In this document: piece by piece, positions 1-44,676 of the stretch | How the letters are laid out: the number at the start of each line of letters is the position of its first letter | Numbering within the stretch: the first letter of the stretch is position 1 | Assembly: GCA_008704415.1 (NCBI GenBank) | Contig: VXIS01000365.1 | Span: 1-44,676, forward strand | Origin: Sphaerosporella brunnea | Taxonomy: Eukaryota > Ascomycota > Pezizomycetes > Pezizales > Pyronemataceae | Direction: 5' to 3' | DNA length: 44,676 nt | Translations under genes and position numbers: made by a program | The notes under the pieces: generated by a model | Told to the model about the DNA's origin: nothing | Seen by the model: only the letters and a program-made list of their open reading frames with translations | The model's database searches: none

Positions 1-546
1 TTGTCGGAAATCCATTCGCACCTCCGCACGGAGCTCCTACGGGCCCAGATGAGATATCAGGACAACGCCGACGAGCACCGCATACCGGCCCCCAATTATC
101 AGGTCGGAGACAAGGTCTGGCTTGATGCCCGGAATTGGAAGACTCGGCGTCCAGCCAGTAAGCTGGACAATAAGCGTCACGGCCCGTTTGAGGTTACCGA
201 GAAGGTCTCGGCATACGCCTACCGCCTCCGGCTCCATGAGGATATGCATGTCCACCCAGTCTTCCACGTCTCCCTCCTGGAACCGGCACCCGATGATCCT
301 TACCCGGGACAACGACACGACCCACCACCTCCGGTGGAGATCGAGGGCGAGCAGGAGTGGTTTGTCGATCAGATATTGGACTCCCGACTGCATGGACGGT
401 GGCGTAAGCTCCAGTATTTGGTCAAGTGGACCGGCTACGATCGGCCGAAGTGGGAACCAGCCGAGATGGTCAATGGTCTGGAAGCTATCAATCGCTTCCA
501 CAAGGCCTATCCGGACAAGCCGGGGCCTCTGCCGGAAGATGAATGA
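1..546 (+). CDS. Ty3/gypsy chromovirus Pol, integrase C-terminus with chromodomain (5' partial)
   Basis: This is the C-terminal 181 residues of a retrotransposon polyprotein, entering the window already open, so the start at base 1 is a window edge. Order of parts: integrase tail (residues about 1-60), the GPY/F-type module with KRHGPFEV near residue 60, the HPVFHVSLLEP motif near residues 85-95, then a chromodomain at about residues 118-170 (QYLVKWTGYDRPKWEP) that in this family guides integration to marked chromatin. The stop at 544-546 is followed by a polypurine tract and LTR, the normal 3' order for an LTR element. The frame is intact. Family assignment is firm; activity cannot be judged because the rest lies outside. 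Confidence 0.93.
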   Translation: MSEIHSHLRTELLRAQMRYQDNADEHRIPAPNYQVGDKVWLDARNWKTRRPASKLDNKRHGPFEVTEKVSAYAYRLRLHEDMHVHPVFHVSLLEPAPDDPYPGQRHDPPPPVEIEGEQEWFVDQILDSRLHGRWRKLQYLVKWTGYDRPKWEPAEMVNGLEAINRFHKAYPDKPGPLPEDE

Positions 547-566
547 GCTTCGCCGGAGCTCAGCCG

Positions 567-580
567 TAGGAGGGGGATAC
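567..580 (+). other. Polypurine tract of inner chromovirus
   Basis: A G-rich purine run (AGGAGGGGGATA) sits directly before the TGTCAC start of the LTR and 20 bases after the Pol stop. This is where plus-strand DNA synthesis is primed in this class of element. Confidence 0.75.
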
Positions 581-1092
581 TGTCACGGCGCAAGTTGGAT
601 GGAGTCTTCCGACTAAGCTACCGGCTTTTACTCTCAATGAAATCGGCTGGAACTCTCAGATCTAAGGCTTCAAAGGATGCTGATTCATTTGCTGTTCTCA
701 AATTTACCCCCCCGTTGATGGTTGTCACGTGGTGAGGTTCGGAAGTGGGGGTTGTTTGTGGTGTCGTGATGAGGCTCTCTAGGGGGACTCGGTGGGGTGG
801 CTCCGAGCCGAGGTTATATTCGGCTACCACGTGGCGCGGCGCACCGCAGTCACGTGATTGCTATAAGGGGCCTTCGCTTCCGCTTTGTTGTTTGTTTTCC
901 CTTTCCTCTTTACTGAACCTTCGTATGTCAATCTGAGTACCTTCGTTCCAATCTGAATCCTGACCGTGCGCATCGCGCCTCTTGTCCTGCCTCTTGTCCT
1001 GCCTTTGGATCTTGTCCCAGCTCTCGTTCTTGCCCCCTCTGTACGCGAGTACCTTGGGCCCCTCCAGTCTGTTCTCGACCCTCTCCGTTACA
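581..1092 (+). repeat. 3' LTR of inner chromovirus
   Basis: The LTR begins TGTCACGGCG right after the polypurine tract. I place its end at 1092 (CCGTTACA), giving about 512 bp, because TGTCAC and GTTACA form a near-perfect terminal inverted repeat and because the frame of a second retroelement resumes at 1093. A TATA-like CTATAAGGGG lies at 859-868. The matching 5' LTR is outside the window, so the 3' border is inferred from structure and not from comparing two LTRs. Confidence 0.75.
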
Positions 1093-1731
1093 ATCAACAA
1101 TGCTGTGGCTCGAGATGCTTTACTGGCAGCACGCCACCGCCAGGCAAGCATTGCTGCAAGACGTAGGAATCCTAAGGTTCAACTTCAGGTTGGACAATGG
1201 GTGTTCTACAAGAGACGTTCTCGAGGAAAGGGCAAGGTTAGGAAGCTTATGGAAGTTTGGGAAGGGCCATACAGGATCACCAAGGTTGATGAGGACACTG
1301 GCAACTGCACCCTTGAGCTCCCCAAGAACAAGCGTGTTTATCCCATCTTCGCCCAGGATAAACTCAAGCTCTTCCAGCGAATTTCAGACAAGACAATTCC
1401 ACCTCCTCCCTCCAGCTACGATAACGAAGAAGAAGATGACCACACTCTCTACAACATCAAGGAGATTCTCGACCACAAGAAGATTAACGGTATTGATTAC
1501 TGGTATATCTCTTGGGAGAATTATGGACCTGAAAACAACTCTTGGGAACCTGATAAGAATGTACGCAACACTGGTGCAGATTCCATCCAGGAATTCCTTT
1601 CGAAGAGGACCCAGGACTACACCTCCACCGCAGTCACTCTTCCTCCCGATTTTTTCTTTCCTTCTGATGATTCTTTTTGTTCCTCTCCTATGTCATCTAT
1701 TGCTTCTTCTGCATTTGAAGTACGTGAGTAA
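1093..1731 (+). CDS. Second Ty3/gypsy chromovirus Pol, integrase C-terminus and chromodomain (5' truncated by insertion)
   Basis: The open frame running from 1093 encodes about 212 residues: an integrase tail (NNAVARDALLAARHRQA), a GPY/F module (WEGPYRITKVDEDTG), and a chromodomain (YNIKEILDHKKI to SWENYGPENNSWEP). It differs clearly from the upstream element in sequence and is richer in AT and Lys, so it is another family. Its 5' part is missing because the other element's LTR abuts it exactly: the first element inserted into this integrase gene. The Ser-rich tail ends at a TAA just before a new polypurine tract and LTR. Confidence 0.9.
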   Translation: MNNAVARDALLAARHRQASIAARRRNPKVQLQVGQWVFYKRRSRGKGKVRKLMEVWEGPYRITKVDEDTGNCTLELPKNKRVYPIFAQDKLKLFQRISDKTIPPPPSSYDNEEEDDHTLYNIKEILDHKKINGIDYWYISWENYGPENNSWEPDKNVRNTGADSIQEFLSKRTQDYTSTAVTLPPDFFFPSDDSFCSSPMSSIASSAFEVRE

Positions 1732-1758
1732 CTGTTTCAACTGTTTTTTAAGGGGAAG

Positions 1759-2269
1759 TGTAAGATTATTACACTTAGTATGATTCTTTCTTACGTATTT
1801 CCTTACTAAGATATAAAACTATATGGCAGTAACGATGGTATGATGACAGCATTCTACGAGTTTCCATTACTTTCTTTACTATGTTTTGTCACCATGTTTC
1901 TAGCACTTTCTAGCTTCTTCGATGCTACGTCACTTTGGAATCTTCTAGTTTCCACAAGGCAGACTTGTAGGTCTTCTAGACCACTCTTTCCTTGGTTACG
2001 AATTTGCCACCAGATTGTTATCACATGATGTACTCAGCATTGTTGGCTATAAAAGCTGCGAGCTTTTCCTACACTCATTCTTTTCTCTTCTTTCGATACG
2101 GCCTTTCGAGCAGCCCAGATTGTATCGACTATCATCAATAAATACTGAGTTGATCAGTGACCTGAGTGCGAGTATTCTCTTGGTATTTATCAAGTCTGAT
2201 ACACAAACGGTTCTGAGTTTATTTGCATCTGTGAAATAGCGGATCTTATAAGCTCACGAAAAGGTTACA
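1759..2269 (+). repeat. 3' LTR of outer chromovirus
   Basis: It starts TGTAAGATTA right after a purine tract (AAGGGGAAG, 1750-1758). The proposed end at 2269 (GGTTACA) gives about 511 bp with TGTAA/TTACA ends. A TATA box (CTATAAAAGC, near 2048) and an AATAAA at about 2138 are placed as expected for LTR transcription start and polyadenylation. The 3' border is less sure than the 5' border. Confidence 0.68.
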
Positions 2270-2485
2270 CGAAGCAGCGGCTGAAATAACTGCAAGAAAC
2301 CCCGCGTGTCAGGCAAGCCACCCTCTTTTCTATTGATGTCGGGTGTGATCGTGCTCGTTGGGTTACTGGGCGCACCACAATAACAATAAAGTCTTGAACG
2401 ATAGACTTGGCAGTGCCAGTACCTCCATCTGTCGCTATTGGGCTCGGGGTGGAGGAATGCCTCATGACGCCCATCTAGGGCACAC

Positions 2486-2630
2486 TGTTGAAATTCTGTG
2501 GAGCTTGCGCAACCAGTGAGCGATGAATAGTGAGGCTGGATGACACGGGTTTTTAAGTAGTTGTTAGCACTAGACTTTAACCCGAATACCAATCACGTTT
2601 ACGCCTCTAAAACCTGCTCGTATTCTAACA
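2486..2630. mobile_element. Solo LTR-like element (copia-type ends) with 5 bp target duplication
   Basis: A 145 bp segment starts TGTTGAAATT and ends ATTCTAACA, giving TGTT/AACA termini, and is flanked on both sides by CACAC (2481-2485 and 2631-2635). TG...CA ends plus a 5 bp direct repeat are what a solo LTR leaves after recombination. It could instead be a small non-autonomous element. The 216 bp between 2270 and 2485 hold nothing I recognise. Confidence 0.6.
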
Positions 2631-2787
2631 CACACCATCAGGGCTTGTCAATTATTAGGGCAGCCCACTTATCAGGGCGCTTAAGCCACCACCTCGTCTT
2701 CGCACTTCCCAAACATCTCTCCCTCCTAGACACTACGTGTCTCGGTTTGCCACTTCCTCCCACTTCCCCAGTCTCCCTCGGTCCTAG

Positions 2788-3735
2788 ACACTACATCGTC
2801 TCGCCACCACTCAACCATCCCTTCCGTGGATAATCAGGCGTGAACGGCTCGCGCAGCCACTTGGCAACGTGAAACCTCATATTCTGCTAGCCGAGCTGGC
2901 CATGACCCGCGGATGGATGCCCGGTGAGCAGCCACAAGGCTAGAGCTGTGCACGGGGCGACGGGTCGGGGCGCGGGCGGGCGGGGTGCGACGAGGTGGGC
3001 CGGGGCAGCGCGGGGTGATCGGGGTTGAGCGGGGTCATCGGGGTGTGACGGGGCATAGCCGCGGCGGGGTGTATCGGGCGCATCGGGAGGACCGGGGTTC
3101 CGACGGGGCGGCCGGGGCAGCGACGCGGTGGCCGGGGCAGCGACGAGGTGGCCGGGGCGCCCCGACCCGTGCACAGCTCTACACAAGGCCCCAACCACAA
3201 CCCGGCGCGTTGGGCACGGGCACTCATTGCCCTCTCCAACGACGTCCAGTTGTCGGTGGTGTGGCCTGGGCTGTTTCAGGGACCAAACCAGGTTGTGGAA
3301 GGTTCGCGTCTGTATGTGATCATAACTCAATTAATCTCCCTGGGGTTCGCTGGCATCAACAAGCGAAAGCGCCGTCCGGTGGTGGTCCCTCGTCCTGTTC
3401 CTGCGCACATCGCTCTGGTCCTGCCCAGCGCGGTGCCTCCCGCCCCAGTGCAGCCACAGCAGCCACAGCAGTCAGTTGTCCCGCAGCACGTTCAGGCGAT
3501 TCACAGTCAGCCAGTCACGCTTTTTAATCGACAGACCACGCTTCATAGGAGCCAGGTTCAGATTAATGGGAGCCTGCAAGATAGAAGCAACACCCAGCAG
3601 CTGATCTGTGACGGCCAGAGAGACTTCCTCGAACAGCAGGAGGCGAATGCCGATGTCCAGCATGGTCGCGATCAGGAGTACAAAGCCCAGTTCAGGCAGC
3701 CTAACGTATGTGGCTGCGCTCCCCATATTCTTTGA
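2788..3735 (+). pseudogene. Unknown coding frame interrupted by a hAT MITE
   Basis: Frame 1 is open after a stop at 2785, runs through an ATG at 2902 (MTRGWMPGEQPQG...), is hit by a TAG that is the first codon of the MITE at 2941, and resumes in the same frame after it (NHNPARWARALIALSNDVQL...) to a stop at 3733-3735. MITE plus one target copy is 249 bp, exactly 83 codons, so the frame before and after matches. The second half turns Pro/Gln-rich near 3430-3480 and then coiled-coil-like. The even reading across the insertion site argues that this was a real gene. I do not recognise the family. Confidence 0.55.
2941..3181. mobile_element. hAT-type MITE with perfect 8 bp target site duplication
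   Basis: A 241 bp GC-rich element begins TAGAGCTGTGCACGGG and ends CCCGTGCACAGCTCTA, a terminal inverted repeat of the hAT kind (the left arm has a short insertion). CACAAGGC occurs directly outside both ends (2933-2940 and 3182-3189), the 8 bp duplication expected for hAT. The inside has short G-rich direct repeats (GGCCGGGGCAGCGACG) and no transposase, so it must be moved in trans. Confidence 0.9.
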
Positions 3736-5187
3736 TATAGGCTGACCTTGGATAGGCCAAATTGGACGCGCTGGCCCGTCGAAAGGCTGATTAGCAAAAA
3801 AAGAAACTGTCAAGGCGCTATTTTTTTCGCATCGACTTGGTATGGTATTTTCGCCTTCCATTCGCCGTTTTGCCGCAATAGGCTAACGTTGGACTCGGCC
3901 TAGGTGGAATGTCATCTTGCCACAGAGGAGGCATGTGTTGAGGTTGAGTTGAGCGTTTGTGTCTCGGCGCAATGATTTGCACGCGATGATGGTGTATGGT
4001 TAAGGAGCTGGTGTATCGCGTGTTTTCAGTTTCGACCCGTAGGGTAACGTGTTAATCTACTGGATACAACGCAACATTGTTCCGATCCCACGTTACTTCA
4101 ACACTTTCATTTTGTATTTGCATGTCTCTAGACGATTCTGATCCATCTTCTGCGACTCACGTCACGACGCTGGCACACATCAGCCGGAACGTTACAATCG
4201 CCAAGACGCAGGATCGAAATGCCTGGCTGGCGCTACAATGCAAGTCTAAGAGCTACTACAAGCGCAAGAGAGCGTGGGAGATTCTAGCCTTTCCTGCCCA
4301 AGCCACCCGAAATCGCAGGAACACTGGTGATACTGGCATATGCCCCAGCATTCAAAAGCGGTCGATAAGCCTGGTACAAGTCCTGAGTGGCCAAAAAATG
4401 TTTATCACCCTCATACGGCACAATTCGGGTGTTCCTGCATCCCTCGCTACCAGCCAGTCCTCGCACTGGCTCGCAACCCGTGAACTCTGGGTCCGCACTT
4501 ACCACTTCACAAAGCCCCGCTCTATCAGCGCCATTTGGTAGCTATTGCACTGCGCATTTGGTTGTGCTGGTAGCGGTCAGTGACGAGCTTTCTAACGAGG
4601 GAGGCTTAATAGTGCTTAAGAATCACTCGACTTCAGGCATTCGGATTCCATAGTAGCGCTCGGTAATAACTTTTTCGACTTTACTGGCTCAGCTGGAGGT
4701 GAACTTCTCGAATCCGTTCGAATATCGATGTATCGCACACGACCCGATATTGTTCTAGTAGGCGTCTTTGTTATTTGTTTGTTTGTCTTGGATGGAAGGC
4801 AATAAAATTGACCGTCACTCTCAATTACGTACCTAGTTGTTCAACGCATCTTTCTTTTGATTCAACTCTGCCTTTTGATCTGGCCCGTTCTCCGACTTGC
4901 TCTCGGGAAAGGTCAACCTTTGCTTAGTCCATACAGCGATCGTAATGCTTAGCCCCAACACGGTCCTTACGCGACTTTCACGCGAGTGAAACCATTTATC
5001 GGGTTCCCAATAACTCTCGATGGTGAATGTGTGGGGATACTGCGTTTTGAGGCAGTTGAACGGGTGCTAGTGGACGAGGAACTTGGCGCATGCGCTCAGA
5101 CATCATGTAAAGGTGTGGTTGTGGGGTTATTGGTCTCGGAGCTTGAAAACGATGGCGACGGGTAGATCACCAGCTGCCTAGGCTGGC
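3736..5187. other. Gene-poor stretch with one weak ORF
   Basis: No firm gene is seen. A plus-strand frame at 4077-4541 (154 codons) has a plausible, basic stretch (SKSYYKRKRAWEILAFPAQA) after a Met at about 4122, but no recognisable domain, splice signal or promoter, so I do not call it. The remainder holds no repeat or structure that I could identify. Confidence 0.3.
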
Positions 5188-5221
5188 TTGCCGGGAAGAT
5201 GGATTGATTCTGTCCCAAGTT

Positions 5222-5268
5222 GGCTGGCCTGCCGAGAGTACCGGTCTGTAGGCCTACAGGCTATCTTC
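5222..5268. repeat. Dispersed palindromic repeat, copy 1
   Basis: CCTGCCGAGAGTACCGGTC followed by the palindrome CTGTAGGCCTACAG. A related copy is at 6533-6573 with the same order of bases and few changes. No target duplication is seen. Confidence 0.5.
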
Positions 5269-5339
5269 TGGGCAGGGACTCTAATCTCGCTCGCGGCCCT
5301 CTGGTTTAGTGGCTATCTGGTACCCTTTATCTCTTTAAA

Positions 5340-5772
5340 TTTCTCCTGTGCATCGCACGTCCGACGGCGGCTTTCTCGAAGTCCCTTCCTTCCACAACCT
5401 CTGTGTCTTCCTTCTTCCATCTCTTTCCCTCCCCAGCTTCTTACTTCTCCACCACCCCAACCACTGACACAATCATCTACTACCTGGTAAACGTCTCCTC
5501 ACCTTGCAATCGCCATATCCCGCAATCCGCAATTCTCAGTTGTTTTCCCTTCTTCCTCATGCCACATGCGGGCCCACCCTCGCAGCGGTTACGACGGCCA
5601 ACCTCCTACACTCCCGCACCTCCAGCAACCAGTGGTTTCGCCGTCACGTCTTTCCTACGTGCCGATTTCCCGTCCCGTCGGCCACTCAAACGCAGCGATG
5701 CGCATTTCCCGGTTTCCTGTCGTATGTTTCGAGGCGGAAGATCCATTAAGACGAAGAAAAGGTAACGGCTAA
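5340..5772 (+). promoter_or_regulatory. Pyrimidine-rich leader and possible small gene start
   Basis: A long C/T-rich tract (5380-5465, then 5530-5570), typical of fungal promoters and leaders, is followed by an ATG at 5566 that opens 68 codons (MRAHPRSGYDGQPP...) to 5772. No domain, and no clear splice donor to extend it. It may be the first exon of a lost gene. I treat the promoter character as more secure than the ORF. Confidence 0.3.
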
Positions 5773-7790
5773 ACAAAGTGTGGCTTGAGACGGAAAAGCA
5801 GCGCCAGCTGGCTGCCGTCGCGAACAGAAGGCAGCCGAGTCGCCTGGAAGAGAAGATGGCCCCACAGAGAGACGCAAAGGAGAGAGGACAGGAAGCCGAA
5901 GAGGGAGGGAGAAACAAGAAATCAAGAAAAAGGACACGGTCGCTGTGTTAATAGGTTCCCACTGCATCCAACTACGCTTTTGCTACTGTCTACTGTGATG
6001 CTGATGAGAGAGCAGAAAGCATTCAACAGATCCCACAGGATCATTATTCGGCGCCTTTACTCGCAGGCATAAACAAACCGAGACCAGCTGCTCCACACAG
6101 CTATCGTCTGCCGCAGTGATAGATCCAATGCAATAGATCCGTTCACTAATGGCTTCATACGGATGTTTTTTTGATGGATTGTGGTGAGTGCACTGCATAA
6201 ATGATCGGAATTTAGGTTTCTACGATCCGGGAACATCGCTCTATTCGATCGCTATAAAGTGACGGGCATCGTGTTTTTGTGTCACGGTCTCAGCCTAGAG
6301 TAGGCGCAAGCGGTTGTTTCCTGCATTGGGGTATTTTGCGAATGTACTTTTATGTTTACTCGGGCTTCCGCACGGAATAGAGTCTCAGCAGCCAATTCTG
6401 CAAGGACAATCCTCACCATTCACTGATAATTTTGAGAGATGCCAAAGCTGACAGGTCACATATTTCCAACTCAAGATAATCGAGATAGCTTAGACTGATG
6501 CGCTGAGACCTTTTGTCTTCCTTTTTGCAGTCTGACCTGCCGAGAGTATCGGCCAGTAGGCCGGCAGGCTAATCTGTAGACCGACAGGCCGGCCTGTAGA
6601 CATCTGTTACAATTCAGAAGCTGCCAAAGCCCAGCCGTTGCTATCAACATATAAGGCCTCAAGTCTAGTACATATCAGTCCCAGCCATTGACAAGAAATA
6701 CGCCTACAGCTGTCATAAGCTTGATAATCGCACAAACGCCCATCATACCAGCTATAGCACCCAACCCTCGTTTCCGGCAATCCGCTTGGTAGAGCGGGCG
6801 TGCATATCACTCGACCAAGTGAAATCTGGTGACCATCCCTCGCTATGGCGTGGAATTACTCTGAATGGCTATATTTTGGATAGAATTTATAATCACTTCC
6901 TGCTTCAAGCACTTCTATTCGGTTCGTGTTGCGGAGTAAGAAAAAGTTTGGATTAAAAAACTGTTAATTAAGATGCCGGCGACTTCCGAGCGCAATTACT
7001 TCCCCTGGGCGTTAAAGATGCCCCAGTATGTACAGGGAGAGAATTTGCCTTTTGGCCATGCTGCGGCATGCTTACAGTGGGTGGGGGGGGGCGAGAGCTT
7101 CTTGTAGCATCGAGTTCAAATTGCCGGGTGATTTTTTCTCCAATAAATGTATGATTCCATGTGACCTGAAGCAGATGTAAAAAAAGCTTTAGTGGTGCAG
7201 TGGCACAAAAAGGAGCGGAACAACTCGGGGTAGCGGGACTAATTCTCGGGGCTTTCATATAGGATGATTTTTGTCAAACACTTTTTTTTGAATGATCATA
7301 GCGGATCACTCGCTTGACATAGAATACTCCAGTGACAGCTTGACAGTTCAGATCTTTCACTCGCAGACGTCACAGTCACACTCGGTCGTTGCGAGCCTCT
7401 TCAGACCAAAGAAGTTCCGGAACGGGTGCCAAAGAAAAGAAGGGAAAGCAAGATGTGTGTAATTAACGTACAATGCCTAAAGGTCCACACTGCGTATGCC
7501 AATCTTTGGCTAGATTTTTGGGGGATTACGAAAGTCGCGCTTGCTTGCAAAATGCATCTTTTACTTGAGTTTAATTAAAATTTAGCTTGTTGTGGGCATC
7601 TCGAACATAGGGAAATGTGAGTCATTTCGGGCAAAAGTTGGGAACGTCTTTTTCATTAGCCGTTAAAAAAAGACATCGAAATCAAATAAACAGTTGGAAT
7701 CCGCCCACAAAAACACAACGCAACCCAGAAAAACCCAGCTACCGTGATCTGATCTCGTGAACCAGACTTTTTACCGCTGCCCCCTCAAAT
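5773..7790. other. No gene recognised
   Basis: Only short frames, an A/T-richer composition from about 6850 to 7700, a G run at 7081-7090, and the second copy of the palindromic repeat at 6533-6573. Nothing here supports a coding call. Confidence 0.5.
6533..6573. repeat. Dispersed palindromic repeat, copy 2
   Basis: CTGCCGAGAGTATCGGCC then GTAGGCCGGCAGGCTA, matching the copy at 5222-5268 in order and spacing. It is followed by a further inverted stretch (CTGTAGACCGACAGG), so the locus is multiply palindromic. Confidence 0.5.
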
Positions 7791-7792
7791 TT

Positions 7793-7960
7793 AGGGGTAG
7801 TGATGGACACAAGCCGAGCCGAGCCGAGCCATAAGGAAGGCTCGAGCCAGCTCGGATTGTTTGAACATGGGCTCGTCAAGCCGAGCCGAGCCTGAAAAGC
7901 TCGAGCTTTGGCTCGAACTGCCATACAATTTACGATGTACGAGCCGGTAAATAAGAGGTT
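7793..7960. mobile_element. Possible truncated hAT-like element end
   Basis: TAGGGGTAGTGATGGACACA followed by repeated GAGCC/GCTCG words (CCGAGCCGAGCC) looks like the subterminal repeat structure of hAT-type MITEs. No matching right end or target duplication is visible, so this is a weak call. Confidence 0.25.
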
Positions 7961-8235
7961 GCACACAGTGACATTAGAGACGTCGCTATATTAGTATATA
8001 CCCGACAGATCTGATCCGGGATTAAAGACTTCTAGCTCAGCTTCCTGCCCTGCGTCCATGCCCTCGGCGTCGCCCTCATCCTGGCCATCACTATGGCCAC
8101 CATCGCCAATACCATGGGCACCATCCCGCGTTCGCTCCGGCTAGGGTGGTCTGACTGGGAATAACCCGTGCTGTGACCGGCCGCCCTACCCTCGCTCTGA
8201 CCGGCCGCCGAGCCCTCGGCAGGACCCTCGCTCTC

Positions 8236-8420
8236 TCCCGCATCCTCACCCTCGCTCTCTCTCGCTCTCTCCCGCATCCTCACCCTCGCTCTCTCTCGCT
8301 CTCTCCCGCATCCTCACCCTCGCTCTCTCTCGCTCTCTCCCACATCCTCACCCTCGCTCTCTCTCGCTCTCTCCCACATCCTCACCCTCGCTCTCTCTCG
8401 CTCTCTCCCGCATCCTCAAC
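8236..8420 (-). repeat. 34 bp minisatellite
   Basis: A C/T-rich unit (CATCCTCACCCTCGCTCTCT plus 14 bases) recurs with period exactly 34 at 8241, 8275, 8309, 8343, 8377 and 8411. On the minus strand it encodes Arg/Glu/Ser-rich peptide (RERARESEGED). Because 34 is not a multiple of 3, each copy shifts frame. It lies at the 3' side of the minus-strand gene at 8545-9223. Confidence 0.9.
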
Positions 8421-8518
8421 CTCTTTCTGTCCATAGGCGGCATCCCTGCTGTTTGTGGAGTCGATGGAAGACATGATGGGGGAGGGGAGCCCTCCGGCAA
8501 CACCACCGATGGTGTTGT

Positions 8519-8640
8519 CCAGGAGAGGAAAGCCGCACGCTGGCTTAGAGAAACCACGATGCGGGCGCCGACAATCCTAGCGATGGTCTTTTCCAGGAGA
8601 GGAAAGGAGACACGCTGGACGAAAGGCGCCACGATGCGAG
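8519..8640 (-). repeat. Tandem duplication, about 71 bp x 2
   Basis: TCCAGGAGAGGAAAG, an ACGCTGG word and ACCACGATGCG occur in the same order twice in succession (8519-8565 and 8590-8640). This is one of several exon-internal duplications in the minus-strand cluster. Confidence 0.65.
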
Positions 8641-9223
8641 GGACGACGGGGACGTCGTCCCGCGGCCGGGATATGACGGGCCGCCATGGTGATTGTGAAC
8701 TGGTAGTATCACATCCGACATGTTGCCTCTAGCGGCCTGAGGGGAAGGAGGAGGAGGAGGAGGAGGAGGAAGAGGAGGAGGGTGAGGGTGAGGGAGACGT
8801 GGAAGAGGTGGAGGAGGCTCTGTCAACCCGTTTTGCATGAGTAACCTGGTCGCTGTTGGCTCATCGGGAGGGAGGAGAACTTACTTGAGCAACGCCTCCA
8901 ATTCTTTCTTTCTTATCTGGCCTGCGTGCGTCGGGACTGCCTGGGTACCCGGAGTACGGTGTCAGGGCGGCATATCGCTGACAATCTTGGACTCGCTTCT
9001 TCTCCATTTTTGCATTCCTCGGGGGACGCGGGGGATGCCGACGGTTGGTGTGGCTCTTTGGGGGCTTCGTTGCCGAACCCCGCCTTGGGGAGCGGTCGAC
9101 TAACCGTGCCTTTCGGCTACTTGGCAAGGGGCGCTGAGGTTCTCCGGACCATCGCCGTCGCTGATAAACGACGAGAGTGCTGCGCAGGAGCTCTAGAAGC
9201 TCCAAGAACTCCTTGACGGCCAA
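8545..9223 (-). CDS. Unknown spliced gene, two exons, charged then Pro-rich (5' end unclear)
   Basis: Minus-strand frame from about 9223 begins with a helical stretch (AVKEFLELLELLRSTLVVYQ) and a long basic region ending RIGGVAQ. There a GTAAGT donor (8884) opens an intron of about 67 bp ending GACAGAG at 8818. Joining in phase gives a Pro-rich segment (PPPPLPRLPHPHPPP) followed by NMSDVILPVHNHHGG and a stop at 8545. The (GGA)n tract at 8746-8780 underlies the Pro run. A further intron with GTAAGTCCCC and ACTGATGAG (9361-9415) lies upstream, after a pyrimidine-rich leader near 9420-9550, but the frame between 9223 and that intron is broken around the hairpin at 9236-9283. Likely a decaying member of the cluster. 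Confidence 0.4.
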
Positions 9224-9235
9224 GGCCGTTTGGCC

Positions 9236-9283
9236 GGGGCGTGATCTTGAGGTAGTAGAAACTGAGGTTGGGGATCACGCCCC
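9236..9283 (-). repeat. Hairpin element, GGGCGTGATC family, copy 1
   Basis: GGGGCGTGATC (9236-9246) and GATCACGCCCC (9273-9283) are perfect 11 bp inverted arms around a 26-base loop. Related hairpins are at 11439-11495, 14254-14314 and 14789-14832, and a single arm at 13743-13756. On the minus strand the left arm reads RGVI in one frame and GRDP in another. Confidence 0.8.
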
Positions 9284-9360
9284 GCTGGGGTTTCTGTTGG
9301 TGGTCGGTTTGAGGCGGATTCCCAACAGCGGGTCGTGTGGCCGGTGCGGTTCGCGGAGGT

Positions 9361-9415
9361 CTTCTCATCAGTATCACCTTCGACAGCAGCAAATATAACG
9401 GGGCGGGGGACTTAC
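9361..9415 (-). other. Intron (minus strand) with GTAAGTCCCC donor
   Basis: The donor GTAAGTCCCCCGCCC at 9415, the ACTGATGAG branch-like site and an AG at 9361 give a 55 bp intron. The same donor context (GTAAGTCCCC then CCC) starts the introns at 15120 and 16290, which suggests that three related genes share this junction. The exon before it is pyrimidine-rich. Confidence 0.55.
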
Positions 9416-9559
9416 AATACGAGCGCTTGCTGGGCGCCTTTCCAAGACAGAGAGAAGTGGAAGGCGTCGGCGTCTTGCGAGCGCTAGCTGTTGGTGGGGG
9501 AGAGATATACCAGATGGTAGCGAGATTGTGGTGGGGGTAGCGGTAGATTAGGAGAAGGA

Positions 9560-10995
9560 TTGGGGGTGGGTATGATCAGAGACAGAGAAGAAGGGAGGGG
9601 CACTGAGATGTGGAAGGGCCTAATAAAACGGCCGGACGTGAGCGTGGCGAAGCTGCGGCGAGTACGGAGAAGTGATTAAGGGATAATAGAGAACGGGAGG
9701 CCATGAAGGTTTCGTCCTCAATCAGGCTCGGGAAACGCTAAACACTGAGCCAGAGGCCATGGGCAGGCTTATAAGAAATACCGCACACGCACTCGATGCT
9801 TCCACACCTGGCAAAAACCGGGAGAGCAACGGATTTTCCGGGCTGCTCGTAGGATGAACGAATCAGGTCATCGTTAACGCCACGTTACCAAGCAACCCAT
9901 CTTTTTTTGTTTCGTCGTAATTTATTCAGCTGTATCCAACTATGAGTACGTACATAGGCTACCAGTGCGTTTTTCATAGCGTTCCCGAGCGACACTCAAT
10001 GCCGTTTTGCAAACACGCATCACACTATGCCCAATAGGATTGATGAACGACTTCTAATTCGGGTAAAAAAAAAGTATCAAAAGAAAACACGGTGGTAGTC
10101 ACAAAAATTGTGACCTCGTTCAGCAAAAACTACAATATTAACTCGATCGCAGATACTAGTAGCACGGACCGACCTAATGCAGGGTGGGGGTCGTGCCGGG
10201 AGGGACCCTTCTGAGGGCAGGAAACCCGACGGATCTATTAATTGGTATCGAATCAGTTACTGTTTTGCAGGGACGGTTTGGCGGAATCAACTTACCGGTA
10301 CCAACGTGGGAGACTTTTGTTTCGTTTCGCTCTAGTTGACCGGCACATTCCCGAATCGCGTCCACAGCCAGCACCAATCAAGTTCCGATCCCGCATAGAT
10401 AGGCCCGGTCTTTCCATCTGTCATATTGATTCTTAGGAAACCCGCGCTCTAAATTATCTCGACGTAATGGAAGCTCATCAACTCTCCCTTGGACGGGGGA
10501 CAACAAAAGCAAGCTTATTTTTTCTATTCTTGGCCGTCACATAAATAAATAACTCAAGGAGAAGTTGATATGGTAAGCAACATTTTACCCGCACACTTAT
10601 AACTGCCCGTTGAAAATAAGAACGGATTAGTCAAAATATGTGCGAAGTGGGAAATCTGGAGTAGGTGGAGCATACCTATTTATCAATAAAACCCACCGGT
10701 TTTTATGCAGGGTCTTTCATAACCCAACATATCTAATAGCTTATTTAGGCTGTTTAGCGGCTTCACCGCTCTTGTGTGTCCTTCTCCGCTTGAGGAACTG
10801 GTGGCGGTGTAGTGAGTCGCGGGCCACTGGCAGCTGAGAGGATTATAGTCTGTACATCGATTGAAATTGTTCTCTTTGTACTCAGGAGCGTGAAACCAGT
10901 TAGTGAAGTAGCGGTTGCCAATGGCTGGCCAGCCTAAGCAGCCTAGGCTGGCTGGCTACCAGGAACACTGGGGGACAGTGCCATGGGATGGCGGT
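9560..10995. other. No gene recognised
   Basis: Only short frames. It contains an AT-rich segment (10020-10150 and 10440-10630) and a palindromic word pair GCCAGCCTA/TAGGCTGGC at 10929-10955. The left side (9560-9800) is probably promoter for the minus-strand gene before it. Confidence 0.4.
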
Positions 10996-11685
10996 TCATG
11001 ATCCGGCTTGCCATGAAGGAACCCCGTTTTTTGCTTGGGCGCTCCCAACATGGATCTCAAGTCCAGCCGGGAGGTCCAAAACCCGACCCAGTAGCTGCAA
11101 GGTCCTCAGGCAGAGTGTGTGAGCTGCTGCCTGGGCGGTTGCCGCTGTCGGCCTGGCGCATGGCGTTTCTCGAAAAAAAAAAACATTAAACTCCTCTCTT
11201 CCAACACCGAACTTGAAGACGGAACAAATAACACCTGTACTCCGCCCGACAACGAGTAACCAAGGAAATTGAAGTCCAAGTATCTTTTCCAATAACTTTC
11301 GGGAGGCGACAGTGTAGTTAGGCGTGGCCGGTGCGCATCGGAGATGATATGCCGATGGTGAGCAGCGCTTTGCGGGGGCAAACGGGATGCCGGGTTCGCA
11401 ATGTCGGTGCGTTGGCAAGCGCTGGCGGAGGCCGCCCAGGGGCGTGGTCCTTACATTTATGGAAACAAACCGAAAGTTTGTGTGGACCACGCCCCCGTCC
11501 CTGTTGTCTTCCAGAACAATGGCTGACTCGGGTGCCGGAGAGTGGGTTGCATCTCGGGAGCGCGGGCCTGAGGCCAGTTCGGGGGGCTCTATCGAATAGT
11601 TTCTCATCAGCATTCTTCTCCTTGTTGCTCTTACGTCGGCGACGTGATTGGATGGGAACTTACCAACGCAGTCGTCCTTCCCCAT
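10996..11685 (-). CDS. Unknown minus-strand frame with an internal intron and hairpin
   Basis: A 229-codon frame is open on the minus strand. Near its start DDCVGKFPS crosses a good donor (GACTGCGTTG|GTAAGTTCCC, at about 11665), with a CTGATGAG branch-like site and TTCGATAG acceptor about 75 bases on, so the first part is probably intron. The next exon (EPPELASGPRSRDATHSPAP) runs into the hairpin at 11439-11495, read as GGVVHTNFRFVSINVRTTP. No domain is recognised. The intron, leader and hairpin resemble those at 9.2, 13.9 and 14.3 kb, so it is probably a paralogue, perhaps broken. Confidence 0.35.
   Translation of the reverse strand: MGKDDCVGKFPSNHVADVRATRRRMLMRNYSIEPPELASGPRSRDATHSPAPESAIVLEDNRDGGVVHTNFRFVSINVRTTPLGGLRQRLPTHRHCEPGIPFAPAKRCSPSAYHLRCAPATPNYTVASRKLLEKILGLQFPWLLVVGRSTGVICSVFKFGVGREEFNVFFFRETPCARPTAATAQAAAHTLCLRTLQLLGRVLDLPAGLEIHVGSAQAKNGVPSWQAGS
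11439..11495 (-). repeat. Hairpin element, GGGCGTGATC family, copy 2
   Basis: GGGGCGTGGTCC and GGACCACGCCCC are perfect 12 bp arms; the loop contains a further small inverted pair (AAACAAACC / AAAGTTTG). Relationship to the copy at 14254 is clear from both the arms and the loop words. Confidence 0.8.
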
Positions 11686-11839
11686 ATCTTGATTAAATAA
11701 AGAAACGGAACTGGGTAGGCTGGCGCAAACCCCACCCTAGGGCGTCGGCGATGTGGCTTCGGGGGAAGGAGGATCGCAGCAAGAGACAAGAAAAAGGAAA
11801 GGCTGCGGGTAAGAAAACACTCCCGCTGGCGGCATGTTT

Positions 11840-11900
11840 TTCAGGAGTGGTGAGGGCAGGAAGGTGCAATGGATTACTTACTGCCCTCACCACTCCTGAA
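11840..11900 (-). repeat. Perfect 20 bp inverted repeat over a splice donor, copy 1
   Basis: TTCAGGAGTGGTGAGGGCAG at 11840-11859 and its exact complement at 11881-11900, loop 21 bases. On the minus strand the 5' arm is the end of an exon and its last G is the first base of GTAAGTAAT, so the donor sits at the stem edge. Confidence 0.88.
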
Positions 11901-12141
11901 CAGAATCAAAACCGACCAAAGCGGGTGTAGCTTACTCCGGTGGCGGAGAAACCTGATGATGGATGAGGGATCTCCCTCGTAGGTAGCTGTCCAGCTTTTC
12001 TCAGCTTTCCGGTGCCGCAATGTGGGTTCTTCAGCTGCCGAGGGCGTCGGCGATGTGGCTTCGGGGGAAGGAGGATAGCAGCAACAGACAAGGAAACGGA
12101 AAGGCTGCGGGTAGGAAAACACTCCCGCTGGCGGCATGTTT

Positions 12142-12206
12142 TTCAGGAGTGGTGAGGGCAGGCAGGAAGGTGCAATGGATTACTTACTGCCCTCACCACT
12201 CCTGAA
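12142..12206 (-). repeat. Perfect 20 bp inverted repeat over a splice donor, copy 2
   Basis: Same arms as at 11840-11900, with a 4-base longer loop (25 bases). Both arms are unchanged although the surrounding 302 bp unit has diverged, which is notable. Confidence 0.88.
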
Positions 12207-12635
12207 CAGAATCAAAATCGACCAAAGCGGGCGTAGCTTATTCCGGTGGCGGAGAAACTTGATGATGGATGAGGCATCTCCCTCGTAGGCAGCTTTCCAG
12301 TTTTTCTCAGCTTTCCGGTGCCGCAATGTGGGTTCTTCAGCTGTCGAGGCCGGGTCGCAATCTCCGACAGTGTAGCTGGCGCTTTTGAGCCACAAAATCG
12401 ACGCGGTGGCTGGTGGATACCAGCTCGTGCGAGGAAAGGTCATAACCACAATTTGGCCGCTATTTGACCTCCCAAAAGATCCAAACCGTTGGCGGGAACT
12501 TAACGGGCTCACTGTTTGTGTGTAGAATGAGGTTGTCCACCGCCTTTGCCGAGTCGATAAATCGACCTCCCAGCTACACTGTAGAGGATAGCGGTAGAGG
12601 GAGAGAATTTGAGCTTCGAGAGATGCGGGTGCCAA
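12180..12635 (-). CDS. Unknown gene, exon with duplicated C-terminal module
   Basis: A 151-codon minus-strand frame of protein-like composition: SGQIVVMTFPRTSWYPPATA, then SASYTVGDCDPAS, then a module AEEPTLRHRKAEKNWKAAYE followed by SSIIKFLRHRNKLRPLWSIL and FRSGEG at a GTAAGT donor (about 12186). A second copy of the last module follows downstream at 11874-12137 with conservative changes, preceded by a possible intron ending CTACCCGCAG. I do not recognise the family. The start is uncertain; the reading opens in a non-ATG codon, so an upstream exon or leader is likely. Confidence 0.45.
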   Translation of the reverse strand: MAPASLEAQILSLYRYPLQCSWEVDLSTRQRRWTTSFYTQTVSPLSSRQRFGSFGRSNSGQIVVMTFPRTSWYPPATASILWLKSASYTVGDCDPASTAEEPTLRHRKAEKNWKAAYEGDASSIIKFLRHRNKLRPLWSILILFRSGEGSK

Positions 12636-12740
12636 TGGCAGCGATGGTGGCGAGAAGTGGTAGGCTGGTAGGCGGGTTGCGAAAAGGGATGTTGCGATGT
12701 GGTGGGGGAATCAAGAGCGAGGGAGAAGGGAGTCTGTGAG

Positions 12741-13127
12741 TTAACCAACATTAGATAGCCGCTGACGCACGTCACCAAGCTCAAGCGGCGGCGGGAACGA
12801 GGAAGAAACAACGGGACCACAAAAATTATCTGCATGACCGCAAATAATATAGGACAAGGTCTGGATGATTACAATACGGACGTGATAGGTATAACGAGTC
12901 CAGACGCTCCCATTAATGGCCTTCCTGCGAGGCAGTCGCAACATCTGGCAAAGGCTACAGAGCATGTATGATATTTCGGGCTCGCAGTTGAGTATGAGAG
13001 CATCATAATAACCGTATCTATCAGTCAGATGGAAGTCCCGTGAAGGAAAGCTGTGGGTTTCAAACGTTTTCCGAGCGATATCCAACGAGGCATTAGAGTA
13101 CATAAGCATCAACATGCACCACGCCAC
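12741..13127 (-). CDS. Hypothetical minus-strand ORF, 128 codons
   Basis: Open from an ATG (MAWCMLMLMYSNASLDIARK) with aromatic and Cys-rich middle (YGYYDALILNCEPEISYMLC) but no family that I recognise and no splice signals. Base use is more AT-rich than the cluster around it. It may be chance. Confidence 0.22.
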   Translation of the reverse strand: MAWCMLMLMYSNASLDIARKTFETHSFPSRDFHLTDRYGYYDALILNCEPEISYMLCSLCQMLRLPRRKAINGSVWTRYTYHVRIVIIQTLSYIICGHADNFCGPVVSSSFPPPLELGDVRQRLSNVG

Positions 13128-13291
13128 ACCCGTTCACAAGACTGATGCTCCCAGCTCCTCGAAGAACAATTACCGCGAATCAAAAAACTTTCTAAAAGAA
13201 GGAAGCAAAAGCTAGTGCTCAAGAGAATGCAAACAAATAGGCCCGTGAATATTCCCAATCCCACCCAATCCCGTCCTGCAGAATCCGGCAA

Positions 13292-13645
13292 TGTAGATGT
13301 GGGCGAGTTGTTTCACGCATCGCGGCGTTCTGGCGTTGCTCGCGCACCAGGTCGGTCAGAATCTCCACCGACAACTCGTTCCAGGCCTCTCCTGCATCTG
13401 CATGCGGCAAACCTCCATCACCTCCTGTTTGTCCTGCAGACTCTGCACCTGGCTGCGCAGGGTCGCGTTGTCCTGAATCGTTTTGGCGTGAACGTCCAAC
13501 GCGAGCCGCTGTGCGGCCTGCGCGTTGGCCTGCGCGGTGGCCTGCGGTGAGGGTTGAAGATGGTGTCAATAGCCATCTGCTGTGCGACTAGAGTTTTGTC
13601 TGTCAGGATTTTAGAAAAGCCCAGTGAGGGCAAAACCGGCTTCAT
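13292..13645 (-). pseudogene. Coiled-coil gene remnant with shifted frames
   Basis: Minus-strand reading gives MKPVLPSLGFSKILTDKTLV, then in a second frame QATAQANAQAAQRLALDVHA and SQVQSLQDKQEVMEV (a clear coiled coil), then in the first-but-one frame EAWNELSVEILTDLVREQRQ. These pieces follow one another in the DNA and look like parts of one helical protein split by frameshifts. No introns were seen that would rejoin them. Confidence 0.4.
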
Positions 13646-13681
13646 TTTTCGACCCTTCGCGCCAACCTGTGGCTTTTAGGG

Positions 13682-14076
13682 CTAGCTGGCGATAACACCA
13701 GACATCTGATGCCTGCGGCGTGAGGCAGAAATCGGAATGCTGCGGATCACGCCCCGCGCCGAAACGAAAGTGAGGTTTTGGTTTTCCGGTGGTGGTTCGT
13801 TTGACGGGGCCTCTGTCTCCCGCGTGGGTGCGAGAGTCGATCCTGCCATTCTATCAAAGAGTCATTGATCAGTCTCACACCATCTTTGACTTACAGGTGT
13901 GGAGAAATAGGAACTTACTTGAGAAGCCAAGGCTTGATTCGGTGGTAGAGCCGTTTGCTGATAGAAACGACATGCGGAGGTAGAAGGCTTCCAGCGTGGC
14001 CGTTGCTTGTGAGGCGGTAATCAGGAGTGAGGGAAGGCGAACCGTGCAGAGTGGCTGCCGGTGTTAGGGTCGCCAT
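13682..14076 (-). CDS. Unknown small spliced gene, 108 residues
   Basis: A pyrimidine-rich leader and the context CGCCGCCATGG mark the start at 14076. Exon 1 (14076-13919, MATLTPAATLHGSPS...RIKPWLL) ends at GTAAGTTCC; the 68 bp intron (13918-13851) has ACTGAT and ATGACTC branch-like words and ends GATAG. Exon 2 (13850-13682) joins in phase (MAGSTLAPTRETEAP, then PPPENQNLTFVSARGVIRS) to a TAG. 158 + 169 bases is exactly 109 codons. The RGVI segment is one arm of the GGGCGTGATC hairpin family. A related exon at 9.25 kb reads PPQTDHQQKPQRGVIPN. Function unknown. Confidence 0.6.
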
Positions 14077-14182
14077 GGCGGCGAAGAAAGCAGGGAGAGA
14101 TATTCGAGCAATGAGGGAGTGTGATGGTGTAATCGATCCGGGGGCCCCATCTTCTCGTTTTTGGTCTAAGTATCGGTGCGCA

Positions 14183-14241
14183 CTGTTCAGAATCTCAAGT
14201 CAGTACATCCACAAATAAAATAAGAACCGACTAGAACCTAC
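14183..14241 (-). other. Repeated intron module, copy a
   Basis: GTAGGTTCT donor, GTTCTTATTT, GTGGATG, TACTGACTTGAG branch region, then CAG before TGCGCA. 59 bp. Near-identical to the introns at 14390-14464 and 14710-14770. Confidence 0.7.
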
Positions 14242-14253
14242 CATCACCACCGT

Positions 14254-14314
14254 CCCCGGGCGTGATCCTCAAACTGAATGGAACAAACGTAAAGTTTGAG
14301 GACCACGCCCGGGG
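14254..14314 (-). repeat. Hairpin element, GGGCGTGATC family, copy 3
   Basis: Arms of 22 bp with one mismatch (CCCCGGGCGTGATCCTCAAA... and its complement) around a 17-base loop. On the minus strand it ends 12 bases before the donor of intron copy a. Confidence 0.85.
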
Positions 14315-14389
14315 TGGGGGCCCTGTTCTCGCCCCCCCCCCCCCTACTTCTCGTTTTTGATACAAGTGGGATTGTTGTATCGATGCGCA

Positions 14390-14464
14390 CTGTCCAGGAT
14401 CTGAAGTGAGTACACCTCCCCAAACGAAAGAAATAAGAACTGATAAGAACTAACATCACCACCG
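14390..14464 (-). other. Repeated intron module, copy b
   Basis: GTTAGTTCTT donor, GTTCTTATTTC, TACTCACTTCAG region, CAG before TGCGCATCG. 75 bp, with an extra 14-16 bases relative to copies a and c. Confidence 0.65.
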
Positions 14465-14709
14465 TCCACCGCAATTTCTCCAGCCGTTCCTCGGGGAGAT
14501 GAATCCTCCCCAGGACCACGTAGTGATCCCCCTTGTGACGCAGCCTGTCGCGACGCAACAGCTTCGGTCCGATTAGAACGCTGTCGTACAGGTCCGTATA
14601 CTGCTGTGTTTCACCGAAAGAATGGTAACGCAGGCGGGATCGTCTCCAGCGGCTATTGCGACATCCAGGCTGGTTCGCCGTCCCTTCTTCTTGTTGGTTT
14701 CGATGCGCA
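14465..14709 (-). CDS. Internal exon, unknown protein, open throughout
   Basis: Bounded by introns of the same type on both sides (acceptor at 14710, donor at 14464). One frame is open for its whole length: it passes SFGETQQYTDLYDSVLIGPK, then RHKGDHYVVLGRIHLPEERL and EKLRWTVVM. It reads like a folded domain with alternating hydrophobic strands. A decayed second copy lies at 14834-15060 (HKGNYYVVLRR). The family is not recognised. Confidence 0.5.
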
Positions 14710-14770
14710 CTTTCTAAAAGCTCAAGTCAGCACACATCCACAAAGGAAATAAGAACCCATTCAATCTTAC
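14710..14770 (-). other. Repeated intron module, copy c
   Basis: GTAAGATTG donor, GTTCTTATTTCC, GTGGATG, TGCTGACTTGAG branch region, AAAG before TGCGCATCG. 61 bp. Same bases at both exon junctions as the other two copies. Confidence 0.7.
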
Positions 14771-14788
14771 CAACGGGCTCGTCTGCCC

Positions 14789-14832
14789 CAAGCGTGATCC
14801 TCAAATAATGTAAAGTTTGACGATCACGTTTG
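14789..14832 (-). repeat. Hairpin element, GGGCGTGATC family, copy 4
   Basis: CAAGCGTGATCCTCAAA and TTTGACGATCACGTTTG pair with two mismatches. On the minus strand it lies 18 bases before the donor of intron copy c. Confidence 0.75.
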
Positions 14833-15068
14833 CCCGCCATAACCGTTCCTCGAGGATGCGGGCCTCCTCAGTACCACATAGTAGTTGCCTTTGTGGCATA
14901 GTCTCCCTGCAGGCGGCGATTGAAAGGCGGTTGTACGCCCCCATGTACCGTATTGTAACCTGGTGTTCTCGCAACCAGCGACAAACAGCTCTGCTGCTGC
15001 CGTGTCAGCGGAGTCTGTGGTACCAGAGCCTACCTAAGAGAAGACTGAGTTGGCGGGCCTAGCAGCAG

Positions 15069-15120
15069 CTGTCAAATCCGCGTCAGTATCTCGTTCTTTA
15101 TGTTTTGGGCGGGGACTTAC
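15069..15120 (-). other. Intron after a pyrimidine-rich leader exon
   Basis: GTAAGTCCCCGCCC donor, GATACTGACG branch site and GACAG acceptor, 52 bp. The exon before it (15121-15390) is C/T-rich with TGGTATATTGC near 15305, like the leaders at 9.5 and 19.5 kb. It marks the 5' end of a minus-strand gene whose next exon is a decayed copy of the 14465-14709 exon. I could not carry one frame across all parts. Confidence 0.55.
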
Positions 15121-15513
15121 CAAAAGGCTACCTGGGAGTACATGTCCCCGATTCCATGGGGGTTGTGCGGGGATGTTGACAGCGGCTGCAAAAGGAGATG
15201 CGGGATGGGATGTCTGTGATGGATCGCGCGCGATGATACAGAGGAAAGGGAGAGACACTTTTACTTTCGGCGGCGATGGCCGTGTGGGCAGCAATATACC
15301 AGGTGATATTGTGGTTCTGAGAAGGAAGTTGGAGGATGGTGTTGGCAGAGGGGTGAAATGAGGAGGGAAGGATAAAGAAGGAAGACACCGGGCTTCGAAA
15401 AATATGTCGTGTGCGGAAAACACCGGGAAGAGGCTCAGACGGTGAGATGTGGAAAAGCCAGAGAAGAAAGCTGCCACCTGGCAGAATAGCAGCAAATAGA
15501 TGCTTCCAGGCAA

Positions 15514-16125
15514 AAAAAGAGGGGGAGGGGTAAATTATCTATCGGTGATGGACCATAGGTACAGACCCGGTATCAAAAGCTGCAGTATGTTCTAGATTGC
15601 AATAAATTGGGCCTTTTCTCGCGGTGACCCAGTGGCAGTGGGTTTTGTAGACCGGCCTTTACCTGAGCAAAGAATTTGTAAAACTCTCAAGAGCCCTCGA
15701 ACGCGAGTCTTACGAGGTTTCTGCTATTGAGAACAGATATCCCGACTGACAATGTGAGGGGGCTACATAAAGAGGCTGCGAGTGATACATTGTGCGTTTG
15801 GCACTGCAACCGTGAACATCAAACACCGCTCGTGACCTTTCCCAGCAGACGTTCTGGACGGTTCCAAGTCTACGTTATCTGCAACTCCTAATCCCAAGCC
15901 GGTTCTGTCGCCAGCTTCCGTGACTGCCGACCGTAACGGGCCAAAAAAGAGGCCGCTCCCATCACATGTCTATGTATGCATCTCGATGGAGTGATATTCA
16001 AGCAAGTCATGGCGGTGTTGTACATGGCGGGATTGATGGAATAGAGGGAATTATGGTCGGTGCAATACATTGATTGAAATTTAAATCGTTCTATTTGTAC
16101 TCGGCAGTGATTGAAGCCCGTCTTG
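15514..16125. other. Intergenic, no gene recognised
   Basis: Between the 5' leader of the 15.1 kb minus-strand gene and the 3' end of the array gene. Only frames of about 60 codons or fewer are present. Confidence 0.5.
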
Positions 16126-16737
16126 TTAACAGCTGGCTACAAGAACACTGATCCCCACCACCACTAACCCTCCCCCGCCACCACCACCACCGTCATCGCC
16201 GCCCCACTCGCAGACCACCTGATTGAAGTTTGAGCCAGCTTTCCGAATCAGTTTCGTTGCTTTTGCACTCCGGGGTGGGTGGGGACTTACCAACGCATCT
16301 ACAAAACCAAGGAACAGGAAAACGAAAACCCAAAGTCCTCCGCAGCCACTGCAAACCAGAAAGCCTGCCCGGCTCCGGCCGGCGGTTGGGGGCCAGGTGA
16401 GTATGGAGGCCCCCAGTCGGGATATTGATGGTCTGAGTTCTGGGAAGGCGGGGGAGGAGGGGGGGAAGGAGAATGACCACACCCCCGTGGCTTGTCGAAA
16501 CTCTGTTTTCTTGCCAGATCCAGCCTGAGGTTGGGGGCCAGGTAGGGAGGGCCCCCCAGTTGCATCATTGATCGCCTGAGCGAGGTTCTGCGACTGGGGG
16601 CCTGGTGGGTAACGAGCGGGCCCCCAGTCGCAGCAGCATTGATCAGCTGAGCCATCTTGTCGGCGTCGAAACGCTTCTTCTCCTCGGGGGCGAGAAAACG
16701 CGGCTGGAGTCGGCGGAGGGCCCCCCAGTTGCAACAT
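16126..16737 (-). CDS. 3' end of array gene, two exons, Gly-rich hydrophobic C-terminus
   Basis: The minus-strand frame leaves the repeat array (PQSQNLAQAINDATGG), passes a unique Pro/Gly/aromatic part and LWVFVFLFLGFVDAL, and reaches a GTAAGTCCCC donor at 16290. The 72 bp intron (16290-16219; ACTGATTC branch-like, AATCAG acceptor) is in phase 0 and is itself open, so retention would add 24 residues and keep the frame. The last exon encodes VVCEWGGDD, eight glycines and LVVVGISVLVASC, then stop. The hydrophobic end could be a membrane or GPI-type tail. Family unknown. Confidence 0.45.
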   Translation of the reverse strand: MLQLGGPPPTPAAFSRPRGEEAFRRRQDGSADQCCCDWGPARYPPGPQSQNLAQAINDATGGPSLPGPQPQAGSGKKTEFRQATGVWSFSFPPSSPAFPELRPSISRLGASILTWPPTAGRSRAGFLVCSGCGGLWVFVFLFLGFVDALVSPHPPRSAKATKLIRKAGSNFNQVVCEWGGDDGGGGGGGGLVVVGISVLVASC

Positions 16738-19160
16738 TGATCGCCTGAGCGAGGTTCTGCGACTGGGGGCCTGGTGGGTAACGAGTGGGCCCCCAGTCGC
16801 AGTATTGATCGTTCTGCGACTGGGGGCCTAGTAGGTAGTGAGTGGGCCCCCAGTCGCAGCAGCATCGATCAGCTGAGCCATCTTGTTGTCGGCGTCGAAA
16901 CGCCTCTTCTCCTCGGGGGCGAGAAAACGCGGCTGGAGTCGGCGGAGGGCCCCCCAGTTGCAACATTGATCGCCTGAGCGAGGTTCTGCGACTGGGGGCC
17001 TGGTGGGTAACGAGTGGGCCCCCAGTCGCAGTATTGATCGTTCTGCGACTGGGGGCCTAGTAGGTAGTGAGTGGGCCCCCAGTCGCAGCAGCATCGATCA
17101 GCTGAGCCATCTTGCTAGCCTTCCCGGCGCCGAAACGCTTCTTCTCCTCGGGGGCGAGAAAACGCAGCTGGAGTCGGTGGAGGGCCCCAGCCGCAGCATC
17201 GATCGTTCTGCGACTGGGGGCCTAGTAGGTAGTGAGTGGGCCCCCAGTCGCAGCAGCATCGATCAGCTGAGCCACCTTGTTTGGCTTGTCGGCGTCGAAA
17301 CGCCTCTTCTCCTCGGGGGCGAGAAAACGCGGCCGGAGTCGGTGGAGGGCCCCAGCCGCAGCAGCATTGATCAGCTGAGCCATCTTGTCGGCGTCGAAAC
17401 GCTTCTTCTCCTCGGGGGCGAGAAGATGCGGCTGGAGTCGGTGGAGGGCCCCCCAGTTGCAACATTGATCGCCTGAGCTGGGTTCTGCGACTGGGGGCCT
17501 GGTGGGTAACGAGTGGGCCCCCAGTCGCAGTATTGATCGTTCTGCGACTGGGGGCCTAGTAGGTAGTGAATGGGCCCCCAGTCGCAGCAGCATCGATCAG
17601 CTGAGCCACCTTGTTTGGCTTGTCGGCGTCGAAACGCTTCTTCTCTTCGGGGGCGAGAAAACGCGGCTGGAGTCGGTGGAGGGCCCCAGCCGCAGCATTG
17701 ATCAGCTGAGCCATCTTGTTTGGCTTGTCGGCGTCGAAACGCTTCTTCTCCTCGGGGCTGGAGTCGGCGGAGGGCCCCCCAGTTGCAGCATTGATCGCCT
17801 GAGCTGGGTTCTGCGACTGGGGGCCTGGTGGGTAACGAGTGGGCCCCCAGTCGCAGTATTGATCGCCTGAGCGAGGTTCTGCGACTGGGGGCCTGGTGGG
17901 TAACGAGTGGGCCCCCAGTCGCAGCAGCATCGATCAGCTGAGCCATCTTGTCGGCGTCGAAACGCTTCTTCTCCTCGGGGGCGAGAAGATGCGGCTGGAG
18001 TCGGTGGAGGGCCCCCCAGTTGCAACATTGATCGCCTGAGCTGGGTTCTGCGACTGGGGGCCTGGTGGGTAACGAGTGGGCCCCCAGTCGCAGTATTAAT
18101 CGTTCTGCGACTGGGGGCCTAGTAGGTAGTGAGTGGGCCCCCAGTCGCAGCAGCATCGATCAGCTGAGCCATCTTGTCGGCGTCGAAACGCTTCTTCTCC
18201 TCGGGGGCGAGAAGATGCGGCTGGAGTCGGTGGAGGGCCCCCCAGTTGCAACATTGATCGCCTGAGCTGGGTTCTGCGACTGGGGGCCTGGTGGTTAACG
18301 AGTGGGCCCCCAGTCGCAGTATTGATCGTTCTGCGACTGGGGGCCTAGTAGGTAGTGATTGGGCCCCCAGTCGCAGCAGCATCGATCAGCTGAGCCACCT
18401 TGTTTGGCTTGTCGGCGTCGAAACGCTTCTTCTCCTCGGGGGCGAGAAAACGCGGCTGGAGTCGGTGGAGGGCCCCCCAGTTGCATCATTGATCGCCTGA
18501 GCGAGGTTCTGCGACTGGGGGCCTAGTAGGTAGTGAGTGGGCCCCCAGTCGCAGCAGCATCGATCAGCTGAGCCATCTTGTTGTCGGCGTCGAAACGCCT
18601 CTTCTCCTCGGGGGCGAGGAAACGCGGCCGGAGTCGGTGGAGGGCCCCAGCCGCAGCATCGATCGGCTGAGCCATCTTGTTGGCTTGTCGGCGTCGAAAC
18701 GCCTCATCTCCTCGGGGGCGAGAAAACGCGGCTGGAGTCGGTGGAGGGCCCCTCCAGTTGCAGCATTGATCGCCTGAGCTGGGTTCTGCGACTGGGGGCC
18801 TGGTGGGTAACGAGTGGGCCCCCAGCCGCAGTATTGATCGTGCTGCGACTGGGGGCCTAGTAGGTAGTGAATGGGCCCCCAGTCGCAGCAGCATCGATCA
18901 GCTGAGCCACCTTGTTTGGCTTGTCGGCGTCGAAACGCTTCTTCTCCTCGGGGGCGAGAAAACGCGGCTGGAGTCGGTGGCGGGCCCCCCAGTTGCATCA
19001 TTGATCGCCTGAGCGAGGTTCTGCGACTGGGGGCCTAGTAGGTAGTGAGTGGGCCCCCAGTCGCAGCAGCATCGATCAGCTGAGCCATGTTGTTCGCCTT
19101 CTCGGCGTCGAAACGCCTCTTCTCCTCGGGGGGCGAGAAAACGCGGCTGGAGCCATAGCC
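16550..19160 (-). repeat. Exonic tandem array, about 14 units of 97-237 bp
   Basis: The word CTTCTCCTCGGGGGCGAG (minus: EEKKRFDA in one frame) recurs about 14 times between 16676 and 19117, at intervals of 97-237 bases. Units carry an AQLIDAAATGG segment, a hairpin (CTGCGACTGGGGGCC ... GGCCCCCAGTCGCAG, perfect 15 bp arms, for example 16588-16633), an AQAINVATGG segment and the KRFDADK segment. Units are not a multiple of three, so each minus-strand frame shows the same peptides in turn and most frames stay open for 60-260 codons (longest 17371-18156). Unequal exchange is the likely cause of the size variation. Confidence 0.9.
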
Positions 19161-19503
19161 GCAGTATTGGTGTTCCGCGGCTTGTGGCTTCTTTCCCTCG
19201 GGAGGCGAGAAAAGCCCCGTTGGCTGCGGGGGTTGATGTGGGGTTTTGGGAGCGCGATGGCTCCGAGAAAAAACCGGAGGGTAATGGGGTCGTCCTCAGG
19301 TTGAGTGGTTGCCGATGCGGGGTGCCCACAGCAGCAGAGCAGTTGTCCCGCTGCCGGAGATGCTTGCGGCGGAGATGCGTTGACTGGCGGAGCGGTGGGA
19401 GCGCGACGGCTTCGAAGGGAAGGCAGAAGCTTTGAGATGCAAGGAATTGTCGGCGAGGGTGGTGGTGGTGGTGAAGAGATACCAAATTGTGAGGGGTAAA
19501 CAT
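18898..19503 (-). CDS. 5' exon of array gene, leader and entry to the repeats
   Basis: An ATG at 19503 in a C/T-rich leader (TTTGGTATCTCTTCACC close by) opens 201 codons: MFTPHNLVSLHHHHHP, a Ser/Pro/Arg-rich stretch, then the first repeat units (GPQSQNLAQAINDATGG, RRRSVSTPTSQTRWLS) to a stop. The C/T-rich tract from 19500 to 19600 is the probable promoter or leader. How the frame continues into the rest of the array is not resolved. Confidence 0.4.
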   Translation of the reverse strand: MFTPHNLVSLHHHHHPRRQFLASQSFCLPFEAVALPPLRQSTHLRRKHLRQRDNCSAAVGTPHRQPLNLRTTPLPSGFFSEPSRSQNPTSTPAANGAFLASRGKEATSRGTPILRLWLQPRFLAPRGEEAFRRREGEQHGSADRCCCDWGPTHYLLGPQSQNLAQAINDATGGPATDSSRVFSPPRRRSVSTPTSQTRWLS

Positions 19504-19831
19504 GAGGTTGCGAGGGTGGTAGTGGAGGAGAGGAGGAGGCGGAGGAGAGCAAGAAGGAAGACACAGAAATAAAGATTAAATAAGGAAGGGGACTGTATCG
19601 GACTGCGGCGACACGAGGAATACATAACGGGACGCTGCCAGTAGCACTGAGTAGAGCCCAAGGCTCACGCATTGGAGTTTAGTAAACACCATCCGGTGCC
19701 GGGCAAAACGTTCATGTCAGGGGTATACTCTCGGTATTCCGGTCCAGCAGTTGCACCCTTAGATAACATATATTTAGGACCACAAATTATCGCGAAGACG
19801 GAAGTCCTCGGCGCTCTGAACTCGGTGAATA

Positions 19832-20212
19832 TTAATGTGGTTGTTCACAGTTTGCACGAGTGACATTCCATGACAGCGCTGCCACACACCACCACAACTC
19901 ACATCGCGGTATATGACCGGCCGCGCGGTAGTTCTGGTGGCCGCAGTCGACCCAAATAAGGGGGAGGATCAGGGCAGGGATGAGCAGTGGGTCTGTCACG
20001 ATCAAATAGATTACAAACAACAAACCGCGGGCCGCGCCCGCGTGCCGGCCTGACTGAAACACCTGCGCCGCGGCGGCCGACACAAAACCCGTGTCGTCTC
20101 GGAGGTGACGGAGCACAATGCCGAACCCGGGGTAATGCGCGGCACAGCCTCCGGCTATTATTACCCTCCTATCAAACCGGCGGGTGGTTGGGATCTCGAC
20201 GAGCGGCTGCAA
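19832..20212 (-). CDS. Hypothetical membrane protein fragment
   Basis: A minus-strand frame of 126 codons with a regular N-part (RRFDRRVIIAGGCAAHYPG, FGIVLRHLRDDTGFVSAAAA) and one clear membrane segment (LLFVIYLIVTDPLLIPALIL). A second minus-strand frame just upstream (20235-20500) could be its preceding exon, but no good donor/acceptor pair was found. Unrecognised. Confidence 0.3.
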   Translation of the reverse strand: MQPLVEIPTTRRFDRRVIIAGGCAAHYPGFGIVLRHLRDDTGFVSAAAAQVFQSGRHAGAARGLLFVIYLIVTDPLLIPALILPLIWVDCGHQNYRAAGHIPRCELWWCVAALSWNVTRANCEQPH

Positions 20213-20575
20213 CTCAGCTCCAAGACCCTGCGTATCACATCAACACGGGGTTGGCGATGTTTTCGGCATGCCTGCGAGACCCAAGCAGCTCGGAAGGAAC
20301 TTCCCGGCCCGCGTGTGTCGCTTTCAGCTCAGCCCGGCGCGGATCAACTGCCGCTGTTGCCACGCGAGGCCTGTGCCACCCTGATCGACATGCATGCGTC
20401 ATGCAGATCGCGGGATGTGCGCGGAGAGCCTCACCCAGCTCTACCAGGCTGCCGGGGAGCATGCATTCGCAGGACGAGGTGTTCAAGTAGAGCACCGCTC
20501 GCCTGCAAGCACGAGCGGCCGCGACGTTCCTTTGTGCTTTACGACTCGACGCGAATATCTGGGGCATAAACGGGA

Positions 20576-20640
20576 CGACACGACACGACACGACACGACA
20601 CGACACGACACGACACGACACGACACGACACGACACGACA
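20576..20640. repeat. Pentanucleotide microsatellite (CGACA)13
   Basis: Thirteen uninterrupted CGACA units. On the minus strand it reads as a run of SCRVV. Confidence 0.97.
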
Positions 20641-20704
20641 CAGCAAGCGCCTGCGCCACCGTCACGCAAGGGCAAGGCGAGCGTGCGACGCATGAAACAG
20701 CGGG

Positions 20705-20922
20705 TGCGTTTTGTTTATCTATCCGGCTGGTAGCCACTTGCACTTCTCTCATTTTCTTTGTTTCTTTGTTTCTTGTCTTTGTTTTCACCACGGCTCGGTG
20801 AACTATGTAACTGACTGGTTGTTTGTCAAGGTAGCATCACGAAGGAATCTGCACTTTCCAGCTTGCACAAATTTATTTTTTTCTTTCGAAAAGGTCCCTG
20901 CGCACGAAGCTTCGCGATCAAC
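20705..20922 (+). promoter_or_regulatory. Promoter and leader of the small secreted-protein gene
   Basis: A T/C-rich tract (CTCTCATTTTCTTTGTTTC, 20737-20790) and a second one at 20875-20885 precede the ATG at 20923, whose context is GATCAACATG. No clear TATA box. Confidence 0.5.
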
Positions 20923-21354
20923 ATGCAAGCCGACCGCTTCGCCCTGCTCCATCTCCTTCTCCTCCTCCCCCTCGCGCTGGCAACAACCACAACACTCACC
21001 ATTCCCTCCATCCTGACCATCACCACCATCATCACCATTCCCGCCATATCCACCCCGATACCCACGCCATTACCAACAGTCATCATCTCCCCGCCGCATC
21101 TAAGCGTAATCCCGACCAGCCTTCTGATCGACCCCGCGCCGGCACCAAGCGTTTCTTCCCTCTCTTCTCCGGATGCGTCAGGGATTGGGGCTGGAGAGGC
21201 GGGGTTGACGATGGCTAGTGTAAATGGCGGTAGGCAGACGACGTTGGCGAGTGCGCCCCCGGCGAGTACGGGGAGGAGTGCCGGCGTGAGACGGAGGGTG
21301 GGGTGGGGGCTGCTGGCTGCTGCGGGTGTCGGCGCGGCGGGGATGGCCGTGTGA
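20923..21354 (+). CDS. Small Thr/Pro-rich GPI-anchor-type secreted protein, 143 residues
   Basis: Starts MQADRFALLHLLLLLPLALA, a classic signal peptide. The mature part is Thr/Ile/Pro-rich with many TI, TP and SP steps (residues about 21-85), a form usual for O-glycosylated fungal surface proteins. After a Gly/Ala/Ser section it ends RRRVGWGLLAAAGVGAAGMAV, a short hydrophobic tail directly at the stop, as in GPI signals, with small residues (STGRSAG) before it as possible attachment site. No introns. I chose the second Met (20923) because the upstream in-frame Met would put a charged stretch before the signal peptide. Likely role: cell wall or plasma membrane surface. The best intact single-exon host gene in the window. 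Confidence 0.72.
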   Translation: MQADRFALLHLLLLLPLALATTTTLTIPSILTITTIITIPAISTPIPTPLPTVIISPPHLSVIPTSLLIDPAPAPSVSSLSSPDASGIGAGEAGLTMASVNGGRQTTLASAPPASTGRSAGVRRRVGWGLLAAAGVGAAGMAV

Positions 21355-21939
21355 GTCGACGGAGGAATACCTTTCGAGGCGATATTGCCTGCGGAGCATC
21401 GCTTGCATGTGGTGATCGGTCGAGCTGTGGAACATGTACGATGTGTAATGATTTGTAATGGCACATATGGCGTTTTGGGTCTGGTTTGTTTGTTGCGATC
21501 CCCGCCATCCTCGCCGGGGCACGGATTTATTCTTCTTTTTGCTTTTCATGATGTGCATCTCTTTTGTAGATCAGTAGATTGCTGTCATGGAAATGAAAAA
21601 CGTGTGTACCGTAATTTACGAAAATAATTGTTTCCCCTCCCTACGCTGGTTTGCCACGTAGTTACATTGCCGAAAACGGAGGCGCTACTAAGACGATCAG
21701 TAAGCAAATAAGCTCTTGGCAAAGACGTCGATTATTACGATTATTACCTGCCGATCGACTTATCAATACGAGGCATGGTTCCTCGGCTGCGGGGGTATTT
21801 CGCCTGCTTCCGCTTGTAAGTTGTAACTGCACTCTCCAAGCGGCGCATTAATTGCACCACACATGCGAGCCACAGTCAACAGAACAAAATTCCCCTGCCC
21901 TGTCCGCCAGCGAGGTGGTGGCGGGTAAGGACTTCCCGC

Positions 21940-22255
21940 TTTTGTATTGATATGTTTTGGTCTTTCACTCTCCTATCAACGCTCAACTTTGCGTTCCTGA
22001 GTAGCTTTTTCGGTTTGAATATTCCGCATCTATTCGTCGTGCGGACGGCGGCGTTTGGGCTCTGGCTATTGCCCTCTTTCCCCATTTACTTCTCTTGTTC
22101 ATCCTGCTCCCCGCACACTGCAGTTTCTTTCACATGTCTCTATCCTTTCTTCCTTCTTCCTTCCGCCGCCATCTAGCGTTACCACTTCGTTCCTCATCAT
22201 CTCCTTTCTTCTCCGCACCGACGCAGCGGTAGCGAGCCCGATCTTCGCGTGCTAG
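21940..22255 (+). promoter_or_regulatory. Pyrimidine-rich promoter region of the multi-exon gene
   Basis: Long C/T-rich tracts (22065-22165 and 22175-22215) precede the eight-exon gene. TAG at 22253-22255 is a stop in the coding frame and could equally be the acceptor of a first intron (GCGTGCTAG); a possible donor GGTAAGGAC is at about 21925. Confidence 0.4.
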
Positions 22256-23590
22256 GCACGTGTCACCAACCTCCACGAACCACCCCACCACTCAACCACC
22301 ACCAGTAAACGCCGTACATCCGAACGCCGACGCCCCAGGAATGGCGCTGGAGCGTTGACGAGAGTCTCGGTGTCACCCAGCCGCCAAAGTCTCCTGCCGA
22401 ATTGCAGCGGGGGAGATTCCGGATCCCCCTCCCCCCAAAATCTGGGTGTAAGCTCGATCTACCGCTCGCACTGACGTCTTCGGATGAGACAGACCCCCGG
22501 ATGGCATAGGTCTCCGTCAATCCTCGGCGGAGGAGCTCGCAGCCTTCGCCGGAGTCCTCGATCAGAAGCGGGCGGTGGAAGGGGGAAGAGAGGATCGGTA
22601 GCTGCCGATGCCACCCAGCCAAGCGATTGGGGGACAGACGTCCTGGATCCCCCGCCCCCTCCCCCAATCTGGCTGTAAGTTCAATCTACCGCTCTGCAGC
22701 CGGTACTGACGCAGTGGCATAGCAATCGGATAACTGCTCAATGCAGGCACTCGGGCCACCCGGGGAGGGGGGTAAAAAACTAAGTGACCGCCTGGCATGT
22801 CACCGGTAAGTGCGATCTAAACAGCTTCGGCTGCGATAGCGGTGCTGACGCATTCAGCGGACGATCTCGACTGTCGAGGATATACCTGCCTCCCACACGA
22901 GCATCACGCAGCTGGTGTTCCGACCCGGCGATTCGATGGCCAGAAGAAGCTCTGCAAGGAGGGAGGGACTCCCTCCTGCGGGTGATGGTAAGTACATCCG
23001 TGCTGCCGAACGCTGAGAGAGACTGACAGCTACCAGCAGCCGGAATTGGTGCAGCCAAAGGGCTGCAAATCTTGCCTATGTGGTTTTCCCCACCCGGCCA
23101 GTCGACGCCCAGAAGAAGCTCTGGAACGAGGGAGGGACTCCCTCCCGGCGGTGTTGGTAAGTACGTCCGTGCTGCTGAACGCTGAGAGAGACTGACAGCT
23201 ACCAGCAGCCGAGCCGGAACTGGTGCAGCCAAAGGGCTGCAAATCTTGCCTATGTGGTTTTCCACACCCGGCCAGTCGACGCCCTGGAAGGAGGGAGGGA
23301 CTCCCTCCCGGCGGTGTTGGTAAGTACGTCCGTGCTGCCAACGCTGAGAGAGACTGACAGCTACCAGCAGCCGGAACTGGTGCAGCCAAAGGGCTGCAAA
23401 TCATGCCGATGTGGTTTTCCACACCCGGCCAGTCGACGCCCTGGAAGGAGGGAGGGACTCCCTCCCGGGGGTGTTGGTGAGTACATCCGTGCCGCCGAAC
23501 GCTGAGAGAGACTGACAGCTACCAGCAGCCGGAACTGGTGCAGCCAAAGGGCTGCAAATCTTGCCTACGGGCAATGTTGTCAATAGCTAG
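22256..23590 (+). CDS. Multi-exon gene with tandemly duplicated exons, about 320 residues, unknown function
   Basis: Exons: 22256-22447, 22510-22674, 22723-22805, 22858-22987, 23040-23156, 23209-23319, 23371-23476, 23529-23590. All seven introns are 48-62 bp, start GTAAG or GTGAG, carry CTGAC and end AG. Joining them gives one open frame to TAG at 23588. Exons 1 and 2 are duplicates (RVSVSPSRQSLLP / VSVNPRRRSSQPS; GSPSPQNLG / GSPAPSPNLA). Exons 4-8 are copies of another unit (PEEALQGGRDSLL, PEEALERGRDSLPAVL, ALEGGRDSLPAVL), with indels that make exons 6-8 use other frames and still stay open. Exons 5 and 7 share PELVQPKGCKSC. No ATG is found in exon 1, so a further 5' exon is likely. No known domain. 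Confidence 0.7.
22858..23590 (+). repeat. Tandem exon-intron modules, about 155-170 bp x 5
   Basis: Four nearly identical introns (GTAAGTACGTCCGTGCTGC to GACAGCTACCAGCAG) and five related exons alternate. The exon carries the stem GGGAGGG-ACT-CCCTCCC (for example 23130-23146), 10 bases before each donor. Differences between copies are a 5-base insertion (CCGAG), an 11-base deletion and few substitutions, so duplication is recent. Confidence 0.92.
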
Positions 23591-23745
23591 CCCCAAAAGC
23601 TATAGCCGAAGGTCGCCGGTGCAGCCCACTGAGCTTGGCGAGTGATTTGTGGTGAAGCATCCTTTGCTTCCACCTCTTAGCCAGCCGGGCTTTTAGGCGC
23701 TGTAAAAAGCTCGACAGGTTACTAAAACCGGGGGTAGGTCGCCGT

Positions 23746-23991
23746 ATGGGTTGTGCTTTCGCTTCGACAACGAGAAATGTCTGCCAGGCAATGTTGAGCT
23801 TGATTCGATTGTGTCCTATCAGATTATTTGAGAGCGATTCTAAACCATCTATGGCAAAGCTTCTCGGAGTCGATCATAGAAAATCACCCGGTCTGAGAAT
23901 CTCGTGTCTTCGATTCGTGCTATATCTACTGGGCGGGTTATTCAGGTCTTTGGGATCGGCCGCGGAAGCTGAAAGCCTTGCACTGTGGTGA
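23746..23991 (+). CDS. Hypothetical ORF, 81 codons
   Basis: MGCAFASTTRNVCQAMLSLI then LRFVLYLLGGLFRSLG, a possible membrane segment, to a TGA. The base use is ordinary, and there is no promoter tract or known motif. It may be chance. Confidence 0.22.
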   Translation: MGCAFASTTRNVCQAMLSLIRLCPIRLFESDSKPSMAKLLGVDHRKSPGLRISCLRFVLYLLGGLFRSLGSAAEAESLALW

Positions 23992-23999
23992 TGATGTGA

Positions 24000-26742
24000 G
24001 TCGGTGGGTACCTGCAGTTCTACCACATTTCGGTATCTTCGGCGGATTGCTGGGGTAGTCTGGAGAGAATGATTGCACGCGAGTTCCTGAACTGCTGGCG
24101 CGAATAACACCGGCTGGTGTAGTTGCGGGAATTATTGGGTCCTAGTCTGTGGTGTGCAATTCTCCCTGAGTATCTTCTTGGGGTGCTACCAGATACTCGA
24201 AGTGATGGCAGCGATAATCCACCATCAACCATGTACTACTCTCTCCATGTTTTGCCCATCTCGATGCTACACCAAGGTAGCAATCCTGCTTCCATCCCCA
24301 CCTCCACCACCGCCGTAGCCGCACAGCAATACCGTTTCCGAATAGCAAGCAGCAAGTGCGCGCGGCATCCTCCATCAACAGAACAAACCACCAGCCTAAG
24401 GCGAAGAGCCGGATGGGTCTCTCTTCCCTTGGGACGGCCTATCAAGTGATTTTTAAATTCAAACCCCACCCATCCTGCAAGCAGAAGCGATACTAGCCGT
24501 GGACAAGATAGATTGAGCACATGTCCGGAGTCCTGAGCCCCACAGACCTCTCTGCCCAGGTACATTCCGGCTCTTGTTGGCGTCGGGAGTCTGCAGCCGC
24601 GCCGAGTACGGTCGCAAGGTCCAAGGTCGAGAAAACCCCCACGTCGCTCGCTACGCAAAACGGCGCGGCCCCCACCACCAACAAGGCGTTATTCGAAAGT
24701 TTGAAACCACCCTGTCACTCATCGCCAAGTCGAGCGTTGAGGTCGCAATGGTCCAATAGTCCTTGCGTTCAGCTCCTGCCCCCAAGTGTGTGATCTGCTC
24801 CTGCTGCAGCTTGGTTTGATCATGAGATTGACTGCCGCTGCGCCATGTTTATTCCGTGGTGCCGTGAGGGCCATCAGGGACTACGATAGTCCGCTGAGCC
24901 CTTCAGTCGGGCTGTGAGGAACACGGCAAGACACCACCGAATCTCCACCCACCGGAACAAAGCGAAAGACCGGAATCAAGTTCACCGCCGTCATATAACG
25001 AGGTGGTGAGTCAATAGACGGAGTCGTTGACCAGCCCTCTTGTTACTGGAAGCTGAAAAAGCTCGCTATGTACGTCTTCTTGCCCGTATTGGTTACCTAC
25101 ACGCTTTTAAGAACCTTTCCGAAAGAGAAATCGACGCGCGGGTACAGAAACGTCCATCGCCTCCTTCATCAGCCCTACAAACCCCCGAAACCAGCACTAC
25201 GATTGGCAGCAAGCACCACGAGCCCCGACAGATACCAACCCATGCGGGGTATTGGGTCTGTTATACGTTTGTCGTTTGCTATCCTATGTCTTTGGTCTGT
25301 GGACGGATAGGCAAATGTATGTACTGCACTTCACTTTAAGGGTTCCCCGAAGCTGGTTTCAAAATTGCTGGACGAATTGGCTGTGTTCCCGTGCAATGCA
25401 TCTTGCACAGCTCTTTATTATGCCGGGTTTATAGAGCAGCTGCTGCTAACGGTGGTGTGGTACCGGTGTTGGGGGCTAGCCTGGGCGCTCATTAGTCTGG
25501 CGATCAACAGATCTATACGACGGTTGTGGTTGGGGTCTTGCATTGCCAGTACGTAGCGCGGAGGGGGGAGGCGGGAACGGCGTCATAGCATATCACCCGG
25601 CTGGCTTTTGTTCACGGCACAGGGCTTCCCGGCAGGTCCTCGTGTACCTAGTGTGTACACAGGTATTTGCGGGCTTATAGCCGATAGATAATCCATAATT
25701 GTTCACCACATATCCATTCGTTTCCATCGGGCAATCACTGTGAGGATCAAGGCCTGCTCTGATATTCTCGGACATGATTCTTTTTTTTTTTTTTTTCTCC
25801 TGCCTCACTGTCTATTTTCCACATCCCAGCTTCCTCAGAATCCCTTTCCTCGCCACTATATCATCCATTATCCACGTGATGTGTAAATACAATATAGAAC
25901 CTTGCTTCTGGGCCGATGGCGGAACGTTGTTGATGGCAAGACCTCAAGGAATTCACAACTGTGTAGTTGACATGAAATCCCGGCTCTCGTCCCTGGGGCA
26001 CCACGGCTGCCGGGGAAAATGTACAAATCAGTGGGCGGGCGGCGGAGCTAGGTGAGGAAATTTTTGGATCCCTCTCCACCTCGCCCCCCATACAAATCTT
26101 GTTCTTATCTCTCCTCTTTCTTTGCAATATTTATTTCGCTGGTAGCTGCTACCAGCGCCCTCCTGGCGACGCGTCGCAGCAACCTCCTTCCTTCTCTCCC
26201 GCCGACCTCAATCGCTGTTATAGCATCTGCTCCCCCTTCTATCACTAGCAGATAGCGCAAAATCCGATCGCCACGTCCTGGTTTTACAACACGAGGTGGG
26301 TTTGGGGCATTCAGAGGCGGAGCTGTTGGCCAATCTGACGGCAAAATCAAGCTGCCGGGACAAAGGCCCACACGTCCGGTTAGGCGGATAATGTTTTTTT
26401 TTTTTTTTTTTTTCCCGCCGTTTGGCGACAACTTCACTGCGTTTCGACCACGGCTTCTCGGAAGGGATGGTGCTTGTGTGGAAAGTCTGGGGTGTTGTGG
26501 AATCCTAACGATCTCACTGCTCGATACTGACTTGTTTTAGCGTGAACGTGCACGCGTGATCGGGGGCACCGACCTTGAGAGCGCAGCGAGGGCCACCAGC
26601 CAGTGTGGGGTCGACCCGGGGAGGCGTTGCCTTTCCTCTCAGTACGCGGCATAAATAGTAAGTTGATCAACGCACCTACCACGCTGGATCTCCAATTAGC
26701 TAGCAATACTGACAGTTCAGCACCTGCATAGGTTGCGGATAG
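24000..26742. other. Mostly unassigned, with weak ORFs and poly-T tracts
   Basis: Weak plus-strand frames at 24521-24793 (MSGVLSPTDLSAQVHSG) and 25040-25339 (MLLEAEKARYVRLLARIGYL, preceded by a possible intron GTGAGT...TTGACC...GAAG at 25008-25053) have no known domain. Uninterrupted T runs are at 25781-25796 (16) and 26394-26413 (20), which on the minus strand could be poly(A) tails of retroposed sequences, though no element body was found. Confidence 0.3.
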
Positions 26743-27362
26743 CCCACCAAGCGGCTCACAGGCCCGCTGGAGGGGCCACAATTAACGCCTCCCAGGGCAA
26801 AGAGATGCGCCAGACATCCCTCCGCAGAGGGATCATACCGTCTAGTAGTCCTCCAAGCAGGTAACCAGGCCTGCAGAGACAAGATGCGTAAGTCCCGTCA
26901 TCTTGACTTCGTGACCGCGATAACGATGCAGCTACTGACATGGAAACACCTGTACAGCCTCGACGGGCCCCTCCAGCCACTCCACTCCCAGGTTTCCCCT
27001 CGGGTCCCTCCAGCCTGGTCTCGGAGTCAAGTCCAGAGAAGAGTTCAGGAGCAATCCTGAACTCCGCTACCAGGCTTCCCCTCTTCTCACGCTCTTGCTG
27101 TCGCGGTGCTATGGGTCCTTCGGTGGGTGCTACAACAAGCCCGGTCGAGTTTTTGCTGACCCAGTCGATAGGACTCGCCATGATGCCCGCTCCATTCCCA
27201 TGCTTCTCCCCCTTCGCCGCGGCCCCACTCTTTGCATACATGCCGCAATTCAACCCGATGCTCGGCCCTCCCCACATCCTTTTCCACGATAGGTGTTGGT
27301 GGGGGGGGGGGGGGCGTTCGGCCAGGTTGGGGAGGAGCAAAGAAAAGCTCCAAAGAAAATAG
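26743..27362 (+). CDS. Spliced gene of unknown function, Pro/Ser-rich
   Basis: An open exon (26743-26887, ending LVVLQAGNQACRDKM) meets GTAAGTCCC. The 70 bp intron (26888-26957) has CTACTGACA and GTACAG. The next exon joins in phase: PRRAPPATPLPGFPSGPSSL, VSESSPEKSSGAILNSATRL, then SIGLAMMPAPFPCFSPFAAA and MPQFNPMLGPPHILFHDRCW, to a stop at 27362. The 5' end is open and starts after a TAG that may be an acceptor (GCGGATAG). The SSPEKSSGAILN part is also found, as [12 protein letters not shown], in the argininosuccinate synthase array. A C/G tract near 27300-27313 may be frameshift-prone. Confidence 0.42.
27041..27064 (+). repeat. Hairpin element, GTTCAGGAGTAATCCTGAAC family, copy 1
   Basis: GAGTTCAGGA and TCCTGAACTC are perfect 10 bp arms. 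Related hairpins occur four times in the array at 30.2-31.2 kb, and the peptide around it is the same there. Confidence 0.8.
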
Positions 27363-28457
27363 TCCGGTTGGAGGACAAGCAGCACGGTGCTGCAGCCCGC
27401 GAGAGAGTTCAGTGCAAGGGTTATTAGCAATTTGTTATACTGTCTTTTTCCTGCGTACATGGGTTCGAATGCAAAGCTACTGCAGAGTACTATCAAGAAA
27501 ACCCGCACGGTGTGACATAAAACCTACTGCCCGAATGCGCAGTCTTCTCATTCCAGGCATTTATGCAGGCAGTGAAAGCCTCTACAAGCGACAGCAGCCT
27601 GGTAGACTCAAAACCTATCTCAGGCTGATGGAGCGTAACGAATACAGCTGGCTTCAGTTAATACGCAAAACTGCAGCAAAAAAAATATGAAGCGCGAAGT
27701 GGACGCTTTTTCACTCTCTGCGTCGTGCTAGACGACTTCCGGAAGCTTCCTTTCTCACCAATTCTTGTAAACCAAGCTTTATGGTCCTCCAGGCCTGATC
27801 AGTTTCTACTGGCGCCGGATTTTCTATTGATTGGTGCGACCCTAATATGTAGTGTCAATGATTGGGACTTCCCGTTGTCAACTTGGCAGTATTTTCGCTG
27901 CGTTTTGGGCTCTTGTGTCCGATATAAACTGCTTAGGTCTTGACCGTTCGTGCTGCCGAGAGATGAAATTTTGCCCCGTGGTCCTTTATGGCACGTCCTT
28001 GCATCGCTGTCCTCGCGTTGGTGTAGTTACCAGCTATGTCCTCCGCCATCGCGGTCCTTCGTAGCCACCACAACCACCCCCACAACTTCAGCGACCCACC
28101 GCCACTTGGCGTCCTCCTACAACCTGTGCCATCCGCCGGCTTCTACCGCAGCCATCGCCACGGGTCCTAGCTTCTGTCAATTTTCCGGGATTCCCAACCT
28201 GGGTGTTGGCGGCATTCAGTGTTTGGATTGACGAATACGAATTTTGGCTTTCATCTGACAATCGAGAAATTGACAAGCGGACTACGGCGTTCTTGCAACG
28301 GACGTCGACGAGATTCTGCCTTAAAACCCCCAGAATCTTTCTCTCTTTCTTTCCCTCCTCGCCACCACCTCTACCTAAGTCCATACCTCCTACTGCCACC
28401 AGGCGCAATGCAACAGTTGCTGCTGCCGTGCTCTTCCACCTCCTCCCACCCCTCGCC

Positions 28458-28855
28458 ATGTCATCGCGACAACACCGAATTTCGGAGATGATTGCGAGAT
28501 GGCGGCCGCACTGCTTCTGCTGCGCCAACCACATCCAAGGCCCAGCTTCGCTCTTTTCAACAACGCCCACCCGAGGAGGTAAGCAGCTAACTCCTGTCGC
28601 TCCAATTCAAGCAACTTTGATTGACGCATTACACAGACGACACGGTGACGCGGCGAGTGGAACGGTTTTCTGGTGGCATGTTTCTTATGGGGATAAGCAT
28701 TGTTGGCTCTGGAGGTGAGTAGCGGGTCCTGCAGTCCCTGGCATCAACGCTAATTAGTCGTTGCAGTGGCAACATATCCAGCGCCGGACCCTCAAAGGTC
28801 GCCGAGATGGCTGTATCTACTAGCCAGTCACCCGAATTCTCGTAGGTATTACTGA
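28458..28855 (+). CDS. Small spliced gene, likely mitochondrial membrane protein, 95 residues
   Basis: ATG in the context CTCGCCATGTC after a C/T-rich leader. Exons 28458-28578, 28637-28714, 28767-28855; introns 58 and 52 bp (GTAAGC...TTGACG...ACACAG; GTGAGT...GCTAATT...TTGCAG). Phases match and 121 + 78 + 89 is exactly 96 codons. The N-terminus is rich in Arg and Ser and lacks acids (MSSRQHRISEMIARWRPH) with LFSTTPTRG before DD, much like a mitochondrial presequence. One membrane helix follows (SGGMFLMGISIVGSGVATY). I do not recognise the family. In another frame the last exon reads KVAEMAVSTSQSPEFS, so a further splice variant is possible. Confidence 0.6.
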
Positions 28856-28861
28856 GTCCTT

Positions 28862-29780
28862 TTGCATTCGCTGTGCAGGTTTCGAAACAACCGCGCGCAT
28901 GGTTGTCAGGTTGGATCTAACTCGTCTTTGTTAGGGACGGAATCAGACCGAGTTCGCCGCCGCCAGACCTCGCAAATGGCAGCCTGGACGGAGCAGAGCT
29001 GCTCGCTGGTCTTCCCAACCAAACCGTCACCATTCCTTACCTTTCACCGGCCAACAGTCACCATTCCTGGCCTTTCAGCGGCCAACCCCCTCGCTCCCCC
29101 TCTACTGCATCCACCGCTCCCCACAAGACGAAATACCGCTCTCTCGTTCACAGAGAGAAATTGGTTTCCCTTCCCAGCTATCCGGGCCCGCCAACGCACC
29201 TCCGCCCCTTCACGAACCCCAACAACCACCTCCATCGGCTTCGCCGAATAGGAGAAAGATTTCCTTTCTTCCTTCCCGGGCCCCATCATCGCCCCAAACG
29301 GCGGTGGGCAAAAGTTGATCTTTCCGGCTGCGGCAACGGGAAAGCTACTGGGTGATGGCGGACTTGGAGGGATGTAAGGTTTTCACTACCTCCGCAACCA
29401 GTCCCGTTGCACTCCACTGCCAATTCGCTGCACCAGGGAGAGGATCCCGGGCCGGGAAAGGCTTTTGCGGAGCACGGTGGCCAATCTGGGCTCAGCAGCA
29501 AAACCACCAGCTCCAGTGCTCCTAGTAACTGGCTAGCTCATCGGGCCGCAATTGAGCTGCGGCTATTGACAGCGGGGTGGCGGACTGCTCCACTAGCAGG
29601 TTTACTGCACTTGGGTACAAACGGAGCAATGTCAATTGATGAACGCACTATAATGCTTCCTATGGCGCCAATTGCCCTTGGCCCGCCATTCGGGAAGCAG
29701 CATCACTGGGAGCAGCAGGGCAAGCGGGGTGCAGGAACTTGATGCTCAACAGCTTGCACCGCAGGGTTTTCATCGCGTTC
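28862..29780. other. Unassigned, with one short duplication
   Basis: A plus-strand frame at 28862-29251 is Ser/Thr/Pro-rich and carries a 31-32 bp tandem duplication (GTCACCATTCCT...CGGCCAAC, 29024-29088). No known domain, and no firm start. Confidence 0.3.
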
Positions 29781-29840
29781 AGCTCGAGCAGCGGGTAAGG
29801 TTTTTCCATTGCGAGGAGCGGTTTTTGGCGTCCACCCATT

Positions 29841-30077
29841 ACCGTCACCGACCCGCTCGATCTCACCGTGGCGGGCAATGCCATTGCCCGCCAACATGGC
29901 ATCGGAAGGATCGACATCGTCGAGAACCGCTTCATCGGGTTGAAGTCACGTGGCTGCTACGAGACCCACGGTCTCAGTATCATGCGCTCTGCGCAAATTG
30001 ACCTCGAGGGTCTCGCCCTCGACCGTGAGGTCCGTCCTCTCCGGGACCATACCTGCGGCCGGGTCCCTGAGCAATAA
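29841..30077 (+). pseudogene. Argininosuccinate synthase fragment, copy 1
   Basis: [20 protein letters not shown] then [20 protein letters not shown] and [17 protein letters not shown] match the conserved C-terminal part of eukaryotic argininosuccinate synthase (the ATP-dependent citrulline plus aspartate ligase of arginine synthesis). Only about 60 of roughly 410-420 residues are present. It then runs into unrelated sequence and a stop. The palindrome GCGGGCAATG-C-CATTGCCCGC is at 29871-29891. Confidence 0.85.
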
Positions 30078-30282
30078 AGACCCGGCCGATCGACTCACGA
30101 CCTATCACTGGCAGCCCAGACAGCCGGCTCGTCGGCATTTTAGACAGGCCGGCCCGGCTTTGTTGGGAATGCCGCCCGGCGTATCATCCATCACCCCAGC
30201 ATCGAGTCCCGAGCGGGGTTCGGGAGTAATCCTGAACCCCGCTCAGCTGGCCACCTCGCTTGCCTGTCCCGACCCTCTCGAG

Positions 30283-30474
30283 CACTTCGTGGCGGGCAAT
30301 GCCATTGCCCGTCGGCACGGCATCGGACGTATGGACATCGTCGAAAACCGTTTCATCGGTTTGAAGTCACGTGGTTGTTATGAGACCCACCGTCTCAGTA
30401 TCCTGCGCGCTGCGCATATAGACCTGGAAGGTCTTATCTTGGACCGTGAGGTCCGTGCTCTCCGTGAGCATACC
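30283..30474 (+). pseudogene. Argininosuccinate synthase fragment, copy 2
   Basis: Same segment ([20 protein letters not shown], then [17 protein letters not shown]) in another frame from copy 1. It is followed by the hairpin segment [16 protein letters not shown] and then copy 3 at a distance of exactly 289 bases. Confidence 0.85.
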
Positions 30475-30568
30475 ATCCATCACCCCAGCATCGAGTCCCG
30501 AGCGGGGTTCGGGAGTAATCCTGAACCCCGCTCAGCTGGCTACCTCTCTTGCCTGTCCTGTCACTCTC

Positions 30569-30763
30569 GATCTCACCGTGGCGGGCAATGCCATTGCCCG
30601 CCAACATGGCATCGGAAGGATCGACATCGTCGAAAACCGCTTCATCGGGTTGAAGTCACGTGGTTGTTATGAGACCCATGGTCTCAGTATCTTGCGCGCT
30701 GCGCATATAGACCTGGAGGGTCTTGTCTTGGACCGTGAGGTCCGTGCTCTCCGTGAGCATACC
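30569..30763 (+). pseudogene. Argininosuccinate synthase fragment, copy 3
   Basis: [20 protein letters not shown] ... [17 protein letters not shown], in the third frame. Nearly identical in DNA to copies 2 and 4. Confidence 0.85.
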
Positions 30764-30854
30764 ATCCATCACCCCAGCATCGAGTCCCGAGCGGGGTTCG
30801 GGAGTAATCCTGAACCCCGCTCAGCTGGCTACCTCGCTTGCCTGTCCTGTCACT

Positions 30855-31049
30855 CTCGAGCACTTCGTGGCGGGCAATGCCATTGCCCGCCGCCACGGCA
30901 TCGGCCGTATCGACATCGTCGAAAACCGATTTATCGGTTTGAAGTCATGTGGCTGTTATGAGACCCACGGTCTCAGCATTACGCGCGCTGCGCATATTGA
31001 CCTCGAGGGTCTCGCCCTGGATCGTGAAGCACACCCGCTCTGTGACCGT
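30855..31049 (+). pseudogene. Argininosuccinate synthase fragment, copy 4
   Basis: [20 protein letters not shown] ... [17 protein letters not shown], 289 bases after copy 3. An Arg-to-Cys change (KSCG for KSRG) and degeneration at the end. Confidence 0.85.
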
Positions 31050-31258
31050 ATTAGCGGTCGGTGGTGATATGCCGGGCAGTGTTCCCAATAAAGCCGACGG
31101 GCTGTATAAAACGATGAGCGTGCTGCCTGAGCTGCGAGTGATATAACGTGAGTTCAATCGGCTGGGTCTTTATTACTCATGGACCCGCGAGCATCAAGCC
31201 CCGAGCGGGAGTTCAGGAGTAATCCAGAACTCCGCTCACTCCTGCAGGTAAAGATCCC

Positions 31259-31440
31259 CTGGGATCTCTTTTTGGCGGCCAATGCCATTGTCCGCCACCA
31301 CGGTATCGGGAGAACTGACACTGTCGTGAACCGATTCATTGGTCTCGAATGCAGTGGATGCTACGATATCACCGGTGGTCTCACCATCCTCCGGTGAGCT
31401 CATATAGACCTCGAAGGCTTCGTCTTGGACCGTGAGGTCC
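31259..31440 (+). pseudogene. Argininosuccinate synthase fragment, copy 5 (most diverged)
   Basis: WDLFLAANAIVRHHGIGRTD ... GGLTILR, TGA stop, then AHIDLEGFVLDREVPLL in the same frame. It keeps DLFLAANAI and GLTILR, which look closer to the ancestral gene than copies 1-4, but has an internal stop. Confidence 0.8.
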
Positions 31441-31459
31441 CTCTCTTGTCCAGGGTCAC

Positions 31460-33380
31460 ATGCACGTCCAGGTCCAGAGTCAAGCTCACCCTGAGCAGTA
31501 ACGACCCGGTCGATTAAGGAGCCGCTCGCACCGGCAAGTTCGACAGTGTTTAGGCCACCCAGAAGAAGCTGCCTGCTTCATACTTGGGGAGCCGGAATCT
31601 CATAGCGATGGCGAGGAGAACCTTTCGGAGACTCTCCGGCAGGAGAAGGAAAAGGCTGGTGAAATTGAACTGCAGGGCCAGGCTTTGCGAGCGCGAGGAT
31701 ATTGATGGGAGGGCGTGGGATGGGGATGAGTGAACGAAGGGGAACAAGAGCATGACGAGGGAGGGACATGGGAAGGGCAAGGGCGGAGGAAGAGACACCC
31801 TGATTTTTGAGAGCCTGCGCGCACGATAGGAACCTGATGGCTTGCTACTGGTGACGAAACCCTAGGAAGGGCCTAGAGGTTGAGGCCACTACTTAATGAC
31901 GAGATGGACGAGTTTGCCTTTGTTTTTCCTGAAATTGTTTCATTGTTCCCTATGTTTGCTATGCTGTGCATTTGCTTTTGCTTTGTGCTGCGTCTTTTCA
32001 CCTCTGTATGGCCACAGCCGAAAGGCTGCATGCCCGGGGGTGGGGGGTGGGGGTGCGGGATTAATAAATACATAAATAAATATTGATGGAAAGCCATTAC
32101 CGAGTCACGGCGTATTACTTGGCAGTCAAAGGACTAGTCTCTATGGTTCACTGAAGGTTTGTGCTTCCCAAAATTAATCGCTTTGCTCGAGGGGCTGTGA
32201 TAAAAATCGCAATTTGAAGAGTTCTTACGAACGGAGTATTTTAGAGCTTGTCACTCTTAACGATCAGAAAGAAAGACGAGCAGCTAGTGTGGGATGCTTA
32301 CCAAGTGACTGCGGCCCCCAGCAGATACCGCTCATTAAACTCTCTGTCACTGGTCATTTATCCATGGTGCCGGGCTTCAGCTGCTACCGGTTTCCAGGAC
32401 GTGTTCATCTGTAAATTGTGAGCTCAGGAAGTGCGCTGTCCTTATCACACCTCCCTCTCTCTTCTCTCCCTCCGTTGGTTCTCCGTCTCGTTGGGGTTGA
32501 TTAGGTTCCTCAGCAACACCTTCCCCATCTACTTACATCTACATGCATACCTTTGTATCTGGATATTCTATCTACTTCACTTGAGGTCAGGCTCAACGCC
32601 GTTGCGATTCTAAGATGACCAGACCGAGAGATGTGGGCTGTGAGCATAGTTGGGCTTAGATGAGGCCAGAAGTAGAAATGATTGAGAGAGAAAAGTTCTC
32701 CAAGCACAGAAGGTCCTTTTTTATAGTGCGATTCGGCCGAAACATTTCTGTCCCGTTTACCGCCGGCAGCCCGAAAAAAGCTGCCGGAGTTGTGTGACGC
32801 AACTCCGAAATCTGGTAGATGACTACATGGTCTCCGATCCGGCCTAGAGGAGCTCTAAAGTGGGTCTGGGCCGCAAGATTGAGGAATATTGCGTGGTCAG
32901 AGTCGAAGTTTTGTATCAACGTCACGCAAAAGAGCCATCCTGCAGAACCCGTTTCCTGTACTCTTTCTGATGGCCACCACTGTAGTCAGACCGGCACTGA
33001 CAGTGTAACTACCGCCGAAGGAGAGAGAATGGACAGAAATAAACCTCCGTCTATTGAGTGTTGGTGTGTTGGATTGCCGTGAATGCATTTCGGTGATTAG
33101 GACTTCCCGGGCGGTGCACTTTCCTTTTGGACTTCGTATTGGTGTTTTTCACGTCGCTATCAGCGCTAATGGCTTATTTCGGCCTGTTTTTTTGTCTTTC
33201 GGTTGTTGCAGAACAAATTGCTGCAAGAAATTACCGACAGTGGCGATTTACGACTGTTTTAGGAGGCGGTTTGTTCTGAGAGGATATTGATTCATCCGGG
33301 TTCACCATTTTTGAGTCATAATTTTGCGGAAGCAGGGGAGCTTTTCTGGTTCTGATCTCCTGCGAGCATCCCATCATTTC
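31460..33380. other. No gene recognised; tandem short hairpins
   Basis: No supported coding frame. The minus strand of 31550-31830 is C/T-rich, like a leader. Two abutting hairpins lie at 32763-32787 (CCGGCAGC/GCTGCCGG) and 32785-32807 (CGGAGTTG/CAACTCCG). Confidence 0.4.
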
Positions 33381-33439
33381 CGTCCGTGAGTAGATTTCCC
33401 ACCCTCTTTGGGGCGGCGAGAATGTTCCCTTGCCACTCT

Positions 33440-33523
33440 CAGAGCGTCTTGTCTTTCTTTCCCTCATCACAACCACCATCCACCACGAAAGATCTCCTTT
33501 ATATATTCGCCGCCACTCGGCGC
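33440..33523 (+). promoter_or_regulatory. Promoter with TATA box
   Basis: A C/T-rich tract (GTCTTTCTTTCCCTC) followed by TTTATATATTCG (33498-33509), about 20 bases before GGCGCCATGG (ATG at 33524). Confidence 0.55.
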
Positions 33524-33782
33524 CATGGTATTTGCTTCTGCGGTCGCGACCGCAGCTCCTCGTCTTTTGTCTCCCCAGGAATCGGTTTCTCCTCTCCGCA
33601 GACCTCGCGTCCATCCGAAGCCGTGGAGCTGCATGTGGTCAGCTTGCTGCACCCGAGGCAAGCCACTACCACTCCACCTCACCCCCATCTCACTCCCACA
33701 CCCCCACTCCACCCCGAGACCCAGGTCTCACCATCCTCCGCCACGCCCGCATCGACCTCAAGGGTCTACCCCTCGACCGTGA
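33524..33782 (+). CDS. Unknown gene start carrying argininosuccinate synthase DNA
   Basis: The ATG in strong context opens MVFASAVATAAPRLLSPQES and a His/Pro-rich stretch to a TGA at 33780-33782. The argininosuccinate synthase sequence at 33712-33805 lies in another frame. A GTAAGTTCC donor at 33900 and a TTCCAG acceptor at about 33950 suggest that the gene continues, but I could not carry one frame into them. Confidence 0.35.
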
Positions 33783-33805
33783 GGTTCATGATCTCCGCAT
33801 CACCA
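33712..33805 (+). pseudogene. Argininosuccinate synthase fragment, copy 6
   Basis: RDPGLTILRHARIDLKGLPL then DREVHDLR. This is the last third of the unit repeated at 29.8-31.4 kb. It keeps the conserved PGLTILR that copies 1-4 have lost (HGLSI), so it derives separately from the parent gene. Confidence 0.78.
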
Positions 33806-33842
33806 TTGCGACGAATTGGCTGCCTTGCAGCACCTGCTGTAT

Positions 33843-33877
33843 TCACCAGCCAGTGCCCTTTGCGCACTGGCTGGTGA
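33843..33877 (+). repeat. Perfect 14 bp inverted repeat
   Basis: TCACCAGCCAGTGC and GCACTGGCTGGTGA around a 7-base loop, ending 22 bases before the GTAAGT at 33900. Confidence 0.85.
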
Positions 33878-34066
33878 TTCGTCCTGTTGGTCAATTTCAG
33901 TAAGTTCCCCATTTTTTCCAACCTCGCGAACAAAGTCTTATATATTCCAGTCTCCGGGGCGCCTGCCACCATCACTACCTACTTACAACTACCCGTTTCT
34001 CGCCGAAACCGGCGCGAATTATCCCTCAACCCTCAATCCCCATTATTCACCATGCGCTCGTCTGTG

Positions 34067-34929
34067 CGCATTGATCTTCGGCTTTCGCGTACGCCCCGCA
34101 TTGGCGGGGCGTACCAGCAGTACTACACGTACGAGCACCCCAGAGATGGGGCTGCCTCTTGAGCTCAAGCTCAGTCCTTTGGCACAGGGGCGCAGACGCG
34201 CCAAACAGCCGCCAATTCCCGCAAACCACGCACACCCCCGACCTAACGCGATTCTGTGTTTGCCCTCAGGGGCTTCTGCACGCGGGAGCTATCGGTAAGT
34301 TCGCGACTCTGAGGACTGTTTTACCACGACCGCGATATTGACTGTTCTGTGCAGACTCCCAATGTTTCGGAGTCGCCGACTCCAAACTGCACCTGAAGTT
34401 TGGGCCGGGTCGACCGGATCGGTGGGTTGGCGGGGCGTACCAGCAGTGCTACACGTGCGAGCGCCCCAGAGATGGGGCTCTTGAGCTCAAGCAGTCCGTT
34501 GGCACAGGCGCGCAGACGCGCCAAACAACCGCCCAACCGCCAATTCCCGCAAACCACGCACACCCCCGACCTAACGGGATTCTGTGTTTGCCCTCAGGGG
34601 CTTCTGCACACGGGAGGTATCAGTAAGTTCGCGACTCTAAGGACTGTTTAACCACGACCACGATACTGACTGTTCTGTGCAGACTCCCCAGGTTTCGGAG
34701 TCGCCGACTCCAGCGACAGACTCGCGGAGTTGGCCAGAACGTTCTCGATCTCCTCATGGACGCTCCACCGAGGGGGCTAGCGCTAGTGAGGCTGGATTTG
34801 GCCGCCAGGCCACCAACGGCCTGCAAGCGTCAACCCCCTTATCTTTCAGCAGACGAGCACCAACCTGGTACACAGCGCCACCTGGGCGTCACCAAACCCG
34901 CCTTCCCCGCTCTAGGCCGCTACCACTGA
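34067..34929 (+). CDS. Spliced gene on duplicated exon-intron modules, unknown function (5' end open)
   Basis: Exon A ends ...CVCPQGLLHAGAI at 34294; intron 34295-34354 (GTAAGTTCGCG, TATTGACTG, GTGCAG). Exon B (34355-34622) reads DSQCFGVADSKLHLKFGPGR, then GGAYQQCYTCERPRDGALEL and ends GASAHGRYQ; intron 34623-34682 repeats the first. Exon C reads LPRFRSRRLQRQTRGVGQNV, LDLLMDAPPRGLALVRLDLA and on to GVTKPAFPALGRYH and TGA at 34927-34929. Phases fit at both junctions. The duplicated DNA is used in different frames in A, B and C. An ATG at 34051 (MRSSVRIDLRLSR) lies in a frame that is shifted by a 4-base difference, so the true start is uncertain. Confidence 0.5.
34089..34114 (+). repeat. Perfect 11 bp inverted repeat
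   Basis: GTACGCCCCGC and GCGGGGCGTAC, loop 4 bases. Only the right arm is kept in the second copy of the module (34430-34442). Confidence 0.85.
34104..34700 (+). repeat. Tandem duplication, about 325 bp x 2, containing an intron
   Basis: GGCGGGGCGTACCAGCAGT opens both units (34103 and 34430), and each runs through the same exon part, the word CTTGAGCTCAAGC, a CTAACG...CCTCAG stretch, GGGCTTCTGCAC, a 60 bp intron and TTTCGGAGTCGCCGACTCC. Confidence 0.92.
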
Positions 34930-35009
34930 TCCGGGCGACCCCGGTACTGGTTCCTGGGGGGTTCAAGAACGTGGTTGGTTTGCAGCCCTTGTTGGCGGGT
35001 AGTGGTGGG

Positions 35010-35113
35010 ATGTGGCCGCGCAGCCGTCGGATGGTAGGGGGGGGGGGGGCCCAGCAGCCGTTGGATGGTAGGGGGTGAGGCGGCACAGCAGCCGCTGGAT
35101 GGTAGGGGGACAC
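35010..35113. repeat. Short tandem repeat x 3 with G tract
   Basis: CAGCCGTCGGATGGTAGGGG, CAGCAGCCGTTGGATGGTAG and CAGCAGCCGCTGGATGGTAG follow in tandem, with a 13-base G run at 35037-35049. The minus strand reads Pro/His-rich (PPPTIRR, PPPYHP). Confidence 0.85.
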
Positions 35114-35429
35114 CTGAGGTTTGGGCCGGGTCGACCGGATCGGTCGGTCCGGCCCCTCCCGCCCCAGCGTCCTCAAGGGCGGGGCGGGGGGAGTGACGTA
35201 CTCCCTCACTGAAGAGCCGATTGGCCGCACATCCCCCGGGTGAGCCGCGGCCTCGAACCTGCCGATGCAGGCATCGTGCGCATCCTTCAAACCAATCAGC
35301 ATCAACCTCCGCATCGTAGGCCCAGTATCGGGCCCCTTCGCCGTGCACACATATCCGGGGCAGCCAATTCGAGGCGGACGCGAAACCGCCGATTGCAACC
35401 TCGGAACGAGGCGCGCCGAGCGGGATCCA

Positions 35430-35538
35430 GGGGGGCAGGAGCACTCCTGCCCCCTGTAGACAAAACGGGCCGTGAAGGAACCAGGGGGCAGGAACACTCC
35501 TGCCCCCTGTAGACAAAACGCGCCGTGAAGGAGCGCAT
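35430..35538. repeat. Tandem duplication of a perfect hairpin, about 53 bp x 2
   Basis: GGGGGCAGGAG-CA-CTCCTGCCCCC (35431-35454), then CAGGGGGCAGGA/TCCTGCCCCCTG (35482-35509), each followed by TAGACAAAACG and GCCGTGAAGGA. Stems of 11-12 bp with 2-4 base loops. Confidence 0.92.
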
Positions 35539-35539
35539 G

Positions 35540-37730
35540 TCAGCGCAAGTGAAGAGGAGGTTGAGGAAAAGCTCACGAAAGAGCAAGCGTGTGGTGATTT
35601 GAGGGCATTGATTTGGGTTTTGTTGTTTTGTTGTTTCCCGTTTGATTTTATCAAATTTTGGAATGTTGTTTGATTTCTTACTCTTGCTGAATGAACAAAA
35701 CCCAATGCCAAACGTGTAATGTGGCGTCGGGATTCCAAATTCCCTCGATTTCCCGAGCAGGCTACTTAATAAGGTGGATCTGCGAGTAATCCAAGATACT
35801 CAACCTAGGCGAAATTTTGCTTGTTGAATAACTACGAGCACTCCCTGGAGTGAAACTTCTTTCATTCAAGAATATTTGCGGTGAGTTTGATTGGTACAGC
35901 GCGTAAAATGGCTGCGTGTTTTGTATGTTCGTCAGCCCGAAATTTGTTCGATCTCAGTTGCAATATTGAGCTAATGCCTTCTAGTGGATCGAGAATGCAA
36001 TGACAGCAGTTTGAATGACATCGAGATATAGTCCGTGGTATATGCAGAAATCCTTTCTGCCTCACCTAAGATCAACCAGAGCCTGATTGGCGCCATGGAT
36101 CACCACTCAAATGCCGCAGCTGCTCAGAAACCGACGTTCCGATTGACGGTGGGCTCAGCGTGGCGGCGTGGTGAGGGGTCGCACGCGGAGTGACACCCGA
36201 GGAAAATAGGAAGTGGCGCATTTTGACTTTCTCTCAACTGCACATTCGCAGCGTTCGTTACCTTCGGTCCCAACCGCCCTCCCCATCTCACCGCCATCTG
36301 GAATTATCATCTGGTTTTACCTTCGGTTTACGGTTTACCCACCACAACCTCATAACTTCCACATTCATCACTCGTCCGACAATATTGCCGTCGCGGTCAG
36401 GCATGACGTCGGCTTCGCTGCTTTCCGTCTCCTTCTCTTGCTACACTCATCGTCCCTGAGGTGACCTCGGGTGGATTTCTCCACCGCCTTGTATTTGCGG
36501 TCAACCAGCAGCGCTGATCGCAGCAAAGAACAATCTTCTGACCGAGCCATCCCAGCATCACCCTACATCGAATCTGTCCGAGACACAGCACAAGCCTAGA
36601 TCGAGCGCACAATACGCGCTAGGCTGCCGAGGCGCACAACCTGAGATTGCAATTATGGCGCATCTGGCTGGCAGATCTGCCCGGACTGGCCTCCCCCACC
36701 ACACTCTGCAGCTGATTGTGGTAGAAGCAAACCTCTACTAATCATCTTCAGATGTCAAAGCTGCGAAGCAGGAACGGGTGAACCTACCCACCTGGGTTCT
36801 TAGCCACCCTTTCCCCTGTGTCAGTTTCAGGATTCAAATATTTCCCCAGATGCTGAATTTTCATAGTGTTGGGCCACCCCGAATCCTGGAAGAATTATTG
36901 GAGAGGGCAAGCGGCAGCCACCAGTTGACAAGTTCATCTTCGGTGGACATTTGACATCCAGCATCTTATTGCGCCGCCACAATATGCACCCGTGCACCCA
37001 GGAAGCAATCAGACGCTCCTGGAATACGGATGCGCCCCCCCGCGAATCCACAACAATCACAGGCTCTCTCAAAGCTGAGGGCTGAAGAAGGGAGCCAACG
37101 CCATCCGCCAAACTTGTTGGCCGCCTTCTCCGACAGTATAGTGACAGGGAAGCTATTAGGCTGGCGGAGACGGGCTAGAGAGATGACCAAGGACCTTGGA
37201 TAGCTTGGGTGCTTCAGGAATCCCATTGACGCAATCCTGCGATAGCTACCATCAATCTATACATATTTCAAGTTTGCTGTATGTGCAAAAAACACTGCGT
37301 GCGATCTCCGGTGACTTGCAGCGCTTTGTGTTGGAATTTCTGCCTCACTGCGGTTTCGGTATTGCTGTGCAATTTGACAGTGCCTTGTGTCTGGTGGCCC
37401 AATCTCTTTAAATTCCCTTACCCATTCAACGCTCAAAGTACAGCAAGGAATATTCGCGTATCGAATTACATCTGGCTTTTCCCCGGTACTGGATTGTAGC
37501 ACGGAAATTTGGTCGTTAATATCGTTCGGTGTAGATTGTGATGGACCTCTCTGGATCCTAAGTATCTAAGCCTCACATTTTTTTCGCGTCACTTCTTCGG
37601 ATGAAGGAATCACTTGTTACAACCCGTCGTTTTTGCAACACTGTCACCATGTATTTGTCAGTAGCTACGGTGGTGAATATCAACCGATGAGACTTCCCGC
37701 CTCGCATTTAGCGCAAATACGGGGTACGGG
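35540..37730. other. No firm gene
   Basis: AT-rich from 35580 to 35730. A C/T-rich tract and ATG at 36404 (MTSASLLSVSFSCYTHRP) may be an exon start. Minus-strand frames at 36827-37226 (LREPVIVVDSRGGASVFQER) look protein-like but lack any known domain and overlap each other in two frames. Confidence 0.3.
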
Positions 37731-38240
37731 ATGGCCCTGCACAGATTCCGGCGTAGGGTAGTGCACAGAAAATCGCTAAAAGGACGATTCCCTCATCTTC
37801 ACCTACTAACTTTAGGTACTACTAGTATCTCCAGATCTGTCTGCTCACTCGACACTCACAGCCGTCTGGCCTGCTGGCAATATTTCTCCTTCGTCGCCAT
37901 CGCGTGGTTTCATCGTCATCGCAGGACAAAGCTCCACACGAGGAACCGCCACCTCCTCATTCCCCTGGCAGGTGCTCTCGTGGAGTCGTCAAGGATCGTA
38001 AGTAAACCCACCCCCGACTCGATCGCGTTTGTAATTCTAACGCGTGGACAGACTGGCCATCTATCGAAGGTGCGCAACTGGGGTTCTACGCAAAGCGCAA
38101 AACAAATTTTTACTCGTAGGTTACAAAAGGGAAACGGTATGTTGATGCAACGTTTACTGACGCGCTACAACCGATCAGAAGTTAAGGCCAGTGCAAGGCG
38201 ACGACGCGGTGGCAAGCGAAGCCGCAGCCATAACCGCTAA
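37731..38240 (+). CDS. Spliced gene of unknown function, basic C-terminus, about 130 residues
   Basis: ATG at 37731 opens MALHRFRRRVVHRKSLKGRF. Exons 37731-37997, 38052-38115 and 38179-38240 give 131 codons including the stop. Introns are 54 bp (GTAAGTAAAC, TTCTAACG, GGACAG) and 63 bp (GTAGGTTAC, TTACTGACG, GATCAG); both are multiples of three and open, so unspliced RNA gives a 169-residue form. The end is a nuclear-signal-like ARRRRGGKRSRSHNR. The second intron is part of a tandem module also found at 38486-38551. Confidence 0.42.
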   Translation: MALHRFRRRVVHRKSLKGRFPHLHLLTLGTTSISRSVCSLDTHSRLACWQYFSFVAIAWFHRHRRTKLHTRNRHLLIPLAGALVESSRIVSKPTPDSIAFVILTRGQTGHLSKVRNWGSTQSAKQIFTRRLQKGNGMLMQRLLTRYNRSEVKASARRRRGGKRSRSHNR

Positions 38241-38850
38241 AGGACACCCCCCAACAGAGCTAGGAACTCTCGTTGGACTGGCCACAGTTCCAAGACACTG
38301 CATCGCGCCCGACAAGACGCTCTAGAAGGAGAGGACTCTGAAGGTGGTCACCTTAGATCCTTCTTTGGGGATGCATGGACAACGGCCAAAGGGTGAAGAA
38401 CAAGGGAGAGACTGAGAGCAAGCTCCAAGAGTTGGTCAAGAGGAAGGTGAGGAGTGCTTTTGGATTGTAGAGCGAATGGTTGGTTGTAAGTTACAAAAGC
38501 TGAACCAGTATGTTGGTGGAACCTTGACTGATACGTTATAACCGCTCTCAGGGTCACCAACAAGGGATACTCAATCACGGGCGGCGACCAAGCGAAGGGC
38601 CACCACTAAAGCACTGCTAGAAACCCTCGTTGGACGTGCCTACAGGCCTGGCACCACCTCCCTCGATCGCCCGAGAAGAAACTGCGGAAGGAGAGGGCTC
38701 CAATGGGTCACCACCGTGCGTCCTTCTTTGGTAGGATAAGTGCAGGCAATCGATCACGACAAAAGGGGCCTTTTTGGGTGCGAAGAACGGGTGGGGGGGG
38801 GGGAGGATGAGACCAAGCTCAAAGAGTTGGTCAAAACAAAGGTGGCCCCG
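38116..38850 (+). repeat. Tandem exon-intron module, about 370 bp x 2
   Basis: GTAGGTTACAAAAGGG... (38116) and GTAAGTTACAAAAGCTG... (38486) start diverged copies that share the intron, CTCGTTGGAC, GAAGGAGAGG, TCCTTCTTTGG and a coiled-coil coding end (ETESKLQELVKRKV at 38405-38450 and DETKLKELVKTKV at 38810-38850). More diverged than the other modules, so older. Confidence 0.75.
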
Positions 38851-38899
38851 GATCGTACGACTATGCCAGGGCAGCAACAAAATGCACACCTCCTGTACG

Positions 38900-40926
38900 A
38901 ACAAAAAAGCAACTGGGCTACGTGAGCGTTACGGGTCGTTGCGCTTGTTTTTGCATCGTCCTTCAAAGAGCGGGTTTGCATCTGTACAAGATGCAGTTGG
39001 CGCAGCGCAGCTGGGCTTATTTACCTCGATAGGGCGCTTTGCTAATGACGATGATTCTGAATTTCCGCTTGTCATTTTGTGTGATGCACTCTTTGGTTCA
39101 AAATTGATGTCCGTGATGTTCCGCGGCAGAAGGTGTTGCTGGACAGCTGCCTATGCTCTGTGCACACCCTACCACCCTCACCGCCTTCTCGCACATGTTT
39201 ATCAGCTAGGCCCTGCTGTAAACCACTACTGTAATCACTCATCGCCATCGGCGACCTCACATGTTTAATCCTGCCTCATTACACACCGCAGCCATCTCAG
39301 CGCATCTTTTCATCTCCCTCCCCGAGAATCGAATTCACGATACGCAGACGTCTGCAACTGGCGAGATGTTCATGCTGTCGTGGGTATTCCCGCACAGCCG
39401 TACCATGAACGAGCGAAACCACTTCCCCGGGTACCTTACGCCCATTTACAACGCCGATGGTGAACCTTACTGACGGGTCATATATCATAGTGAGAGCGAC
39501 AACCAAACACAGCATTTCCACTGCCGCGCAGAACCAGCCGACGTCGGAGGAGATCACCAAAGCGACTCCTCCTCCTCACTGCCGGTGTCAACACCACACG
39601 CCCATAGTCAGGGTCTCGCACATGGTTCGACCACAGACGCCAGGAGATCCGGCCGCCCTTGCCGGCCGCCTCCACTGAGGACCCTCAATTGCTATGCGCG
39701 TCCGGGGGCGATCGGCAGCATTATGGCTCATTATACGTGTGAAGCGTGGCTCAGAGCGTGAAGACAGGGACGAAGCAATGGGAGAGGAAGACTTGTCAGG
39801 TCGTCGCCATGTCCACGATTTTCAGTGGGGGAAGCTAGCCGGGGTCACCGATCCAAGCCCTCAGTACCGCGAGCCGCCGCCTGAAGAAATGTGAACGGCA
39901 CACTGCAATATGTCATTACGCGAGGAGGGCTATCTCGCTATGAGCATCGAGGGACCACGGAGAAACGGGCTTGGCACCCAAAATGGGGTGTCCTCCCTGG
40001 CGATGCATGGTGAGTCGCGTGCTCTTTTCCAGTTCGCTGGTTACCAGTAAGTTTTTCATGCTTTCACCTCTTGTATCTGCTCTACATGGCCATAGTTGGG
40101 AGGATGCCGAATGTACAAACAAACAAAAAAAAATAAAGGAATAAAAAAATGTTAATTAAGGACTCGTTGCACAACAGTGGTACAGAATCATTCCGGCGCC
40201 AACGCAAAACTCAACCGAGGAGGGGGGGCTGCGGCAATGATCGGGCCGCCACAGTCTTGCCGCTTCTCATATTGAGCAGGACTTTTCCATGTATTGGGGA
40301 TCAATTCCAAATCTTTGTCAATCACTGGAGACACGACCACCGAGCTTGAATATACATGAAGATGGGATAAGCCGGTATACGCGCCCCGAATGTATTTTTC
40401 CTTCCCAACACGCAACGAAGAGGACAAATCCCCGGAAGAACTGGCGGTTATATCATCTCCAAATGAGATCAGTATGATTTCCTGCGGCTGAAGAAGGCTT
40501 CCGAGAAAGGCCGGGGAAGGGGGGAGGGGCGGAATTCAAGGAATCATAGACCTCGGGTTTGCTTTCTGTGGTTCTACTTCAATGAGTATGTTCCGGCTTC
40601 CGTCACCGTCTGACCGTTTGGGCTCGCTGACAGCAACACCTGATGTCGCTGCGGAATCAAGGATTGGGAATCAGAGAGGGATGTGGTGTTTGTGGTAGTG
40701 CGAGAAATTCTCGAGCCTACAGTGCTATTGCACAAAACGCGTACGCAACAAAAAAGTCAAAAATGGTACCCAAACACTCCCTGTAACGCACAGCTGGAGA
40801 CTGATTATTGTAGTTCGATCGATGGACAGTCTCCTCAACACGCTTGCCGTTTGAAAGTCAAGATTTGCTCGCAGATGCTCGCGAGTCTGTTTCTCCAGAT
40901 TCCGTGGCTGTCTGTGGGCTGCGTCA
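38900..40926. other. Weak ORFs only
   Basis: Plus-strand frames at 39261-39473 (MFNPASLHTAAISAHLF) and 39694-39894 (MRVRGRSAALWLIIRVKRGS, ending YREPPPEEM) have ATGs but no introns, promoter tract or domain. One may be a small gene. No repeat of note. Confidence 0.3.
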
Positions 40927-41362
40927 TTGTGTGTGAAGTGCGCTATTAAGCGCAGAATGATATTCAACGAGGCCATCACCATTGGGGAACTAGTAATCGT
41001 GTTGCATCCAACAGTGCTGCGAGTTACACAGCTAGCCCGGGCATATAATCATCCGGTTGCAGCCTACACCCCACCAACGAGATCCCGACGAAGACATGAC
41101 CGATCTGCAGGGCGGTTGGTTGACGCCGTATCAACGTATGAGTGGAGTAGGACTTTCAGCCAAATGAATGCAGCTCTCAGTATGCTGGACGATGCACAAT
41201 TTGCGAGTTAATGCCGCGATTGCTAAGAGGACAGGGCGGCGGTATATCTGGAACTACGAGCTGAGTATCGCGCACTTGCAAAATATCGGCGAGATTTTCA
41301 AAACGGAAGGAGCCGACACAATTGTGAACTGCAATGGCAGTCGAGGGACCACGGCCCAATAA
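40927..41362 (+). CDS. Hypothetical ORF pair
   Basis: A frame from 40927 (MCVKCAIKRRMIFNEAITIG, later FSQMNAALSMLDDAQFAS) ends at 41211, and an overlapping frame continues with NYELSIAHLQNIGEIFKTEG to 41362. The two may be one protein split by a frameshift. Unrecognised. Confidence 0.25.
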
Positions 41363-41426
41363 TTCCAAGCAGTGGGGTCCTGATTGGTTAGAAACGGTTA
41401 GAAAAGGGACATGTTAATGATAACCA

Positions 41427-41760
41427 TTGCATTTGCAAACAGGTTGTTCATTCGAGCTGGAAAGAGGGACCAAAAAGGTCATTGGCAGGAAGAAGGGGAA
41501 CGCGTGTCTCTTTGCCAACTGCGTAGACCCAGCGTTAGTTAGTCGCCGCCAGTGCAACCCGTCGAACCTGAAACATCTGACGCGATCTAAAACCAAATTG
41601 CCGATTATTTCAGCCCCATCCGTTCATTCAAACTCAGGAACGGCAGCGACATCCGGGCGGAGTCCTGGAATTTCATGGCTCCCGTAAGTTTTTTTTTTCG
41701 TGTCCATGCGTTGACTGATAGTTGCTAATGTCAGTAACCTTGCAGAGCAGCTATTGGTGA
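41427..41760 (+). CDS. Hypothetical ORF with splice donor
   Basis: MHLQTGCSFELERGTKKVIG and a basic stretch run to a GTAAGTTTT donor at 41684. GACTGATA and TGCTAATG branch-like words and TCAG (41734) or TGCAG (41745) acceptors follow, then a further GTGAGT at 41757, so an 11-22 base micro-exon is possible. No domain. Confidence 0.3.
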
Positions 41761-42204
41761 GTTTCGCGTCCGCTTTGCAATGGCTGTATATGCGGCCTGC
41801 CTAGGAAAGAGATGGGGTCCCTGGATATTTGTGCAATTATTCTCATGGTTTCTAGCATACTTCGGTGTGTCAATGGCTCTAATTCAAATCCCTCGTTCAT
41901 CACTCCTGTGCCCTCCATCGATACGCCATCCATTGCCTTCCTGTTGTTTCCTTTCCTCATCCTAGCCATAGCCACTGGGACCCACTCGGAGTGGGTATAT
42001 AAATCCCAAGCGCATAAATAAATTCCCGTAAGGTCTCTGCAGACCTAGGACGTGAATGTCTACAAATCCGGACGTGGAAGAATGCCGCGGTGATTGGTGA
42101 GATCCCGACCCGGCTGAGCTTTGATCTCCCCTCTTTCATCAAAATGCTTCTTATTCCCGGTAAATCTCACTGTCTGTTGCTACCTCTACCCCTCTCCCAC
42201 TATC

Positions 42205-42930
42205 ATGCAACCTCGCCCCCCACCGGCTCCCCACACACTGGTTTACATCGCCATTGCTTTGGCATTCCTCCGGCATTCCTCCTCCATCCCTCTCCTCAGT
42301 TCTGGTCGTCGTTTATAACCAGATGTTTCTCCTCGCGAGCACGGCCAGGACCACAACCAGCATATCCACCCACGCGACTGCCAGCGGGCAGGTCGTTCGC
42401 ACACCGCGACGCTTTCGCTTCTACCTCCTTCCCTCTCTCATCACACCCTTAAACCCAGTCGGGGTAAGTCCCTGAGCAATCGTGGATTCATCTCCCCACA
42501 TCGCTGATGCTGAACTGGTCAGGTTTGGTGATTCCCCATCACAAATCTCGCGGGGAATTCGCAGCTCCGAGCTGCTCCGAGTGAGTTCTCTACCCTCTGC
42601 TGTCGTTTGATTATGTCGCTAACACGATACAGGCGTCCCGCAAACCGCCTATCCCTCGTTGCGGCTATCGCTGGTCCTGATGGGCTGGCCGTGCGTTTTG
42701 CGCGCAGAGGACTCGAGGAGTTCGTCTGCGCTGTGGTTTTGCGCGCACGCCACCAGCATGGAATCGGTTTCCGAGATGATGAAGGACGCCAGCCACGACA
42801 CCCCACGAATTGTGGGAAACCACCCCTGCCCCCTGCGCTCCCACCAAAGGAGGGGGTCCGTGGCTCCGCGGTTCGGAAAATCGGCCACAGGCACCCGCTG
42901 CCACATGCTGGCAGAGGGGGTGGTCATTGA
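42205..42930 (+). CDS. Possible spliced gene with two introns, frame unresolved
   Basis: A C/T-rich leader and ATGs at 42205 and 42323 (MFLLASTARTTTSISTHATA) precede two introns with good signals: 42464-42522 (GTAAGT...GCTGAACTGGTCAG) and 42581-42632 (GTGAGT...CGCTAACACG...ACAG). Exon 3 has an open frame (LSLVAAIAGPDGLAVRFARR). None of the starts I tried keeps frame through all three exons. Confidence 0.3.
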
Positions 42931-43104
42931 TCACAGCTACCTGTACCCCTCCCCATATTACAGGAGATCGTGGATCACGACCATAAGACGCCGAACAACA
43001 ACCACAACCACAACTATCAGAACTGGCCGTTGCCCCGGTATCCCCAGGCTGCAATGCATATCCAGGACCGGGTCGTACTACCAGCAAACGCTGCATCGCG
43101 TTCT

Positions 43105-43288
43105 GTCCGTGGAGGGTTTGTCGTTGACCACAAGGTGCAGGCTCTACTTCGTTGGGGGGGGGGGGGAGGGAGTAGTCATCAATCACCACAACAATCTACC
43201 TGCACCCCGCCCCCCCCACCAAAACCATTCTCATGATTGCCAACAGGCACCCACACCTGGTCAACGACAAACGAACCCCTCCACGGAC
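43105..43288. repeat. Foldback element, copy 1
   Basis: Outer arms GTCCGTGGAGGG / CCCCTCCACGGAC, inner arms GTTTGTCGTTGACCA (43116-43130) / TGGTCAACGACAAAC (43258-43272), and a nested GTGCAGG/CCTGCAC pair. Between them lie a G13 run and a C8 run. About 184 bp. Confidence 0.88.
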
Positions 43289-43360
43289 AGGCGGCGCTGC
43301 TGGTAGTGGGCTCCTGGTCGGGATACCGGGGTGGCAGGCGAGTTCTGGAATTGGGTGTGA

Positions 43361-43459
43361 TTCGGCGGTCTGAGCGACCAGGACAGAACCTTCCAGAACC
43401 TCTATGGATCGGAACCCTTCGACCTGAAGACGGCGATGAAGTATGGAGGCTATCGATCC
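43361..43459 (+). pseudogene. Fragment of NADH dehydrogenase 51 kDa subunit (complex I)
   Basis: FGGLSDQDRTFQNLYG, then DLKTAMKYGGYRS, matches the N-terminal conserved segment of the fungal and animal flavoprotein 1 / 51 kDa subunit of respiratory complex I (pattern GGL.DQDR.FQNLYG....DLK.A.K.G). Only about 33 of roughly 490 residues. Stops or frame changes follow on both sides. It lies between the two foldback elements. Family identification is from memory of the conserved pattern. Confidence 0.72.
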
Positions 43460-43499
43460 CGCTTCTGCCATCCCCAGCGCGGGATCCAACCCCGTTCCG

Positions 43500-43640
43500 C
43501 GAACATAAACTCAGGCGCCGAACTACACCCACCAATACAACCGCAACTACCAGGACTCGCCATTCCCCCAGTACCCTCAGGCTGCGTATCGGCCCGGGGC
43601 CTACCGCCAGCGAACTCCTGACTCGCCGCTCTGTTCGTGG
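43500..43640 (+). CDS. Tyr/Gln/Pro-rich exon, second copy
   Basis: One frame reads YTHQYNRNYQDSPFPQYPQA and YRPGAYRQRTPDSP. A diverged copy before foldback copy 1 (42990-43100) reads NNNHNHNYQNWPLPRYPQAA. So exon plus foldback are duplicated together. No start or splice sites were assigned; possibly part of a low-complexity protein. Confidence 0.35.
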
Positions 43641-43790
43641 AGGGTTTGTCGTTGACCAAAAGGTGCAGGCTCTACTTCATTTGGGGGGGGGGGGGAGTAG
43701 TCATCTACCTGCACCCCGCCCCCCCAAAAACATTCTCATGATTGCCAACGAGCACCCACACCTGGTCAACGACAAACCGACAAACCCGTC
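43625..43790. repeat. Foldback element, copy 2
   Basis: Arms GTTTGTCGTTGACCA (43644-43658) / TGGTCAACGACAAAC (43763-43777), perfect 15 bp, with the same GTGCAGG/CCTGCAC inner pair and G run. Shorter inside than copy 1. Confidence 0.88.
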
Positions 43791-43959
43791 ACAAACAGGC
43801 GGCGGTGGTGGTAGTAGGCTCCTGGTCGGGGTACTGGGTGGCATGGGCGAGTTCTGATTGTGGTTCGGCGTCTGCTGCGTTCGCTGGGTGTTTGGCTGGG
43901 TATTGCATCTCTTGGGTTTGTGCGGTGGATGGATTGGGCCATCGCAATCGTGTGGGGGC

Positions 43960-44676
43960 ATGAAGGTTCAGCTTAGGGCTGCATGTATCAAAGGTGCACT
44001 GCGTGGTACTGAGGATTGCGGGGTAGTGGGTGGATGCTGGCATGATGGCCTTTACAAGCAGAAAAAGATTCGCGGTTTCTGCCACTTGTCGACTGGTCAG
44101 GAGGCTATTTTCATTTAATCGTTAAAGTTATTGCTTGCTTGTTTGTTTGTTTGTGATCAAGGGAATTGTCTGTATGAGACCACGAACGATCATGGCAGAA
44201 CTATTACTCACCCAAGTCCTTATCCACTCCGCCTCCTTATTGAGGCTATCTTAATCGCGGCAACATAAAATCCCAGACGAACCTGCACACAAGGAAAAGT
44301 CATAAATGAGGTGATACCCTCTCAAGTGCGTACGTTCTGTTATCTGGTCAAATGCAGACCATTGTTCGAGAGAGGAAGTGCAGTAACTCGCAGGAATCAA
44401 GTCTACAATGAAAAGGAGAAGTGACACGTGTTTTACATAAGCGTTGCTAAGATCTGAGATCTCGGTGTAAGTGAAGTGCCATATATCGTGATAGGCAAGC
44501 CTTACAAATAATCATACTGATAGCCCAGGTATGTACCATGACCAAAAGTCCATGCATGCTGATTCCCTGCACCATATTGATTGACCTAAGTGCATTCTAC
44601 TTATATTCAGGATTGATGGAGGCGGTGAATGCGTCGGCAGGCGGCTTTAGTCATGGATTCAGTGACGTTGGTCCGT
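43960..44676. other. No gene recognised
   Basis: The right edge holds only short frames and is AT-richer, with no structure that I could support. Confidence 0.5.

Follow-up and report, generated by a model that had tools for sequence, protein, structure and literature searches.

Tandem duplication of intron-plus-exon units in an annotated orphan locus of Sphaerosporella brunnea

How did a single orphan locus of the soil fungus Sphaerosporella brunnea (Pezizales) come to hold a row of seven introns, several of them almost the same, and does the unit that they interrupt encode a protein? Seven intron-like elements were found at 22256-23590 of the window (that is, the whole stretch of 44,676 nt that was analysed). 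An earlier note on this DNA had read the locus as a rapidly changing protein of 320 residues, enlarged by duplication of exon-plus-intron modules and open through all seven introns.

The elements lie on the forward strand, as do the exons, repeat copies and gene models described below: intron 1 (22448-22492), intron 2 (22675-22722), intron 3 (22806-22857), intron 4 (22988-23036), intron 5 (23157-23205), intron 6 (23320-23367) and intron 7 (23477-23525). Each of the seven, even among the older and more diverged ones, has a donor, a branch and an acceptor motif. Six fit a strict pattern, GTRAGT..CTGAC..YAG (the donor of intron 7 being GTGAGT), and the exception is intron 1, which reads GTAAGC..CTGAC..CAG. 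In 300 random sequences, first-order and matched to the local 1.5 kb in composition, the strict pattern was found 0.03 times on average and once at most. Over both strands of the whole window it occurs 10 times against an expected 1.2, with six of the 10 inside the locus. The seven introns with splice signals of the earlier note are thus borne out by six strict matches where 0.03 would be expected, plus a seventh with GTAAGC.

Introns 4-7 are contained, one each, in four copies of a unit of ~160 bp, which together form an array of ~650 bp: copy A (22931-23100) with intron 4, copy B (23101-23274) with intron 5, copy C (23275-23431) with intron 6 and copy D (23432-23567) with intron 7, the similarity of D to the other copies ending near 23567. 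In the alignment of the four copies the intron is nearly letter-identical and the exon parts are close, and the similarity is continuous across exon and intron. Several indels set the copies apart. The exon part of B has 5 nt inserted; C and D differ from B by 11 nt (12 nt relative to A), the 5′ exon part of C being 11 nt shorter than that of B; at the edge, A and B are offset by a 1-nt gap; and the intron of C has lost 1 nt. The second unit with almost identical introns and the 5- and 11-base indels proposed earlier were both recovered in this alignment, the unit as one of four copies. Short exon hairpins also occur in the repeat copies at 22931-23567, among them GGAGGGAG/CTCCCTCC on the 5′ side of the donor.

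Judged by sequence similarity, introns 1 and 2 are a second, older family, to which intron 3 probably belongs as well. None of 10,000 shuffles matched as well as introns 1 and 2 match each other, nor did any for introns 2 and 3 (4 of 10,000 when the donor-to-branch part alone was used), whereas the resemblance between introns 1 and 3 is weak (764, or 228, of 10,000 shuffles as good). No resemblance was found between introns 1-3 and intron 4, for which 1737 to 4874 of 10,000 shuffles were as good. With the branch motif omitted, the pairs of introns 1 and 2 and of introns 2 and 3 were each equalled by none of 3000 shuffles, against 37 to 2190 of 3000 for presumed-unrelated pairs; for intron 3 against five presumably unrelated introns (intron 4, two near 34 kb and two near 26 kb, which served as the yardstick), the range was 37 to 1314 of 3000. 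The exons were compared likewise. The tails of exons 1 and 2, which precede introns 1 and 2, are 81% identical over 43 nt (none of 1000 shuffles as good), so that the 3′ part of exon 2 (22493-22674) is a duplicate of the 3′ part of exon 1; what had been described as duplication of the two exons holds for these 3′ parts. No similarity was found between exon 3 and exon 2 (201 of 1000 shuffles as good). Duplication of intron together with exon was therefore found for introns 4-7 and for introns 1-2, and for intron 3 in the intron part only. Taken together, the intron shuffles and the exon-tail comparisons divide the seven introns into two families.

Near-identity of introns 4-7 could also arise if mobile introns (that is, introner-like elements or proliferating stwintron-derived introns) had been inserted repeatedly. 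The genome of the fungus was searched for copies elsewhere in its own assembly, of 640 contigs and 50.57 Mb. A DNA search that skipped very common words found no match to 23121-23567 or 22256-22940 outside their own contig, and a 30-base intron/acceptor pattern of introns 4-7, with up to three mismatches allowed, had four matches in 50.6 Mb, all within the array, which is not the dispersal of near-identical introns among unrelated genes that marks introner-like elements. At the protein level all seven matches lay at 22256-23590. Since the repeat includes exons, with similarity extending into those that flank the introns, and no copy was found outside the contig, tandem duplication of DNA rather than insertion of mobile introns is indicated; mobile introns were ruled out on these two grounds and are given hardly any weight. 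Of the earlier proposals, tandem duplication of intron-plus-exon units as the mode of growth, a recent process in the case of introns 4-7, is accordingly well supported, with similarity that spans exon and intron in a unit found on its own contig only.

An assembly error, giving a wrong copy number or a spurious array, was also considered. Tandem repeats are error-prone, the copy number is as assembled, and the 640 contigs and 50.57 Mb analysed differ from the published 872 contigs and 51.6 Mb (PMC6908789). Against such an error, the available part of the genome paper describes PacBio sequencing of 10-kb libraries at about 908x, Falcon assembly and Arrow polishing, together with poly(A) RNA-seq and JGI annotation (PMC6908789), while the array is just ~650 bp long and its copies differ from each other by substitutions and indels. 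Misassembly is unlikely, and extremely so in our estimate.

The annotation uses only some of these introns. The coding model FN846DRAFT_446382 (hypothetical protein P0002, 200 aa; 22741-23590) runs from the ATG at 22741 to the TAG at 23588-23590 with introns 3-7 removed, and P0002 is 100% identical over its 200 aa to the translation from that ATG with introns 3-7 spliced out. Introns 1 and 2 precede the ATG and are not part of the coding model, which may be purely ab initio. Exon 1 had been drawn in the earlier note at 22256-22447; position 22256 is merely the base that follows a stop, and the 5′ end is a candidate. If intron 1 is spliced to its nearest acceptor (22492), translation from 22256 meets a stop in exon 3 at the end of 144 codons; a separate frame, which opens past a stop that closely follows intron 1, continues to 23590 for 261 codons (277 with intron 6 retained). 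The far acceptor at 22509 gives 325 codons. For both the 325- and the 261-codon frames the first in-frame ATG is that at 22741, residue 126 of the longer frame, and the product would therefore be 200 aa. Only when intron 1 uses its far acceptor is one frame thus open across seven introns, and its earliest start codon is in exon 3; the 320-residue product, which needs the far acceptor (325 codons) and lacks an ATG before residue 126, is not sustained. The shared end at 23590 stands, as a TAG.

The frame could nonetheless belong to a real, fast-evolving orphan protein, in which duplication adds exons and frame changes supply new peptide segments that are retained. The annotated 200-aa model exists; the 261-codon frame is open; and copies A and C share a frame in 109 of 109 aligned columns, for which the chance is ~1/3. 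What keeps A and C in one frame is that two indels, the 5-nt insertion and an 11-nt deletion, offset one another, although either alone breaks the frame. Copy B is in the frame of A in 54 of 120 columns and copy D is in frame with A or C in none of 84 aligned columns, and the spliced lengths of copies A, B and C (121, 125 and 109 nt) are none of them divisible by three.

How much the open frame itself says was estimated by simulation of random sequence with the same repeat plan (3000 trials). The probability of a run of at least 261 codons was 0.015 (1.5% of simulations) under the local unspliced composition, 0.003 under whole-window composition, and 0.30 (0.27 in a separate run) under the composition of the exons themselves, a null that is lenient and partly circular; composition explains the openness only partly. 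Across the array exons, the three forward frames contain 1, 0 and 1 stops, and the reverse strand 3, 1 and 2, so that the openness is not tied to one forward frame.

Relatives and domains were sought. A search of the spliced 261-codon frame against 5.8 billion proteins (3171 candidates sharing short words) found no homologue at E<=1 except P0002 itself, and none at E<=1 was found for a 206-aa ORF on the reverse strand. Against Pfam, neither P0002 nor the reverse ORF nor the open stretches of the other two spliced forward frames scored above a family cut-off; the only sub-threshold match was zf-CCCH_3 (E 0.065; 13.8 bits, where the cut-off is 31). The idea that the locus had captured a piece of a known protein gene, of the sort seen at 29.8-31.4 kb on this contig, was rejected on the lack of a Pfam match above cut-off and of a homologue of the reverse ORF.

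Nor do the changes among copies point to constraint. Where three or more copies contribute a letter to an alignment column, variation is seen in 14 of 109 columns for exons and 4 of 49 for introns (Fisher p = 0.59); once the first 28 columns, which adjoin the 11-nt gap, are left out, the exon figure is 8 of 93 (p 1.0); exon divergence equals intron divergence, and greater conservation of exons was not found among copies A-D, with few changes and low power. The synonymous share of same-frame changes (5 of 13 between A and C, 0.5 of 8 between A and B, and 1 of 3 between B and C) is close to the random expectation of 26%, and sparing of amino acids was not found in these comparisons, again with few changes and low power. 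The codon score of -0.06 carries no coding signal in what is a weak test: 60 of 98 spurious ORFs equal or surpass it, 8 of 76 held-out long-ORF chunks score no higher, and the other two forward frames score above the annotated one. The hexamer score is -0.10, against 0.35 ± 0.14 for long ORFs on their own training set and 0.07 ± 0.18 for those held out. In both tests held-out true chunks broadly overlap the negatives, and the training ORFs were chosen mechanically. A constrained protein is unlikely, and a fast-evolving orphan protein appears a rather doubtful reading of the locus. The rapidly changing protein suggested earlier thus finds no support in exons that vary as their introns do, in changes that look neutral or in forward frames that are all nearly free of stops; the locus would seem to lack a protein function.

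Candidate RNA products were assessed as well. Covariance models of Rfam gave zero matches, on which a known structured RNA was rejected, and no tRNA genes were found in the window. The folding z-score is -3.0 for the spliced transcript and -2.9 for unit B unspliced (-1.9 spliced), and +0.4 for the 3′ part of exon 1, +1.2 for exon 2, +0.4 for exon 3, -0.4 for exon 4 and -0.6 for intron 4. A functional RNA structure was set aside, this mild folding excess being all that pointed to it; short GC-rich inverted repeats may explain the excess.

The surroundings bear on a further possibility, an untranscribed, satellite-like array whose splice motifs were inherited from a dead gene and whose gene model is an ab initio artefact. 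The contig is gene-poor and rich in arrays, and retroelement-type domains lie at its left end (SH3_Tf2-1 and Chromo at 1-546, and Chromo at 1225-1650, by Pfam). Coding-like segments make up 11% of the window against 35% of 20 sampled 10-kb pieces, a contrast that is overstated as the model was trained on the sample, and in one of those pieces (L018) the figure is 0%. The window has five sites of tandem arrays with a period of at least 60 (9 TRF rows), against two (4 rows) in the 200-kb comparison sample, which consists of one stretch from each of contigs C1-C20 and is not random. A second tandem duplication (34101-34712; period 328, 1.9 copies) carries one intron-like GTAAGT element per copy (34295-34354 and 34623-34682) and is spanned by the annotated orphan P0003 (FN846DRAFT_1025319, 232 aa). 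That model seems to skip, with a GTACGAG donor at 34129, a stretch of the first copy that is read in the second, and the choice looks to be the program's. Against a dead array stands the full set of donor, branch and acceptor motifs kept in seven of seven introns, even the diverged ones, and we consider this reading improbable.

The window contains 33 hairpins of 11 or more pairs, of which the array at 16588-19066 accounts for 18 and 22256-23590 for none; the 200-kb sample contains 21. The array in question (16585-19152) is built from a unit of ~226 bp rich in CTGCGACTGGGGGCC hairpins, 18 of them with stems of at least 11 pairs, and in the genome search it matched its own contig only. At 11739-12349 lies a two-copy repeat of 306 bp with a hairpin of 21 or 23 pairs in each copy, for which the genome search found no match outside the contig.

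Six related pieces occupy 29835-31445 and 33715-33797. The first matches the C-terminal domain of argininosuccinate synthase (PF20979), and the other five are linked to the piece at 29835 through DNA or protein similarity; three of them, from 30269 to 31061, constitute a 289-bp tandem array (array span 30185-31012). A related open segment with 74% DNA identity to these pieces is found on another contig (C102:22003-22209). With small variation, a hairpin of 11 pairs, TGGCGGGCAATGCCATTGCCCGCCA, recurs in three of the synthase pieces (29869-29893, 30579-30603 and 30867-30893) and is not present in the C102 segment, the sole outside sequence compared, in which the left arm differs by eye; the arm in the pieces looks as if copied from the right arm. 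Homogenisation of arms through template switching has been described in yeast, in the part of that report available (PMC8604942), and the TGGCGGGCAATGCCATTGCCCGCCA hairpin would fit such a process; a link to duplication is a guess.

The reading that we favour, with somewhat better than even confidence, is that of a spliced transcription unit, an annotated orphan of S. brunnea, which grew head-to-tail and whose product is a non-coding RNA or a young, unconstrained frame, probably not a selected protein. An older duplication would have given introns 1 and 2, and probably intron 3, and a recent round introns 4-7. Each piece copied in the recent round would extend from the middle of one exon across the intron to the middle of the next, and a head-to-tail duplication with end points in exons would copy a whole intron every time. 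As the copied piece carries a complete donor, branch site and acceptor, it could be spliced immediately and would need no newly evolved splice sites. The transcript could in this way lengthen by splice-ready copies, and the younger round would have left the near-identical introns. Transcription and splicing of the locus are presumed here from its signals and its annotation. Short inverted repeats are present in the repeat units; hairpins with template switching are proposed as the trigger of duplication purely as a guess.

A broader version of this proposal would make the contig a gene-poor, retroelement-flanked hot spot that repeatedly copies intron-bearing pieces into new multi-intron transcripts, with introns as the unit of growth, coding acquired later or never, and a possible contribution from template-switch hairpins. 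It is offered as speculation, with a low probability of being right.

Intron gain by tandem duplication is a known kind of event, and the S. brunnea locus is a case of it with many copies. Gao and Lynch reportedly treated internal gene duplication in eukaryotes in 2009, including intragenic duplication that creates exons and introns, to which the likeness is one of class alone. In a potato case, a close analogue, as far as the available portion of its description goes, direct tandem duplication of the upstream intron-exon structure likewise added an intron plus its splice signals; there, one intron was added to a known protein gene, with a partly cryptic donor and 10 nt of upstream exon, whereas here up to seven introns are present in an orphan locus and whole introns were copied. 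In the AGGT model, tandem repeats inside a gene also yield introns, in fungi among others, but the excerpted account has the intron built from exonic repeats via proto-splice sites (PMC3443670), while in S. brunnea existing introns are copied intact. Fungal introner-like elements and sister stwintrons are similarly described, in the portions available, as highly similar introns within a fungus (PMC8469720, PMC4457414); these are found in many different genes, whereas the copies found in S. brunnea form one array and include exons. Few intron gains are both recent and traceable to a source, according to the parts of two reports available (PMC4974935, PMC3629103). Among the records listed from open-licence PMC, no report on the 22256-23590 locus of S. 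brunnea was found, and both its copy number and the presence of two intron families in one locus seem unusual.

Seven introns thus lie within 1.1 kb, in two families, with the younger copies nearly identical and a second case 11 kb away. Apart from its value for watching copied introns this is an ordinary orphan locus; for that purpose it is a good place, where the immediate splicing of copied introns, and transcripts that precede protein function, may be followed.
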